Assembly: GCA_002256345.1 (NCBI GenBank)
Contig: NKIY01000002.1
Location: 868,001 to 932,000, forward strand
Direction of reading: 5' to 3'
From: Bradyrhizobiaceae bacterium PARB1
Lineage (GTDB): Bacteria; Pseudomonadota; Alphaproteobacteria; Rhizobiales; Xanthobacteraceae
DNA: 64,000 nt
This document shows positions 1-64,000 of this stretch, piece after piece. The notes beneath the pieces are model-generated. The model searched no databases. It had not been told where the DNA came from and worked only from the letters and a program-made list of their open reading frames with translations. The position numbers and the translations under genes were made by a program. The first letter of the stretch is position 1, and each line of letters opens with the position of its first letter.

Positions 1-466
1 GCCCGTCCTCGGGCCACACGCGGGGCGCGGTACCGAGCCATTTGTCTTTCGCATAGGAGTCGGGATTGACGGGCAGTCGCTTCTCGACCGCAGGTGTATC
101 CTGGAAATCTTTCAGTGCGGGAACCACAGGAAACGCCGCCAGCGACGCGGATCCGGTGGCGCGTACCTCGCCGCCGCCCGCGACCGCCAGCGCCAGCCCC
201 TCGCCGGCCTGCTCGGCGGTCACATCGACGGTTTCGCCGTCATAGACCGGCTTGATGAATCGTGCCTCGATCAGCCCGCGTTCCAGGAAATCCCTCCCCC
301 AATGCGACACAGCGGGGTGGACCATATAGGCCAGCACGTCCACGCCCGGCACCAGTCCGCCGGTAAAGCCGAATTTCCGCGCCACGGTGTCATCATGCAT
401 CTTGTTTTCGGACTGTTTGGCCGTGTTGTAGGCTTCGACGCGATATGGCGCGATCTGCTGTGTCAT
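1..466 (-). CDS. MaoC-like hotdog-fold acyl-CoA hydratase, cut by the window edge
   Basis: The frame is open from an ATG at 466 down to the left edge, giving about 155 visible residues; the C-terminus lies outside the window. A good ribosome site (GGGAGG) precedes the ATG. The N-terminal part resembles MaoC/hydratase-2 hotdog domains: a segment with N21 and H24 (ENKMHDD) followed by ARKFGF and a G-L-V-P-G stretch that normally forms the central hotdog helix. Members hydrate or dehydrate enoyl-CoA or related thioesters in the cytoplasm. The catalytic motif is not the textbook NPxH form, so the substrate is unknown and a non-catalytic thioester-binding role cannot be excluded. It is transcribed away from the DUF188 gene. 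Confidence 0.7.
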   Translation of the reverse strand, partial: MTQQIAPYRVEAYNTAKQSENKMHDDTVARKFGFTGGLVPGVDVLAYMVHPAVSHWGRDFLERGLIEARFIKPVYDGETVDVTAEQAGEGLALAVAGGGEVRATGSASLAAFPVVPALKDFQDTPAVEKRLPVNPDSYAKDKWLGTAPRVWPEDG

Positions 467-640
467 GTTCCCTCCCGAACGCTTTGCGAAGATTGGTATT
501 CGCATTCAGGAGATGATACCCCTCACCCCGCACGAGGCAAGGCGAGGCGACGGGAACCACGTCCCGTCCGCGTCACCCGGCCCCGGCGAAAATGACTGAC
601 ATTCTCGCAGGCGTTGTGACATCGAAAACACAGGCGACAT

Positions 641-1123
641 TTGACCACCCGCATCTATATCGACGCCGATGCCTGCCCGGTGAAGGATGAAATCTATCGC
701 GTCGCCGCGCGCTTCAGCCTGCCGGTCAGCGTTGTAGCCGGAAGTTGGCTGCGCGTACCACAAGACCCGATGATCGAATGCATCGCCGCCGGGTCGGGCA
801 TGGACGCTGCCGATGACTGGATCGCGGAACGCGCGACCAAGGGCGACGTCGTCATCACCGCCGATATCCCGCTGGCGAGCCGCTGCGTAAAGGCGGGCGC
901 TGCAGTCATCGCGCCGAACGGCAAACCGTTCACCGAAGAATCCATCGGCATGACGCTTGCCGTGCGCAACCTGATGACCGATCTGCGTTCCTCCGGTGAA
1001 ATCACCGGCGGCCCGAAATCCTACTCGCCGCGCGACCGCTCGGCATTCCTGTCGGCCTTGGATCAAACCATCCGCCGCATCCAGCGCGACCCGGCCTTTG
1101 CGCCCGCGCCGAAACAAAGTTGA
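641..1123 (+). CDS. YaiI/YqxD family protein (DUF188, UPF0178)
   Basis: A 160-residue protein that begins [11 protein letters not shown] right after the start, the hallmark of the DUF188 family, whose fold is related to PIN/NYN nucleases. The conserved acidic residues sit in this first strand and in the later [10 protein letters not shown] segment, consistent with a metal-binding nuclease-like site; no reaction is established for the family. The only start in frame that gives the family N-terminus is TTG at 641, with a weak AGGCGA upstream. The stop lies 9 bp before the ABC-F gene, so the two are probably cotranscribed. Confidence 0.85.
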
Positions 1124-1132
1124 ACTGATCTT

Positions 1133-2940
<1,808 letters not shown>

Positions 2941-2944
<4 letters not shown>

Positions 2945-4023
2945 TCATGACGACACTGGCTCAGAAGATCGCCCGCGACTACGGCACCCCCGCCCTTGTC
3001 ATCGACATGGACCGCGTGGAGCGCAACATCGCACGCATCCAGAAGGTCTGCGACGATGCCGGCATCGCCAATCGCCCGCATATCAAGACGCATAAGAGCC
3101 CGGTGCTCGCCAAACTGCAGATCGAGGCCGGCGCCAAAGGTATCACCTGCCAGAAGCTCGGCGAGGCCGAGATCATGGCGGATGCGGGGATCGACGACAT
3201 CCTGATCAGCTACAATCTGCTCGGCGATGAGAAGATGGGCCGTCTTGGCGCGCTGCAGGCGAAGGCGACGATCACTGTCGCCGCCGACAATTCCGTCGTC
3301 ATCGCCGATCTGCCGAAGGCTGCTGCACTGTCCGGCCGCGAGCTTAATGTCGTCATCGAATGCGACACCGGCCGCAAGCGCGCCGGCGTCGAGACGCCCG
3401 CAGAGGCCATTGCGCTGGCGCGCGAGGTCAAGGCCGCAAAGGGGCTCAATTTTGCGGGCTTCATGCTGTATCCGACCGAAGACGGCTGGGCCGACGCGCA
3501 GCGCTTTTTCGACGAAGCCCTGGCCGGCGTGCGCGCCGAAGGGCTGGAGCCGACCATCGTCTCCACGGGCGGCACGCCGAACCTGAAGAATGTCGGCTCG
3601 CTCAAGGGCGCCACCGAACATCGCTTCGGCACTTACATCTATAACGACCGCATGCAGGTCGCCGCCGGCTCGGCCACATGGGACGACTGCGCGCTCAACG
3701 TCTATTCCACCGTGGTGAGCCGCGCCGGCCCCGAGCGCGGCATTCTCGATGCCGGCTCGAAGACGCTGACGCCGGACACCGGCGGCCTCGATGGCTACGG
3801 CCTGATCCTCGAACATCCCGAAGCGAAGATCGCGAAATTTGCCGAGGAGCACGGCTTCCTCGATCTCGCCCGCAGCAATACGCGTCCGAATGTCGGCGAT
3901 GTCGTCCGCATCGTGCCGAACCATGTCTGTGTGGTCGTGAACATGTTCGACGAGGTGGTGATGGTACGCGGCGACGAGATTTTGGGCACGCTGCCTATCG
4001 CGGCGCGCGGGAAGCTGCGGTAA
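2941..4023 (+). CDS. D-threonine aldolase / D-serine dehydratase-like PLP enzyme (DSD1 family)
   Basis: A 360-residue fold-III PLP enzyme of the alanine-racemase superfamily. RPHIKTHK near residues 45-52 carries the PLP lysine (K49). The C-terminal NHVC has H328 and C330, matching the His-x-Cys zinc pair of eukaryotic-type D-serine dehydratase, so a metal-dependent lyase acting on a D-3-hydroxyamino acid is likely. The start ATG at 2941 overlaps the ABC-F stop; a second ATG two codons on (2947) is equally possible. Whether the enzyme is an aldolase (D-threonine) or a dehydratase (D-serine) cannot be told from sequence alone. Confidence 0.85.
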
Positions 4024-4033
4024 GCACCGCTGC

Positions 4034-4087
4034 CGTAGGATGGGTTTCGCTCCGGCGCTATCGCGCCTGCGCTCTACCCATCCTACG
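4034..4087. repeat. Palindromic repeat (GTAGGATGGGT type) between convergent genes
   Basis: CGTAGGATGGGT at 4034-4045 is matched by its exact reverse complement at 4076-4087, with a 30-nt loop. It sits between two convergent genes and could end transcripts on both strands, although no T-tract follows. The right arm contains the stop codon of the leftward flavoprotein gene (4083-4085). Confidence 0.75.
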
Positions 4088-5321
4088 ATCCGAGATACTT
4101 TAATACGCCCTGCCCGGCTGCAACGCCCGTCGCAAACGAAGCCTGCAGGAGATAACCGCCCGTCGGCGCCTCCCAGTCCAGCATTTCGCCGGCGACGAAC
4201 ACGCCCGGCAGGCGCTTCAGCATGAAAGCGTCGTCGATCTCGTCGAATACGATGCCGCCGGCCGTGGAGATTGCGCGAGCCATCGGCGCCGTGCCGGTGA
4301 GCGTGATCGGGACGGCGTTGATCAGGACACCGAGTTCATCAGGGGGCAACGCTGCCAACTGGCGTCCCTGCGCAATGGCCGCCTCTTGCAGCAACCCGGT
4401 AGCCACGGGCGACAGATGCAGCGCCTTGCGCAGGAAATTCGAAAACGATTGCTTGCCGCGGGGCACTGCGAGTTTTGACGCCAGCTCATCTGCGGAGAGA
4501 TCGGGGCGCAAGGCGATGTGTAGCACAACCTGGCCATCTGCCATCACGACCTCTCGCAAGGCGGATGACAGCGCATAGACCGCACCGCCCTCGATGCCGC
4601 TGCGCGTGATCATTGCCTCGCCGCGGATCGATTGCGTTCCGAACGACAGTGCGATGCCCTTGAGCGGTTGGCCTTCGAAGCGATCCTTGAAGACATCGGA
4701 CCATGCGACATTGAAGCCGACATTGGCGGGGCGCAGCGGCGCGATGGCGATGCCCTTCGCGGCGAGCCAATCGACCCACGCAGCATCAGAGCCGAGCTTG
4801 GCCCAGCTTCCACCGCCAAGGGCGAGCACCGTCGCCTTGGCCGCTACGAGCCGCGGTCCATCGGGCGTTTCAAACTTCAGCGCACCATCGGCGTTCCAAC
4901 CGGTCCAGCGATGACGGAATGCGAAGGTCACGCCCTGCTCACTGAGCAGGCGCAGCCACGCGCGCAGCAGCGGCGAGGCCTTGAAGGCTTCCGGAAAAAC
5001 CCGGCCGCTGGAGCCGATGAATGTGGGCTGGCCAAGCGCCTCGCTCCATGCGCGCAGATCGCCCGGCGTGAAGCTGGCGATGGCCGGTACAAGCCGCGCC
5101 TCCGCCGCGCCGTAGCGCGCAAGGAAATCCGGCAGCGGTTCGCTATGGGTGAGATTGAGCCCGCCACGACCGGCCATCAGGAATTTTCGCGCCGCCGACG
5201 GCATGGCGTCGAATACGGTAACGCGGGCCCCGCCTTTCGCGAGCACTTCTGCCGCCATCAGGCCGGCAGGGCCGGCGCCGATGACCGCGACGTCAATTTT
5301 CAAAACATCCGTCACGGTCAT
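4083..5321 (-). CDS. FAD-dependent flavoprotein, HI0933/BaiN-like (TIGR03862 type)
   Basis: A 412-residue flavoprotein with an N-terminal dinucleotide-binding motif GAGPAG (residues 15-20) and the family signature GRGGLNLTHSE near 51-61. The C-terminal GEMLDWEAPTGGYLLQ segment is the second FAD contact region of the HI0933 group. Bacterial relatives include BaiN, a bile-acid dehydrogenation enzyme, but most members have no assigned substrate. It is a lone gene converging on the DSD1-family gene and codirectional with the SDR gene 18 bp upstream. Its TAG stop is inside the arm of an intergenic repeat, so the last residues may have been set by that insertion. Confidence 0.85.
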   Translation of the reverse strand: MTVTDVLKIDVAVIGAGPAGLMAAEVLAKGGARVTVFDAMPSAARKFLMAGRGGLNLTHSEPLPDFLARYGAAEARLVPAIASFTPGDLRAWSEALGQPTFIGSSGRVFPEAFKASPLLRAWLRLLSEQGVTFAFRHRWTGWNADGALKFETPDGPRLVAAKATVLALGGGSWAKLGSDAAWVDWLAAKGIAIAPLRPANVGFNVAWSDVFKDRFEGQPLKGIALSFGTQSIRGEAMITRSGIEGGAVYALSSALREVVMADGQVVLHIALRPDLSADELASKLAVPRGKQSFSNFLRKALHLSPVATGLLQEAAIAQGRQLAALPPDELGVLINAVPITLTGTAPMARAISTAGGIVFDEIDDAFMLKRLPGVFVAGEMLDWEAPTGGYLLQASFATGVAAGQGVLKYLGS

Positions 5322-5339
5322 CCATAGGTGCGTCAGGGA

Positions 5340-6257
5340 TCAAGTCTTGAGGCCGAGCCTCTTCGCTGCCTGCTCAACATATTTTTGCGTCTGATGGAAG
5401 GCACCTTCCAGCGCGCGGGCATTGGACATGTCGCTGATGTCCTTGAAATGGGCGGCAATGGTGTCGGCCGTCCACTGATCCTCGGGGAAATTCACGCCCT
5501 CGCTTTCGAGGATGCGGATCACCGCGAAAGAGCCGGCGCCGGCGCCCATGATGGTCTTGGTCGGGGCGTTCTCGCTCAGCATGTATTCGACCGCCGGGGT
5601 GATGGCTTCGGGCTTCATCAGCTTCAGTGCTTCGGGCGGCAGCAATTCCTCGGTCATGCGTGTCGCGGCCGTCGGCGAGACGATGTTAACGCGAATGTCG
5701 GTCTTGCGGCCCTCTTCGGCCAGTACATTCATCAGGCCAACCATGCCGGTTTTCGCCGCGCCGTAATTGGCCTGACCGAAATTGCCGTACAGACCCGACG
5801 ACGAGGTGGTGAGCACGATGCGGCCATAATTGCGCGCGCGCATGCCATCCCACACGGCCTTGCAGCAATAGAAGGTGCCGACCAGATGCACGTCGAGCAC
5901 CTTCTGGAAATCCGCAACTTCCATCTTGGCGAAGGACTTGTCGCGCAAAATGCCGGCATTGGCGCAGAGCACGTCGACGCTGCCCCACTCCTTGGTGGCC
6001 TTCTCCACCATCGCCGTGACCTGCTCGAAATTCGAGACGTCGGCACCATCGGCCATGGCGGTGCCGCCGGCTGCGCGGATTTCCTCAACCACGGTTTCGG
6101 CTGCGGTCAGCGAGCCACCGGTACCGTCGCGCGCGCCGCCAAAGTCGTTGACGACGACCTTGGCGCCGAGCCTGGCGAGACCGAGCGCATGGGCGCGACC
6201 GAGGCCGTTGCCGGCACCGGTGACGATGGCCACGCGGCCGTCAAAACGAATGGTCAT
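5340..6257 (-). CDS. SDR-family (3R)-hydroxyacyl-CoA dehydrogenase-like protein
   Basis: A 305-residue short-chain dehydrogenase. TGAGNGLG (13-20) binds NAD(P), NAG lies at 100-102, and the catalytic set is Ser near 153 plus Y165 and K169 (YGAAK). The sequence after the first strand (NDFGG...DGTGGS) matches the dehydrogenase part of the peroxisomal multifunctional enzyme type 2, which oxidises (3R)-hydroxyacyl-CoA. A MaoC hydratase gene lies 12 bp upstream on the same strand, giving the usual hydratase/dehydrogenase pair. The C-terminal 80 residues after the fold are longer than in classical SDRs, as in that subfamily. Confidence 0.85.
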   Translation of the reverse strand: MTIRFDGRVAIVTGAGNGLGRAHALGLARLGAKVVVNDFGGARDGTGGSLTAAETVVEEIRAAGGTAMADGADVSNFEQVTAMVEKATKEWGSVDVLCANAGILRDKSFAKMEVADFQKVLDVHLVGTFYCCKAVWDGMRARNYGRIVLTTSSSGLYGNFGQANYGAAKTGMVGLMNVLAEEGRKTDIRVNIVSPTAATRMTEELLPPEALKLMKPEAITPAVEYMLSENAPTKTIMGAGAGSFAVIRILESEGVNFPEDQWTADTIAAHFKDISDMSNARALEGAFHQTQKYVEQAAKRLGLKT

Positions 6258-6269
6258 GATGCATGCTCC

Positions 6270-6722
6270 TCAATTGAAATAGACGAGGCCGAGCCAGTCG
6301 GCGACCAGCGCCGGCTTGTCCTCGCCTTCGATCTCGACGGTGGCGGATGTGCGGGTGAACAATTCATTCGGCTTGCGCAGCGTCGCCTCGGTCAGCACGA
6401 AGCGGCCACGCAGACGCGAGCCGGCTTTCACCGGCGAGATGAAGCGGATCTTGTCGGTGCCGTAATTCACCCCCATGGCGACATCGGCCAGTTTCGGCAG
6501 CGCTTCATAGGAGAACACCGAGAGCAGCGACATGGTGAGAAAACCATGCGCGATGGTGGTGCCAAATGGCGTCTCGCGCGCCTTTGCCGGATCGACATGG
6601 ATGAATTGGTGATCCTCGGTGGCGGCGGCAAAGGCGTCGATCCGGGCCTGATCGACCAGATGCCATTCGGAAACGCCGACTTCCTTGCCGACCATGGCGA
6701 TATAGGCTTCACGTGAGATCAT
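6270..6722 (-). CDS. MaoC family (R)-enoyl-CoA hydratase
   Basis: A 150-residue single hotdog domain. EDHQFIHVD (36-44) carries the Asp/His catalytic pair (D37, H42) and TTIAHGFLTMSL (55-66) forms the hotdog helix; both are hallmarks of MaoC-like hydratases and NodN-type proteins. It would hydrate trans-2-enoyl-CoA to the (R)-3-hydroxy form, which the downstream SDR could oxidise. The gene lies between the acyl-CoA synthetase (84 bp upstream) and the SDR (12 bp downstream), so the three form an activate-hydrate-oxidise module. Confidence 0.85.
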   Translation of the reverse strand: MISREAYIAMVGKEVGVSEWHLVDQARIDAFAAATEDHQFIHVDPAKARETPFGTTIAHGFLTMSLLSVFSYEALPKLADVAMGVNYGTDKIRFISPVKAGSRLRGRFVLTEATLRKPNELFTRTSATVEIEGEDKPALVADWLGLVYFN

Positions 6723-6806
6723 CAGTCTTGGTCATCCTTGTTTTTGTGCGCGCAGATTCCATGAAGCGAGCACCGCTGCCAAGCCCTTGACATTGATCCT
6801 TTCGGC

Positions 6807-8537
6807 CTATCCGCCCGATACGCTCGTTCCGCCACGCAATTGCGGGAAATCCTCTTCCTTGAACTCGATGCCGCGCAGGGCATCGCTGCGGTCGTTCTCG
6901 TGTTCGAGCCGCCGCAGATGCACGCGGCGAATCTTGCCGGAAATCGTCTTCGGCAGTTCAGTGACGAATTCGATGCGGCGGATGCGCTTGAACGGCGCGA
7001 GACGTTCCTGCAGATGTGTGTAGATCGACAGCGCGGTCTCCGCATCGGGCCTGGCGCTACCGACGAGCAGCACATAGGCCTTCGGAATCGCAAGACGGAT
7101 CGGATCGGGGCTCGGCACAATGGCGGCTTCGGCAACGGCATCGTGTTCGAGCAGGACGCTTTCGAGTTCGAACGGACTGATGCGATAATCCGACGACTTG
7201 AACACGTCATCGGCACGGCCGACGAAAGTGAGATAGCCGTCGTCATCGACGAACACCACGTCGCCGCTGCGATAGAGTTCGCCGCTCGCGCCGCTGACGC
7301 TGCCGTCCTCGGCCTGATAGCCCTGCATCAGGCCGGCCGGCCGATCTGCGCCAAGCACGAGACCGACCTCGCCTTCCTTCGCCGGCTGCCCGTCGGCATC
7401 GATCACGTTCACCTTGTAACCGGGCAATGGGCGGCCCATGGAGCCAACCTTCACCGGCTGGCCCGGCGAATTGCCGGCGAGCGCGGTGGTCTCGGTTTGA
7501 CCGTAACCATCGCGGATTGTGAGGCCCCAGGCGGCCTGCACCTGCTCGATCACCTCCGGATTGAGCGGCTCGCCGGCGCCGCAGACTTCGCGCAGCGACA
7601 CTTTGGTGTCGGCGAGCTTCTCCTGAATGAACAGCCGCCAGACGGTCGGCGGCGCGCAGAGCGTGGTGACGCCGCAGCGACCGATGGTGGCGAGCAAGCT
7701 CTTCGCATCGAAGCGAGGCTGGTTGACAACGAAGACAGTCGCGCCGGCATTCCAGGAGGCAAAGAAGCAGCTCCAGGCGTGCTTGGCCCAGCCGGGCGAT
7801 GAAATGTTGAGATGGATGTCGCCCGGCTGCAGACCGATCCAGTACATGGTGGAGAGGCCGCCGACGGGATAGCTACGCTGGCTGTGGCGCACGAGCTTTG
7901 GCTTAGCCGTGGTGCCCGAGGTGAAATAGAGCAGCATCGGATCGTCGGCCCTCGTCGGACCGTCCGCTGTGAAAGTCTCGGGGAATTCGACCGACGTCTC
8001 GAAAGCGAGCCAGCCGTCATGCGGCTTTGATGCATTGACGACGATCTGCCCGACGCCGTCGGTCTTCAGCGCGCCGAATTTGGCGACCTGATCTTCGGCC
8101 GCAACGACGACCTTCGCGCGACCGCGATCGAGGCGATCCTGCAATTCGTCCGCGGTCAGCAGGGTGGTCGCGGGAATGATGACGACACCGAGCTTGATCG
8201 CCGCCAGCATGGTCTCCCACAACGGCACGACATTGCCGAGCAGCAGCAACAGATGATCGCCGCGCTTCAGGCCCTGTGCGCGAAGGAAATTGGCGACCTG
8301 ATTGGAGCGGCGAGAGAGGTCGGCAAAGGAGAGTTTTGTCTCATTGCCGGCGGCGGCATCGACGATCCAGAGTGCCGCGCGATCCCTGCTCGCAGGATCG
8401 CTGGCAAGCTCGGCGTCGAACCAATCGAGCGCCCAGTTGAAATCGACGGGATCAGGCCAGCGAAAACCCGCAACGGCCTTGTCGTAGTCGGAACGGTGTT
8501 CGAGGAGAAAGGCGCGGGCCTGCTTGAACGTGGTCAT
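6807..8537 (-). CDS. Acyl-CoA synthetase (AMP-forming), medium-chain/ACSM-like
   Basis: A 576-residue ANL-superfamily ligase. The ATP-binding loop YFTSGTTAKPK is at 204-214, the YGQTE motif near 355, and the catalytic lysine in PKTISGKIRR near 528-537. The phosphate loop followed by a histidine (VRHSQ) resembles the medium-chain ACSM group rather than long-chain FadD. It would activate a free carboxylic acid to its CoA ester for the hydratase and SDR downstream. The start at 8537 lies just left of a large intergenic palindrome, so it may have its own promoter rather than share the mmsB transcript. Confidence 0.85.
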   Translation of the reverse strand: MTTFKQARAFLLEHRSDYDKAVAGFRWPDPVDFNWALDWFDAELASDPASRDRAALWIVDAAAGNETKLSFADLSRRSNQVANFLRAQGLKRGDHLLLLLGNVVPLWETMLAAIKLGVVIIPATTLLTADELQDRLDRGRAKVVVAAEDQVAKFGALKTDGVGQIVVNASKPHDGWLAFETSVEFPETFTADGPTRADDPMLLYFTSGTTAKPKLVRHSQRSYPVGGLSTMYWIGLQPGDIHLNISSPGWAKHAWSCFFASWNAGATVFVVNQPRFDAKSLLATIGRCGVTTLCAPPTVWRLFIQEKLADTKVSLREVCGAGEPLNPEVIEQVQAAWGLTIRDGYGQTETTALAGNSPGQPVKVGSMGRPLPGYKVNVIDADGQPAKEGEVGLVLGADRPAGLMQGYQAEDGSVSGASGELYRSGDVVFVDDDGYLTFVGRADDVFKSSDYRISPFELESVLLEHDAVAEAAIVPSPDPIRLAIPKAYVLLVGSARPDAETALSIYTHLQERLAPFKRIRRIEFVTELPKTISGKIRRVHLRRLEHENDRSDALRGIEFKEEDFPQLRGGTSVSGG

Positions 8538-8576
8538 GCTTCCTCACCCTGTTTTTATATTTCTACAAACTCCGCC

Positions 8577-8681
8577 GTCATCCTGAGGAGCCGCGCGTTG
8601 CGCGGCGTCTCGAAGGATGGCCCGGAGCTCCGCGGCCGCATCCTTCGAGGCTCTCTCTACGAGCGAGCACCTCAGGATGAC
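8577..8681. repeat. Nested intergenic palindromic repeat (GTCATCCTGAGG type)
   Basis: Outer arms GTCATCCTGAGG at 8577-8588 and its exact complement at 8670-8681; inner arms CTCGAAGGATG at 8609-8619 and complement at 8639-8649. The element separates mmsB from the acyl-CoA synthetase gene. It is one of several dispersed repeat families in the window. Confidence 0.8.
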
Positions 8682-8690
8682 GACTGGGGG

Positions 8691-9575
8691 TTACTTCGCC
8701 AGCGTCCGCAGGTGGTTCACGATCCCGGAGAAATCGACACCGCCCTGGCCTTCCTTGTCAAACGTCTCGTAGATGCTTTCGGCATGGGCGCCGAGCGGCG
8801 TCGCTGCGCCGGCGGCCCTGGCGGCTTCCTGCGACAGCTTGAGATCCTTCAGCATCAGAGCCGCAGCAAAGCCCGGCTTGTATTCGTTGTTCGCCGGCGA
8901 GGTCGGCACCGGACCCGGGACCGGGCAATAGGTAGTCAACGACCAGCACTGGCCCGACGATGTGGACGCCACATCGAACAGCGCCTGATGCGACAGGCCG
9001 AGCTTTTCGGCCAGCACAAAAGCTTCGCTGACGCCGATCATGGAGATGCCGAGGATCATGTTGTTGCAGATCTTGGCCGCCTGCCCGGCACCGGCATCGC
9101 CGCAATGGACGATCTTCTTGCCCATGGCTTCGAGGATCGGCTTTGCCGATGCAAAGGCCTTCGCGTCGCCACCGGCCATGAAGGTCAGCGTCGCGCCCTT
9201 GGCGCCACCGGTGCCACCCGAGACAGGCGCATCGACGGAGGGAAGCTGCTGTGCAGCTGCGAGACCGTGCGCCTTGCGCGCGCTTTCCACATCGATGGTC
9301 GAGCAATCGATCATCAGCGCCCCCTTGGACGCCGCCGGGATGACCTCGCTCCAGACCGCCACCACGTGCTTGCCGGCCGGCAGCATGGTGATGATCACGT
9401 CCGCGCCCTTCACGGCGTCCGTCGCGCTCGCAGCCACCGTCACACCATCTGCCTTGGCCTGCGCACGCGAGGCTTCGACGAGATCGAAACCGGTCACTTT
9501 ATGGCCGGCCTTGATCAGGTTGGCGGCCATGGGGCCGCCCATATTGCCGAGACCGATGAATGCAATGCTGGTCAT
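8691..9575 (-). CDS. mmsB: 3-hydroxyisobutyrate dehydrogenase
   Basis: A 294-residue beta-hydroxyacid dehydrogenase, the usual length for the family. FIGLGNMGGPM (6-16) is the NAD-binding motif, DAPVSGGTGGA (115-125) the substrate-binding motif, and K168 in GAGQAAKICNN the catalytic lysine. It oxidises 3-hydroxyisobutyrate to methylmalonate semialdehyde in valine degradation. The frame stays open upstream, but the ATG at 9575 has an AGGGCAGG ribosome site and gives the family N-terminus. It follows the 3-hydroxyisobutyryl-CoA hydrolase gene by 65 bp, matching pathway order. Confidence 0.95.
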   Translation of the reverse strand: MTSIAFIGLGNMGGPMAANLIKAGHKVTGFDLVEASRAQAKADGVTVAASATDAVKGADVIITMLPAGKHVVAVWSEVIPAASKGALMIDCSTIDVESARKAHGLAAAQQLPSVDAPVSGGTGGAKGATLTFMAGGDAKAFASAKPILEAMGKKIVHCGDAGAGQAAKICNNMILGISMIGVSEAFVLAEKLGLSHQALFDVASTSSGQCWSLTTYCPVPGPVPTSPANNEYKPGFAAALMLKDLKLSQEAARAAGAATPLGAHAESIYETFDKEGQGGVDFSGIVNHLRTLAK

Positions 9576-9640
9576 ATCCTGCCCTCGTCTGTTTTGATTG
9601 TTATCGAATGTCGGTCCCGTCAGTGGAATCCGACTTTCGT

Positions 9641-10705
9641 TCAGAAAGTGAGCGCAACATCGCGCGGCGCCAGATAGCGCGCGACGATCTCCGGCGTGAC
9701 GCCTTTCAGATCGGGCGGCTGCCATTTCGGATTGCGGTCCTTGTCGATGATCGCCGCCCGCACGCCCTCGACGAAATCGGCGCTGTCGAAGACTTCGAGC
9801 GCGGCGAGATATTCGCGCGACAGGCATTCCTCGAGAGATGACGACGCCCGCGCGAGGCGCAGCAGTTTCAGCGTGACCTTCAAGCCGCGCGGGGATTTGT
9901 CGACGATGGCCTTCAACGTCGTCTGCGCGAATTCGGAGCCGTCCTGCTCCAGCGCGGCGACGATGTCCTCGACGCTGTCATGGGCGAAGGCGCGGTCAAT
10001 CAGCGCGCGTTGCGCCGTGACGGGACCGGTTTGGTCCAGAGCTGAAAAGCTCCTGAGCTGCGCCGTCACTGCTGCAGCATCAGTGCCTGGCGCCAGCTTC
10101 GTCAGTGCTTCGCGCAGCGCCGGCCAATTGCTGGTGTCGATCAGGACGTCGGCCATGCGGGTGGCCACGACATCGGCGCCATTCGCGTTCAGGCCCGTCA
10201 GCCCGAAGTAGGTGCCGAGTTCACCCGGCGCGCGCGACAGCAGCCAGGTGCCGCCGACATCAGGGAAGAAGCCGAGGCTCACTTCAGGCATCGCCATCTT
10301 CGTCTTCTCGGTGACGATGCGATGGCTAGCATGGCCGGCGAGACCGACGCCGCCGCCCATCACCAAGCCATCCATATAAGCGACATAGGGCTTCGGAAAT
10401 TTCGCGATGCGCGCATTGAGGATGTACTCCTCGCGCCAGAACACCTTGCCGAGATCGCCTTTCACCTTGGCGCTCTCATAGAGGCCACGGATATCGCCGC
10501 CGGCGCAAAGGCCGCGTTCGCCGGCGCCTTCGAGAATGATGACCGCGACGGACGGATCGGCCTCGAATGCATCGAGCGCCGCGACGATCTCGCGCGTCAT
10601 TTCCAGCGTCAGCGCATTCAGCGCCTTCGGCCGGTTGAGCCGGAGAATGCCTGCCGCACCCTCCTTGCGGGCGATCAGATCGCCCTCGACCACACCGTCG
10701 CTCAT
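9641..10705 (-). CDS. 3-hydroxyisobutyryl-CoA hydrolase (crotonase superfamily)
   Basis: A 354-residue crotonase-fold protein, longer than true enoyl-CoA hydratases (about 260) and equal to HIBCH-type hydrolases. CAGGDIRGLYES (67-78) forms the oxyanion region and PEVSLGFFPDVGG near 139-151 carries the hydrolase acidic residues. It releases 3-hydroxyisobutyrate from its CoA ester. The start overlaps the stop of the acyl-CoA dehydrogenase gene by 4 bp (ATGA), indicating coupled translation, and mmsB follows. The valine context makes this assignment strong. Confidence 0.93.
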   Translation of the reverse strand: MSDGVVEGDLIARKEGAAGILRLNRPKALNALTLEMTREIVAALDAFEADPSVAVIILEGAGERGLCAGGDIRGLYESAKVKGDLGKVFWREEYILNARIAKFPKPYVAYMDGLVMGGGVGLAGHASHRIVTEKTKMAMPEVSLGFFPDVGGTWLLSRAPGELGTYFGLTGLNANGADVVATRMADVLIDTSNWPALREALTKLAPGTDAAAVTAQLRSFSALDQTGPVTAQRALIDRAFAHDSVEDIVAALEQDGSEFAQTTLKAIVDKSPRGLKVTLKLLRLARASSSLEECLSREYLAALEVFDSADFVEGVRAAIIDKDRNPKWQPPDLKGVTPEIVARYLAPRDVALTF

Positions 10706-11847
10706 CGTGCGCCCTCGATCAGTTTGCGCGACACGATCAGCCGCATGATTTCATTGGTGCCTTCGAGGATCTGGTGCACACGCAGATCGCGTACGATCTT
10801 CTCGACGCCGTATTCGGCGAGATAGCCGTAACCACCATGCAGCTGCAGCGCCTCGTTGGCGACGTCGAAGCCGACATCGGTACCGAAGCGTTTGGCCATG
10901 GCACAGAGCATGCTCGCATCGGCATCCTTGCGATCCAGCGCCGCCGCGGCACGCCAGAGGAAAGTGCGCGCGGCTTCAAGCTCCGTCGCCATGTCGGCGA
11001 CGCGGAATTGCAATGCCTGGAATTCGTCGAGCTTCTTGCCGAAGGCCTTGCGCTCTTTCATGTAGGCGAGCGACTTGTCGAGCGCCGATTGCGCGCCGCC
11101 GAGCGAGCATGCGGCGATGTTCAGACGTCCGCCATCGAGGCCCGCCATGGCGATCTTGAAGCCGATGCCCTCAGCGCCGAGCCTGTTGGCGACGGGCACG
11201 CGTGCATTCTCGAAGATCACGGCACGGGTCGGCTGCGCGTTCCAGCCCATCTTGCGCTCATTGGCGCCGAAAGAGAGACCGGATGTATCCTTGTCAACCA
11301 CCAGCGTCGAGACGCCACCCGCACCCTCGCCTCCCGTGCGCACCATGACCACGTAGAGATCGGTGTCGCCGGCGCCGGAGATGAATTGCTTCTGGCCATT
11401 CAGCACATAGTGATCGCTATCGATCACCGCTTTGGTGCGCAGCGCTGCCGCGTCGGAGCCCGACCCCGGTTCGGTCAGGCAATAGCTTGCCAGCAGCTCC
11501 ATGGTACACAGACGCGGCAGCCACTTCTGGCGCTGGCTGTCGCTGCCATAGCTGTCGATCATCCACGATGCCATGTTGTGGATCGAGATGAAAGCCGAGG
11601 TGGTCGGGCATCCCGTTGCCAGCGCCTCGAAGATCAGCGCGGCATCGAAGCGTGTCATGGCGGAGCCACCGACATCGTCGCGGATATAGATGCCGCCCAT
11701 GCCGAGCTCTGCGGCGGCGCGCATCACATCTTTCGGAAAATGCTTGTCCTCGTCCCATTTCAGGGCGAAGGGCGCGATCTTCTCGGCGGCGAAATCGCGC
11801 GCCATGTCGCGGACAGCGGTTTGTTCCTCATCGAGAGCGAATTGCAT
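10702..11847 (-). CDS. Acyl-CoA dehydrogenase, probable isobutyryl-CoA dehydrogenase
   Basis: A 381-residue flavoenzyme of the acyl-CoA dehydrogenase family. Visible family motifs are CLTEPGSGSD (flavin/substrate loop), FISGAG, the C-terminal LQLHGGYGYL and HQILEGTNEIMR, where the glutamate of EGTNE is in the position of the catalytic base. Flanking genes (mmsA upstream, hydrolase and mmsB downstream) point to isobutyryl-CoA as substrate, that is valine breakdown. Electrons would pass to ETF. It overlaps the hydrolase gene by 4 bp. A strong hairpin lies between it and mmsA. Confidence 0.92.
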   Translation of the reverse strand: MQFALDEEQTAVRDMARDFAAEKIAPFALKWDEDKHFPKDVMRAAAELGMGGIYIRDDVGGSAMTRFDAALIFEALATGCPTTSAFISIHNMASWMIDSYGSDSQRQKWLPRLCTMELLASYCLTEPGSGSDAAALRTKAVIDSDHYVLNGQKQFISGAGDTDLYVVMVRTGGEGAGGVSTLVVDKDTSGLSFGANERKMGWNAQPTRAVIFENARVPVANRLGAEGIGFKIAMAGLDGGRLNIAACSLGGAQSALDKSLAYMKERKAFGKKLDEFQALQFRVADMATELEAARTFLWRAAAALDRKDADASMLCAMAKRFGTDVGFDVANEALQLHGGYGYLAEYGVEKIVRDLRVHQILEGTNEIMRLIVSRKLIEGAR

Positions 11848-11882
11848 GACGCCCTTCTTTGTTGATTACGGATCAGAAAGCA

Positions 11883-11918
11883 AACGGCCCGGCGCATCAG
11901 GGATGCTGCCGGGCCGTT
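11883..11918 (-). terminator. Strong hairpin after mmsA, probable terminator or attenuator
   Basis: AACGGCCCGGC (11883-11893) pairs exactly with 11908-11918, and the loop itself contains a GCATC/GATGC stem. Read leftward from the mmsA stop it is followed by a T-rich TTTGCTTTCT. It may end or weaken transcription between mmsA and the dehydrogenase gene, giving mmsA a higher share of transcript. Confidence 0.7.
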
Positions 11919-11927
11919 GATGCCGTC

Positions 11928-13424
11928 TTACTTCATCAGCGGGATGGAGAATTCCGCGCCTTCCTTGACGCCGGACGGCCAGCGCGAGGTGACCGTCTTG
12001 GTCTTGGTGTAGAAGCGCACCGAGTCCGGGCCGTGCTGGTTGAGATCACCGAATCCCGACTTCTTCCAGCCACCGAAAGTGTAGTAAGCGATCGGCACCG
12101 GGATCGGCACATTGATGCCGACCATGCCGACATTGACCTTGGCGGCGAAATCGCGCGCTGCGTCGCCGTCGCGGGTGAAGATGGCAACGCCATTGCCGTA
12201 ATCGTGATCCGACGGCAGCGCGAGCGCTTCCTCGTAATCATGGGCACGCACCACCGAGAGCACGGGGCCAAAAATCTCTTCCTTGTAGATGCGCATATCC
12301 TTGGTGACATTGTCGAACAAACAACCACCGAGATAGAAGCCCTTCTCATAGCCCTGCATCTTGAAGCCACGGCCATCGACAGCGAGGGTCGCGCCCTCCT
12401 TGACGCCGATATCGATGTAGCTCTTAACGCGCTCGACGGCTTCCGCGGTCACCAGCGGACCGTAGTCGGCGGTCGGATCGATCGAGGTGCCGATCTTCAG
12501 GCTCTCGACGCGCGGAATCAGCTTTTCCATCAGGCGATCAGCCGTGGCTTTGCCCACGGGCACGGCGACCGAAACGGCCATGCAGCGCTCGCCGGCCGAA
12601 CCGTAACCCGCGCCGATCAGCGCATCGACGGCCTGGTCCATGTCCGCATCGGGCATGATGATGGCGTGGTTCTTGGCGCCACCGAAGCACTGGCAGCGCT
12701 TCCCGGTCTGTGCAGCACGCGTGTAGATATATTCGGCAATCGGGGTCGAGCCGACGAAGCCGACAGCCTTGATGTCCTGATCGTCGAGGATCGCATCGAC
12801 GGCTTCCTTGTCGCCATTGACGACATTGAGGACGCCCGGCGGCAGGCCAGCTTCGATCATCAGCTGGGCGAGCATCATCGGCACGCCGGGATCGCGCTCC
12901 GACGGCTTGAGAATGAACGCATTGCCGCAGGCGATTGCGGGGCCGAACTTCCACATCGGGATCATCGCCGGGAAGTTGAACGGCGTGATGCCGGCGACGA
13001 CGCCGAGCGGCTGGCGCATCGAATAGATATCGATATTCGGGCCTGCGCCTTCGGTATATTCGCCCTTCATCAGATGCGGAATGCCGCAGGCGAATTCGAC
13101 CACTTCGAGGCCGCGCTGGATGTCGCCCTTGGCGTCCGGCACGGTCTTGCCGTGCTCGCGGGCCAGACATTCGGCCAGTTTGTCGTAGTCGCGCTGGGCG
13201 AGTTCGAGGAACTTCATCAGCACGCGCGCGCGGCGCTGCGGATTGGTGTTGCCCCAGGCAACCTGCGCGGCTGCGGCATTCTCGATGGCGGCGCGCATTT
13301 CGGCCTTGGAGGCGAGCGCGACCTTGGCCTGCACGTCGCCGGTCATCGGCTCGAAAACATCGGCGAAACGCCCAGATGTGCCAGCGACTTCCTTGCCGCC
13401 AATGAAATGTCCGATCGTCCGCAT
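11928..13424 (-). CDS. mmsA: CoA-acylating methylmalonate-semialdehyde dehydrogenase
   Basis: A 498-residue aldehyde dehydrogenase of the MMSDH/IolA type. The catalytic cysteine is in GERCMAVS (about residue 281), preceded by the FGGAKNHAI segment specific to MMSDH, and FVGSTPIAEYIY marks the NAD fold. It converts methylmalonate semialdehyde plus CoA to propionyl-CoA. The ATG at 13424 has an excellent AGGAGG site. It is the first gene of the leftward valine block; the hairpin behind it suggests partial separation from the following genes. Confidence 0.95.
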   Translation of the reverse strand: MRTIGHFIGGKEVAGTSGRFADVFEPMTGDVQAKVALASKAEMRAAIENAAAAQVAWGNTNPQRRARVLMKFLELAQRDYDKLAECLAREHGKTVPDAKGDIQRGLEVVEFACGIPHLMKGEYTEGAGPNIDIYSMRQPLGVVAGITPFNFPAMIPMWKFGPAIACGNAFILKPSERDPGVPMMLAQLMIEAGLPPGVLNVVNGDKEAVDAILDDQDIKAVGFVGSTPIAEYIYTRAAQTGKRCQCFGGAKNHAIIMPDADMDQAVDALIGAGYGSAGERCMAVSVAVPVGKATADRLMEKLIPRVESLKIGTSIDPTADYGPLVTAEAVERVKSYIDIGVKEGATLAVDGRGFKMQGYEKGFYLGGCLFDNVTKDMRIYKEEIFGPVLSVVRAHDYEEALALPSDHDYGNGVAIFTRDGDAARDFAAKVNVGMVGINVPIPVPIAYYTFGGWKKSGFGDLNQHGPDSVRFYTKTKTVTSRWPSGVKEGAEFSIPLMK

Positions 13425-13507
13425 GCGTTCCTCCTAGGGGAGCCAATTTGGACGCGATGTTGAGCAGGCTTTGCCTAGTTTGAAAAGGCCTCGAATGCGC
13501 AACGGTT

Positions 13508-13521
13508 TTGCGAAAATGCAA
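13508..13521. promoter_or_regulatory. Possible operator upstream of mmsA
   Basis: TTGC-N6-GCAA (13508-13521) is an inverted repeat about 85 bp upstream of mmsA in the 173-bp gap to the TetR gene. It is short, so this is only a candidate site; nothing links it to a named regulator. Confidence 0.25.
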
Positions 13522-13597
13522 GCCACTGGCGATGCTGCGCAGCAGGACAAATGTCACTGCCGCGAGAATGTATCAGGCGCTCACGCGCCATTGATCG

Positions 13598-14224
13598 CTA
13601 AGCCGTTTTCGCGGCCTTTTTCGCAGCTGCACGCTTGGCAGTCGGCTGCGCCGCTGCGCGCTCCAGCACGGTGTCGCGACCGGCCTTGAGAAATTCGTCC
13701 GACACGTCACCGGACCCGGCAATGCGGGACATCAGGATGGTGCCCATCATGGTGGCGAGCGCAGCGATCGCCTGCTTGCGTGCTACCTCGGGATCGCCGG
13801 GATATTGCTCCGCCATCATGTTGATCAGGTCGTCAAGCTTGGCCGCAAAAGCGCGCCGTGTCTTCGGGCCTTCGCGCGCGATCTCGGCGCCAAGCGCCGG
13901 CATCGCGCAGCCATGGCCGGGATTATCCCGGTGCTGCGGCGAGAGATAGGTATCGACGAGATGGGCCAGCCGTTCCTCCGGCGCCAGTTCCGCGATCTGC
14001 TGCCGCCGACGCGCAATGGAGCGATCCATGGCATAGTCGAACGCCTCGACCACCAGCGCTTCGCGCGAGTCGAAATGCGCATAGAAGCCGCCATGGGTCA
14101 GGCCCGCCTCTTTCATCAGATCGGCAACGCCGATGCCATGCGCGCCGCGCTCCCGCAGACGCACCGACGCCTTCTTGACGATACGGGCATGGGTCTCGGC
14201 CTTGTGCTCTTTGGAGTAACGCAT
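13598..14224 (-). CDS. TetR/AcrR family transcriptional regulator
   Basis: A 208-residue regulator with an N-terminal helix-turn-helix at about residues 30-55 (IGVADLMKEAGLTHGGFYAHF), typical of the TetR group, and a ligand-binding helical domain after it. The C-terminus is an Ala/Lys-rich tail (AAAKKAAKTA). I chose ATG 14224 over 14257 because the family N-terminus begins just before the helix bundle. It lies between mmsA and a divergent enoyl-CoA hydratase gene, so it may control either set; the palindromes at 14248 and 15213 are candidate sites. Confidence 0.85.
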   Translation of the reverse strand: MRYSKEHKAETHARIVKKASVRLRERGAHGIGVADLMKEAGLTHGGFYAHFDSREALVVEAFDYAMDRSIARRRQQIAELAPEERLAHLVDTYLSPQHRDNPGHGCAMPALGAEIAREGPKTRRAFAAKLDDLINMMAEQYPGDPEVARKQAIAALATMMGTILMSRIAGSGDVSDEFLKAGRDTVLERAAAQPTAKRAAAKKAAKTA

Positions 14225-14247
14225 CGGGGTCCATTCCGCCGAAAAAG

Positions 14248-14261
14248 ATGATGGCAATCAT
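14248..14261. promoter_or_regulatory. Candidate TetR operator half of the divergent region
   Basis: ATGAT-N4-ATCAT at 14248-14261 lies 24 bp upstream of the chosen TetR start. The same half-sites recur at 15213-15229 in front of the thiolase gene. Confidence 0.35.
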
Positions 14262-14387
14262 ATTAATAGCTCTGCGCGGCGCGCGCAACGCGTCCCGCCG
14301 GCGGCGCTTGACTTTGTGCTGTCCCGCCGCGGAACCTGTGTCACCGAGACCGGTAATCAGCACCGGCATACCAGGCGAGAAACACCC

Positions 14388-15158
14388 ATGCATATGCTCA
14401 ATCCGCACTGCGGTATCGACCGCGACTCCCGAGGCGTCGTCCGGCTGACGATCTGCAATGCGGGATCGCTCAACATTCTCAACACGACGGTCATCAGTCA
14501 TGTCCGCGAAGGCATCGAATCCCTCGCGCCGGACCGCGGGATTCGTGCACTGATCATTGCAGGCCAGAGCGAGAAGAGCATGATCGGCGGCGCCGATATC
14601 AAGGAGATGGCGACGCTGGATCAGCGCTCGGCGGAGACCTTCATTTCCGGCCTGCGGTCCCTGTGCGATGCACCGCGGCACTTCCCGGCCCCGGTCATCG
14701 CCCGCATTCCCGGCTGGAGTCTCGGCGGCGGGCTGGAATTCGCCGCCGCCTGCGATTTCCGCGTGGCTGCGCATGATGCGAAATTCGCCATGCCCGAGGT
14801 CAAGGTCGGCATTCCCTCGGTGATTCAGGCCGCGCTGCTGCCGCGGCTGATCGGCTGGGGGCGCGCACGCTGGCTGATCATGACCGCCGCCACCATCGAC
14901 GCGCCGACGGCGCTGAACTGGGGCCTCGTCGACGCCGTGGCCGCCGAAGGCGGGCTCGACGCCGAGGTCGAGAAGCTCGTCGAAGCCCTGCTCGAATGCG
15001 GCCCGGAAGCGTTGCGATCGCAAAAAGCGATGCTGCGTCAATGGGAAGAACTCCCGCTGAAGGAGTCCATGGACCTCAGCGTCGGCGTGTTCGGCGAGGC
15101 CTATCTGACCGGCGAACCGCAGAAGCTGATGGCCGGTTTCATCAACCGCAAGCGGTAG
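14388..15158 (+). CDS. Enoyl-CoA hydratase/isomerase family protein
   Basis: A 256-residue crotonase-fold protein. The first oxyanion segment is MIGGADIKEM and the second is IPGWSLGGGLEFAAACD, where the usual glutamate is retained (GLEFA), as is PEVKVGIPSV further on. Start ATG 14388 follows an AGGCGAG site. The closest upstream gene is the divergent TetR regulator. Thiolase, MFS and ketoacyl-synthase genes follow on the same strand, so it is likely the hydratase step of a short CoA-dependent degradation route. Substrate unknown. Confidence 0.88.
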   Translation: MHMLNPHCGIDRDSRGVVRLTICNAGSLNILNTTVISHVREGIESLAPDRGIRALIIAGQSEKSMIGGADIKEMATLDQRSAETFISGLRSLCDAPRHFPAPVIARIPGWSLGGGLEFAAACDFRVAAHDAKFAMPEVKVGIPSVIQAALLPRLIGWGRARWLIMTAATIDAPTALNWGLVDAVAAEGGLDAEVEKLVEALLECGPEALRSQKAMLRQWEELPLKESMDLSVGVFGEAYLTGEPQKLMAGFINRKR

Positions 15159-15212
15159 TCGAGCAGCTCCCCGACAAATCGGGCGGTGCGCCCGTTGTAA
15201 TTTTCGCAGCGC

Positions 15213-15229
15213 ATCATATGATGATCATC
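15213..15229. promoter_or_regulatory. Overlapping palindromes upstream of the thiolase gene
   Basis: ATCATATGAT (15213-15222) and GATGATCATC (15220-15229) are both perfect palindromes and share bases. They sit 30-50 bp upstream of the thiolase ATG and use the same ATGAT/ATCAT half-sites as the TetR-side palindrome at 14248. A TetR operator is a reasonable guess. Confidence 0.4.
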
Positions 15230-15260
15230 ATTCAAATCGATCATCTCGAGAGGCACCGCC

Positions 15261-16457
15261 ATGTCCGCCGCTTCCGATCCCGTCGCCATTCTCTCCGCAA
15301 TCCGTACACCGCTTGGCCGCTTCCAGGGCGAATTGTCCTCGTTCAGCGGACACAAGCTCGGCAGCCATGTCATCAAGAACGCCGTCGAGCGGATCGGCCT
15401 CGCGCCGGAACGCGTCGACGAAGTCTTCATGGGCTGCGTTTTGCCGGCCGGCCAGGGACAGGCACCGGCCCGGCAGGCTGCGCGTGGCGCGAAACTCCCG
15501 GATGCGACTGGTGCCACTACGATCAATAAGGTCTGCGGATCGGGCATGAAGGCCACCATGCTCGGGCACGACATCATCGGCGCCGGCTCCGCCGAGATCG
15601 TTGTTACCGGCGGCATGGAAAGCATGACCAACGCCCCCTATCTGTTGCAGAAGGCGCGCAGCGGCTATCGCGTCGGGCATGACCGCATCATCGACCACAT
15701 GCTGATGGACGGGCTCGAAGACGCGTATGAGGTCGGCCGCTCGATGGGCGATTTCGGTGAAGCCACCGCCGAAGCCTATCAGTTCACCCGGGCCGATCAG
15801 GATGCCTATGCCATCGAAACGCTGACCCGCGCGCGAAAGGCGGTAGAGAACGGCGCCTTTGCAGCGGAAATCGCGCCGCTGTCGATCGTTGAGAAGGCGG
15901 GTCACCGAGAGATCGCCAACGATGAACATCCGCTGAAGGTCGATCCCGCCAAAATCCCCAACCTCAAGCCCGCATTCCGTAGCAACGGCACGATCACGCC
16001 AGCGGCCTCCTCGGCCAATGCGGATGGCGCTGCGGCGCTCGTCCTCGCCCGCCAATCTCTGGCAGACCGCGACGGCTTTCCCGTTCGCGCGCTCATCCGC
16101 GGCCACGCCACCCATAGCCAGGAGCCGCAGTGGTTCACCACGGCCCCCATTCCGGCGATCCGCAAACTGCTCGACAAGATCGGCTGGTCGGTCGGCGATG
16201 TCGATTTGTTCGAGATCAATGAAGCCTTCGCCGTCGTGCCGATGGCGGCACAGCGCGATCTCGGCATCCCGCGCGACCGGCTCAATATCAATGGCGGCGC
16301 CTGCGCACTCGGCCATCCGATCGGTGCGACGGGCGCCCGGCTGATCGTCACGCTGCTGCATGCCCTCGAAGCCCAGGGCCTGAAACGCGGCGTCGCCGCG
16401 CTTTGCATCGGCGGCGGCGAGGCAACCGCCATCGCCGTCGAACGTCTCGCCAACTGA
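15261..16457 (+). CDS. Acetyl-CoA C-acyltransferase (thiolase)
   Basis: A 398-residue thiolase with the complete catalytic set: nucleophile C92 in KVCGSGMK, H352 in GHPIGATGAR and C382 in CIGGGEA; NEAFA is also present. It would cleave a 3-ketoacyl-CoA with CoA, or condense two acetyl-CoA. The ATG at 15261 has an AGAGG site. Downstream at 55 bp is an MFS carrier, upstream an enoyl-CoA hydratase; no 3-hydroxyacyl-CoA dehydrogenase is present in this run, so that step must come from elsewhere. Confidence 0.92.
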   Translation: MSAASDPVAILSAIRTPLGRFQGELSSFSGHKLGSHVIKNAVERIGLAPERVDEVFMGCVLPAGQGQAPARQAARGAKLPDATGATTINKVCGSGMKATMLGHDIIGAGSAEIVVTGGMESMTNAPYLLQKARSGYRVGHDRIIDHMLMDGLEDAYEVGRSMGDFGEATAEAYQFTRADQDAYAIETLTRARKAVENGAFAAEIAPLSIVEKAGHREIANDEHPLKVDPAKIPNLKPAFRSNGTITPAASSANADGAAALVLARQSLADRDGFPVRALIRGHATHSQEPQWFTTAPIPAIRKLLDKIGWSVGDVDLFEINEAFAVVPMAAQRDLGIPRDRLNINGGACALGHPIGATGARLIVTLLHALEAQGLKRGVAALCIGGGEATAIAVERLAN

Positions 16458-16511
16458 CTGTAACTTTGGAAGCCGGCGCGCAGCGCCCATGCTGGACTTA
16501 AGGGAAGAACG

Positions 16512-17798
16512 ATGATCTCCGGATGGCTTTCGACCGCGCTCGCGCGCCGCAACATTCACTATGGCTGGGCAATGATCGCGGTGACCTTCGTCACGGCGCT
16601 GGTGAGCGCTGCGGCCGTCGGCGCGCCCGGCGTATTCATCGTGCCGCTGCAGAAGGAATTCGGCTGGAGCACCGCCGAGATTTCATCCGCGATGTCCATC
16701 CGTTTCGTCCTGTTCGGTCTGATGGCGCCGTTCGCTGCCGCGCTGATGAATCGCTACGGGCTGCGCAACGTGACGCTGACGGCGCTGCTGATCGTCGTCG
16801 CCAGTCTGATCCTGTCGCTCGGCATGACGCAGCTCTGGCAACTGGTCGCGTTGTGGGGCTTTGCAGTGGGCGTCGGCACCGGCATGACCGCGCTCGTGCT
16901 CGGCGCCACCGTAGCCTCGCGATGGTTCAAGGAACGGCGCGGCCTCGTCATCGGCATTCTGACTGCAAGCGCCGCCACGGGGCAGTTGATCTTCCTGCCG
17001 ATCCTCGCCAGCATCACCGCACAGGCTGGCTGGCGCTGGGCACTCGCTCTCATGTGCGTGATGCTGGCCATAGCGGCGGCCGGCGTGCTGCTGGTGATGC
17101 GCGACCGGCCGAGCGATCTCGACCTGCGCCCGTTCGGCGATACCGGCACCGATCCACTGCCGGCGCCGCCTCCGGCCAATGCGCCGATCATGGCTGCGGC
17201 ACTGGGGGCGCTGCGTGATGCGGCAAAGACAAAAGTGTTCTGGATCCTGTTCGCGACGTTCTTCATCTGCGGCGCCAGCACCAACGGGCTGGTGCAGGTG
17301 CATCTGATCCCGATGTGTCTCGACTTCGGCATTCCCGAACTACAGGCCGCCGGCCTGCTCGCCGCCATGGGCGTGTTCGACTTTGTCGGCACCATCGCAT
17401 CGGGCTGGCTGTCGGACCGCTACGACAACCGCTACCTACTGTTCTGGTATTACGGCCTGCGCGGTCTGTCGCTGCTGGCGCTGCCCTTCACCGACTTCAC
17501 CTTCTACGGCCTGTCGCTATTCGCGCTGTTCTACGGCCTCGACTGGATCGCCACCGTGCCGCCAACCGTGCGGCTGACGGCAGCACGTTTCGGTGCGGAA
17601 CGCGCCGGCCTCGTCTTCGGCTGGATTTTTGCCGGCCATCAGCTCGGCGCAGCGACCGCGGCCTTCGGCGCCGGTCTCTCGCGTACGGTGCTGCTGAGCT
17701 ACCTGCCGGCCTTCTTCGCCGCCGGCGCGCTGTGCATCATTGCTGCCGTGATCGTGCTGGCGATCAGCAAGGACAAGAAGGTGGCGGCGGCCAGTTGA
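16512..17798 (+). CDS. MFS transporter, oxalate/formate antiporter-like
   Basis: A 428-residue polytopic inner-membrane protein with about 12 hydrophobic segments. The N-terminus (NIHYGWAMIAVTF) and the paired early-loop pattern resemble the OFA/monocarboxylate group of the major facilitator superfamily, which moves small organic acids. ATG 16512 follows GGGAAG. Its place between thiolase and ketoacyl-synthase genes suggests that it imports the acid degraded here or exports a product. The substrate cannot be read from sequence. Confidence 0.85.
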   Translation: MISGWLSTALARRNIHYGWAMIAVTFVTALVSAAAVGAPGVFIVPLQKEFGWSTAEISSAMSIRFVLFGLMAPFAAALMNRYGLRNVTLTALLIVVASLILSLGMTQLWQLVALWGFAVGVGTGMTALVLGATVASRWFKERRGLVIGILTASAATGQLIFLPILASITAQAGWRWALALMCVMLAIAAAGVLLVMRDRPSDLDLRPFGDTGTDPLPAPPPANAPIMAAALGALRDAAKTKVFWILFATFFICGASTNGLVQVHLIPMCLDFGIPELQAAGLLAAMGVFDFVGTIASGWLSDRYDNRYLLFWYYGLRGLSLLALPFTDFTFYGLSLFALFYGLDWIATVPPTVRLTAARFGAERAGLVFGWIFAGHQLGAATAAFGAGLSRTVLLSYLPAFFAAGALCIIAAVIVLAISKDKKVAAAS

Positions 17799-17847
17799 TG
17801 GCACCCCCGCCTTCCCTCTCAAACTTGCCTTCAGATAGGAATTCAAC

Positions 17848-19110
17848 ATGCGCCGCGTTGTCGTTACGGGGATGGGAGCGGTGTCACCGCTCGGCTGCGG
17901 TGTGGAGACCAACTGGTCGCGCCTGCTCGCCGGTCAGTCCGGCATTCGCCTGCTTCCCCAGGACATGACAGCCGATCTCGCTGCCAAAATTGGCGGTCAG
18001 GTGCCGGACATCACCGACGATCCCGAGGGTGGATTCGATCCCGACAAGGCTGCGCCCCGCAAGGACCAGCGCAAGATGGACCGCTTCATCCTGTTCGCGT
18101 TAATGGCTGCAGACGAGGCCATCGCGCAAGCCGGATGGACTCCACAAAGCGCGCGCGACAAACAGCGCACCGCCACGATCATCGCATCCGGCATCGGCGG
18201 CTTTCCGGCAATCGCCGACGCCGTTCGCACGACCGACCACAGGGGTATCCGCAGGCTTTCTCCCTTCACGGTGCCTTCCTTCCTCGTCAATCTCGCGGCT
18301 GGCCATGTCTCGATCCGCTATGGTTTTGAGGGACCTCTCGGGGCGCCGGTGACTGCATGTGCCGCGGGGGTTCAAGCGATCGGCGATGCGGTTCGTCTCA
18401 TTCGATCCGGTGAGGCCGATGTGGCGATCGCGGGCGGCGCTGAAGCCTGTATCGACCGGGTGAGCCTTGGCGGGTTCGCCGCTGCACGCGCCCTGTCCAC
18501 GGACTTTGTCGCTCGACCGGAAACCGCATCTCGCCCGTTCGATCGGGATCGCGACGGCTTCGTGATGGGTGAAGGCGCCGGCATTGTGGTTGTCGAAGAG
18601 CTCGACCATGCGCTGGCGCGCGGCGCGACGCCGATTGCCGAAGTCGTTGGCTACGGTACCACCTCCGATGCCTTTCACATGACCGCGGGGCGCGAGGATG
18701 GTGACGGCGCCAAGCGCGCCATGGAGATCGCACTGACCCAGGCAGGTATCGCACCAGGCGACATTCAGCACCTCAACGCTCACGCGACCTCGACGCCAGT
18801 CGGCGACCGCGGTGAAATCGAGGCGATCAAGACGATCTTCGGCACGTGCGGCGGCGTTGCCGTCAGTTCCACGAAATCAGCGACAGGCCACCTGCTCGGA
18901 GCAGCAGGCGGCCTCGAAGCGCTCTACGCCATTCTCGCATTGCGTGACCAGATTGCACCCGCAACGCTCAATCTGGAGCATCCGGACGAGGCCGCAGACG
19001 GGATCGACCTGATCCGCGGCGCCGCACGGCCGATGCCAATCGAGCATGTGCTATCGAATGGGTTCGGTTTTGGCGGTGTCAATGCGAGCGTCGTGCTCCG
19101 GCGAGTCTAG
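17848..19110 (+). CDS. Beta-ketoacyl-ACP synthase II-like condensing enzyme
   Basis: A 420-residue KAS II/FabF-type enzyme with a full Cys-His-His triad: C171 in VTACAAG, H312 in NAHATS and H348 in ATGHLLGAAG. FabF joins malonyl-ACP to an acyl chain. This copy is not next to acpP, fabD or fabG but follows an enoyl-CoA hydratase, a thiolase and an MFS gene, and meets the carboxyltransferase gene tail to tail with only 9 bp between stops. It is therefore probably an extra synthase with a specialised role rather than the housekeeping FabF; that is inference from context. Confidence 0.85.
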   Translation: MRRVVVTGMGAVSPLGCGVETNWSRLLAGQSGIRLLPQDMTADLAAKIGGQVPDITDDPEGGFDPDKAAPRKDQRKMDRFILFALMAADEAIAQAGWTPQSARDKQRTATIIASGIGGFPAIADAVRTTDHRGIRRLSPFTVPSFLVNLAAGHVSIRYGFEGPLGAPVTACAAGVQAIGDAVRLIRSGEADVAIAGGAEACIDRVSLGGFAAARALSTDFVARPETASRPFDRDRDGFVMGEGAGIVVVEELDHALARGATPIAEVVGYGTTSDAFHMTAGREDGDGAKRAMEIALTQAGIAPGDIQHLNAHATSTPVGDRGEIEAIKTIFGTCGGVAVSSTKSATGHLLGAAGGLEALYAILALRDQIAPATLNLEHPDEAADGIDLIRGAARPMPIEHVLSNGFGFGGVNASVVLRRV

Positions 19111-19119
19111 ACGGGCCCG

Positions 19120-20676
19120 CTAGGGCCGCATCATCAATCGTGCCGGACCGGGCGTCCGCAACGGCTCCGCAAGGCGCGCGAACTCGCAAAGCAGCGAGCG
19201 CGTCTTGAGCGGGTTGATGACCTCTTCTACCCAGAACTTTTCGGCCGAACGGAACGGCGAGCGCAGCTTGTTGAGCCGCTCCTCGATCTCCTCCAGTTTC
19301 GCCTTCGGATCATCGGACGCATCGATCTCGGCGCGATAGGCCGCCTCGATGCCGCCTTCCAGCGGGAGCGAGCCCCAATAGGCCGAGGGCCACGCATAGC
19401 GCATCGAGTAACGATTGGCCGGCTGATGCACCACACCGGCGACGCCGAAGGCATTGCGCAGGATGATCGTGCACCACGGCACCGTGCTCTGGTTCACCGC
19501 CGCCATCGCACGCACGCCATAGCGGATGGTCGCCTGCTTCTCGGCCTCGAGGCCAACCATGAAGCCTGGGCAGTCCATCAGATAGACCACCGGCAGATGG
19601 AAGGTCTCGGCGAGATCGACGAAACGGATCACTTTCTGGCAGGCATCCGCGGTCCACGAACCGCCGTAGTGGAACGGGTCGCTTGCCAGCACGAGCACGG
19701 CACGTCCATCAAGGCGTGCAAAGCCCGTGATCACAGGGCGGCCGAAATTCGCCGACATCTCGAAGAACGAGCCACGATCCACCACGGCGTCGATGATCGG
19801 GCGCATCTTGTAGACTTGCTTGCGGTTGCGCGGCACCGCATTCAGCAGCATGTCCTCCGCCCGCTCGGGATCGTCATTGCAGACCGTGGTGGGCGGCAGC
19901 TCGTAGACTGACGACGGCAGATAGGACAGGAAGCGCCGCGCGCAGGCGAAGGCCTCCTCCTCCGTATTGACGGCATGATCGACGCCGCCGGCGCGCGTCT
20001 GAATATCGGCGCCGCCGAGCTCCTTCTTGTCGAGTGCAGCACCAAGACGCGCCACCACCGGCGGTCCCGCGACGAACATCGCAGAACTCTTGGTCATCAC
20101 CGAATAGTGGCAGGCAGCCAGACGCGCCGCACCGAGACCGGCAACGGAGCCGAGCCCAAGACCGACCACGGGTACCTGCGAAAGATTGGCTGTCGTGTAC
20201 CAGTACCAGCGCGTACCGCCGACGCCGCCGGGCAGATTGGCAGCGCCGCGGGTCTCGATGGTCTTCACGGAACCACCGCCGCCCGAGCCTTCGATCACGC
20301 GAATGATCGGCAGGCGCAGCTCATGCGCCATCTCCTCAGCCATCAAGGGCTTGGCGGAGATCGACGCATCGGCTGAGCCCCCGCGCACGGTGAAATCGTC
20401 GCCGACCACGACGACAGTGCGGCCCTCGATCCGCGCCCGGCCGAACACGCAGTTCGCCGGGGTCAGCTTCGTCAGCTCGCCCTTCTCGTCATATTCGCCG
20501 ATGCCAGAGATGGCACCGATTTCGTGGAAGGTCCCCGCGTCGGTCAGTCTGTCGATACGCTCACGAACCGTGAGCCGGCCCTGGTCATGCTGTCGCTTGA
20601 CCTTGTCAGCGCCGCCCATCTCCCGCGCGAAGGCTTCGCGTCGGGCCAGGTCGTCGAGTTCCGGCTTCCAGTTCAT
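19120..20676 (-). CDS. Acyl-CoA carboxylase beta (carboxyltransferase) subunit
   Basis: A 518-residue protein of the carboxyltransferase family found in propionyl-, methylcrotonyl- and geranyl-CoA carboxylases. GSGGGGSVKT in the N half and CPGFMVGLEAE plus NAFGVAG in the C half are the two crotonase-like acyl-CoA and biotin sites. The partner biotin carboxylase/BCCP subunit is not in this window. The ATG at 20676 follows GGAGGG inside the 3' end of the upstream IclR gene, which it overlaps by 71 bp. Substrate unassigned; a role with the neighbouring thiolase and synthase is plausible. Confidence 0.88.
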   Translation of the reverse strand: MNWKPELDDLARREAFAREMGGADKVKRQHDQGRLTVRERIDRLTDAGTFHEIGAISGIGEYDEKGELTKLTPANCVFGRARIEGRTVVVVGDDFTVRGGSADASISAKPLMAEEMAHELRLPIIRVIEGSGGGGSVKTIETRGAANLPGGVGGTRWYWYTTANLSQVPVVGLGLGSVAGLGAARLAACHYSVMTKSSAMFVAGPPVVARLGAALDKKELGGADIQTRAGGVDHAVNTEEEAFACARRFLSYLPSSVYELPPTTVCNDDPERAEDMLLNAVPRNRKQVYKMRPIIDAVVDRGSFFEMSANFGRPVITGFARLDGRAVLVLASDPFHYGGSWTADACQKVIRFVDLAETFHLPVVYLMDCPGFMVGLEAEKQATIRYGVRAMAAVNQSTVPWCTIILRNAFGVAGVVHQPANRYSMRYAWPSAYWGSLPLEGGIEAAYRAEIDASDDPKAKLEEIEERLNKLRSPFRSAEKFWVEEVINPLKTRSLLCEFARLAEPLRTPGPARLMMRP

Positions 20677-21574
20677 TCATTCCCTCCGGGAGCAGTTTCT
20701 TATGGATTGTTGGGGTCGAAGGCGCAGTGGAAACGGCAGCCGTCGTCAGTCCGCTATCGGCGTTCTGGATCATCACGCTGATCGTATCGCCGAGTTGGCG
20801 AATGATCGGGCCGACCTCGGTTGCCATGCGCTCGTCGTCATACATGGCCGAGAGCACGCCGATGACCACCACCACATAGGTCTGATAATGCGGTGACCAG
20901 ATCGGCATGGCGATGCCGGTGATGTGCGGGCTGAACATGCCGCTGGCAATGACATAGCCATGGTCTCGCAGCGACTGCCGGTTCTCCTCGATCCTGCTGC
21001 GCAGGATTTCGGCCTCTTCCGGCATCTCGCGGGACATTTCCTTGATCAGCGCGTTACCGACATCCTCGTCGAGCGCGGCGAGATAAGTGTGACCGGCGGC
21101 CGTGCGGCCCATGGCGATGCGGCTGCCGGTTGTCGAATGCAGGCCGAGCGCATGATCGGCACGCGCATATTCCAGATAGACCATGTGGTGCCGATCGGGA
21201 ATCGTAAAGCCGATGGTGCCGGGGATCTGCTCGGCCACTTCCTGCAAGCGCATACGGATGAGATTGCGGACCTGGAGACCGCGCGTCATCGACGTGCTCA
21301 TCGCCACTGCGCTCGACCCGATGCGGTATTTCTGGTCACCAGGAAGATAAGCAAGCTGGCCCATGCGGGTCAGCGTATGCGTCAAGCGCGATACTGTCGA
21401 ACGCGGCAGGCCACAGCGCTTTGAAATTTCGAGATTGCCGAGCCGGGCGTCGTGGCCCTCAAAACAGCGCAAGATATCGAATGCGCGCGCGACGACCTGG
21501 ATCACGTCGCCGTCGCCCGTCTGATCGCTGGCGAGCATACCTTGCTTGCTGAGCCGTTCCGACCGTCGTCCCAT
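20606..21574 (-). CDS. IclR family transcriptional regulator
   Basis: About 322 residues: an N-terminal winged helix (ISKRCGLPRSTVSRLTHTL) and the IclR effector domain (about residues 110-270, with GRTAAGHTYLAAL and DHGYVIASGMFSP). Of three clustered starts I prefer ATG 21574, which sits 9 nt from GAGAGG; ATG 21583 is possible. The C-terminus runs about 45 residues past the normal domain end and overlaps the carboxyltransferase gene. The divergent TRAP transporter and the downstream carboxyltransferase are likely targets; GGAA/TTCC repeats in the gap fit IclR-type operators. Confidence 0.88.
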   Translation of the reverse strand: MGRRSERLSKQGMLASDQTGDGDVIQVVARAFDILRCFEGHDARLGNLEISKRCGLPRSTVSRLTHTLTRMGQLAYLPGDQKYRIGSSAVAMSTSMTRGLQVRNLIRMRLQEVAEQIPGTIGFTIPDRHHMVYLEYARADHALGLHSTTGSRIAMGRTAAGHTYLAALDEDVGNALIKEMSREMPEEAEILRSRIEENRQSLRDHGYVIASGMFSPHITGIAMPIWSPHYQTYVVVVIGVLSAMYDDERMATEVGPIIRQLGDTISVMIQNADSGLTTAAVSTAPSTPTIHKKLLPEGMNELEAGTRRPGPTRSLRAGDGRR

Positions 21575-21645
21575 AATGCGCATCCTCTCGGGCGGCACTT
21601 GTCCGGACGGTCGTCATTGACCTTCACCGCGCGCCGCCATCCCGT

Positions 21646-21701
21646 TCCATTCTGCGGAATTAAATTCCACTTGCCGGCTACGCTACCTCACGGAATTTCC
21701 C
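21646..21701. promoter_or_regulatory. Array of GGAA/TTCC half-sites, probable IclR operators
   Basis: The 366-bp gap between the IclR and TRAP genes holds TTCC-N7-GGAA (21646-21660), GGAATTAAATTCC (21657-21669) and GGAATTTCC (21693-21701), which share or repeat half-sites. The E. coli IclR box is TGGAAATNATTTCCA, so the pattern suits a member of this family. The rest of the gap (21702-21940) shows no ORF or strong hairpin; it should hold the TRAP operon promoter. Confidence 0.45.
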
Positions 21702-21940
21702 GCGACAACACCATGCTGCACGCAACCCCTCATGCTTCTGGCGCGTATCGTCGCAGCTACGCACACCTTTGACGTGCAACGCTCAATGACGACGTTCTTT
21801 GCATCATGACGAATGTCAAATTCATCCGCATCGCGATCGTTGCTTGCACACGCCAACGGCGTTGCCATCGCCAAAACCCAATGACATGATCCCAAAACAA
21901 CAAAAGCAATTCGCAAAGCGAATGCATTCGGGAGGGATCT

Positions 21941-23095
21941 ATGCGTCACCAGCTCATCGGGCTGGCGTCGATAGCTGTGCTAAGCACCGCTGGCGTCGCT
22001 CACGCTCAAGACATCAAACTTCCACCATCCATAGCAGTCACCGCCTATGACACCGGCACCGCCGGCTTCAACATCGCTGTCGCCGTGGGCAAGATGATGA
22101 AGGACAAATACGGGACGGATGTCCGCGTGCTGCCCGCCGGCAACGACGTCGCCCGCATGGCGCCGCTGCGCGCCGGCCGCGCCGCGATGTCCTGGATGGG
22201 CTCCGGCATCTACTTCGCGCAGGAAGGCGTGTTCGAATTCGGCGCCAAGGAATGGGGCCCGCAGCCGGCGCAGGTGACACTTTCGACCATCGACTGCAAC
22301 GGCGCCTCGCTCGGCGTCGCCAAGGACATCAACGTCAAGGAGATCAAGGATCTCCGCGGCAAACGCGTCGGTTTCGTGGTCGGCTCGCCGGCGCTCAATC
22401 AGAACTCGCTCGCCATCATGGCCTATGGCGGCCTCACCAAGGCCGATGTGAAGCCGATCGAATTCGCAAGCTATGGCGCCATGTGGAAGGGCATGGTCAA
22501 CAACGACGTCGATGCGGCGTTCGGCACCACGATCACCGGCCCCGCCAAGGAAGCGGAGACGTCGCCGCGCGGCCTGATCTGGCCGGCAATGCCGGCCGAA
22601 GACAAAGCAGCCTGGCAGCGCGTCAAGCGCATCGCGCCGTTCTTCAATCCGCACATCGCCAGTTGCGGCGCCGGCATCACGCCGCAGACGCCGATCAATC
22701 TCAGCACCTATCCCTATCCAGTCGCGACGGTCTACGGCACGCAGAATGAAGACTCGGTCTATGCCATGACCAAGGCAATGATCGTCCATTTCGACGCTTA
22801 CAAGGACAACGCGCCGGGCGCGCTCGGCCTTGCCGTCAAGGCGCAGACGATGAAGTGGGTCGTGCCGTTCCATCCGGGCGCGGTGAAGGCTTTGAAGGAA
22901 GCTAGTCACTGGACTGCCGACGATCAGTCGCACAATGACGGACTGATCAAGCGGCAGGGTGTGCTGAAAGCCGCCTGGGACGGCTATGCCAAGGCCAATG
23001 CGTCGAAGAGCGAAGGTGAATTTCTCGATGGCTGGATGAAGGCACGCGCCGATGCGCTTGCCAAGGCCAGCATGCCTAACGGCTTCGAAGAATAG
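21941..23095 (+). CDS. TAXI-family TRAP transporter solute-binding protein
   Basis: A 384-residue periplasmic binding protein. Residues 1-22 form a signal peptide ending AHA, and the mature protein follows the TAXI pattern (SIAVTAYDTGTAGFNIAVAV, then a G-x-G-I-Y-F element). ATG 21941 has a GGGAGG site. It would capture a carboxylated solute and hand it to the membrane component 44 bp downstream. Ligand unknown; TAXI proteins are described for glutamate and aromatic or other organic acids. The divergent IclR gene probably controls this pair. Confidence 0.88.
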   Translation: MRHQLIGLASIAVLSTAGVAHAQDIKLPPSIAVTAYDTGTAGFNIAVAVGKMMKDKYGTDVRVLPAGNDVARMAPLRAGRAAMSWMGSGIYFAQEGVFEFGAKEWGPQPAQVTLSTIDCNGASLGVAKDINVKEIKDLRGKRVGFVVGSPALNQNSLAIMAYGGLTKADVKPIEFASYGAMWKGMVNNDVDAAFGTTITGPAKEAETSPRGLIWPAMPAEDKAAWQRVKRIAPFFNPHIASCGAGITPQTPINLSTYPYPVATVYGTQNEDSVYAMTKAMIVHFDAYKDNAPGALGLAVKAQTMKWVVPFHPGAVKALKEASHWTADDQSHNDGLIKRQGVLKAAWDGYAKANASKSEGEFLDGWMKARADALAKASMPNGFEE

Positions 23096-23139
23096 ACGAC
23101 GCGCTCGCCCCGCCCGACATCAGCCGCTGGACACTACTC

Positions 23140-25341
23140 ATGACCTCTTCTTCCGAAACCGCGCGGCTGACTTCCGACGTGCCATCGAAAATGGAGCTCG
23201 ACGATCCCCACGGGGTCGCCGATCTCCAGGAATCCGAAGTCACGCGCGTGCGCGCGCTGCACGGCGTCTGGCGCTGGGCGCTGATGGCGGCAACGCTCGC
23301 CACCATCCTGCTCTGCATCAACCAGCAATTCGCGCTGCGTTTCCTGATGGACTACACGCAGCTCAATACCGAATATTTCTATCTCCTCATCGCGCTAATG
23401 CTGCCCTTCACCTTCCTGATGTTTCCGGGAACGCCGAAGGCCGATCTCGATCGCGTGCCGTGGTATGACCTCCTGCTGTTCGTCGCGACTTTCGCGGCAG
23501 CCATTTTCCTGATGCTGAACATCCGCAAGGCCGCCCAATTTGGCTGGGAATTCGACGGCGCGCCGACGCCGGTGATCGCGGCCGGACTGGTAATGTGGTT
23601 CGTGCTGATGGAAGCGCTGCGTCGCACCGGCGGCTGGAGCTTGCTCCTGAGCGTCGCGCCTTTCACGATCTATCCGATGGTAGCCGACTCCAGTTGGCTC
23701 GGTCCGTTTCGCGGCACGCAATCGACGCTGGCGCAGACCACCGCCTACCACGTGTTGTCCGGCGAAAGCCTGCTCGGCATTCCGATCCAGGCCTTTGCCG
23801 ATACGGTGATCGGCTTCCTCGTCTTCGGTACGGCGTTGATGATGACCGGCGCCGGAAAATTCTTCATCAATATTGCCTTCGCGCTCTGCGGCACCTTTCG
23901 CGGCGGCGCCGCCAAGGTCTGTATCTTTGCATCAGGCCTGCTCGGCACGGTCGGCGGCAGTATCGTCTCTAACGTGCTGACTGCCGGCACGATGACAATT
24001 CCTGCGATGAAAAAGACGGGCTTCACGCCGTCATATGCCGGCGCCATCGAAGCCTGCGCCTCCACTGGCGCCGTGCTGGCGCCGCCGGTGCTGGGTGCGA
24101 CTGCTTTCGTGATGGCGCAGTTCATGAACGTCAGCTATGCCGACGTCGCCCTCGCCGCCACCATCCCGTCGGTTCTGTACTATTTCGGTCTGTTCGCGCA
24201 GGTGGACTCCTATGCCGCGCGCCACAAGCTGGAGGGCATTCCGCGCGAGGAACTGCCGCGCTTCCGGGATGCGCTGAAGGATGGATGGTACTACCTGTTC
24301 GTCATCGCGATCCTGGTCGTGATGCTGCTCTATTTCAAACGCGAGAGCCACGCGCCATTCTACGCCACCGCACTGCTGGTGATCCTGCATCAATGGTCGG
24401 GGCCCGCACCATGGAAGAGCGGCAACACGCTGGTGCTGCTGCTCGCCATCGCCCTCACCGGCGCCATGCTGTGGCTGGATGCACCCAACTCGATCCTGTG
24501 GGGCATGTGCATTCTCGCGGCGCTCAACGAATTCTTCCCCGGCAAGAACTGGGGCGGCGCGCGCTGGCTGCATTTCCTCGAACTGAACGGCAAGACGTTC
24601 GTCGAGCTGATCGCCATTCTCGCGGGCTGCGGCTTGCTGATCGGCGCATTCTCGCTCACCGGCGTGATCTCCAGTCTCGCCAACGACCTCCTGAATATCG
24701 CCGGCGGCAACGTCTTCCTGTTGCTGGTGATGTGCGCCTTCACGAGTCTGGTCCTCGGCCTCGGCCTGACCACAACCTCTTGCTACATCTTCCTCGCCAT
24801 TCTGGTGGCGCCGGCGCTGGAGAAGCTCGGCCTCAACAAGATGGCCGTGCACATGTTCATCTTCTACTGGGGCATGCTGTCGTCGATCACGCCGCCAGTC
24901 GCCATCGCCTCCTTCGCCGCAGCCGGCATTGCGGGCGCGCCGGCGATGAAGACGGGCTGGCAGAGCATGTGGGTCGGCAGCATCATCTATTTCATTCCGT
25001 TCTTCTTCGTGCTGAACCCGTCGCTGCTGCTGCAGGGCGCCAATCCCTATCCAGAAGCGCTCGGCCTGACGGCCCTCGCCTGTATTGGCATCGTCTTCAT
25101 CTGCGGCGGCATTCAGGGCTATCAAGCCTATGTCGGCGATCTCCGCCGCGCCGGCACGATGGAATGGCCGCTACGCGTGCTGCTCGTTCTCGGCGGCATC
25201 ACGCTGGCAACGCCCGGCGGCGGCATCAATCCGCTATCGCAGTGGCAGATATTGATACTGGCGCTGGCGATCCTGGTGCCGACGGTGCTGGTGGCGCTGG
25301 CGCTGGTGAAGCGGGGGAAGCCGGAGCTTGCTGTGTCGTAA
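23140..25341 (+). CDS. TRAP transporter fused permease (DctQM type, TAXI group)
   Basis: A 733-residue integral membrane protein that joins the small 4-helix and large 12-helix TRAP subunits, the arrangement usual with TAXI binding proteins. A cytoplasmic N-terminus of about 45 residues precedes the first helix. The large subunit core includes GTVGGSIVSNVLTAG and SCYIFLAILVAPALEKLG, with the G-rich loops that line the Na+/solute path. It should drive sodium-linked import of the solute bound by the preceding protein. The next gene is convergent, so the operon ends here. Confidence 0.9.
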   Translation: MTSSSETARLTSDVPSKMELDDPHGVADLQESEVTRVRALHGVWRWALMAATLATILLCINQQFALRFLMDYTQLNTEYFYLLIALMLPFTFLMFPGTPKADLDRVPWYDLLLFVATFAAAIFLMLNIRKAAQFGWEFDGAPTPVIAAGLVMWFVLMEALRRTGGWSLLLSVAPFTIYPMVADSSWLGPFRGTQSTLAQTTAYHVLSGESLLGIPIQAFADTVIGFLVFGTALMMTGAGKFFINIAFALCGTFRGGAAKVCIFASGLLGTVGGSIVSNVLTAGTMTIPAMKKTGFTPSYAGAIEACASTGAVLAPPVLGATAFVMAQFMNVSYADVALAATIPSVLYYFGLFAQVDSYAARHKLEGIPREELPRFRDALKDGWYYLFVIAILVVMLLYFKRESHAPFYATALLVILHQWSGPAPWKSGNTLVLLLAIALTGAMLWLDAPNSILWGMCILAALNEFFPGKNWGGARWLHFLELNGKTFVELIAILAGCGLLIGAFSLTGVISSLANDLLNIAGGNVFLLLVMCAFTSLVLGLGLTTTSCYIFLAILVAPALEKLGLNKMAVHMFIFYWGMLSSITPPVAIASFAAAGIAGAPAMKTGWQSMWVGSIIYFIPFFFVLNPSLLLQGANPYPEALGLTALACIGIVFICGGIQGYQAYVGDLRRAGTMEWPLRVLLVLGGITLATPGGGINPLSQWQILILALAILVPTVLVALALVKRGKPELAVS

Positions 25342-25365
25342 TCGCGGCAAGTCAGGAAAGATCGA

Positions 25366-25815
25366 TCAAAACTCTTCCGGGCACGGATCGATGATCTTCC
25401 ACAGCTCCATGCCGTTCTTGACCTTCTTCATCTCCGGCGTGAGGCCGCCATTGCGAGAGAGCCAGTCTTTCACGGTCGCCGGATAATAGGACATCAGGTC
25501 CGAGGTGCCCTCATAACTGATGACCTTCATGCCAAAGGTGAAAGACTTGTCGTAATAGGCCTGATGGAAGCCGAGGCTGGCGCGCGGAGTGACGCAGACC
25601 TTGTTGAGCGGCACGATGCCGAGCACCAGTGTGCAGGCTGAATTGCAGATGCCGTCGATGATCACGCGCTCGCGGCGATCACGGATGCGCTCATACTTCG
25701 CCTTGTATTCCTCGACATAGCCGCCGTGATCGCGGGTGATGCGCAAATCGGCATGTGCGGGCGCGACGAACAGCGTCACCAGCGAGGTCAGCAGAGCCAG
25801 CAAGGAAAGGCGCAT
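25366..25815 (-). CDS. Predicted periplasmic ClpP/crotonase-like protein (COG3904 type)
   Basis: A 149-residue protein from ATG 25815; an upstream extension in frame lacks a signal peptide and is less likely. Residues 1-22 are a signal peptide (VAPAHA). GICNSACTLVLG near 55-66 resembles the ClpP nucleophile strand, with S59 in the serine position, and ASLGFHQAY near 79-87 supplies a candidate histidine. This is the pattern of the COG3904 periplasmic family, whose activity is not established. It is a single gene between the TRAP operon and ilvA. Confidence 0.75.
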   Translation of the reverse strand: MRLSLLALLTSLVTLFVAPAHADLRITRDHGGYVEEYKAKYERIRDRRERVIIDGICNSACTLVLGIVPLNKVCVTPRASLGFHQAYYDKSFTFGMKVISYEGTSDLMSYYPATVKDWLSRNGGLTPEMKKVKNGMELWKIIDPCPEEF

Positions 25816-25931
25816 CGGGCCATGGAACCGGTAAGAAAAAATCCCCCAAAGCCGCCGCCCGTGGGGCATTGGCCTAGCCGTCCGATTCTGGCCGGACAGT
25901 GCTAGCAATTCGTTAAGCATCGGCTTTGAGC

Positions 25932-25959
25932 GAAAAAAAGGCAGGAACTTGTCCTGCCT
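25932..25959 (-). terminator. Intrinsic terminator of ilvA
   Basis: Perfect 8-bp stem (25939-25946 with 25952-25959) and 5-nt loop. Read leftward it is followed by seven T residues. It lies 9 bp after the ilvA stop. Confidence 0.9.
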
Positions 25960-25967
25960 CGTTTCGT

Positions 25968-27515
25968 CTAGCCGTTGAGGAACATCCGGTAAACCGGATT
26001 GTCCGTCTCATCCTCATAGGGATAGCCCAGCGCATCCAGCCGCTCGCCCATGCGGCCGCGATCGGCTTCCGGCAGCTGCAGGCCGACCAGGATGCGGCCG
26101 TAATCGGCGCCGTGGTTGCGGTAATGGAACAGCGTGATGTTCCAGTCCGGCTCCATCTGATCGAGGAATTTCAGCAAGGCTCCTGGCCGTTCCGGAAATT
26201 CGAAGCGGAGGATCACCTCCCCCTTCAATTCCGGCGGCGCGCGCCCGCCAACCATATAGCGAATATGCAGCTTGGCCGTCTCGTCGGCGCTGATGTCGAG
26301 CACCTTGTAGCCGAGATCGCGCAGCTGTTCGATCAGCTTTGCCTTCTCTTGCCGGGCATCGGTGAGCTTGATGCCGACAAAGACATTGGCGTCCTTCGCT
26401 TCGGCGTAGCGATAGTTGAATTCGGTAATGACCTGATTGCCGATGGTCTGGATGAAGCGGCGATAGCTGCCGGGCTTTTCCGGGATCGTCACGCCAAGCA
26501 GGATCTCGCGGGCTTCGCCAACTTCGGCGCGCTCCGCCACGTGGCGGAGGCGATCGAAATTCATATTGGCGCCGCTGCAGATGGCGACCAACGCACCGGT
26601 GCGCGTGGGGTTCGCCGTGGCATAGGCCTTGAGCCCGGCGAGAGCCAGCGCCCCCGCGGGCTCGGCGATCACGCGCGTATCCTCGAACACATCCTTGATC
26701 GCCGCGCACATCTCATCGGTGTCCGCCGTAATCACATCGTCGAGCAGTTCGCGACACAGGCGGAAGGTCTCAACGCCGGCCTGCCGCACGGCAACGCCAT
26801 CCGCGAACAGGCCGACGCGATCGAGCACGACGCGGCCGCCTGCCTCGATCGCCGCCTTCATCGAAGCGGCATCGGCAGGCTCGACACCGATGACTTTCGT
26901 TTCGGGCCGCAGGAATTTGATGAAGGACGCGATCCCGGACGCAAGCCCGCCGCCGCCGATCGGCACGAACACGGCCTCGATCGGATCGGGATGCTGCTGC
27001 AGGATCTCCATGCCGACGGTGCCCTGTCCGGCGATCACATCGGGATCGTCATAAGGATGCACGAAAGTCAGATTCTGTTCGGTCTCGAGCTTACGCGCAT
27101 GCGCGGCCGCTTCGTCGAATGTGTCGCCGATCAGAACGGCATTGCCGCCCCAATAGCGGACAGCATCGACCTTGATCGGCGGGGTGGTCACCGGCATCAC
27201 GATGGTCGCCTTGATGCCGAGCTTCTGCGCCGACAGCGCCACGCCCTGCGCGTGATTGCCGGCCGAGGCGCAGATCACGCCCGCGGCGCGCTGCTCTGCC
27301 GAGAGCTGCGCGATGCGGTTATAGGCGCCGCGGATCTTGAACGAGAATACCGGTTGCAGATCCTCACGCTTCAGCAGCACCGGGCTGCCAATACGGGCGC
27401 TGAGGCGCACCATATTGTCCAGCGGCGTCTGCACCGCGACGTCATAGACGCGGCTGTCGAGTATCTTGCGAACGTAGTCGGTCACGGCGAAGTCCTGAAA
27501 CATGGCGCCGCGCAA
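25968..27515 (-). CDS. ilvA: Threonine ammonia-lyase, biosynthetic type
   Basis: A 515-residue PLP enzyme, full length for the biosynthetic form. K60 in SFKIRGAYN binds PLP and SAGNHAQG is the phosphate/substrate loop. The last 190 residues hold two ACT-like regulatory domains (LLGVTIPEKPGSYRRF and VILRFEFPERPGALLKF), as in isoleucine-inhibited enzymes. It makes 2-oxobutyrate from threonine for isoleucine synthesis. The true start may be ATG 27503 (MFQDF), four codons in. A T-tailed terminator follows. The 230-bp gap upstream (27516-27745) has no recognised feature. Confidence 0.95.
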   Translation of the reverse strand: MRGAMFQDFAVTDYVRKILDSRVYDVAVQTPLDNMVRLSARIGSPVLLKREDLQPVFSFKIRGAYNRIAQLSAEQRAAGVICASAGNHAQGVALSAQKLGIKATIVMPVTTPPIKVDAVRYWGGNAVLIGDTFDEAAAHARKLETEQNLTFVHPYDDPDVIAGQGTVGMEILQQHPDPIEAVFVPIGGGGLASGIASFIKFLRPETKVIGVEPADAASMKAAIEAGGRVVLDRVGLFADGVAVRQAGVETFRLCRELLDDVITADTDEMCAAIKDVFEDTRVIAEPAGALALAGLKAYATANPTRTGALVAICSGANMNFDRLRHVAERAEVGEAREILLGVTIPEKPGSYRRFIQTIGNQVITEFNYRYAEAKDANVFVGIKLTDARQEKAKLIEQLRDLGYKVLDISADETAKLHIRYMVGGRAPPELKGEVILRFEFPERPGALLKFLDQMEPDWNITLFHYRNHGADYGRILVGLQLPEADRGRMGERLDALGYPYEDETDNPVYRMFLNG

Positions 27516-27745
27516 TCCAGCGCGGCCAAGCTGAGGGGCGAGATGGGCACCGAAATGCGAGGAAAATCAAGCCCGTTCTGTCGATGGACACCCATGACGG
27601 ATCCACCGGTCAAGACTTACAACGTTTTGCTAAGGACAGCATAGAGCCCGCCGCGCAGGTCTCCCGCCGTCGAAACGTCTGGACCCGCGCCGGCATCGCC
27701 GGCTTGCCGCGATTGGTATCGCGTCGGGGGCCCCTCAAATAGCGA

Positions 27746-29140
27746 TCAGGCTTGCTGCAGTGACCTTGCCGGCTCCGGAGCGCGTACGGTCTGTTCCCAC
27801 GGACAGGCCATCGCAAAGACCATCCAGAACAACACACCGATCTCGCCCGAGGCGATGCTGGTCAGCGGCATATGAATGAGAAGTGCGCCAAGCGCGAGCG
27901 AGCCGAGCACGACGCCCTCGCGCGTCGGCATCCGCCACGCTGCCGAGACGCTCCACAGCATCACCCAGATATAAGCGGCAAGACAGATCATCCCGACCGG
28001 AATGCCGAATGTCTGGCCATCGATCGGCATGGCACCGGCCACGCCGACATCGGTGAAGGTGAAGCCCGATCCCCATAGAAAACTGTCGGGCGCATTCCAC
28101 AGCGTGACGAATTCTTCAAGGCGCTCGGCGCCGCTGCCATCTTCCGACCCGCTGCCAAGCGACTGCAGGCGCGTGGTGATGACATCGCCGAACGGCGTGA
28201 ACAATACCGCGCAGGTTGCCGCGATCGCGATACCGACACCGGTCGTTACCGCGCGCACCCGCGTCGCTGCGAACACCATGCAGAACAACACGCCGAGCGC
28301 GAGCCCGAGCCAGCCCGCGCGGTAGAGCGACAGCAGCAGGCCAAGCGCGGCCGGCCCCATCGCCAGCAGCGACTGCCAGCCCGGCCGCAGGAAGCCGAGC
28401 AACAGCAGGCCTGTTGCAGTGAACGTGCCGTAGGTGGCTGGACCGTTCATGGTGCTGAACACGCGCACCATATAGGGCAGCGGATAACCGGCTGAAGTGA
28501 TGCTGGCATAGTTCATCCAGAACCGGTCCCAGGCGGGCGGATCGACATATTGCCAGATGCCGTAAAGTCCGGTGATCGGCAGCACCACGAAGAAGGCGCT
28601 GGCCATGGCATTGACGAGTTCGCCGTCCGACTTCGCGCGCAGCTGCAAGGCAACGGCATAGAGGACCGGCGCGCTCCATTTCAGCGCCCCGCTGGCTGCA
28701 TTCACCCAGTCGTTTTGCAGCATCGACGCCGCAGCGGCATAGGCGATGCAGAACAGGATAATCACCGGGGCAATCAGCCATGGATTTCGTGGCCGTTCGG
28801 TCAGCGACAGCCACGTCCAGATGCTTGGCAACGGCATCAGGATGAACATCAACGGGCCGATCAGCATGATGCTGGACTGATCGAAGCCGACCGTGACATC
28901 GACGAAGCGCCGCACGAATGGGGCAAAGGCGAACAGCAGGATGGCCGCCTGCACATGCGCCGCGGCGCTCCGGCGCCAGGCATACCAACCCGCCACCGCG
29001 CAGCCGACCACGAATAGCGGCCGCGACAGCGATCCCAATGCCGGCCCGATGGCCGTCGTCACCACGAGCAGCAGCACAGCCGGCAGCCATCCCGCAAACA
29101 GCAGGTCCAGGAAACGCTGTATGAGTCGGGCCCGGTTCAT
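27746..29140 (-). CDS. O-antigen ligase/polymerase-like integral membrane protein
   Basis: A 464-residue protein with about 11 hydrophobic segments and one large polar loop (around residues 320-370, containing LGSGSEDGSGAERLEEF) before the last helices. This is the topology of the Wzy/WaaL superfamily, which joins or polymerises cell-surface glycans on the periplasmic face. LYRAGWLGLALG ahead of the loop fits the conserved arginine region. No glycosyltransferase or other polysaccharide gene is nearby, so the role is open. It ends 230 bp from the ilvA start. Confidence 0.65.
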   Translation of the reverse strand: MNRARLIQRFLDLLFAGWLPAVLLLVVTTAIGPALGSLSRPLFVVGCAVAGWYAWRRSAAAHVQAAILLFAFAPFVRRFVDVTVGFDQSSIMLIGPLMFILMPLPSIWTWLSLTERPRNPWLIAPVIILFCIAYAAAASMLQNDWVNAASGALKWSAPVLYAVALQLRAKSDGELVNAMASAFFVVLPITGLYGIWQYVDPPAWDRFWMNYASITSAGYPLPYMVRVFSTMNGPATYGTFTATGLLLLGFLRPGWQSLLAMGPAALGLLLSLYRAGWLGLALGVLFCMVFAATRVRAVTTGVGIAIAATCAVLFTPFGDVITTRLQSLGSGSEDGSGAERLEEFVTLWNAPDSFLWGSGFTFTDVGVAGAMPIDGQTFGIPVGMICLAAYIWVMLWSVSAAWRMPTREGVVLGSLALGALLIHMPLTSIASGEIGVLFWMVFAMACPWEQTVRAPEPARSLQQA

Positions 29141-29249
29141 CCCGCCAGATTACAACGATCCCAGGATGCGCTGAAGACAAGCTTGCCACGGGAGAGCGGG
29201 ACGAAAGGGCTAGCTTTTGCCATCGCTATGACTATGGTGCCGTCCGCGT

Positions 29250-29326
29250 GCACTCGTAGCTCAGCTGGATAGAGCATCGGATTTCGATTCCGAGGGTCGG
29301 GCGTTCGAATCGCTCCGAGTGCGCCA
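29250..29326 (+). tRNA. tRNA-Arg, anticodon TCG
   Basis: 77 nt that fold into a full cloverleaf. Acceptor GCACTCG pairs with CGAGTGC; the D arm is GCTC/GAGC; the anticodon stem TCGGA/TCCGA encloses loop TTTCGAT, giving anticodon TCG for codon CGA; the T arm carries TTCGAAT. The discriminator is G and CCA is encoded. Phage-like gene remnants start 170 bp downstream, consistent with past integration at this tRNA. Confidence 0.95.
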
Positions 29327-29494
29327 CTCAGCACCACCTGTAAGCACTGAGAATACTGGCGTTTTTGCCAACTTTGATGCTTGCCATCACCACCCCGTCA
29401 GCGTGAACGCAAGGGGATCAAGGTGCACGAAAAATCCCGCTAGCGGACACAAAGTCCCAGACTCATTCCCCTCTCGTTCGTGGAGGGCTGGACG

Positions 29495-29686
29495 ATGAGC
29501 GACGTCGAAGAACTGGTCGCTAGAGCGATCTGCGGCGTCCACAATGAGAACGCCGAACACATCTTCCAGCACATGCGTGAGTGCTATCTGAAGGAGGCTC
29601 GCGCAGCTATTGCTGCCAAGTCCGCATCGCGATGGCGTCCAATCCCGTCGGCGCCGAAGGATGGGACGAAGATCGACCTGCTCTAG
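29495..29686 (+). CDS. Short phage-like protein fragment
   Basis: A 63-residue protein from ATG 29495 with a GGAGGG site 8 nt upstream. The N-terminus (ELVARAIC) and the end (WRPIPSAPKDGTKIDLL) match a module common in small prophage proteins, where a W-x-P-I-x-S-A-P-K-D-G-T core normally continues for 40-60 residues into a second half. Here it stops at once, so it looks C-terminally truncated. It lies between tRNA-Arg and another unknown ORF. Confidence 0.5.
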   Translation: MSDVEELVARAICGVHNENAEHIFQHMRECYLKEARAAIAAKSASRWRPIPSAPKDGTKIDLL

Positions 29687-29689
29687 CCT

Positions 29690-30004
29690 ATGAAATACGT
29701 TGAGCCATGCCCCTACACCAAACCCGAAGCAGCCGCTGCCCGCCTATTTGAAATCGCAAAGGCCATCGGCGCCGACCGAAGAGGCCTTGTCTCGATCGGT
29801 GCGTGGAACGCGACCTTCCTCAATAGGGACAAAGCCAACGCTGCCGAATACGCGCTTGGCCGGGATCATCTCATCGCAAGTGGTCTTATCGAGATGGACG
29901 GCAGCGGCGGCTACATCACGCGGGGTCCAAACTGCGCCCCCGCGGATCGAGCCGAAATGAGCGAAGAGCTCAAGTTTCCGGCCGCATCGCTCGGACTGCG
30001 CTGA
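29690..30004 (+). CDS. Hypothetical protein, accessory region
   Basis: A 104-residue protein I do not recognise. It is soluble, with an Ala-rich helical start and a central run (NRDKANAAEYALGRDHLIASGLIEM) that could be a small winged-helix or helical domain. It starts 3 bp after the preceding stop and has no clear ribosome site, so translation may depend on that gene. The position behind the tRNA and next to a broken XRE gene suggests prophage origin. Confidence 0.5.
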   Translation: MKYVEPCPYTKPEAAAARLFEIAKAIGADRRGLVSIGAWNATFLNRDKANAAEYALGRDHLIASGLIEMDGSGGYITRGPNCAPADRAEMSEELKFPAASLGLR

Positions 30005-30053
30005 GGGCGCACGTGAGTGGCGGCTTCATCATGTGGAAGGGTGGGCCACCAAC

Positions 30054-30338
30054 ATGAAGCGCGTGACCAAAAAGCCATCGGGACTGGCGTCCAAGAAGCG
30101 CCTCCCAGCGCCTCGGAAGACCGTGAGTGTGGACGAGCACATTGGAACAGCTATCGCAGCAATCCGCGCCGACAAGCACCTCACCCAGACCCAGCCGGCA
30201 GACGCTCTAGGCATCAGTCCTCAGCAGCTGCAAAAGTACGCAAGCGGAAAGAACAGGGTCTCGGCAGCCCGCCTCTATGAAATCTGCTGAATCCTCGACG
30301 TCCCCATCTCGCAGCCCTTCGAAGAGCTCGGAGTCTGA
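30054..30338 (+). pseudogene. XRE/Cro-CI type regulator with in-frame TGA
   Basis: From ATG 30054 the frame encodes a helix-turn-helix domain of the Cro/CI type (LTQTQPADALGISPQQLQKY, then YASGKNRVSAARLYEI). A TGA at 30288-30290 stops it after about 78 codons, just where the family continues. In the same frame the sequence goes on with LDVPISQPFEELGV to TGA 30336-30338, a normal ending for these repressors. The simplest reading is a nonsense mutation near the C-terminus; the DNA-binding part could still be made. It belongs to the tRNA-adjacent remnant. Confidence 0.65.
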
Positions 30339-30394
30339 AAGCCAGCCGCGATTAGAACGCCTGTGCGGTAACCCGATCCGTGATGCGCGGCGCA

Positions 30395-30414
30395 CTGTAA
30401 GGTTCGTGTAAGCC
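30395..30414 (+). promoter_or_regulatory. Tandem 11-bp box upstream of the porin-like gene
   Basis: CTGTAAGGTTCGTGTAAGCC contains TGTAAG twice, exactly 11 bp apart, the spacing of OmpR/PhoB-type response-regulator sites. It lies 104 bp upstream of the barrel gene. A 19/20 copy occurs at 31336-31355 downstream of that gene. Confidence 0.45.
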
Positions 30415-30517
30415 AATCCCCGCGACATGTTGCCTTCGAGCTACATCGCCATGATGGAATCAGTGACAGATTGTCGCAGGCGCCCGATCTTGGCGCGCTA
30501 GTGGCTTGGGGTTTCAA

Positions 30518-31252
30518 ATGAAGAAGTTTCTGCTTGCTGCGACCGCACTGGTTGCGTTCGCTTCGATCGCGCCGGCGACGGCTGCCGATCTCGCTGCCCG
30601 TCCTTACACCAAGGCTCCCGCTCTCGCTCCGGCCGCGGTCTATGACTGGACCGGCTTCTACATCGGCGGTCACGTCGGTGGCGACTGGAATGGCAACAGC
30701 ACGTTCGGCGGCAACAACAATGGCCGCTTCATCGGCGGTGTCCAAGGTGGCGCTGATTGGCAGTTCGGCGGCAACTGGGTTTTTGGCGTCGAAGCCAACT
30801 ATAGCTGGAAGACCAGCGGTAACGGCAATGGCTTCGCCTTCGTTGACCCGGCTGGTGCAGGTCTCCTGACCAACAATTCCAGCAACCGTGGCATTGGCTC
30901 GGCTACCGCCCGCCTCGGCTACGCCTGGGGCCCGACCCTGCTCTACGTCAAGGGCGGCTACGGCTTCCGCGACAACACCAACACGGTCGTGACAGTTGCC
31001 GGTGCCCCGGTCGCGTTCACTTACGACCGCAAGTCGAGCGGCTACACCGTCGGCGCTGGCCTCGAATATCTGTTCACCCAGAACTGGTCGGGCAAGATCG
31101 AGTATCAGTACTACAACTTCGGCAATTCGCAGTTCACTGCCGGCCCGGTTGCTTTGACGGGTCTTGGCTCGTTCCGCAGCGACGAGCACACCATCAAGGC
31201 TGGCCTGAATTACCGCTTCAACTGGGGCGGTCCGGTCGTCGCCAAGTACTAA
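30518..31252 (+). CDS. Outer-membrane beta-barrel protein (Omp25/Omp31-like)
   Basis: A 244-residue protein from ATG 30518. Residues 1-23 form a signal peptide ending ATAA. The mature part starts with an Ala/Pro-rich linker, then WTGFYIGGHVGG, the strand-turn signature of alphaproteobacterial Omp25/31-like barrels. About eight amphipathic strands follow and the last one ends in VVAKY with a C-terminal aromatic. Such proteins are abundant surface proteins with structural or porin-like roles. It is monocistronic, ending in a strong terminator, and is preceded by a tandem 11-bp box. Confidence 0.9.
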   Translation: MKKFLLAATALVAFASIAPATAADLAARPYTKAPALAPAAVYDWTGFYIGGHVGGDWNGNSTFGGNNNGRFIGGVQGGADWQFGGNWVFGVEANYSWKTSGNGNGFAFVDPAGAGLLTNNSSNRGIGSATARLGYAWGPTLLYVKGGYGFRDNTNTVVTVAGAPVAFTYDRKSSGYTVGAGLEYLFTQNWSGKIEYQYYNFGNSQFTAGPVALTGLGSFRSDEHTIKAGLNYRFNWGGPVVAKY

Positions 31253-31279
31253 GCTTTCCAATCTCCTCCAGAACAACTC

Positions 31280-31310
31280 AAGCCCGGTTTCGCGCCGGGC
31301 TTATTTTTTT
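31280..31310 (+). terminator. Intrinsic terminator of the barrel gene
   Basis: AAGCCCGG (31280-31287) pairs with CCGGGCTT (31295-31302), 7-nt loop, followed by ATTTTTTT. It lies 27 bp after the stop. Confidence 0.95.
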
Positions 31311-31335
31311 GCTCGCGTTCTCTACGAAGCTCGGT

Positions 31336-31355
31336 CTGTAAGGTTGGTGTAAGCC
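31336..31355 (+). promoter_or_regulatory. Second copy of the tandem 11-bp box
   Basis: Differs from the 30395 copy at one base and keeps both TGTAAG half-sites 11 bp apart. No convincing protein gene follows on this strand; instead an intrinsic terminator appears about 65 bp downstream. Confidence 0.45.
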
Positions 31356-31372
31356 GAGCAGGATAGCGCTCC

Positions 31373-31457
31373 CGCTGCCTTCGCCAAGGTGAGTCAGCCC
31401 CTGCCTCGAAAAGCGAAGGCCCGGAGCCGCCCTTCTCAGGAGCGGCTCCGGTTTTTT
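31373..31457 (+). ncRNA. Candidate small RNA between box and terminator
   Basis: Roughly 85 nt between the second tandem box (with a weak GGATAG as -10 at 31361-31366) and the hairpin-T6 terminator at 31421-31457. The barrel gene already ends at its own terminator 110 bp upstream, so a second strong terminator needs its own transcript. The 5' end is a guess. A 111-codon frame starts at 31389 but runs straight through the terminator and lacks protein-like character. Confidence 0.35.
31421..31457 (+). terminator. Intrinsic terminator without an obvious upstream gene
   Basis: CCGGAGCCGC (31421-31430) pairs perfectly with 31442-31451; 11-nt loop; TTTTTT follows. Probably the end of the candidate sRNA. 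Confidence 0.85.
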
Positions 31458-31493
31458 CGCGGCCAGCACATCTTGTCGGGGCTGCCTCAAGGC

Positions 31494-31525
31494 AAAAAGG
31501 CCGCCCAGCGCGAAGCTGAGCGGCC
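31494..31525 (-). terminator. Terminator of the YkgJ-like gene
   Basis: GGCCGC...GCGGCC stem-loop (31499-31525), interrupted but GC-rich, followed on the minus strand by TTTTT. It lies 46 bp beyond the stop of the leftward cysteine-cluster gene. Confidence 0.8.
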
Positions 31526-31570
31526 AAATTTCAATTTAGGTGGAAATCCCGATATCAACCTTGCTGCCAT

Positions 31571-32137
31571 CTATGTCTCAACAGAGTTAGATCGCGCAAG
31601 GAGGTCTGATCTCATCCCAAGACCATCAGACCTCCACGAGAATGCGCTTAAGCCATCGCGAGCATTGGCTAGCACCGTGAGCACGCCGTTCAAGTGGCGT
31701 TGTTGCACGGGATTTTTGAGCTGACTTGTTAGATCTAACGTTGCGGGCAACTGGCCAGGCAGCCCCATGAACTGGACACGGACGGAATACCCAGCCTGAG
31801 CAAACATGCCAATCACTTGAGCAAATCCTTCAGACAGATACCGCTTCAGCGGATCGATGATCGTGAAGGTCACATCGTTGCGGTCGATATCGTCGGGCCT
31901 GATTACGATCCCGGAAATATCCGGTCGCCAATCATCGGAAAGCTGCGGCATTGAGCGCCACAAGCAGTGCCAACCAGAGCAGACGCTCGGCCGCACAGAG
32001 TAGACTTCGCAGCCAACGCCCTCAGAACAATGAGTGCAAAGGACGTTAGACGGCTTCTGCAGGCCATCCGTATCTATGGCAATGAAGCGACAGCATTCGA
32101 CACAACCACCGCACACACGACCTTCGACAAGCGACAT
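31571..32137 (-). CDS. YkgJ-type cysteine-cluster protein
   Basis: A 188-residue protein with a cysteine-rich N-terminus: CGGCVECC near residues 9-16, then CTHCSEGVGCEVY and RPSVCSGWHCLW. This is the arrangement of the YkgJ/UPF0153 family, thought to bind zinc or an iron-sulfur cluster. The C-terminal 110 residues have no motif I recognise. It is monocistronic with its own T-tailed terminator. It sits at the right side of the accessory segment, but codon use looks ordinary. Confidence 0.75.
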   Translation of the reverse strand: MSLVEGRVCGGCVECCRFIAIDTDGLQKPSNVLCTHCSEGVGCEVYSVRPSVCSGWHCLWRSMPQLSDDWRPDISGIVIRPDDIDRNDVTFTIIDPLKRYLSEGFAQVIGMFAQAGYSVRVQFMGLPGQLPATLDLTSQLKNPVQQRHLNGVLTVLANARDGLSAFSWRSDGLGMRSDLLARSNSVET

Positions 32138-32324
32138 CCATACCTCCCATTTTGCAGCAGGAGATATGCGTCTTTGGCGCAGAGAAAAGACTGCCCGGAC
32201 TACACCGCGGCAATGCGGACCATTAATCTTTCCTTTTGGTGATGCAAGATTGGAAGGCTGAGGATTGACCCAATCGGCCTTGGCCAGCCCGGCGCTTCAG
32301 GATTCGGTAACGCGTCGGGCTATT

Positions 32325-32528
32325 TCATTTGCGACGGTGCGGGTTCTCGCCACGGACGCTCAGCGCGTCGTCAATCCTCTCGGCGAGCTCTTCGAGCGCA
32401 TTCATGTGCTTCACCTGGTGCTGCCGATCTAGCGCCGCAGCACGCGACATCAGGCGAAGCCTTGATAAGTCCGCTACGACGAGCTTTATCGGTTCCAGAA
32501 TGACCGCGTCGTCTTGAAACGCCGCCAT
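32325..32528 (-). CDS. Small hypothetical protein overlapping the CYTH-CHAD stop
   Basis: A 67-residue frame from ATG 32528, overlapping the end of the CYTH-CHAD gene by 43 bp. The sequence is protein-like and helical (ILEPIKLVVADLSRLRLM, then ALEELAERIDDALSV) with a basic end, unlike the Arg/Pro-rich out-of-frame translations around it. The ribosome site is weak (GCAAGAAA), so translation could be coupled to the upstream gene. I do not recognise a family. The next 187 bp (32138-32324) hold nothing clear. Confidence 0.5.
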   Translation of the reverse strand: MAAFQDDAVILEPIKLVVADLSRLRLMSRAAALDRQHQVKHMNALEELAERIDDALSVRGENPHRRK

Positions 32529-34078
32529 TTCTTGCGCAGCGTTTTCTCCGCTGCAATCTCGTCGCGGACCTGCCAGCCGATCACCGTACCGATGGCGAGA
32601 TGAAGCGCGGCCTGATCGTCTTGCCGGATGGAACCGAGCAATCCGCGGATGCTCGCGCTGTCGCACACGTGCCCCAGACTCTTTTGAAGCCCGGCGAGCC
32701 GAGCCAAGTAGCGCTTGGCGGGCGCATGGCCGGCGTAAAGTGGCAGGAAGAATTCCGACGCATAGCGCAGCTTCTTGAGTTCGATCCTGAGACCGTGCCG
32801 TGCAGCGGTGTCGAGCTGCCGGAAGTGCGCGCCGCGCTTGAGCGCCTTTCGCTGCAGTCGTGCCAGAATTTTCTCGGCGAGCGCCGGCATCGGCTGCGAC
32901 AGCACAGCCAGCGCATCGCTGTCCACGTCGTTGCGCCAGCTGCGGTGCTCGACCCAACGCCCGAGCGAAAGCAGAAAGCGGCTACAGCGTGGATCGTCGA
33001 GAACGGCGTGCAGGCGGGCATAGCTCGACATGCGCTGCCGTTCGATTGCCCCGCGCAAACCGCCGAAGTCGACCTCTGGCGTCGTCGCCGCCACGCGAGA
33101 AGTGATCGTAGATGCGAAGACGTCCCAATCGCGGGCCCGGCCGAGCTGCCGCATCAGCCACTTCGCCTCGCTGTTGATCGCCTCGAACGCAGGCGATGGA
33201 ATCTCGTGCCGGAACAGCACACAGATCGTGCGCAGACGGCGCAAGGCAACACGCATCTGGTGCACACCTTCGGCGCCAGATTCCTGCTTTGCCACAGCGT
33301 GGTTGCTCAAGAGATGGTGCCAGCAGGCCGCGACCAGCAGCGCGACGACATCATCAACGGTATGCTCGGCCGTGATGTTAACGGGTTCGCTTCTTGCCGC
33401 AGGCTGCACGACATCGAATGCCAGCGCATAGCCGCGTTCCGCCTTGCTTCGTGTGCCGATCTGCAGCGGCGCGGCGTCGAGCAATTGCGTTCCGAGATCG
33501 AACAGTGCGGCAGCGTTGCCGCTCTTTAGTTCGAGCTCGATTTCGGACAGGGCTTCCTGACGCGAACCGGCCTCGATTGTCCCCACGTCGAAGGCGACTT
33601 CGACGGATGCATCGGGCAGATCGAGCTGCCGGGCATGCCGGCGAACTCTTGTCGCAAACGCAGGGACGAGCGCGTCAGGCGCAAGCGTCGTCACCGGATC
33701 GCCGATCTCGGCGGCGGGAAGCCGCGCCAGATCGGGCGCCATGCCGTCAACCGGCGTTTCCCACTGCCGTCGCGCTAACGGCTGTCCAATCTCGGGCCGC
33801 AGCTTCAGCGTCTGAACGAAATGCTTGCCACTGTGCCGCACCCGCAGCGACATGCCGCGCTGAAACAGCGCCCCATCCGGCGTGTCGTAGTAAACTGTCT
33901 CCAGCCGGCGGACGACGCCGCGATTGCGCGCATGCTGCACGATGACGGGCATCTCGGACAGCTTTTCCAGAATATCTTGCGGCGCCAGCAGCTTCAGTTC
34001 GATTTCCGCTTGTTCGCCCGGTCGTGCGGCAATTGCCGCGCCAGCGGGATCCGGCTCGATTGGCTGCTGGAGATTCAA
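32486..34078 (-). CDS. CYTH-CHAD domain protein, probable inorganic triphosphatase
   Basis: A 530-residue two-domain protein. The N-terminal CYTH domain has EIELK at 25-29 (E25, E27, K29), the signature of the triphosphate tunnel metalloenzymes, and further basic and acidic residues (LRVRHSG, IELELK). The C-terminal CHAD domain (about 230-510) is helical with regularly spaced histidines and basic residues (HQMRVALRRLRT, HGLRIELKKLRY), which bind polyphosphate. Relatives such as YgiF hydrolyse inorganic triphosphate. It is transcribed leftward and its 3' end overlaps a small ORF. Confidence 0.9.
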   Translation of the reverse strand: MNLQQPIEPDPAGAAIAARPGEQAEIELKLLAPQDILEKLSEMPVIVQHARNRGVVRRLETVYYDTPDGALFQRGMSLRVRHSGKHFVQTLKLRPEIGQPLARRQWETPVDGMAPDLARLPAAEIGDPVTTLAPDALVPAFATRVRRHARQLDLPDASVEVAFDVGTIEAGSRQEALSEIELELKSGNAAALFDLGTQLLDAAPLQIGTRSKAERGYALAFDVVQPAARSEPVNITAEHTVDDVVALLVAACWHHLLSNHAVAKQESGAEGVHQMRVALRRLRTICVLFRHEIPSPAFEAINSEAKWLMRQLGRARDWDVFASTITSRVAATTPEVDFGGLRGAIERQRMSSYARLHAVLDDPRCSRFLLSLGRWVEHRSWRNDVDSDALAVLSQPMPALAEKILARLQRKALKRGAHFRQLDTAARHGLRIELKKLRYASEFFLPLYAGHAPAKRYLARLAGLQKSLGHVCDSASIRGLLGSIRQDDQAALHLAIGTVIGWQVRDEIAAEKTLRKKWRRFKTTRSFWNR

Positions 34079-34384
34079 CGGTCACTCCATCGGAATGGCA
34101 CATAAATATTTTATGACAACAAAAGGCACGTCCAAGATGGCGCCGGGATGACGCTGCCTGGCGCGATGGCAATCCTGAAGCGGCCGGAGACCAGCGCGAT
34201 CTAACGGCTATCAGGACGGCGCGAACGAGGCGCTGGCAACCGGCAGATGACGGCCTTCAAAGAAAACATTGCCTTGCAGATGCCCTGCTTCACCTATGAA
34301 CGGCCTCGTTGCACCCAATCGGCGCATCTATTTACCGGCCATTTGCATCCTCGGCCTTATGTTCCCTGCATTGAGGATGCATGG
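34079..34384. other. Intergenic stretch, nothing recognised
   Basis: 306 bp between the divergent CYTH-CHAD and PilZ genes. A frame is open from 34247 into the PilZ gene, but its N-terminal part is not conserved-looking. An AT-rich AAATATTTTATGAC at 34106-34119 could be part of a promoter for the CYTH-CHAD gene. No hairpin or repeat was seen. Confidence 0.4.
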
Positions 34385-34696
34385 ATGATCCCTGAGAAGC
34401 GAAATGCGGGCCGCGTCACGTTCGAACGCGGTTTTCCGGTCTGGCTAATGGCCATCGACGGCACGTGGCGGCGCAATTGCCGCATGATGGATGTCTCGGA
34501 GACCGGTGCCCGCCTTATCGTCGAGAGCTCCATCGAGGGCATCAATCTCAAGGAATTTTTTCTGCTGCTGTCGTCCACAGGCCTCGCTTTCCGCCGCTGC
34601 GAGCTTGCCTGGGTCAATGGCGAGGAAATCGGCGCTACCTTCTTGCGCCAGGGTCCGAAGAAGAAGCCGGACCGAAAGGTCGAGGCTGAAGTCTAG
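34385..34696 (+). CDS. PilZ domain protein
   Basis: A 103-residue single-domain protein from ATG 34385, which has GAGG 8 nt upstream; a longer in-frame start at 34247 is possible but adds an unconserved Cys/Pro-rich stretch. KRNAGR near residues 5-10 stands for the basic RxxxR c-di-GMP motif in weakened form, and DVSETGARL near 35-43 matches the D/N-x-S-x-x-G motif. Single-domain PilZ proteins act as c-di-GMP receptors controlling motility or surface polysaccharide. The atypical first motif leaves ligand binding uncertain. Confidence 0.75.
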   Translation: MIPEKRNAGRVTFERGFPVWLMAIDGTWRRNCRMMDVSETGARLIVESSIEGINLKEFFLLLSSTGLAFRRCELAWVNGEEIGATFLRQGPKKKPDRKVEAEV

Positions 34697-34743
34697 GGCA
34701 TGATCCCGAAAAGTGGATTTCGGTTTTCGGACGGGATCATGCC
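34697..34743. repeat. Palindromic repeat (GGCATGATCCCG type)
   Basis: GGCATGATCCCG (34697-34708) and exact complement (34732-34743). It starts right after the PilZ stop codon. Related shorter elements occur at 54944 and 58594. Confidence 0.8.
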
Positions 34744-34906
34744 AAAGCTGGCAAAGGTTCCGCACGGCACCATCACCATCGCGTGCGTACAGGCGTCGCC
34801 ATGCGTGAAAATCATGTGACCATTCGCTAGGGAACACGAGCGCGTCTCAGGTCTTTTCTCCCGCGTATCAGGTGCGTTTGACCGCCACGATTTTCGGGAG
34901 CTCACC

Positions 34907-35122
34907 ATGAAAGACTTTTCCAACGCTGCTTTTCCGCCAGAGATGATTTCGATGATGCAGAAAGCGCTCGACGGGGCCGTGGCAACTTTGCCGCATCCCG
35001 TCAGTTCGGTTCATGTGCAGTCGATCGCGGAGAGTATTCTGCGCACCACTCGCGATGGCGAACGTGATCCCAAGATGCTGCAAACGATGGCGCTGCTCGA
35101 ATTGCAGCTGAGCGAGCGCTGA
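34907..35122 (+). CDS. Small hypothetical protein
   Basis: A 71-residue acidic-neutral helical protein from ATG 34907 with GGGAG in the right place upstream. It has no signal peptide, membrane segment or cysteine. Sequence such as HVQSIAESILRTTRDGERDPKMLQTMALLELQ suggests a small helical bundle. I do not recognise a family. It is alone between the PilZ-side repeat and a leftward gene. Confidence 0.65.
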   Translation: MKDFSNAAFPPEMISMMQKALDGAVATLPHPVSSVHVQSIAESILRTTRDGERDPKMLQTMALLELQLSER

Positions 35123-35176
35123 TGTCTTTGATGGCGTGAGCTAGCAAGAGGGCGTGCAGATAATTGCAATTCGGGA

Positions 35177-35461
35177 TCAGTCAGCCGTCCGCAGCCGCCG
35201 CATCGTGAATTTGATGTCGCCGTCCGGCAACTCCTGCCAGTGTTCCACTTCGCTCATATAGGCTTGCTTCGGAAAGCGATCGAGGAAGGCCCGCGCCGTC
35301 TTGCGGGCATCCTCGCGCTTCTGGGTGAAAGTCTCGCGGACATAGCCATCGTCCCGCAATCGCCGCTGCCGGCGTTCGGCCATTCCCTCCGCCAGGTCGC
35401 GCGGCGTTTTCGGCACGGTTGCAACTCCATACAAGGGCAACGACGACAACCAGATTGGCAT
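35177..35461 (-). CDS. Hypothetical basic protein
   Basis: A 94-residue protein if started at ATG 35461; a GTG at 35416 would give 79 residues. The core is a charged helix (LAEGMAERRQRRLRDDGYVRETFTQKREDARKTAR) followed by a short strand-like end (HWQELPDGDIKFTMRRLR). It lies just downstream, on the same strand, of the tiny-ORF unit and its terminator, so expression may depend on read-through. No family recognised. A GTG start at 35560 would read through the terminator hairpin and is unlikely. Confidence 0.5.
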   Translation of the reverse strand: MPIWLSSLPLYGVATVPKTPRDLAEGMAERRQRRLRDDGYVRETFTQKREDARKTARAFLDRFPKQAYMSEVEHWQELPDGDIKFTMRRLRTAD

Positions 35462-35480
35462 GGAACCGGCGCCGATCAAG

Positions 35481-35514
35481 CGCAAAAAGAAAGGGCGCCA
35501 TAGTGGCGCCCTTT
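35481..35514 (-). terminator. Intrinsic terminator or attenuator
   Basis: AAAGGGCGCCA (35490-35500) and TGGCGCCCTTT (35504-35514) form a perfect 11-bp stem with a 3-nt loop. Leftward it is followed by CTTTTTG. It closes the short unit that starts near 35656. Confidence 0.85.
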
Positions 35515-35583
35515 CCCTGGTCTCGCTGATCCGAGCGCCGAGGCGCCCGAGCCGGTTCACGATACAAAATCTATGTCGTGAAC

Positions 35584-35646
35584 TTAGCGGGCGGCCTCAG
35601 CGAGGTGACAGCGCTTGGAATGAGACACTGGACCACCTCCTTTCAT
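35584..35646 (-). CDS. Tiny ORF with perfect ribosome site
   Basis: A 14-codon frame from GTG 35628 (SHSKRCHLAEAAR after the start) is preceded at 6 nt by AAAGGAGGT (35635-35643), complementary to the 16S end. An in-frame ATG at 35646 would extend it to 20 codons but would place the ribosome site inside the coding part. The ORF sits between a good promoter and a terminator in a transcript of about 175 nt. It may be a leader peptide, a small protein or part of a dual-function RNA. Confidence 0.45.
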   Translation of the reverse strand: MKGGGPVSHSKRCHLAEAAR

Positions 35647-35662
35647 TGTTGACGGAGAGTCC

Positions 35663-35690
35663 AATATAGACCGATTGCGCCGATTGTTAA
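35663..35690 (-). promoter_or_regulatory. Sigma-70 type promoter for the tiny-ORF unit
   Basis: Reading leftward: TTAACA (35690-35685), 16-bp spacer, TATATT (35668-35663). The predicted start near 35656 lies about 13 nt before the ribosome site. Confidence 0.6.
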
Positions 35691-35713
35691 CCCCTTGGCT
35701 AGTTCCAATGCGT

Positions 35714-35742
35714 TTGACGCCAAGTCACAGGATTGCCATAGT
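35714..35742 (+). promoter_or_regulatory. Promoter-like sequence for the GrlR-like gene
   Basis: TTGACG (35714-35719), 17-bp spacer and CATAGT (35737-35742), 43 bp upstream of the GrlR-like start. It is divergent from the promoter at 35663-35690. Confidence 0.5.
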
Positions 35743-35785
35743 ACGATCGCGCAACCAAGGGACGGGTTGTCGGCACTAGGAAGCG

Positions 35786-36145
35786 ATGAAAAACGGGCTG
35801 TACTCTATCCATGTCGTGTTGCTGGATGGACGCTCCGGTAAAGGCAGCGGAGTCGTAACCTTTCGCGACGGCGAACTACTCGGCGGCGACGCCTACCTCT
35901 TCTATGTAGGCAGCTACGCCGTCAATCACGAGGCCGGCACCTTCAAGGGCGAGGTCTCGGTGATGCAGCACACGCCGAGTCCCGATATGAGCCCGCTGTT
36001 CGGCAATCAAAAGCAGCCGGTTGGCATCGGCCTCACCGGCACTTTCACTGATACGACGGCGACGATGAACGGCACAGCACTGGTTGGCAAAAACAGCCAG
36101 ATTTTTCGCGCGACGCTGCGCAAGCTTGCAGAATCCGAAAAGTAG
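35786..36145 (+). CDS. GrlR-like regulatory protein
   Basis: A 119-residue protein whose start (MKNGLYSIHVVLLDGRSGKGSGVVTFRDGELLGGDAY) and VGSYAV / GEVSVMQHT segments match the GrlR family, a small beta-rich lipocalin-like fold. GrlR was named as a negative regulator of enteropathogen type III secretion, where it binds GrlA. No secretion gene or GrlA partner is nearby, and such proteins are common singletons in rhizobia, so a different role is likely. It has its own promoter-like sequence and converges on the histidine kinase gene. Confidence 0.75.
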   Translation: MKNGLYSIHVVLLDGRSGKGSGVVTFRDGELLGGDAYLFYVGSYAVNHEAGTFKGEVSVMQHTPSPDMSPLFGNQKQPVGIGLTGTFTDTTATMNGTALVGKNSQIFRATLRKLAESEK

Positions 36146-36157
36146 ATCCCCCGTCTG

Positions 36158-38839
<2,682 letters not shown>

Positions 38840-38898
38840 GACGCGGGACCGGTCTCCTGACCGCGCTAATATATCCCGACTTGATCAAAGGTGGAACG

Positions 38899-38933
38899 TG
38901 TCGGACGGCCCGAATGCCTCGAACCGTCCGACA
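38899..38933 (-). terminator. Hairpin after the PQQ dehydrogenase gene
   Basis: TGTCGGACGG (38899-38908) and exact complement (38924-38933), 15-nt loop, 31 bp past the stop. There is no good T-tract, so termination is probable but not certain. Confidence 0.6.
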
Positions 38934-38964
38934 TGGTTTCTACCGTGGCTTCACCCCGCCGATA

Positions 38965-41160
38965 TCACTTCGGCCGGATTGCATCCGCCGTGCCCTGGAT
39001 GAACGCCTGGATCTTGGTAATGTCCGCTTCCGTCAGCTTACCGGTAAAATCCGGCATGCCTTTATCCTTGAACGGACCGTTGAAAACGATGTCCTTGAGG
39101 TTCGAGATCGTCTCAGGCGCGGCATAGCCGAGGTTCGGCACGTTACCGCCCTTATCAACGCCGGGCACGCCGTGACAGGCCGCGCAGGCACTGACATAGA
39201 TCGCCGTTCCGTCCGGCACGTCCTTCGGATCGTATTTCACGCCCTTGAGAAGATTGCCGATCTGGTACTTCGTGAACTCCGGCAATGGCGCCTTGCCGCC
39301 GATGGCGAAGGTGTAAACCGTACCCGGCCCTTCCCGATCCGTCGCTCGCTGGGTGATGCCGAACACGCCACCCCAGCCGACCGCGATGGAGACATACTGT
39401 TTGCCATCCACCTCATAGGTCGATGGCGCCGCCACCGCACCGGTGCCAACCGGCGTCTCCCACAGTTTCTCGCCCGTCTTCGCATTGTAGGCGACGAAGC
39501 GGCCGTCTGCCGTACCCTGGAAGACGAGATTGCCCGCTGTGGTCAGCGTCCCGCCATTCCACGGCGCAACATATTCGGCACGCCAGGCTTCCTTCTGCTG
39601 CACCGGATCCCAGGCAATGAGGCGTCCGAATGGCAGGTTCTTGGGCGGCTCGGCGTTAAGTGTGAAGCCAATATTCCATCCGGTCGCCGCGGCGTATTTG
39701 AATGGCCCGGGTTCGTTCTGAGCAAACTTCTTCTCGCCGGTAAGATTGAGCGGAACGCCCTGCGCCGGCAGGTAGACGAGACCGGTCTGCGGATTGAACG
39801 ACATCGGATGCCAGTTGTGTGCGCCGAACGGCCCGGGGATGCTGTCGAACGACTTGTCCGGCGACCGTGCCTCCGGCACCTCGATCGGACGGCCATCAGC
39901 GCCGTAGCCGGTCGCCCAATTCACATCGACGAAGTTCTTCGCCGAGATGAACTTGCCATTGGTACGATCGATGACGAAGAAGAAACCATTCTTCGGCGCG
40001 TGCAGCACCACCTTGCGTGGCTGGCCATCGATATTGATGTCAGCAAGGATCATCGGCTGCGTCGATGTGTAGTCCCAGTTATCGCCGGGCGTTTCCTGAT
40101 AATGCCAGAGATACTTTCCGGTATCGGCATTCAGCGCGACGATGGAGCCGAGGTAGAGATTGTCGCCGCCGGCCGGACTGCGGATATGCCGGTTCCACGG
40201 CGAGCCGTTGCCGGTACCGATATAGACCATGTTCAGATCGGGATCGAAGGTGATGCTGTCCCAGGCTGAACCGCCACCACCATTGATCCAGTACTTGCCG
40301 GCAGGATCCCATGTCTTCGCCGCCGCAGCCATCGACTCGTCCTCGAACGGCTTCGATGGATCGCCGGGTACGGTAAACCAGCGCCATTTCTGATCGCCGC
40401 TATCAGCGTCATAAGCGGTGACATAGCCGCGCACGCCATACTCTGCGCCGCCGTTGCCAATCACCACCTTGCCATTGAAGACGCGCGGTGCGCCGGTGAT
40501 GGTGTAGGACATCTTGCGGTCGATGACCGTGTCCTTCTCCCAGACCTTCTGTCCGCTCGCGGCATCGATGGCGATCAGGCGCCCGTCATAAGCGCCGACA
40601 AACACCTTGCCCTTGTAGAGGGCAACGCCGCGGTTCACCACGTCGCAACAGCCACGATAGCCCTTCTCGCGATCGACCTGCGGGTCGAACGTCCACAGGC
40701 GCTTGCCCGTCCGCGTATCGACGGCATGGACGACACTCCATGGCGCCGAAACATACATGATGCCGTCGACCACCAATGGTGTCGCCTCGACACCACGAGT
40801 GGATTCGAGGCTGTAGGTCCACATCAGGCCGATATCCTTGACGTTGGACGCGTTGATCTGGTCGAGCTTGCTGAAGCGCGTCTCCGCATAATCGAGACCA
40901 TAGGTCGGCCAGTCCTTCGACGTCGCCGCATTGGCGTTGATCGCCGTGCTATCGATGGCACCGACGACAGACTTGATGTGATCGGGCGTCCCCTTGGTTT
41001 GCGCGAAGGCGGAATTGCCGATCAATGCCGCGCCGAATGCGAGGACCAAGGATGCACTGCGCCATCGCGCGGGCGGGTTCTCCGAAAATCGTTTTGTTGA
41101 AATGGGTGTATCGCTATCGTTCGGACGCCAGCAAGCATCCAGGCGAGCAGGTTCTCTCAT
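38965..41160 (-). CDS. PQQ-dependent alcohol dehydrogenase fused to cytochrome c
   Basis: A 731-residue quinohaemoprotein. After a long basic N-region and a hydrophobic signal ending NSAFA comes an eight-bladed propeller. It has the vicinal disulfide pair in YRGCCDVVNRG, and the catalytic aspartate in GDNWDYTS. The residue two places after that Asp is Thr, not the Asp that marks lanthanide enzymes, so calcium is expected. The C-terminal 80 residues hold haem motif CAACH. It oxidises an alcohol in the periplasm and passes electrons to the respiratory chain. ATG 41160 follows GGGAG. No PQQ synthesis gene is nearby. Confidence 0.92.
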   Translation of the reverse strand: MREPARLDACWRPNDSDTPISTKRFSENPPARWRSASLVLAFGAALIGNSAFAQTKGTPDHIKSVVGAIDSTAINANAATSKDWPTYGLDYAETRFSKLDQINASNVKDIGLMWTYSLESTRGVEATPLVVDGIMYVSAPWSVVHAVDTRTGKRLWTFDPQVDREKGYRGCCDVVNRGVALYKGKVFVGAYDGRLIAIDAASGQKVWEKDTVIDRKMSYTITGAPRVFNGKVVIGNGGAEYGVRGYVTAYDADSGDQKWRWFTVPGDPSKPFEDESMAAAAKTWDPAGKYWINGGGGSAWDSITFDPDLNMVYIGTGNGSPWNRHIRSPAGGDNLYLGSIVALNADTGKYLWHYQETPGDNWDYTSTQPMILADINIDGQPRKVVLHAPKNGFFFVIDRTNGKFISAKNFVDVNWATGYGADGRPIEVPEARSPDKSFDSIPGPFGAHNWHPMSFNPQTGLVYLPAQGVPLNLTGEKKFAQNEPGPFKYAAATGWNIGFTLNAEPPKNLPFGRLIAWDPVQQKEAWRAEYVAPWNGGTLTTAGNLVFQGTADGRFVAYNAKTGEKLWETPVGTGAVAAPSTYEVDGKQYVSIAVGWGGVFGITQRATDREGPGTVYTFAIGGKAPLPEFTKYQIGNLLKGVKYDPKDVPDGTAIYVSACAACHGVPGVDKGGNVPNLGYAAPETISNLKDIVFNGPFKDKGMPDFTGKLTEADITKIQAFIQGTADAIRPK

Positions 41161-41280
41161 GCGTCTCACTCCCAATGGCCTCTCACGGGCCTGCGAAGAT
41201 GTTACGCGCTATGCGTGCATCGTCAACCGATGAGAACGCCCCTCATCTGCTCATCTGCGAAATTGTAGTTTTGCAGCGCA

Positions 41281-41297
41281 CTGCGCATGTTGCGCAG
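41281..41297. promoter_or_regulatory. Inverted repeat upstream of the PQQ dehydrogenase gene
   Basis: CTGCGCATGTTGCGCAG is a 7-bp inverted repeat with a 3-bp centre, about 120 bp upstream of the start in a 257-bp gap that otherwise shows no feature. Possible regulator site. Confidence 0.35.
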
Positions 41298-41417
41298 CAT
41301 CGAGCTCCAACGAGATGCAGCACGAGCCCTGGCGTCCGCATTGAGCGAATGCTTCGCAATGAAACAAGATACGCGGGCAGGCCCGCGCATGACATGGAGA
41401 AGTCGGCATTCTCGAAA

Positions 41418-42218
41418 TTACGGTGCGCCCGTCAGTTCGAACAGCTCGCCGTCATAGCCGGCCTCGATCGGAATGCGCAGATAGCGTTTGTCGCCATCCC
41501 GCGTCACGATCGGTGTCACGCTGACGATCTTGCTGCCGCGCGCATCGTCCATCGCGGAAGCGACACTTTGCTGTTTGTCGAGCTTGACGAGATTGCGCGT
41601 CGTCGGGAACGGAAGCGTAAAGCGACCGGACGCGCCGCCGTCGAGCGCCTCGCGCGGCGACAGCCAGATCGAGTCCGTGGACTCCTTGCCGTCATGCATG
41701 CCGACCTGCTCGGGTGGCGCCTCGGCGAGAAAGAACCAGGTATCGAAACGCTTCTTCATGCCTTCTGGCGTGATCCAGTGGGCGTAAGGGACGAGCAGGT
41801 CGACCGCCAGTTCGAGATCATTGTCGGTGATGATGTCGGCGAACTTGACCTTGCCTTCGTTGAGCGCGTCCCGGTGTTGGTCCGCGATGGCGCTCGCTTT
41901 GGCGGCAGCGATCAGCTCCTTGGAACCGCGCGGCCGCGCCAGCAGAATGCGGCTTTCTTCAAATGTCTCGCGGATCGCGGCGATGCGAAAAGCCAACGCC
42001 TCGGCATCGAGATGGTCGCCGCCATCATGCAGTTCGGGCCGCTTGGCGATGTCGTGATCGCCAGCATCGACACTTCCGCCGGGAAACACCAGCGCGCCGG
42101 ATGCGAATTCAATCTGATAGTGTCGCACCATCATGAAAACATCGATGGGATCGGTCTCGCCCTTGCGGAGCAGCAGGATCGTCGAAGCGGGGCGGACGGC
42201 GCCGGGCTCGTGGGGCAT
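41418..42218 (-). CDS. Nudix hydrolase, NUDT19-like
   Basis: A 266-residue Nudix protein. The box is split: GGSVDAGD near 47-54 is separated by about 30 residues from AAIRETFEES near 79-88, the arrangement of the NUDT19/RP2 group, which cleaves CoA and acyl-CoA. GALVFPGG precedes it. The C-terminal half has WITPEGMKKRFDTWFF, also typical. A CoA diphosphatase would suit the many acyl-CoA genes here, though this is inference. The gene is alone between the PQQ enzyme and a repeat. Confidence 0.8.
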   Translation of the reverse strand: MPHEPGAVRPASTILLLRKGETDPIDVFMMVRHYQIEFASGALVFPGGSVDAGDHDIAKRPELHDGGDHLDAEALAFRIAAIRETFEESRILLARPRGSKELIAAAKASAIADQHRDALNEGKVKFADIITDNDLELAVDLLVPYAHWITPEGMKKRFDTWFFLAEAPPEQVGMHDGKESTDSIWLSPREALDGGASGRFTLPFPTTRNLVKLDKQQSVASAMDDARGSKIVSVTPIVTRDGDKRYLRIPIEAGYDGELFELTGAP

Positions 42219-42269
42219 TGAGGTTCACTCCCTATCGGCATTCTGCGATGCCTGTTGTTCCTCTCAGTC

Positions 42270-42346
42270 GTGCCCGGGCTTGACCCGGGCACCCATCTTT
42301 GACGTCGCCACACCTAAAACTGGATGGCCGGATCGAGCCCGGCCAT
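42270..42346. repeat. Palindromic repeat (GCCCGGG / ATGGCCGG type)
   Basis: Two hairpins: GTGCCCGGG/CCCGGGCAC (42270-42292) and ATGGCCGG with CCGGCCAT (42324-42346). A close relative lies at 60311-60396. Confidence 0.75.
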
Positions 42347-42360
42347 GACAGTGTGTGTGG

Positions 42361-43320
42361 CTAGCCAGCAGCGCTCGACTGCGGCTGCAGGTTCGCGCGC
42401 TTGTCGAAACGCGCCACGCGTGACAGCAGGTAATCGACCTCCGCCTTGGCCGGCGCCGACAACACCGGACCCGGCTTGCGCTGCGCACTCGATGCAATGA
42501 CGCCGCGCTTCTGCAGCACATATTTGCGCACGGACAGGCCGACGCCTGGCTGCTGCTCATAGCGCACCAGCGGCAGATGGGCGTCGAACAGGTCATGCGC
42601 CTTGTCGCGCTCGCCCTTCTTCGAGAGGTTGACCACGTCGATCAGCATTTCCGGGAAGGCATAGCCGGTCATCGCACCGTCGGCGCCACGCTCCATCTCG
42701 AAATCGAGGAAGGTGCCGCCATTGCCGGTGAGGATCGAGAGCTCACGCAGCGATCCATCCTTCTGGAAGCCGCGCAGCGCGGTGATTTTCTCAAGCCCCG
42801 GCCAATCCTCGTGCTTGAGCATCACGCAGGACTTCGAGTCCATGATGATCTTGCGGATCACCGCCGGCGTCATGATGACGTTCAGGGTCAGCGGATAGTC
42901 CTGCAGCACCCACGGCACATCCTCGCCGATAGCTTCGGACGCCTGCTTGAAATAGGTGGTGATCTGATCGTCGGTGCGCAGATGCGGCGGCGGGGCGATC
43001 ATCACGGCGGCAGCGCCGGCATCCATCGATTTGAGCGCCAGCGAACGCATCGCGGCAAAGCCCGGCGCGGAGACACCGACGATGACCTGCAACTTGCTGC
43101 CGGCACGCTTGATGAAACGTGCCGCGACGCTTTCCGACTCCGCGCTCTCCAGCTTCGGCGCCTCGCCGAGAATACCGAGCACGGTGACGCCGTCGCAGCC
43201 AATCGATGCGTAGAAATCGATCAGGCTGTCGATGGATTTGTCGTCGATGCGGCCATCGTCAAAAAACGGGGTCGGGGCGATGGCGAAGGTACCGGCAGCT
43301 TTGGACGTCAGTTTCATCAT
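42361..43320 (-). CDS. DapA/NAL-family lyase (dihydrodipicolinate synthase-like)
   Basis: A 319-residue class I aldolase-type TIM barrel. The Schiff-base lysine is in CVMLKHEDWPG and the catalytic tyrosine in LQDYP. The N-terminal pattern TPFFDDGRIDDKSIDSL fits the family, while GILGEAPKL differs from true DapA (G-T-T-G-E). With its about 25 extra C-terminal residues it is probably a paralogue acting on another 2-oxo acid, not the lysine-pathway enzyme. It precedes (in map order) an SDR and a hydratase on the same strand. Confidence 0.8.
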   Translation of the reverse strand: MMKLTSKAAGTFAIAPTPFFDDGRIDDKSIDSLIDFYASIGCDGVTVLGILGEAPKLESAESESVAARFIKRAGSKLQVIVGVSAPGFAAMRSLALKSMDAGAAAVMIAPPPHLRTDDQITTYFKQASEAIGEDVPWVLQDYPLTLNVIMTPAVIRKIIMDSKSCVMLKHEDWPGLEKITALRGFQKDGSLRELSILTGNGGTFLDFEMERGADGAMTGYAFPEMLIDVVNLSKKGERDKAHDLFDAHLPLVRYEQQPGVGLSVRKYVLQKRGVIASSAQRKPGPVLSAPAKAEVDYLLSRVARFDKRANLQPQSSAAG

Positions 43321-43387
43321 GAGCCTCTATGTGGGAACGACGCCAGTCTAGCTGGAAACAACGGTCTTGTCCGCCCCTCGCCGCGCT

Positions 43388-44269
43388 TCAAAACCGCCGA
43401 GCGCCCTGCTTCGCCTCCTCGTCCGAGAAGAAAATTTCGGCGGCATGGGTGACGATATCCTGCGCGTCCCAGGGCTTGTCGAGCGGCGGCTTCCAGCCGT
43501 CCATTTCCATCATCTTCATCTCGCGCACGCCGCGCGGTCCGGAGACGCCGAGCACCTTGCCGGTCTGGTCGCCGGAGAGATCGCTGACCATATACAGCAC
43601 CGCCGGGGCGATACCGTCCGCAGCGAGCGCGGCGCCGGGGTTTTCGATGTAACGCGGCAGATCGGCGGTCATCCGCGTCAGCGCGCCCGGCGACAGCGTC
43701 CAGATGCGTATGCCGTACTTGCGGCCCTCGATGGCCAGTACGTTCGAGAAGCCCCAGATGCCGCCCTTCGCCGCGCCATAATTGCTCTGGCCGAAATTGC
43801 CGATCAGGCCTGATGTCGAGGACGTGTTGACGATCACGCCGCCGCCATGGTCGCGCATGAAGTTGAACACGGGTTTGGTCACGCAATAAGTGCCCTTGAG
43901 GTGCACCTTGATGACCTTGTCCCAGGCTTCCTCGGTGGATTTGCTAAAACTCTGGTCGCGCAGGATGCCGGCATTGTTGACGAGGATATCGACCTTGCCG
44001 AAGGCCTTGATGGCATCGTCGAAGACGGACTGGCCGCCTGCGATGGTGGAAATATCGGCGCCATTGGCGATGGCCTTGCCGCCAGCCTTGGTGATCGCAT
44101 CGACCACCTGTTCTGCCATCGAAAGATCGGCGCCGGAGCCATCGCGCGGGCCGCCGAGATCATTGACCACAACGGATGCGCCCTCACGCGCGAACAGTTT
44201 TGCGTAGGCTTCACCGAGACCGCCGCCAGCGCCGGTGATGATAGCAACCTTGCCGTCGAGAAGACCCAT
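43388..44269 (-). CDS. SDR-family (3R)-hydroxyacyl-CoA dehydrogenase-like protein
   Basis: A 293-residue short-chain dehydrogenase with TGAGGGLG near 12-19, NNAG near 98-101, TSSTSG for the catalytic serine and NYGAAKGG for Tyr/Lys. VVVNDLGGPRDGSG is shared with the SDR at 5340 and with the first domain of multifunctional enzyme type 2. Upstream on the same strand, past a repeat, is a hydratase-2 gene, so the pair could carry out two steps of (R)-specific beta-oxidation. Specificity unknown. Confidence 0.85.
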   Translation of the reverse strand: MGLLDGKVAIITGAGGGLGEAYAKLFAREGASVVVNDLGGPRDGSGADLSMAEQVVDAITKAGGKAIANGADISTIAGGQSVFDDAIKAFGKVDILVNNAGILRDQSFSKSTEEAWDKVIKVHLKGTYCVTKPVFNFMRDHGGGVIVNTSSTSGLIGNFGQSNYGAAKGGIWGFSNVLAIEGRKYGIRIWTLSPGALTRMTADLPRYIENPGAALAADGIAPAVLYMVSDLSGDQTGKVLGVSGPRGVREMKMMEMDGWKPPLDKPWDAQDIVTHAAEIFFSDEEAKQGARRF

Positions 44270-44308
44270 GGCGTTTCTCCCTTATGTGTTTTGTTTTTTT
44301 GTCTCTCC

Positions 44309-44419
44309 GGCATTCCGGGGCGCGATCGCGGCGAAGCCGAGAGCGCGAGCCCGGAATCTCGTGGTGTGTCACATGGCGAGATTCCGGGTTCGCGCGCGTT
44401 GCGCGCGCCCCGGAATGAC
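44309..44419. repeat. Nested palindromic repeat (GGCATTCCGGGG type)
   Basis: Outer arms at 44309-44323 and 44405-44419 pair over most of their length; inner arms CCCGGAATCTCG (44350-44361) and its complement (44377-44388) are exact. It separates the SDR from the hydratase gene. Confidence 0.8.
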
Positions 44420-44428
44420 GCCGTGTGG

Positions 44429-45289
44429 TTACGCCAGCACGGTGCGGCCGCTCTTGATCACCGTGACGCCGCGGTCCTTCACCTTGGCCTCAAAACTCAC
44501 GACGTTGCCGTCCTTCCACAGCTCCATGGTCACCGTCTCGCCCGGAAACACCGGCGACGAGAAGCGAGCGCCGTGCTGCCTGAAGGCGGACGGATCGTAA
44601 TCGGCATAGGTCTGCAGCACGCCGCGGCAGGTGATGCCGTAGGTGCACATGCCATGCAGGATCGGACGCGGGAAGCCGGCTTTCTTGGCGAATTCCGGAT
44701 CGGAATGCAGCGGGTTGCGATCGCCGCACAGGCGATAGACCAGCGCCTGATCTGGGCGCGTGGTGATATCGATCACCTTGTCGGGTGCGCGGGTCGGCAC
44801 CTTGTGCGCTTCCGGTTGACCTTCCGACGGACCGCCAAAGCCGCCATCGCCGCGGGCAAAGCGCGAGGCCACCAGGGTAGCGAGCGCATCGCCGCTCTCG
44901 TCGCGCAGGATGGTCTGGTGCAGGATCACGGCGCCCTTGTCGGCGCCCTTGTCGAACACGCCGAGCACGCTACTATCGGCGGTGATCTTGGCCTCGACCG
45001 GCATCGGCTTGTGGAAGGTGATGTCGCGCTCGCCGTCGACGACCATCACACGGTTGAGCTTCATGTCGCCGGGACCCGAGCCCCATGCCGCGACCGAGGC
45101 GAAGGTCGGCACGACCTTCAGCGGACGCGGCGTATAGGTGCCTTCGTTGACGAAAGCGAGTTCGGTCTCGTTCATCGGATCGGCGCCAAGGCCGATGCCA
45201 TAGGCGTAGAGCATGACTTCGCGGTCGGTCCAGGAATACTTCTGGCCGATATTCTTCATCGCCATCAGCTCTTCGTAGACGATTGGCAT
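44429..45289 (-). CDS. Hydratase-2-type MaoC double-hotdog (R)-enoyl-CoA hydratase
   Basis: A 286-residue protein from ATG 45289; the frame runs further upstream into a repeat and is not used. It has two hotdog halves. The C-terminal one carries the complete hydratase-2 motif YRLCGDRNPLHSDPEFAKKAGF near 190-211 (Asp, Asn and His conserved) and PILHGMCTYG. This corresponds to the hydratase domain of peroxisomal multifunctional enzyme type 2, hydrating trans-2-enoyl-CoA to the (R)-3-hydroxy form. The downstream SDR matches the other domain of that enzyme. Confidence 0.9.
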   Translation of the reverse strand: MPIVYEELMAMKNIGQKYSWTDREVMLYAYGIGLGADPMNETELAFVNEGTYTPRPLKVVPTFASVAAWGSGPGDMKLNRVMVVDGERDITFHKPMPVEAKITADSSVLGVFDKGADKGAVILHQTILRDESGDALATLVASRFARGDGGFGGPSEGQPEAHKVPTRAPDKVIDITTRPDQALVYRLCGDRNPLHSDPEFAKKAGFPRPILHGMCTYGITCRGVLQTYADYDPSAFRQHGARFSSPVFPGETVTMELWKDGNVVSFEAKVKDRGVTVIKSGRTVLA

Positions 45290-45335
45290 CTTGGTTTTCT
45301 CCCGGCTTCTTGTTTTGACGGCGGTTGTAGCAGCG

Positions 45336-45476
45336 CCCTCTCCCCTTGTGGGAGAGGGCATCGCAGGTGCTCAACTCAACCTTTGCAGGGTGAGGGTAAC
45401 AACGGGCTCGGAGTTTGTGGCTACCCCTCACCCGTCCGCGCTACGCGCGGCCACCCTCTCCCACAAGGGGAGAGGG
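45336..45476. repeat. Large inverted repeat (CCCTCTCCC type)
   Basis: A 23-bp arm at 45336-45358 and its exact reverse complement at 45454-45476; each arm is itself nearly palindromic (CCCTCTCCC...GGGAGAGGG). It lies between the divergent hydratase and dapD genes, so it must coexist with two promoters. Confidence 0.85.
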
Positions 45477-45564
45477 AAGGAAGTCACCTTGACTCCTCCC
45501 CTTCGAATCCCGACAAAAGCCTCCGAAAATCATCTAGTTCCACCTACCGCCCAAGGATCCCGCG

Positions 45565-46410
45565 ATGTCGCTGACCGCCCTCGAATCCATCGTCAATGCC
45601 GCCTTCGAGGCGCGCGACACCGTCAATGCATCCACCAAGGGCGAAGTCCGCGAAGCCGTCGAGACCGCGCTCGACCTGCTCGACCAGGGCAAGGCCCGTG
45701 TCGCCACCCGCGGCGATGACGGCACCTGGACCGTCAATCAGTGGCTGAAGAAGGCCGTGCTGCTGTCGTTCCGCCTCAACGACATGACCACCATTTCCGG
45801 CGGCCCCGGCGGCGCAGCCTGGTGGGACAAGGTGCCCTCGAAGTTTGAAGGCTGGGGCGACAACGCCTTCCGCGACGCAGGCTTCCGCGCCGTCCCCGGC
45901 GCCATCGTCCGCAAGTCGGCCTTCATCGCCAAGAACGTCGTGCTGATGCCGTCCTTCATCAATCTCGGTGCCTATGTCGATGAGAGCTCCATGGTGGATA
46001 CCTGGGCCACCGTCGGCTCCTGCGCCCAGATCGGCAAGCGCGTGCACATTTCCGGCGGCGTCGGCATCGGCGGCGTGCTGGAGCCGCTGCAGGCGGGTCC
46101 CGTGATCATCGAAGACGACTGCTTCATCGGCGCCCGTTCGGAAGTCGCCGAAGGCGTGATCGTCCGCAAGGGCGCGGTGCTTGCCATGGGCGTCTTCCTG
46201 GGCGCCTCCACCAAGATCGTCGATCGCGCCACCGGCGAAGTGTTCGTCGGCGAAGTGCCGGAATATGCCGTGCTGGTCCCGGGCAACCTGCCGGGCAAGC
46301 CGATGGCGAACGGCGAGATCGGCCCCTCCACCGCCTGCGCCGTGATCGTCAAGCGCGTCGACGAGCGCACCCGCTCCAAGACCAGCATCAACGAGCTGTT
46401 GCGCGACTAA
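45565..46410 (+). CDS. dapD: 2,3,4,5-tetrahydropyridine-2,6-dicarboxylate N-succinyltransferase
   Basis: A 281-residue trimeric left-handed beta-helix enzyme. Hexapeptide repeats run from about residue 115 to 235 ([16 protein letters not shown], then [16 protein letters not shown]). It transfers succinyl from succinyl-CoA in the succinylase branch of DAP/lysine synthesis. Length and motifs fit the family. dapE follows after one gene, confirming the pathway. The start ATG 45565 sits shortly right of a large inverted repeat. Confidence 0.96.
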
Positions 46411-46477
46411 GTTGCGTTTCCGGCTGTTTGCGCGGATGATCCCCGCAAACGGCCGGATGGCAGCTTGGGGGGCGGCG

Positions 46478-46957
46478 ATGGACTGGACGGCGTTCTTTTT
46501 TCGCTTCAATGGCCGCATCAACCGCGCAAAATACTGGTTTGCGGCCCTGATCTACACCCTCGTCCTCATCGCGCTGGTGGTCGCCTTCATCATGGCCCTC
46601 GGCGATTTCGACAAGGACCGGATTGGCGAGATGGTCGGCACCAGCCTGCTGTTCATCGCCGTCGGCGGCCTCGTTTTTCTTGTCCTCCTGTGGTCGAGCT
46701 TCGCCACCGCCATCAAGCGCCTGCATGACCGCAACAAGAGCGGCTGGTGGGTGCTGGTATTCTGGGTGCTGCCGGCCATCGTCGGCGCCGTCGCCGATGG
46801 GCTTGGCGGCACCGCTTCCCTCGCCCTGAACGCCGTCAGCGTCGTTCTCAGCGTCTGGGGCTTCGTCGAAGTGGGTTGCCTGCGCGGCACGCAAGGGCCA
46901 AATGAGTACGGCCCCGATCCGCTCGGGGCACCTGCTGTCGCCCCTGCCGCCTCGTAA
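46478..46957 (+). CDS. DUF805 inner-membrane protein
   Basis: A 159-residue protein from ATG 46478, chosen because DUF805 proteins begin with M-x-W and the family motif [12 protein letters not shown] directly; GGGG lies upstream. Four hydrophobic segments follow, with [12 protein letters not shown] between helices 2 and 3 and [13 protein letters not shown] after the last, all family hallmarks. Function is unknown. Its place between dapD and dapE (7 bp before the latter) suggests cotranscription. Confidence 0.9.
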
Positions 46958-46964
46958 GGATCCG

Positions 46965-48122
46965 ATGTCCGCCGACGTTGTCTCGATTACCCGCGATCTC
47001 ATTCGCTGCCCGTCCGTTACGCCCGCCGATGCCGGTGCGCTCGGCGTGCTGGAGCGTCTGCTCGGTGATGCCGGCTTCGCCGTGCATCGCGTCACCTTCA
47101 GCGAAGAAGGCAGCGCCGATGTCGAGAACCTCTATGCCCGCATCGGCACCGACGCGCCGCATCTCTGCTTCGCCGGCCATACCGACGTGGTGCCGCCCGG
47201 CGACGAAGCCGCGTGGTCGCACGGCGCCTTTGCCGGCGAGGTGAAGGACGGGCGGCTCTATGGCCGCGGCGCTGTCGATATGAAGGGCGGCATCGCCGCC
47301 GCCGTCGCCGCGGCGCTGGATTATCTCGCGGCCAATGGCGGCCAGCCCAAGGGCTCGATCTCCTTCCTCATCACCGGTGACGAAGAAGGCGTTGCCGTCA
47401 ACGGCACCATCAAATTGCTGCAATGGGCGGCCGAGCGCGGCGAAAAGTTCGATCACTGCATCGTCGGCGAGCCCTCCAATGTCGAGGCCATGGGCGACAC
47501 GATCAAGATCGGCCGCCGCGGTTCGCAATCGGGCACACTGGTGGTGGATGGCGTGCAGGGCCATGTCGCCTATCCGCACCGCGCGTCGAATCCGGTGCCG
47601 GACATCGCCGCGCTGATCACGGCGCTGAGCGGCGATCCGCTGGACCAGGGCAATGCCCAGTTCCAGCCGTCCAATCTCGAATTCACCTCGGTGGATGTCG
47701 GCAACAAGGCCACCAATGTCATCCCGGCCCAGGCCAAGGCGAGGTTCAACATCCGCTTCAACGATCACCACACGCAAGACAGCCTGCGCGCGCTGATCGA
47801 TGCCCGCGTCGCTGCGGCCGCTGGCAACCGCATCAAGGCGCATGTGGTGTGGGAGCCGAGCAATTCGGACAGCTTTGTTACTAAACCTGGCGCTTTCACC
47901 GATCTCGTCGTCTCCGCAATCAAGGAGCAGACCGGCCGCACGCCCGATCTCAACACCGGCGGCGGCACCTCCGATGCACGCTTCATCAAGAATTACTGCC
48001 CGGTGATCGAATTCGGTCTGGTCGGCCAGACCATGCATCAGATCGACGAGCACACCAAGGTGTCCGATCTCGAACAACTCACCAAGATCTATCGCGGCGT
48101 CCTGGATCGGTATTTCGCATGA
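46965..48122 (+). CDS. dapE: Succinyl-diaminopimelate desuccinylase
   Basis: A 385-residue M20-family dinuclear zinc amidohydrolase. [12 protein letters not shown] (metal His and Asp), [11 protein letters not shown] (bridging Asp), GDEEG (catalytic Glu pair) and GGGTSDARF (Arg for the carboxylate) are all present. It releases succinate to give LL-DAP. Start ATG 46965 is downstream of a longer open frame and follows AAGGA. The stop overlaps the next start by 4 bp. Confidence 0.96.
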
Positions 48123-48679
48123 GCAGTAAAATTCTCGTTCTCACCGCGCTCGAAAGCGAGCTCGACGCGTCCCGCGCGCCCGATGGCATCGCAGTGATCT
48201 TCACCGGGGTCGGCAAGATCAACACCACCATCGCTGCGCTGCAGGCCGTGCAGGCCATGCAGCCGAAACTGGTGGTGAATTACGGCACCGCCGGCAAACT
48301 GAACAGCAAGCTCAGCGGCCTCGTCGAAGTCGCCGACGTGATCCAGCGCGACATGAATGCCGAGCCGCTGGCGCCGCGCGGCCGCACCCCTTTCGCACCC
48401 GATCTCGACCATCTCGTCTCCGGGCAGCGCGGCGTGATCTGCGGCAGCGGCGACAGCTTTGTCACAGCCGCCGATCCCTGGCTGGTGGCAAACAAGGTCG
48501 ATATCGTCGACATGGAGCTCTTCGCCATCGCGCAAGTGTGCCTGCGCCACGGTATTGCCTGGCGCGCGTTCAAATTCATCACCGACGACGCGAATGATTT
48601 TGCGCACGAACACTGGACGGCGAATGTCGCGAACGGACAGGACCTGTTCTGGGAAGCGATGAAGGGCGTGAGGGTGTGA
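48119..48679 (+). CDS. MTA/SAH nucleosidase-like phosphorylase-fold protein
   Basis: A 186-residue protein of the purine nucleoside phosphorylase/MTAN fold. [19 protein letters not shown] and [12 protein letters not shown] match the nucleosidase pattern, the last including the ribose-binding Met-Glu, and ITDDANDF supplies the aspartate that protonates the base. It is about 45 residues shorter than E. coli MtnN. It would hydrolyse a nucleoside such as methylthioadenosine. It is coupled to dapE by an ATGA overlap. Confidence 0.8.
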
Positions 48680-48693
48680 GCCTCTCACTCCGC

Positions 48694-48792
48694 GTCATCG
48701 CCCGGCTCGACCAGGCGATCCAGTAAACGCGGGGCTATCGATCGATCCGCCCACCGGTGTCTACTGGATCACCCGCTTTCGCGGGAGATGAC
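48694..48792. repeat. Palindromic repeat, same family as those flanking the GIY-YIG gene
   Basis: GTCATCGCCCGG...CCAGTA (48694-48725) and TACTGGATCACCCGC...TGACA (48762-48792). The shared marks are TACTGGATC and GTCATC/GATGAC ends. It lies between the convergent nucleosidase and truA genes. Confidence 0.75.
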
Positions 48793-48800
48793 AACCAGAG

Positions 48801-49541
48801 CTAATAATCCACCTTCGCCAGATACAGCCCGTCCGGCGGCGCGACGATGCCGCAGGCGGCGCGGTCTTTGGCTTCCAGCGCCGCGCTCATATCGTCTGGC
48901 GTCCAGCGGCCGTGCCCGACCCACACCAGCGAGCCCACCATCGAGCGCACCTGACTGTGCAGGAACGAGCGCGCCGAGGTCCGGATTGTCACCGCCTCGC
49001 CATCCTGATCCACATCTAGCTGGTCCAGCGTGCGGATCGGCGATTTCGCCTGGCACTCCGTATCGCGAAACGTCGTGAAATCATGCCGGCCGAGCAACCG
49101 CTGCGCGCCCTCGCGCATCGCGTTCACATCGAGCGGCTTCGGCACGCGCCAGACATGACCCATATCGACCGCAAGGTTCGCACGCCGATTCGAGATGCGA
49201 TAAATGTAGTGCCGCTTCACCGCGGAGAACCGCGCCTCGAAATCATCCGGCACCACATCGGCCGATAGCACCGCCACCGGATGCGGCCGCAGATGCGCGT
49301 TCATGCCGTCGCGGAAACGGCCGGGCACGAGGATCTTCGGCACGTCGCAATGCGCCACCTGCCCGAGCGCATGCACACCGGCATCGGTGCGCCCGGCGCC
49401 ATGCACGCGGATCGGCTCGCCGCAGATCGCCTCGGCGGCACGTTCCAGCGCGCCCTGCACGGTCAGCGTGGCATCGGTCTGCACCTGCCAGCCGGAGAAC
49501 GGCATGCCGTCATATTCGATGAGCATCTTGTAGCGCGGCAT
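48801..49541 (-). CDS. truA: tRNA pseudouridine(38-40) synthase
   Basis: A 246-residue TruA. The catalytic aspartate is in [15 protein letters not shown] near residues 51-65, and the protein starts [10 protein letters not shown] as usual. It modifies U38-U40 in tRNA anticodon stems. The start shares one base with the fmt stop (TGATG), so the two are translationally coupled. Confidence 0.96.
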
Positions 49542-50473
49542 CAGCCCACCCGCATGGGCGGCTTCAATGCGGTGCCGCGCAAAAATTCGTCGGGCTTCAT
49601 CGGCTGCTTGCCCGCGCGCTGCAATTCGATCACGCGGATGGCGCCGTCACCGCAGGCGATGCTGAGCCTGTCGTCGAGCAGTTCGCCCGGTGCGCCCTCG
49701 CCCTTCGCCAGCGCGCAGCGCAGGATCTTGAGCCTGATCGTCTCGCCGTCGACATCCACCTCGCACCATGCGCCGGGAAACGGCGACAGGCCGTGAATGT
49801 GCCGCAGCACCGCACGCGCGGGCTTCGACCAGTCGATCTTCGCTTCCGCCTTGTCGATCTTGGCGGCGTATTCGACGCCTTGCTCGCTCTGCTTCACGAG
49901 CTGCAGTCCGCCGCGATCGAGCGCGCCCATGGCGCGCACCATCAGGTCGGCGCCGAGCGGCGCCAGCGCGTCATGCAGGTCCATGGCGGTCATGCTGTCA
50001 GTGATCGGCAAACGCTCGGCCATGGCGACATCGCCGGTGTCGAGGCCGACATCCATCTTCATCACCATCACGCCGCTTTCAGCGTCGCCGGACATGATGG
50101 CGCGCTGGATCGGCGCCGCGCCGCGCCAGCGTGGCAGCAGCGAGCCGTGCAGGTTGAAACAGCCGAGCGGCACGGCATCGAGAATGTTCTGCGGCAGGAT
50201 CAGGCCATAGGCGACGACCACCGCGGCATCGGCATCGAAGGCGCGAAACTGCGTCTCGGCTTCTTCGGTGCGCAGCGTCTTCGGCGTCAGCACGGGGATG
50301 CCGAGCCGTTCGGCTTCGCGCGCCACCGGCGTCGGCTGCAGCTTCATGCCGCGCCCGGCCGGCTTGGCCTCGCGCGTATAGACGGCGACGATCTCATGGC
50401 CGTGGGCCACGAGTTCGAGCAGCGTCGGCACGGCGAAATCCGGCGTGCCCATGAAGATCAGACGAAGCGACAT
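49541..50473 (-). CDS. fmt: Methionyl-tRNA formyltransferase
   Basis: A 310-residue enzyme. [12 protein letters not shown] opens the Rossmann-like domain; the formyl-binding set includes [20 protein letters not shown] (catalytic Asn/His) and DTGDVA. The C-terminal barrel binds tRNA. It formylates initiator Met-tRNA; deformylase is encoded just upstream on the same strand, the classic def-fmt pairing, here separated by a repeat. Confidence 0.97.
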
Positions 50474-50500
50474 CGTTGGCTCGATCCGGTGTTGTGACTG

Positions 50501-50625
50501 TGTCCCGGACGCGATGCAGCACGAAGTGCTGCGTCGCAGAGCCGGGACCGTAACGGGCGACGGCGGCGTTCATGGCGCTCTCGGCTCAGCGGAGCAGCGT
50601 TTCACGCTGCACCGCGTCCGGGACA
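50501..50625. repeat. Palindromic repeat (TGTCCCGGACGCG type)
   Basis: TGTCCCGGACGCG at 50501-50513 and its exact complement at 50613-50625, with further internal pairing (GCAGCACGAAGTGCTGC). It separates def from fmt. A second copy lies at 54464-54585. Confidence 0.8.
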
Positions 50626-50633
50626 AGGAAACC

Positions 50634-51155
50634 TCAGCCCACCCGCTTCGCGATCTTCGTGAACTTCTTCATCACGCGATCGCGCTTGAGCTTGGAGAGA
50701 TAATCGACGAACAGCACGCCGTTGAGATGGTCGATCTCGTGCTGGATGCAGGTGGCGAACAGGCCGGAGGCATCCTCTTCCACCGTCTTGCCGTCGAGAT
50801 CGAGATAGCGGATGCGCACCGTCGCCGGGCGTTCCACCTCTTCGTAATATTCCGGGATCGACAGGCAGCCCTCCTCGTAAACCGAGAGCTCTTCCGAAGC
50901 CGAGACGATTTCCGGATTGATGAAGACGCGCGGCTGCTTGCCGCCCTCTTCGTCGTCCTTCTTGGCGAGATCCATGGTGATCAGGCGGAGCGGAACCGCG
51001 ATCTGGATCGCCGCAAGGCCGATGCCCGGCGCGTCATACATGGTCTCGAACATGTCGTCGGCGAGCTTGCGCACCTCCGGCGTCACCTTCTCGACAGGTT
51101 TGGAGATCAGCCGCAACTGTTTGTCGGGCAGGATGATGATTTCACGAATGGCCAT
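50634..51155 (-). CDS. def: Peptide deformylase
   Basis: A 173-residue metallohydrolase with all three motifs: GIGLAAIQ near 47-54, EGCLSIP near 92-98 (metal Cys) and QHEIDHLNG near 134-142 (two metal His and catalytic Glu). It removes the N-formyl group from new proteins. I chose ATG 51155 over a longer frame because the family N-terminus ([10 protein letters not shown]) starts there. Confidence 0.96.
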
Positions 51156-51313
51156 GGCGGGCGATTTAATCCGCGCGTGTTGCGCGGTCAATGCGCAGAA
51201 ATGGCTTTAACCCCATGGTAACCATATCGGTTAGGGAAGCGTTAACCCTGTTGCTCAACGCTTCGTTAACCAGTCTCGTTTACTTTTTGTTCACGATCTC
51301 GCCGCCTTCCCTC
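51156..51313. other. Upstream region of def
   Basis: This holds several GTTAAC-type motifs and a GAAGCGTT/AACGCTTC inverted repeat (51236-51243 with 51257-51264). No gene is seen. It probably contains the def promoter; CtrA-like TTAA elements are present but not with the consensus spacing. Confidence 0.35.
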
Positions 51314-51433
51314 GTCATTGCGAGGTCAAGGAAAGCCTTCGGCTTTCCTCCTAGCGAAGCGACGAAGCAATCCAGCCCTTTCCTTCGTGTGGCGCTGGAT
51401 TGCTTCGTCGCCCTTCGGGCTCCTCGCAATGAC
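51314..51433. repeat. Palindromic repeat (GTCATTGCGAG type)
   Basis: GTCATTGCGAG at 51314-51324 and its exact complement at 51423-51433. Two further matching arms (CGACGAAGCAATCCAG and its complement) lie inside. It ends 47 bp before the AmpG-like gene. Confidence 0.8.
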
Positions 51434-51480
51434 GGCGAGGTGCGTGTTTCAACTCGAACGACAATGCTCCAACGGGGATC

Positions 51481-52790
51481 ATGACCACAACGCCCGACAC
51501 GTCCGACGCCGCCTTGCAGCCTCGCGCCTCCTGGCGCGACAGCATGGCGGTGTATCTGCAGCCGCGCGTGCTGATCGTGCTGATGCTCGGCCTGTCGTCC
51601 GGCCTGCCGCTCGCTCTGTCCGGCTCGACGCTGCTGGTCTGGATGCGCGAAAGCGGCGTCGATCTCGGCACCATCGGTCTGTTCGCGCTGGTCGGCACGC
51701 CCTACACGCTGAAGTTCCTCTGGGCACCGCTGGTTGACGCACTGCATGTGCCGTTCTTCACCCGCGCTTTCGGCCGCCGCCGCGGCTGGCTGGTGTTTTC
51801 GCAACTCCTGTTGATCGCCGCGATTCTGCTGCTGGCACTCACCGATCCCGCCAGATCGCCGCTGTTCGTCGCGCTTGGCGCGCTGCTGGTGGCGACCATG
51901 TCCTCCACCCAAGACATCGTGGTCGATGCCTTCCGTGTCGAGAGCCTGCCGGAAAGCGAGCAGGCCGCCGGCATGGCCTCCTATGTCGCCGCCTACCGGA
52001 TCGGCATGCTGATCTCCACCGCCGGCATCGGATGTGGGGCTATGTGGCGATGGCCGCGATGGTGCTGATCGGCACCGTCACCGCACTCGCCGCCACCGAG
52101 CCCGAGCAATCCGTGCGGGCCGAAGCCGCCACGCGCGGCGAAAGCGCATTCCAGCGCGTGCTGCGCGCCGCCATCGGCGCCTTCTCGGAATTCCTGTCGC
52201 GTCGGGATGCCTGGGCAGCCCTGGGATTTGTGGTGCTGTTCAAATTCACTGACGCCTTTTCCGGCACGATGACTGCCCCCTTCGTCATCGACCTCGGCTT
52301 CACCCGCAACGACTACGCCGCGATCGTCAAAGGCGTCGGCCTTGCCGCGACGCTGATCGGCGGTTTCGCCGGCGGTTTTGTCGCGCGGCGCTATTCGCTG
52401 GTGTCGAGCCTGTGGATCGGCGCAGTGTTGCAGGCAATATCGAATCTCGCTTTCGCCTGGCTGGCGCTGGTCGGCGTCAATCAATGGGCACTGGCGCTGG
52501 CGATCTCCGTCGAGAATTTCACCAGCGCCATCGGCACGGTGATCTTCGTCGCCTATCTCTCCGCGCTGTGCAAAAACCCGCTGCACACCGCCACGCAATA
52601 TGCGCTGCTGACAGCCCTTGCGGCGGTGGGGCGGACTTATCTCTCGGCCGGCGCAGGCTATGTGGCACAGGCGACGGGATGGCCGATATTCTTCGTGATC
52701 AGCGTGCTGGTGGCGGTGCCGAGTCTGGTGTTGTTGCTCTGGCTGCAGCGACGTGAGCATTTTGCAGGGTTAGGGCCGGCGCAGGTGTAG
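51481..52790 (+). pseudogene. AmpG-like MFS permease, frameshifted
   Basis: The 5' frame (51481-52068) encodes about five helices of an AmpG/muropeptide-permease-like MFS protein and is in register until about 52030 (AYRIGMLISTAG). The rest of the protein (MWGYVAMAAMVLIG onward to 52790) lies in another frame starting near 52032. In intact relatives some 15-25 residues forming the end of a helix separate ISTAG from WGYV; here they are missing at the junction. A deletion not divisible by three therefore explains both the loss and the shift. The gene should not give a full carrier, unless this is an assembly error. Confidence 0.75.
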
Positions 52791-52804
52791 CTTACTCATT
52801 TGTT

Positions 52805-52886
52805 GTCACCCGGCTTGACCGGGTGACCCAGTACACACTGTCATCTTGTGAGTATACTGCATCGCCCGATCAAGTCGGGCGATGAC
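52805..52886. repeat. Palindromic repeat left of the GIY-YIG gene
   Basis: GTCACCCGG...CCGGGTGAC with CAGTACAC (52805-52836), then a second hairpin ATCGCCCGATCAAGTCGGGC ending GATGAC (to 52886). It belongs to the same family as 48694 and 53241. Confidence 0.8.
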
Positions 52887-52916
52887 GGACAAAGCTTCAG
52901 CGCGGAGCGTTGAGCC

Positions 52917-53219
52917 ATGCAGGCGTACACGTTCTACGTCTATATCCTGGCCAGCCATATCGGCGGTACGCTCTATATCGGCGTAACGAACAACCTCATC
53001 CGCCGCATTGCAGAGCACAAAGCGAAAGTCGCGGAGGGCTTTACGAAGAAATACGACGTCGATCGCCTCGTCTATTTCGAATGTTTCGACCACATCGAAT
53101 ACGCCATTCTTCGTGAGAAACGCCTGAAGAAATGGACGCGTGATTGGAAGATTGCGCTGATCGAGAAGGATAATCCGAACTGGGACGACCTATATCCGGA
53201 GCTTTTGAGGTCCGCGTAA
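52917..53219 (+). CDS. Solo GIY-YIG nuclease-domain protein
   Basis: A 100-residue protein that is almost only a GIY-YIG domain: YVYILAS (strand 1), GTLYIGVTNNLIRRIAEHK (second strand with Tyr, then Arg) and the later EKRLKKWTRDWKIALIEKDNP with the acidic/Asn end. This is the YhbQ/UPF0213-like group; the nuclease activity of such solo proteins is poorly known. It is bracketed by two copies of one palindromic repeat family, 30 bp before the start and 21 bp after the stop. Confidence 0.92.
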   Translation: MQAYTFYVYILASHIGGTLYIGVTNNLIRRIAEHKAKVAEGFTKKYDVDRLVYFECFDHIEYAILREKRLKKWTRDWKIALIEKDNPNWDDLYPELLRSA

Positions 53220-53240
53220 AGCGCTATGGCACCATCACTT

Positions 53241-53323
53241 GTCATCACCCGCGAAAGCGGGTGATCTAGTACACACCGCAGTTTCCGTGTTTACTGGATC
53301 GCCCGGTCAAGCCGGGCGACGAC
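53241..53323. repeat. Palindromic repeat right of the GIY-YIG gene
   Basis: GTCATCACCCGC...GCGGGTGAT with TAGTACAC (53241-53274), then TTTACTGGATCGCCCGG...CCGGGCGACGAC (to 53323). Same architecture as 52805 and 48694. Confidence 0.8.
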
Positions 53324-53342
53324 AGCGGAGTCTGCGGCAGGC

Positions 53343-53789
53343 TCAATTCGCCTTCCCCACCAAACTCCACTTCGTCACCAGCGCCTCGCTCATCTGCCCC
53401 GCCTGTTCGGCGCAGGCGATTTCGGCGACCTTGAACGCGACTTCCTTGCCGACCAGCCGCTTCAACTGCGTCGCCTGCGCTTCCCCGGCCACAACGATTT
53501 CGAACGTCTCCGGCCCGGTCTCGAGATTGCACAACCCTGACGGCGCCGGCAGGCGGCGCGGCTCGGTAACGACCTGATAGACGTCGACGCGCTTGCCCTT
53601 GGCATCGCGGCTGCGCATGGCATTGAGCTGGCCTGACAGCACGTCGCCAAGCTTCATGTCCTTCGGCGCCGCCGGCTTGGCCGGCGCTTCATCCGCATCG
53701 GAAGCTGCATGAGCCATCGTCGTCATCGCGCCCGCGAAAGCCAGCACCGCAGCGCCGCCGAGCAGCGCCTTGAATCCGGATCGTGTCAT
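53343..53789 (-). CDS. Hypothetical exported protein
   Basis: A 148-residue protein from ATG 53789 with a signal peptide of about 28 residues (FAGAMTTMAHA). The mature part starts with an Asp/Ala/Pro-rich linker and then a compact domain with two cysteines (GLCNLETGPETFEI and EIACAEQAG), which could form a disulfide. I do not recognise a family. It lies 34 bp downstream of recR on the same strand and may be cotranscribed. Confidence 0.75.
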   Translation of the reverse strand: MTRSGFKALLGGAAVLAFAGAMTTMAHAASDADEAPAKPAAPKDMKLGDVLSGQLNAMRSRDAKGKRVDVYQVVTEPRRLPAPSGLCNLETGPETFEIVVAGEAQATQLKRLVGKEVAFKVAEIACAEQAGQMSEALVTKWSLVGKAN

Positions 53790-53823
53790 CGAAATTCGTC
53801 CCGTCTTAAAACCAGATCTTGGC

Positions 53824-54426
53824 TTAGAACAATGTGCGCTGTCGCATCGCCGCCGACAGCGTGCCCTCATCCAGGTAATCCAACTCGCCGCCCACCGGAA
53901 CGCCATGCGCCAGACGGGTGACTTTCACATTGGCATCCTGAAGAAGGTCGGTGATGTAATGTGCTGTGGTTTGTCCATCCACGGTCGCATTCAGCGCCAG
54001 GATGATTTCGGTGACATCAGGCTCATGCGCACGCGCCACCAGCGCATCGATCGTCAGGTCGCCTGGCCCCACGCCATCGAGCGGCGACAGCGTACCGCCG
54101 AGCACATGATACTTGCCCGGGGCCGCATTGGCGCGTTCCAGCGCCCAGAGATCGGCGACATCGGCGACCACAACGATGGTCGTGGGATCGCGCCGCGTGT
54201 CGGTGCAGATGGTGCAGGGATTCTGCGTGTCGATATTGCTGCACACCTTGCAGACCTGCACACGCTCGATCGCCGTCTGCAGCGCGCCGGCCAGCGGCGT
54301 CATCAAGGCATCGCGCTTCTTGATCAGATGCAGCGCCGCCCGCCGCGCCGAGCGCGGCCCGAGCCCGGGCAACCGCGCAAGCAACTGGATCAATCGTTCG
54401 ATTTCAGGTCCGGCAACGGAGGCCAT
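53824..54426 (-). CDS. recR: Recombination mediator RecR
   Basis: A 200-residue RecR. It has an N-terminal helix-hairpin-helix ([19 protein letters not shown]), a four-cysteine zinc finger ([16 protein letters not shown]), and a Toprim domain ([13 protein letters not shown], with [12 protein letters not shown] at the end). It loads RecA with RecF/RecO. The neighbours ybaB and dnaX are the standard order, though a repeat has been inserted between recR and ybaB. Confidence 0.97.
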
Positions 54427-54463
54427 GTCAGTTCAAAGCCATGTAAGTGTCTGCTGCATACTG

Positions 54464-54585
54464 TGTCCCGGACGCGCTGCAGCGTGCAACGCTGCTGCGC
54501 AGAGCCGGGACCGTCACGATCTCCGGCGTCTGGTACGGTCCCGGCTCTGCAGCGCATCACTTCGTGATGCACTGCGTCCGGGACA
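54464..54585. repeat. Palindromic repeat, second copy of the TGTCCCGGACGCG type
   Basis: TGTCCCGGACGCG (54464-54476) and its near-complement (54573-54585); internal arms AGAGCCGGGACCGT and ACGGTCCCGGCTCT. It lies in the ybaB-recR gap. Confidence 0.8.
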
Positions 54586-54598
54586 AGATGAAAAACCT

Positions 54599-54919
54599 CT
54601 AGCCGAGACCCATTCCCGGCGGCAGGCCAAGGCCGCCGGTGAGCGACTGCATCTTCTCCTGCATGGCGGCTTCCGCCTTGCGGCGCGCATCGCCGAGGGC
54701 GGTGACCAGCAGGTCTTCGAGAATCTCGACGTCTTCCGGCTTCACCAGCGACGGATCGATCTTCACCGCCTTCACTTCGGTCTTCGCAGTCATGCGCACC
54801 GAAACGAGACCACCGCCGGAGACACCTTCGACCTCCACCTGGTCGAGCTCTTCCTGCATCGCCTTCATCTTCGACTGCAGCTGCGCTGCCTGCTTCATCA
54901 TGCCGAGAAAGTCAGCCAT
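54599..54919 (-). CDS. YbaB/EbfC family nucleoid-associated protein
   Basis: A 106-residue protein with the family opening [22 protein letters not shown], a central G-G-G-L-V-S-V turn and a Gly/Pro-rich end ([12 protein letters not shown]). It forms a tweezer-like dimer that binds DNA. dnaX lies 71 bp upstream and recR downstream, the usual arrangement. Confidence 0.95.
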
Positions 54920-54943
54920 CGGTTATCCTTCGTTTTCGTTTGC

Positions 54944-54988
54944 GCATGATCTGATCCGAAATCCGGAGCCCACTGTTCGGGATCATGC
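54944..54988. repeat. Palindromic repeat fragment (GCATGATC type) at the dnaX end
   Basis: GCATGAT (54944-54950) and ATCATGC (54982-54988) with inner ATCCGAA/TTCGGGAT partial pairing. It ends 2 bp from the dnaX stop codon and may serve as its terminator. Confidence 0.6.
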
Positions 54989-54990
54989 TC

Positions 54991-56820
54991 TCAATCGTCA
55001 TCACCGGGATCGGCGCCGTCATCGCTGATCAGGTCGCTGTCGTCACTGTCGGGCACTTCAGGCGCCAGCATGGTGACTTCCATCTTGGCGCCGGGGAATT
55101 TCGCGAGCACCGCCTGCACGCGCGGATCGGCCGCGGCGGCCCGATAGCGCTCGTCCTTTTGTTCCTGCTGCTGTTCGCGGATTGTTGCCGCGCCCTGCGC
55201 ATTGGAGACGATCACCGCCCAGCGCCGGCCCGTCCATATTTCCAGCTTGCGCGAGAGGTCGTTGATCAGCGAGCGCGCGGCGGTGCGCTCCATCGACAGT
55301 TCGAGCCGGCCATCCTCGATGCGCACGAGGCGGACATCGGATTCCAGCGCCGCCTTCACCATCAGGTCGCGCTTTTGCCCCGCCAATGCGACCAATTCAG
55401 GGAAGGTCGCAATTTTCAGAACGGTTGCCGGTTGCGCCTCCGCCATGCCGACCTGCGGCTGCGGCTGCGGTTCGGCATTGCCCCGCTGCATCACCGGCCC
55501 GCGCGGCGCACTCATTGTCGGTGCAGAGGGCGGCGATGATGCCGAGGGCATCTGCACGGAGGACTGCGCGGACGGCGCATTCAGCACCGGCGCGGCACGG
55601 CCACCGCCGTTGCCGATCACCGGCGACGCCCCGCCGCCCTGCTCGATCATGCGGATGGCTTCATCAGGCGTCGGCAGATCGGCGACATAGGCGATGCGCA
55701 CCAGCACCATCTCGGCAGCAGCTGCGGGACGCGTCGCGCCCTGCACCTCAGTGATGCCCTTGAGCAGCATCTGCCACATCCGCGACAGCACGCGCATGGA
55801 CAGTTTCGACGCAAAGTCACGCGCACGCAGGCGCTCCGTCTCGCCGAATGCGACATTGTCCGCCGTCGCCGGCACGATCTTCACGCGGGTGACGAAATTG
55901 ACGAACTCGGCGAGATCGCTGAGCACCACGACCGGATCGGCGCCGACATCATACTGCTCGCGGAATTCCTTGAACGCTGCCGCGATATCGCCGCGCGCGA
56001 GCGAATCGAACAGGTCGATGACGCGGGTACGATCGGCAAGGCCGAGCATCTGCCGGACAGCATCGGCCTTCACGACGCCGGCGGCATGGGCGATGGCCTG
56101 ATCGAACAACGACAACGAATCGCGCACCGAGCCTTCCGCAGCGCGCGCGATGATGCCGAGCGCTTCCGATTCGACTTCGACGCCTTCCTTGCCCGCGATA
56201 TTCGACAGATGCTGCATCAGCACATCGGCATCGACGCGGCGCAGATCGAATCGCTGGCAGCGCGACAGCACCGTGATCGGCACCTTGCGGATTTCAGTCG
56301 TGGCGAACACGAACTTCGCGTGTTCCGGCGGCTCCTCCAGCGTCTTCAGAAACGCGTTGAAGGCCGCCGTCGACAGCATGTGGACTTCGTCTATGATGTA
56401 GACTTTGTACCGTGCACTCGTCGGCGCATAGCGCACGCTGTCATTGATCTGGCGAACGTCATCGACGCCGGTATGCGAGGCGGCGTCCATTTCCAGCACA
56501 TCGATGTGCCGGCTCTCCATGATCGCCTTGCAGTGAATGCCATGGGTCGGCATCTGGATCGTCGGCCCCTTCACGGAGCCATCGGGCATCTCATAATTCA
56601 GCGCCCGCGCCAGAATGCGCGCCGTGGTCGTCTTGCCGACGCCGCGCACACCGGTCAGAATCCAGGCCTGCGGGATGCGACCGGTCTCGAAGGCGTTGGA
56701 GACCGTGCGGACCAGCGCCTCCTGGCCGATCAGATCGTCGAAATTCGAAGGGCGGTATTTTCGCGCAAGAACGCGGTAAGGCGTTGGTGCTGCAGAAGAA
56801 TCCGTGCCGGCATCGGTCAT
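54991..56820 (-). CDS. dnaX: DNA polymerase III gamma/tau subunit
   Basis: A 609-residue clamp-loader subunit from ATG 56820. Walker A GVRGVGKTT is at 57-65, IIDEVHML is Walker B and LSRCQRFDLRR is the SRC motif. The loop that normally holds four zinc cysteines is reduced: only one Cys remains (GIHCKAI). The C-terminal 230 residues (Ala/Pro/Ser linker, then a tau-like domain with an acidic SDDSDLISDD end) bind the polymerase. The frame runs upstream beyond the ATG but the family start is here. The SRP RNA gene precedes it on the same strand. Confidence 0.95.
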   Translation of the reverse strand: MTDAGTDSSAAPTPYRVLARKYRPSNFDDLIGQEALVRTVSNAFETGRIPQAWILTGVRGVGKTTTARILARALNYEMPDGSVKGPTIQMPTHGIHCKAIMESRHIDVLEMDAASHTGVDDVRQINDSVRYAPTSARYKVYIIDEVHMLSTAAFNAFLKTLEEPPEHAKFVFATTEIRKVPITVLSRCQRFDLRRVDADVLMQHLSNIAGKEGVEVESEALGIIARAAEGSVRDSLSLFDQAIAHAAGVVKADAVRQMLGLADRTRVIDLFDSLARGDIAAAFKEFREQYDVGADPVVVLSDLAEFVNFVTRVKIVPATADNVAFGETERLRARDFASKLSMRVLSRMWQMLLKGITEVQGATRPAAAAEMVLVRIAYVADLPTPDEAIRMIEQGGGASPVIGNGGGRAAPVLNAPSAQSSVQMPSASSPPSAPTMSAPRGPVMQRGNAEPQPQPQVGMAEAQPATVLKIATFPELVALAGQKRDLMVKAALESDVRLVRIEDGRLELSMERTAARSLINDLSRKLEIWTGRRWAVIVSNAQGAATIREQQQEQKDERYRAAAADPRVQAVLAKFPGAKMEVTMLAPEVPDSDDSDLISDDGADPGDDD

Positions 56821-56934
56821 CAAGAAATCCGCAATCTGTTGTCTCAGGTGCCGGCTTGCGGAACATCGGGCCATCAGCCGGGCCAAGGGAATGGTTTTCC
56901 CGCCGCTGGCGCTGATTTTACCCGATAGAACGAG

Positions 56935-57020
56935 GTAGGAGACTGACGAGCGACCCGATCCGGATCTCGTTAGGGCTGCTTCCTTCCGGACCTGACCCGG
57001 TTGGCGAGTGGCTCGTCCAC
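56935..57020 (-). ncRNA. ffs: Signal recognition particle RNA, small bacterial type (4.5S)
   Basis: On the minus strand the conserved helix-8 sequence GGTCAGGTCCGGAAGGAAGC (domain IV, Ffh-binding) is flanked by stems that close the hairpin: GACGAGC (5' side, 57017-57011) with GCTCGTC (3' side, 56951-56945). The length fits the roughly 95-nt small SRP RNA. The ends are approximate. It lies upstream of dnaX, as in related alphaproteobacteria. Confidence 0.9.
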
Positions 57021-57212
57021 CGCCAATCTCCCGCTGCCTATTTGGGGCCAAACGGGCCGGAAAGCAAGCGCGGTGCGCGCCTCTGGTTTGCCGCAGGATC
57101 TGCCGCAAGTCTGCCACAAGAAATCATGGCGAAGACGCGCAAAAGCAGGCACCACGGAGTTGTCCGCGCGGCCACTTCCTGCGACGCTGCGCGTCAAAAA
57201 TCGAGAGTCCGA

Positions 57213-57635
57213 ATGGCCACCACGCCCCCCTTCGAGCTGCACAAGCAACTCCAGCAAGACACCATCGACATCGGCGACCTGCCCCTCAGCCGCGTGCTGG
57301 TGGTGAAGGACGCACATTACCCCTGGCTGATGCTGGTGCCGCGCCGGGCCGACGTCATTGACATCATCGATCTCGACGAGGTCGCGCAGGCGCAGTTGAT
57401 GACCGAGATCAATCGCGTCGGCCGCGCGCTCAAAGAAATCACCAAATGCGACAAGCTCAATGTCGCCGCCCTCGGCAATGTGGTGCCGCAGCTTCATGTG
57501 CATATCATCGCACGCCGCAAGACCGACGCCGCCTGGCCACGGCCGATCTGGGGCGTGATGCCGCCACTCGCGCATGATGCCGAAGAGGTACAGCGCTTCA
57601 TCAGCGAACTTCGCCGCAAGATCTGGCTCGGGTAG
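57213..57635 (+). CDS. HIT-family protein
   Basis: A 140-residue protein from ATG 57213; a longer frame upstream is unlikely because it runs toward the SRP RNA gene. The motif is VPQLHVHIIAR (91-101), with Gln in place of the first histidine of the HIT triad and H95/H97 kept. This Q-x-H-x-H form is common in a proteobacterial branch of nucleotide-binding HIT proteins, so activity is likely but the substrate is unknown. nudC starts 5 bp downstream, implying an operon. Confidence 0.88.
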   Translation: MATTPPFELHKQLQQDTIDIGDLPLSRVLVVKDAHYPWLMLVPRRADVIDIIDLDEVAQAQLMTEINRVGRALKEITKCDKLNVAALGNVVPQLHVHIIARRKTDAAWPRPIWGVMPPLAHDAEEVQRFISELRRKIWLG

Positions 57636-57640
57636 ACTCC

Positions 57641-58579
57641 ATGACAAGCAAGCTGTTCCCCCTCGGCCAGCCGGCCTTCATTTCCAACACTCTCGATCGC
57701 GCCGCTCATCTACGCCTAAACGACGAGAAGCTCTTCGCTCTTGAAAACAAGCGTGATAGCCGCGCTTACGTGATCTATCGCGACTCGCTGGTGATGAAGA
57801 AAGACGGCGACAATGTCCGCGCGCTCCTCTCCATCGACGAGGCGCTGAAGTTCGGCGCCAATCCGGGTACCATCTTTCTCGGTTTGCGCGATGGCGCAGC
57901 CGTGTTCGGCATGGGCATCTCCCCGCAGGCTTCGGAAAAGCTGATCGGCCGCGACGATGTCGTGGTATCCGAGCTGCGTGGCATGGCGATGCAAGGCATC
58001 GTGCCGCCGGAGGAGCTGTCTGCCGTAGCGCAGGCGAAATCCATGGTCTCCTGGCATCAGCGTCACGGCTTCTGCGCCAATTGCGGCGCCAAATCCTCGA
58101 TGGCCGAAGGCGGCTGGAAACGCGTCTGCCCGAGTTGCAAGACCGAGCATTTCCCGCGCACGGACCCTGTCGTCATCATGCTGGTTTCGAACGGCGACAG
58201 GTGCCTGCTCGGCCGCCAGAAGCAGTTCCCACCGGGCATGTATTCGTGCCTCGCCGGCTTCGTGGAAGCAGCCGAAACCATCGAGGATGCGGTAAAGCGC
58301 GAAATCTTCGAGGAATCCGGCATCCGCTGCACCGATGTCACCTACTACATGACGCAGCCATGGCCGTATCCGTCATCACTCATGATCGGCTGCTCGGCTC
58401 GCGCGCTGAACGACGAAATCGTCATCGACAAGGTGGAACTTGAGGACGCCCGATGGTTTGATCGTGACGAGGCGATGCTGATGTGGAAGCGCGAGCACCC
58501 GGACGGGCTCGCGGGGCCCCATCCATTCGCCATCGCGCATCATCTGCTTGGACGGTGGCTGCATCCCGACCAGGTCTGA
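57641..58579 (+). CDS. nudC: NAD(+) diphosphatase / deNADding enzyme
   Basis: A 312-residue NudC. The zinc ribbon is CANCGAKSS...CPSCK near residues 145-168. The Nudix box GFVEAAETIEDAVKREIFEE follows near 206, and TQPWPYPSSLMIG is the NudC-specific motif (SQPWPFPxS in E. coli). It cleaves NAD(H) and removes NAD caps from RNA. The partner in the operon is a HIT protein that may act on related nucleotides. Confidence 0.95.
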   Translation: MTSKLFPLGQPAFISNTLDRAAHLRLNDEKLFALENKRDSRAYVIYRDSLVMKKDGDNVRALLSIDEALKFGANPGTIFLGLRDGAAVFGMGISPQASEKLIGRDDVVVSELRGMAMQGIVPPEELSAVAQAKSMVSWHQRHGFCANCGAKSSMAEGGWKRVCPSCKTEHFPRTDPVVIMLVSNGDRCLLGRQKQFPPGMYSCLAGFVEAAETIEDAVKREIFEESGIRCTDVTYYMTQPWPYPSSLMIGCSARALNDEIVIDKVELEDARWFDRDEAMLMWKREHPDGLAGPHPFAIAHHLLGRWLHPDQV

Positions 58580-58593
58580 GAATATTCTTTGTC

Positions 58594-58637
58594 GGCGCAT
58601 GACCTGAAGACGGGTATCGACTTCCGGATCATGCGCC
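58594..58637. repeat. Short palindromic repeat (GGCGCATGA type)
   Basis: GGCGCATGA (58594-58602) and TCATGCGCC (58629-58637). It sits after nudC and before the PfkB-family gene and is related to the elements at 34697 and 54944. Confidence 0.65.
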
Positions 58638-58659
58638 AGCCTGACTAACGGGGACTTTC

Positions 58660-59592
58660 ATGACGAACCAGCCCAAGCGCGTGTTGTGTATCGGCCTCCC
58701 CGTGCGAGACCTGACCTTTGCCGTCGAATCCGTGCCCGGGCGCGGCCAGAAATTCCCCTCCCAGCGCTTTGCTCAGATCATCGGCGGCAATGCGCTGAAT
58801 GCCGCGATCGGCGTCAACCGGCTCGGCGGCAAAGCCGCGATGGCGGGGCCGATGGGCGACAAGAGCGAAACTGCCGACCAGTTCCTGTTCAACGATCTCG
58901 CGAAAGAAGGAATCGACGCAACGCATCTCGTGCATATGCCGGGGCTCGTGACGCCGATTTCCGCCGTCATGATCGATCCCTCGGGCGAACGCACCATCGT
59001 GACTTTCCGCGATCCCGAATTGTGGAAGGTGAAGCTGCCTGCACACGACACGCTGCTCAAGGATTGCGATGCCATTCTGGTGGAAAGTCGCTGCGCCGGC
59101 TTCGCCACCGATCTCTGTATCGAGGCGCGCCATCGCGGCATTCCTGTCGTCGTCGATATCGACAGCACGATCTCCCAGCGCGAGGGCTTGCTGACGGCGT
59201 CGTCGCATCTGATTTTCTCCGACGACGCTCTGCAATCCACCGCCGGTATCGCCGACAATCTGAAGGCGCTGCAGAAACTGGCGACGCTGACGCCGTCGTT
59301 CCTTGCTGTCACCCGCGGCCCCCGGGGCACCCTCTGGCTCGACGAGCATGGCCACCCCAGGGAGACCCCGGCCTTCCCTGTCCATGTGGTCGATACGCTC
59401 GGGGCAGGTGATATTTTCCACGGTGCCTTCGCGCTGGAATTTGCGAGTGGAAAATCGGTCCCGGAGGCGCTGCGCTTTGCCTCAGCAGCCGCAGCTCTCA
59501 AATGCACCCGTTATGGCGGCGCCTTTGCCTGCCCGCAACGTGCTGAAGTCGAACAGCTTTTGCGGGAATCGAAGGTTGGAGCCCTGGGATGA
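58660..59592 (+). CDS. PfkB-family sugar kinase
   Basis: A 310-residue ribokinase-type kinase. The N-terminal GLPVRDLTFAVESVPGRGQK and GGNALNAAIGVNRLGG match PfkB signature 1, and DTLGAGDIFHGAF near 245-257 is signature 2, where the Asp of GAGD is the catalytic base. It phosphorylates a sugar or nucleoside; relatives include fructokinase, ribokinase and sulfofructose kinase, and the sequence does not decide. No sugar transporter is near. An Lrp-type gene follows 192 bp downstream. Confidence 0.85.
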   Translation: MTNQPKRVLCIGLPVRDLTFAVESVPGRGQKFPSQRFAQIIGGNALNAAIGVNRLGGKAAMAGPMGDKSETADQFLFNDLAKEGIDATHLVHMPGLVTPISAVMIDPSGERTIVTFRDPELWKVKLPAHDTLLKDCDAILVESRCAGFATDLCIEARHRGIPVVVDIDSTISQREGLLTASSHLIFSDDALQSTAGIADNLKALQKLATLTPSFLAVTRGPRGTLWLDEHGHPRETPAFPVHVVDTLGAGDIFHGAFALEFASGKSVPEALRFASAAAALKCTRYGGAFACPQRAEVEQLLRESKVGALG

Positions 59593-59784
59593 GAATGACA
59601 ATCGGCCTGCCGGGTTGAACAGAAGCGCGACCGCGCCAGAGCAAAAACCGATCGCCATAGCCGCACAGACGAAGGCTTTTCACTACGCCCGCCATGTTTT
59701 CGCATGTTATCTCCCGACCTTGATTTAGAATAATGTTCCATATATGAGGTTTAGCAACCGAGCATTTGGAACAAAGTTCTTCTC

Positions 59785-60294
59785 ATGACCGATGTCGCTG
59801 ACCTAACCACCGAATCCACCCGTCGTCTCGACGCGATCGACCGCAAGATCCTGACGGTGCTGCAGGAAGACGCCTCGCTGTCCGTCGCCGAGATCGGCGA
59901 CCGCGTCGGCCTGTCATCGACGCCATGCTGGAAGCGCATCCAGCGGCTTGAGGCCGATGGCGTGATCCTGCGCCGGGTGGCGCTGGTCGATCAGAACAAG
60001 ATCGGCCTCGGCATCTCGGTCTTCGTCTCGGTGGAGAGCGGCGACCATTCCGACGCATGGCTGAAGAAATTCGCCGACGCTGTCAGCGCCATGCCGGAGG
60101 TGATGGAATTCTATCGCATGGCTGGCGACGTCGACTACATGCTCCGCGTCGTGGTGGCGGACATGCAGAGCTATGACGTCTTCTACAAGAAGCTGATCAG
60201 CGCCGTGGCGTTGAAGAATGTGACGTCGCGTTTCGCTATGGAAAAGATCAAGTCGGTGACGGCGCTGCCCGTGCCGCCGATGCCGGCGGGTTAG
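59785..60294 (+). CDS. Lrp/AsnC family transcriptional regulator
   Basis: A 169-residue regulator with an N-terminal helix-turn-helix (LSVAEIGDRVGLSSTPCWKRIQRLE, about 32-56) and a C-terminal RAM/ACT-like domain (about 80-155, with MAGDVDYMLRVVV). Such proteins form octamers and respond to amino acids. No target is obvious: the neighbouring kinase and mutase genes are not amino-acid genes. The upstream 192-bp gap is AT-rich near 59726-59760 and likely holds its promoter. Confidence 0.93.
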   Translation: MTDVADLTTESTRRLDAIDRKILTVLQEDASLSVAEIGDRVGLSSTPCWKRIQRLEADGVILRRVALVDQNKIGLGISVFVSVESGDHSDAWLKKFADAVSAMPEVMEFYRMAGDVDYMLRVVVADMQSYDVFYKKLISAVALKNVTSRFAMEKIKSVTALPVPPMPAG

Positions 60295-60310
60295 ACCAAG
60301 GGCTCAAGCA

Positions 60311-60396
60311 TGCCATGCCCCGGCCTGACCCGGGCATCCATCTCAAGGCTCGGAAAGCACATAAAGTTGGATGGCCGGGTCAAGCCCGGCCATGAC
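60311..60396. repeat. Palindromic repeat, relative of the 42270 element
   Basis: Two hairpins, the left around GCCCCGG...CCGGGC (60313-60339) and the right GGCCGGGTCAAGCCCGGCC (60372-60390). It lies between the convergent Lrp and phosphomannomutase genes. Confidence 0.75.
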
Positions 60397-60418
60397 GTGA
60401 GAAAAACGGGCGCCGCGA

Positions 60419-61918
60419 TCAGATCGTCTGGTTATACGCGCCGACTTCCGGATGCGTCTTCAGCACGACATTGATCGCGTCAAACATGTCGTGCATGCGC
60501 TGCTTCGACACCGGGCTCTCGACGACCACCACCAGTTCGGGCTTGTTCGACGAGGCACGCACGAGGCCCCAGCTGCCATCCTCGCAGGTCACACGCACGC
60601 CGTTCACCGTAACGAGATCGCGGATCGGCTGACCGGCGACCTTGTCGCCTGCCTTCTGCGCGGCCTCGAAATGCTTCACGACAGCATCCACGACGCCATA
60701 CTTCTTCTCGTCGTCGCAATGCGGCGACATGGTCGGCGACGACCAGGTCTTGGGCAGCGCCTCCTTGAGATCCGCCATGCTCTTATCCGGCGCGCGATCC
60801 AGCATCTCGCAGATCGCGATGGCCGAAACCAGACCATCGTCATAGCCGCGACCGACCGGCGCATTGAAGAAGAAGTGGCCGGATTTCTCGAAACCTGCGA
60901 GCGCCTTCAGCTCATGGGTGCGGCGCTTCATGTAGGAATGGCCGGTCTTCCAATAGGTCGTCTTCGCGTTCTGCGCCTGCAACACCGGATCGGTGACAAA
61001 CAGACCCGTCGATTTCACATCGACGACGAATTCCGCATTCTGATGAACCGCCGACATGTCGCGCGCGAGCATCACGCCGACCTTGTCGGCGAAAATTTCC
61101 TCGCCGGTGTTGTCGACGACGCCGCAGCGATCGCCATCGCCGTCGAAGCCGAGGCCGACATCTGCCTTGTGTTCGAGCACCGCGTCGCGAATCGCGTGCA
61201 GCATCTCCATGTCTTCCGGATTCGGATTGTATTTCGGAAAAGTGTGATCGAGCTCGACATCGAGCGGGATCACTTCGCAACCGATCGCTTCCATCACCTG
61301 CGGGGCGAAGGCGCCAGCGGTTCCGTTGCCACAGGCGACGACGACCTTGAGCTTGCGCTTCAACTTCGGACGATTGGTGAGATCGGCGATATAGCGCGCC
61401 GGATAATTCTCATGGAAGTGATAGGAGCCGCCGGCCTTGTTCTTGAATTCGGCATTGAGCACGATCTCTTTCAGCCGCGTCATCTCGTCGGGACCGAAAG
61501 TGAGCGGCTTGTTGGCGCCCATCTTCACGCCGGTCCAACCATTGTCGTTATGCGAAGCCGTGACCATGGCGACACAGGGCACATCGAGATCGAACTGCGC
61601 GAAATAGGCCATCGGCGTGACCGCAAGGCCGATGTCATGAACCTTACATCCGGCTGCCATCAGGCCGGTCATCAGCGCGTATTTGATCGAGGCGGAATAG
61701 CCGCGGAAATCGTGACCGGTGACGATCTCCTGCTTCTGGCCGAGCTCGGCAATCAGCGCGCCGAGCCCCATGCCCAGCGCCTGCACGCCCATCAGGTTGA
61801 TTTCCTTGCCGAACAGCCAGCGCGCGTCATATTCGCGAAAGCCCGTGGCCTTCACCATCGGCTCCGATTCGTAAGCGTAGGTATTGGGCACGAGCAAGGG
61901 CTTCGGCTTTGGGAACAT
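60419..61918 (-). CDS. Phosphomannomutase/phosphoglucomutase
   Basis: A 499-residue alpha-D-phosphohexomutase. The phosphoserine is S122 in TASHNDNGWTG, the metal loop DGDGDRCG is near 245-252, the sugar loop is GFEKSGHFF and the phosphate loop RASSNKPEL near the end. It interconverts hexose 1- and 6-phosphates for surface polysaccharide or nucleotide-sugar synthesis. ATG 61918 is preferred over an upstream in-frame start because residues before it are not conserved-looking. The gene converges on the Lrp gene. Confidence 0.92.
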   Translation of the reverse strand: MFPKPKPLLVPNTYAYESEPMVKATGFREYDARWLFGKEINLMGVQALGMGLGALIAELGQKQEIVTGHDFRGYSASIKYALMTGLMAAGCKVHDIGLAVTPMAYFAQFDLDVPCVAMVTASHNDNGWTGVKMGANKPLTFGPDEMTRLKEIVLNAEFKNKAGGSYHFHENYPARYIADLTNRPKLKRKLKVVVACGNGTAGAFAPQVMEAIGCEVIPLDVELDHTFPKYNPNPEDMEMLHAIRDAVLEHKADVGLGFDGDGDRCGVVDNTGEEIFADKVGVMLARDMSAVHQNAEFVVDVKSTGLFVTDPVLQAQNAKTTYWKTGHSYMKRRTHELKALAGFEKSGHFFFNAPVGRGYDDGLVSAIAICEMLDRAPDKSMADLKEALPKTWSSPTMSPHCDDEKKYGVVDAVVKHFEAAQKAGDKVAGQPIRDLVTVNGVRVTCEDGSWGLVRASSNKPELVVVVESPVSKQRMHDMFDAINVVLKTHPEVGAYNQTI

Positions 61919-62056
61919 AGACGACCTCGCGGATGGTGATGTTTTGTTATTTCGGAACACAGCCATAGCGGCTGCGGGCGCCAGTGGGAAGGCGCTGCGC
62001 TATTGAAGAGGCCGAGTTTGGTTGAAATTGGGCCGCGGCGGTAAGCGGCGGAGTTA

Positions 62057-62578
62057 CTACTGCTCGAGGACCATCTGGCCGTTCGAATATTCGAACCGCT
62101 TCAACTTGGAGAGGAACGAGAGGCCAAGCAAATTCTCGGACAATGCTTCATCCGGCAGCACCATCGCGTCGACATCGCGCACCGTGATTTCACCGACCTG
62201 CACCATCGGCAGCTTTGCGCGGGCCGCTTTCAGCGTTCCGTTCGCCGTTGTCACCGTGGCGTTATATTCTCCCCGCGCAGGACGCAGACCAAAGCGGGCC
62301 GCCGACTTCTCATTGAGCGCGATCACCGAGGCGCCGGTATCGACCATGAAGCCGATGCGCTGACCGTCGATACGCGCTTCGGTCTGGAAATGGCCACGGG
62401 CATCGCGGGGAATAGTGAGGCTGCGGACGCCGGCCTGCGGTGCGCTGAGAGCAGCCAGCCGGGTCGGCGCAGCTTCGGTGCGGGCCATCGCCGGCGTCGA
62501 TGTCATCTTGTCGGCGATCTGAGCCATCACGGTGCCGAGACCGATCAGCACTGCCGCGAGAAACATGATGCTACGCAT
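62057..62578 (-). CDS. Retropepsin-like aspartic protease (TIGR02281 type), membrane-anchored
   Basis: A 173-residue protein from ATG 62578 with GAGGG upstream. Residues 3-20 form a hydrophobic signal or anchor. The rest is a single aspartic-protease half with FMVDTGASVIAL (D80), so it should act as a dimer, as retroviral proteases do. NLLGLSFLSKLKRFEY near 145-160 is the family end motif. The C-terminal domain faces the periplasm. Function in bacteria is not established. Alone between the mutase and hrpB genes. Confidence 0.88.
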   Translation of the reverse strand: MRSIMFLAAVLIGLGTVMAQIADKMTSTPAMARTEAAPTRLAALSAPQAGVRSLTIPRDARGHFQTEARIDGQRIGFMVDTGASVIALNEKSAARFGLRPARGEYNATVTTANGTLKAARAKLPMVQVGEITVRDVDAMVLPDEALSENLLGLSFLSKLKRFEYSNGQMVLEQ

Positions 62579-62706
62579 ACGCAACCCTCATCCCGACGCA
62601 TACAGGCGGAACCGCAATCGACCACGGATCGCCGCTACCGTCCGCTCGGGACGGCTAACCACACCGCTATTTTCGCGAAAAGGATGAGCGAAGGGTTAAG
62701 GCCAGC

Positions 62707-64000
62707 TCATGTTCCGCGTGGCTTGGCGCGACGGGTCGGCATGGCGGTCGCCGGATCGTCGGGCCAGGGATGGCGCGGATAGCGGCCGCGGAGGTCGGAG
62801 CGGACATCCTGATAGCTGCCGCGCCAGAAGCCGGGCAGATCGCGCGTCACTTGCACCGGGCGTTGCGCCGGCGAAAGTAGTTCCAGCACCAGCGGCACTT
62901 TGCCCTTGGCGACGGAAGGATGTGTGCCAAGCCCGAACAGCTCCTGCAGGCGGACGGCGATGGTTGGTCCCTGCTCGGCCTCGTAGTCGATCGCGAGCAT
63001 GGTGCCGGTGGGCGCCTCGAAATGAGTCGGCGCTTCCTTGTCGAGCCGGACGCGCTGATCCCAAGGGAGCAGATTCATGATCGCATCGGACAGATCGCCG
63101 GCGGAAAAATCCTTCAGTGACGTCTTGCCGAACAGCGCGGGCATGAGCCAGGTCTCGCGCGTATCGATCAGCGCCTGCTCCGACAGATCGGGCCAGACCT
63201 CGCCTTCGGCAGCACGCAGGAACATCACGCGACCGCGCCACTGTTGCAGCGCTTTCGACCATGGCAAGCGATCGAGACCGAGCGCGGCGAGCCCGTCGGC
63301 AAAGATACGGGCGGCATGTTCGGAAGCGGTAAGCATCAGCGGCGCTTCAGACAAAGTGATCGCATGCAGTGTGCGCTTGCGACGCCCGCGCAGTGAAGCC
63401 GATGCGCGGTCGAAAGTGATCTCATCGGCGTTTTCGATCTGATCCGCGAAGCGCGTCTCGATCTCTGCCTGCGAAAACGGCGCAGCGAGCAGGATGCGGC
63501 CATTGGCAGCGGTGCCGGTGAGTTCGCCAACCGCAATATAGGGCGTTTTGGCAAGCGCTGCGCTCTGCTCGATGGACGCGCCGCGGCCATTGGCCAGCAC
63601 GAAACTGCCATTACCGCGGTTCTTCGCGACGCGATCGGGGAAGGCGAAAGCGAGCATGGCGCCGGTGGAGAGCGCATCTGACTGGGAAGAAGCAGGCATC
63701 TGTCCAGCCCAACGCTCAGCCAACTGCCTGGCACTCGACGCGCGCGGCGAGCGATCGCGGCGAAACTGGTCGAGGCGATGGTCGAGATCGACGCTGTCCC
63801 CGCCAAGGCCGCGCTCAGTGAGAATCGCTGCGATCTCCGCGGCTTCGTCGCCATAGCCGAACCGCGCCGAATCCACGATCATGCGCGCTAGGCGCGGCGG
63901 CAGCGCCAGCGCACGCAGCGAGCGCCCCTCATCGGTGATGCGGCTGTCGCCATCGAGTGCGCCGAGTTCTTCCAGCAAGCTGCGCGCCTCCTTCAAGGCA
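62707..64000 (-). CDS. hrpB: ATP-dependent helicase HrpB, C-terminal part
   Basis: The visible 431 codons hold the C-terminal half of HrpB; the helicase core lies beyond the right edge. They include the helicase-associated domain (LLEELGALD, RLARMIVDSARFGYGDEAAEIAAILTERG) and the HrpB-specific tail ending LFGLGTHPSVAKGKVPLVLELLSPAQRPVQVTRDLPGFW and a basic Arg/Pro-rich end (RGRYPRHPWPDDPATAMP). Members are DExH-box RNA helicases of unclear physiological role. The gene terminates 129 bp from the protease gene start. Confidence 0.93.
   Translation of the reverse strand, partial: ALKEARSLLEELGALDGDSRITDEGRSLRALALPPRLARMIVDSARFGYGDEAAEIAAILTERGLGGDSVDLDHRLDQFRRDRSPRASSARQLAERWAGQMPASSQSDALSTGAMLAFAFPDRVAKNRGNGSFVLANGRGASIEQSAALAKTPYIAVGELTGTAANGRILLAAPFSQAEIETRFADQIENADEITFDRASASLRGRRKRTLHAITLSEAPLMLTASEHAARIFADGLAALGLDRLPWSKALQQWRGRVMFLRAAEGEVWPDLSEQALIDTRETWLMPALFGKTSLKDFSAGDLSDAIMNLLPWDQRVRLDKEAPTHFEAPTGTMLAIDYEAEQGPTIAVRLQELFGLGTHPSVAKGKVPLVLELLSPAQRPVQVTRDLPGFWRGSYQDVRSDLRGRYPRHPWPDDPATAMPTRRAKPRGT

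Follow-up and report, generated by a model that had tools for sequence, protein, structure and literature searches.

The window analysed here, a stretch of 64,000 nucleotides from Bradyrhizobiaceae bacterium PARB1, contains two near-identical sequence boxes, one upstream of a gene for an outer-membrane β-barrel protein and the other after the terminator of that gene, where it is followed by a predicted small RNA (sRNA). The elements of this locus, some of which recur in a second genome (G002), are the following.

30395-30414, plus strand: box 1, CTGTAAGGTTCGTGTAAGCC, 5' of the porin-like gene; CGACAT, and thus no TA-starting element, stands 10 bp downstream
30521-31252, plus strand: gene for an Omp25/31-like outer-membrane β-barrel protein of 243 aa (Pfam OMP_b-brl, 1.8e-16)
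31249-31527 and 31278-31490, minus strand: two ORFs, known from the ORF list only
31280-31310, plus strand: terminator of the porin-like gene, a 9-bp stem (31280-31302) and a T-run
31336-31355, plus strand: box 2, CTGTAAGGTTGGTGTAAGCC, the predicted response-regulator site in the sRNA promoter
31364-31370, plus strand: -10-like element TAGCGCT, 10 bp after the core of box 2
31377-31457, plus strand: predicted sRNA of about 80 nt, its start placed by the -10 element and its end by the terminator
31377-31420, plus strand: 5' hairpin of the sRNA, arms 31377-31384 and 31413-31420, 8 pairs
31389-31724, plus strand: the only plus-strand ORF of at least 60 aa, running through the terminator, no Pfam match
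31390-31404, plus strand: C-rich loop TGAGYCAGCCCCTGC, a candidate pairing region
31421-31457, plus strand: intrinsic terminator of the sRNA, a 10-bp stem followed by T6

The two boxes agree at 19 of 20 positions, lie 941 bp apart and each contain TGTAAG twice at 11-bp spacing, just as an earlier reading of the letters alone (the sequence-only reading) had described them. Within the window, the exact tandem TGTAAG-N5-TGTAAG occurs at boxes 1 and 2 only; with up to two mismatches there are three matches against 0.50 expected, a number reached by one of 100 shuffles. The genome-wide scan proposed in that reading recovered exact copies of TGTAAGGTTNGTGTAAG at these two boxes only in the 6.95-Mb genome and, at up to two mismatches, four matches, compared with two for a reversed-pattern control. 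In all, the genome (G000) holds three exact TGTAAG-N5-TGTAAG sites, while exact copies of TGTAAGGTTSGTGTAAG are expected by chance about 3e-5 times per genome, as estimated with an order-1 Markov model built from the window. Like boxes of the PmrA type, these boxes consist of two direct half-sites 11 bp apart, but the half-sites themselves are not the CTTAAG or XTTAAT given in the available part of PMC3973317; TGTAAG matches CTTAAG at four of six letters. In another genome of the family (G109, L011:1501-1528), the usual two units are replaced by about four GTGTAAGNTTG-like ones in tandem, again with an 11-bp period.

Judging from TAGCGC at 31364, the predicted sRNA would start at about 31375-31378, and it would end at 31457 with the T6. 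Its terminator combines a perfect stem (31421-31430 with 31442-31451), an 11-nt loop and T6 at 31452-31457, which bears out the earlier claim of a perfect hairpin-T6 terminator within about 100 bp of box 2; a terminator scan with a loop limit of 8 omitted it, probably owing to the 11-nt loop. The segment 31375-31458 (84 nt) has a predicted folding energy of -46.4 kcal/mol (z -5.78), and none of 200 shuffles was equally stable, while the G002 homolog reaches z -3.42 (1 of 200 shuffles). Rfam gave no match over the sRNA at the gathering score; the only two sub-threshold matches, both over the porin terminator, were discarded. The features by which a trans-acting sRNA is recognised, namely its own promoter, a stable fold, an intrinsic terminator and a conserved unpaired region, can all be read from the sequences of the two genomes. 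Side observations in this region are a terminator-like hairpin just 3' of the sRNA on the minus strand (31499-31525; 11-bp stem, T5) and a similar one, noted by eye, 3' of the sRNA in G002.

No credible protein gene had been seen between box 2 and the terminator, and indeed the sole plus-strand ORF of at least 60 aa reads through that terminator. Nevertheless, box 2 could drive a transcript for a small protein: a conserved start codon, GTG here and ATG in G002, opens the same frame (MSQPL), which stays open from there in both genomes with no frame-breaking alignment gap downstream. We consider this highly improbable, as no ribosome-binding sequence was seen by eye, conservation tracks the hairpin arms and the loop, and the frame crosses the terminator hairpin with no stop, so that transcription would already be terminated inside the ORF.

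The sRNA homolog in G002 (C1:5244526-5244655) is 79-80% identical, and the blastn match to the window is confined to 31326-31459 within the 3.8 kb compared. Conservation tracks the predicted elements: the box is identical at 17 of 17 positions, TAGCGCT at 7 of 7 and the loop TGAGYCAGCCCCTGC at 14 of 15, and both terminator arms are identical, as is T6CG. Within the 5' stem, one change is compensatory (U-A to G-C) and one pair is broken, and as the sRNA is known from G000 and G002 alone, the support from covariation is confined to these two pairs. That another genome has kept the sRNA along with the box supports the notion of an independent, box-driven small RNA.

Searched with a covariance model, the sRNA is present in two of 18 genomes of the genus (G000 and G002), which is taken to be the soil bacterium Tardiphaga, and this model, built from two sequences, found no further convincing matches among 391 genomes of the family. 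Eleven weak matches outside G000 and G002 (best E 0.0017, in one genome) were treated as chance. Likewise, blastn searches of 248 family genomes at E 0.1 gave matches in 73, but those outside G000 and G002 were all short, weak fragments (best E 7.8e-4), and in a plasmid collection nine Bradyrhizobium records matched weakly, solely over the porin part.

Turning to the porin-like gene, the name Omp25/31-like is that of the sequence-only reading, which had placed box 1 before a gene of this kind; the Pfam assignment is OMP_b-brl, and the ATG lies 108 bp from the 17-bp core of box 1. The protein is one of 23 matches in its own genome, and among 20 porin loci scanned only its own carries a box. Its closest relative, in G006, is 83% identical; no box was found there within three mismatches, and no sRNA match in the G006 genome. 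Some 1.3 kb away from this G006 gene (L237:7570-10646), an RND adaptor gene runs divergently that is 57% identical to the box-controlled adaptor described below; no box was found at this G006 locus within two mismatches.

These comparisons bear on the proposal that porin and sRNA form a couple, in which the regulator switches both, or one on and the other off, and the sRNA acts on the mRNA of this porin, so that their adjacency reflects function, after the model of OmpR and MicF. Such a couple would explain why the two near-identical boxes, both of them exact, stand less than 1 kb apart although the whole genome has no more than three exact tandem sites, and the GGGG in the ribosome-binding region of the porin could pair with the C-rich loop. 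Yet the loop does not pair with the porin start region clearly better than shuffles do (p=0.19), box 1 is not followed by a -10-like element at the usual spacing, G002 has the sRNA but no porin-like ORF was seen in the surrounding 12 kb, and the closest porin relative, in G006, has no box and belongs to a genome that gave no sRNA match. We therefore regard the couple as unlikely. The alignment of relatives suggested in the sequence-only reading thus upheld the joint conservation of box, sRNA and terminator, in G002, but not that of the porin with them, and a conserved porin-sRNA pair finds no support in either genome; for the pairing, G006 is the very case, named in that reading as refuting, of a relative that keeps the porin while lacking box and hairpin.

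Since the box and sRNA of G002 have an XRE-like fragment upstream but no porin in between, box 2 and the sRNA may have been there first, and the porin, along with box 1, may have been acquired locally. Loss of the porin in G002 would be another possibility. The XRE-like fragment 5' of the G002 box and sRNA resembles the one 5' of box 1 (46% over 39 residues, E 8e-5), which lies in what by eye is an XRE-like ORF at 30033-30290, interrupted in frame by a stop after EIC and readable again beyond it. An origin of the G002 layout by recombination between the two boxes was considered and is disfavoured; the DNA 5' of the G002 box resembles that upstream of box 2.

The segment 29250-32500 forms a variable stretch between a tRNA-Arg gene and a gene that by eye resembles CYTH/CHAD. 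Because pieces of it are found again on another contig, C22, close to a paralog of the porin, the sequence suggests a mobile or rearranged region. On this background, the hairpins could be remnants of an accessory element, next to a coincidental or inactive box and with no RNA made. The patchy distribution (two of 18 genomes), the position in a variable stretch after tRNA-Arg with parts recurring in the genome, and the similar XRE-like fragments upstream in both genomes all fit this explanation. It is hard to reconcile with homology that ends at the edges of promoter and terminator, with a chance expectation of exact boxes far below one per genome, and with a box-to-TA spacing equal to that of most pump promoters (see below), and we judge it distinctly improbable.

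What, then, might read the boxes? The other two genomic matches to TGTAAGGTTNGTGTAAG, with one and two mismatches, both lie 5' of genes for membrane-fusion (adaptor) proteins of RND pumps. The first of them, C26:463561, about 435 kb from the boxes in the window, separates two divergent gene sets: an adaptor gene with a permease gene after it, and a response-regulator gene with a histidine kinase gene after it. The permease belongs to the CzcA/CusA family (TIGR00914, 893 bits, cut-off 701), and the adaptor exceeds the cut-off of the general RND_mfp model (156 against 94.9) but not that of the CzcB-type model TIGR00999 (150 against 319). With Response_reg (4.8e-24) and Trans_reg_C (6.6e-20) domains in Pfam, the regulator scores below the cut-offs of TctD (193 bits against 337), PmrA (191 against 330), QseB (182 against 345) and cztR_silR_copR (175 against 279), which by sequence places it in the PmrA/QseB/TctD branch but identifies it with none of these named regulators; its nearest relative of solved structure is BasR/PmrA. 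The earlier assignment of the boxes to a regulator of the OmpR/PhoB class accords with these similarities. The kinase scores 206.8 with the metal-sensor model TIGR01386, below the NCBIfam cut-off of 292.6. Kinase and adaptor resemble metal types while staying under the cut-offs of those families, and a metal role seems likely; the signal itself is a guess, as the kinase falls below the metal-sensor cut-off and the regulator below all those given above.

The link between box and pump system extends through the genus. Across 18 Tardiphaga genomes, exact TGTAAG-N5-TGTAAG sites number seven, against three for the reversed pattern, and are located at four pump promoters, two sRNA genes and one porin-like gene. 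Adaptors with at least 81% identity occur in four of the 18 (G000, G014, G002 and G004), which are exactly the genomes with exact sites; the other 14 have none, and the three sites of the control all lie outside these four. In each of the four, an exact box is found at the pump promoter beside the regulator. When 23 adaptor loci were examined for a tandem within two mismatches, or within three if TA stood at the fixed spacing, the four orthologs had a box and the other 19 did not. Weaker adaptor-linked sites outside these 23 are found at C26:418443 in G000 and as a pair near 3230750 in G002. Such weaker sites carry no weight alone, because the reversed control exceeds the matches once mismatches are allowed (43 against 20 at one mismatch in the four system genomes, 70 against 21 at two mismatches in the 18 genomes of the genus); the case for a link between box and system rests on the exact sites. 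The sRNA itself is found in two of the four genomes with the regulator system and in none of the 14 others, a co-occurrence that is suggestive only; G014 and G004 have regulator and box but no sRNA match, G014 being 94% complete and 8% contaminated.

Over a family sample of 248 genomes, 26 sites lie within one mismatch of TGTAAGGTTNGTGTAAG, compared with five for the reversed pattern. Eleven precede adaptor genes, all 11 with Pfam HlyD_D23, two stand beside a regulator gene only, one belongs to the porin and two to the sRNA, and ten have no recognised partner. A promoter layout recurs among these sites: a TA follows the box at exactly 10 bp in nine of 12 pump promoters (the 11 family sites and G004; L004 and the pair L217/L218 were left out) and in both sRNA promoters, but in only one of the two regulator-only sites and one of the ten others, and the porin box has CGACAT. 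The weaker adaptor-linked boxes left out, L004 and L217/L218, have no TA at this spacing. If p=0.05 is taken for each site, the binomial probability of nine in 12 is 4e-10, the real weight of which is smaller as several sites are near-identical by descent. In PhoB and PmrA promoters, the response regulator stands in for the -35 contact, and the layout from box to TA appears to fit a regulator acting in this way. Because box 1 lacks a -10-like element at the fixed spacing, its effect on the porin may be activation, repression or none.

Box-like stretches were also noted further afield. In the contig collection, 17 of 91 stretches of box plus TA come from a single AT-rich MAG, 'Hyphomicrobiales bacterium GL140_1_metabat_75' (L085, L086, L095, L098, L101, L106, L109, L118, L131, L133, L137, L144, L152, L153, L157, L169 and L173), where 12 of 15 inspected are followed at a distance of 29-252 nt by the start of an ORF of at least 100 aa, the encoded proteins being mostly unfamiliar; from the sequences, a PmrA-type regulator seems to control a large regulon there. 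Three betaproteobacterial or similar records (L092, L135 and L147) have box-N10-TA before acetyl-CoA synthetase-like genes, as seen by eye.

The boxes might instead be read by another response regulator of the same subfamily that is not the pump-linked one. The genome is rich in RND adaptor-like genes, the adaptor giving 29 matches; another of these genes, C26:417140, has a weak box, and the helix core is common to box-linked regulators elsewhere, so that more than one could read the box: in alpha- and betaproteobacteria, all 15 aligned box-linked regulators have NA(V/I)EVY(V/I) in the recognition-helix region, which was placed using the BasR alignment and the available part of PMC3973317 and reads EVYVHRLR here and EVHIHNLR in BasR. 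This comparison covers box-linked regulators alone, and a shared helix is no proof of specificity. The presence of an exact box beside this particular regulator in four of four Tardiphaga genomes with the system and in none of the 14 lacking it, and the lack of a box at the 19 other adaptor loci examined, make another reader quite unlikely.

We thus consider it probable that a PmrA-class regulator acts at box 2 to produce a free-standing sRNA at 31377-31457. The box, the regulator class and the sRNA gene are well supported by sequence, and the box-to-TA spacing, the predicted fold, the conservation in two genomes and the link of the box to regulator and pump can be followed in the same data. 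For the remainder, we infer the following course of events. Box 2 would be the binding site of the PmrA-class response regulator whose gene neighbours those of a sensor kinase and a CzcA/CusA-type RND pump. Once the kinase is stimulated, presumably by metal or envelope stress, the phosphorylated regulator would occupy both half-sites in head-to-tail orientation and so substitute for a -35 element, with transcription by RNA polymerase starting just after TAGCGC. The resulting transcript of about 80 nt would form a 5' hairpin exposing the C-rich loop and end at the T6 terminator. It would most likely pair via CAGCCCCUGC with the ribosome-binding regions of mRNAs, probably including those of outer-membrane proteins, while in this strain the regulator would also control, through box 1, the porin-like gene next door, in either direction.

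Candidate targets were sought in two ways. Pairing of the 31-nt loop core of the window's own sRNA with the start regions of eight porin-family genes from its genome, five from G002 and two regulon genes gave a lowest p of 0.17 relative to shuffles, so that no target was clearly better than these; CAGGGG precedes one porin paralog in both genomes, which is suggestive, yet the p values are 0.54 and 0.58. A seed-plus-ATG search with GCAGGGGCTG yielded ten matches in G000 and 12 in G002 (control, four in each); one of the latter is simply the G002 sRNA read in antisense. Eight of the 22 seed loci were inspected, and two pairs seemingly shared between the genomes were rejected, as by eye they seem to overlap coding sequence, on the sense or the antisense strand.

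As a broader reading, which we offer tentatively and with some doubt, a two-component system for metal efflux, from the PmrA branch, would possess an sRNA arm, such that switching on the pump releases an RNA that remodels the synthesis of outer-membrane proteins, and individual strains would recruit surface-protein genes by gaining a box. If this is true, the regulator of an efflux pump would govern both the pump and a dedicated small RNA, linking export with intake across the outer membrane, and the RNA would be an alphaproteobacterial, metal-responsive sRNA of the kind speculated on for zinc-porin control in Pseudomonas (in the available part of PMC5083921). With three exact genomic sites, the predicted core regulon is tiny, and a single strain would suffice to test nearly all of the circuit; similar circuits could be searched for by the box and the -10 spacing fixed to it. 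Judged by titles and the openings of abstracts, none of the open papers listed describes a Tardiphaga sRNA or a TGTAAG tandem box, although open papers cannot prove absence. The predicted sRNA would be a new one that follows a regulatory plan already known, its unusual side being the regulator, which is that of an efflux pump.

This plan has several precedents. In Escherichia coli, OmpR controls porins together with the porin-targeting sRNAs MicF and OmrA/B; these systems differ from the present one in that their regulator belongs to another subfamily, whereas here the pairing with a target is only a candidate. OprD of Pseudomonas aeruginosa, which enters the comparison below, is a different kind of channel from this porin-like protein. 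Within the alphaproteobacteria, the ChvI-ChvR-ChvT system of Caulobacter crescentus, as far as described in the available part of PMC6237742, is similar in that a two-component system drives an sRNA, predicted in our case, which there represses a TonB-dependent outer-membrane receptor by base pairing. By contrast, ChvGI is conserved, tied to low pH and other stresses and not an efflux-pump system, and the target of ChvR is proven (PMC6237742, same part). In P. aeruginosa, the metal-efflux two-component system CzcRS also controls the porin OprD, the repression of which requires Hfq and has led to speculation on a zinc-regulated sRNA (available part of PMC5083921). The CzcR motif GAAABCTWHGVGYAAY, said to resemble the earlier GAAAC-N6-GTAAT, is unlike the TGTAAG-N5-TGTAAG of this locus, and no CzcR-driven sRNA is named in the available part of that ChIP-seq study (PMC13209446); since non-coding RNA was removed before its tables were compiled, an sRNA arm of CzcR may exist. 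Lastly, the PmrA/BasR box of Salmonella, with the head-to-tail hexamers CTTAAG and XTTAAT 5 bp apart (available part of PMC3973317), shares the arrangement and the 5-bp gap of the boxes described here, but differs from them in its half-site, which is TGTAAG at this locus, and in the linked genes, which here are those of an RND pump and a predicted sRNA.
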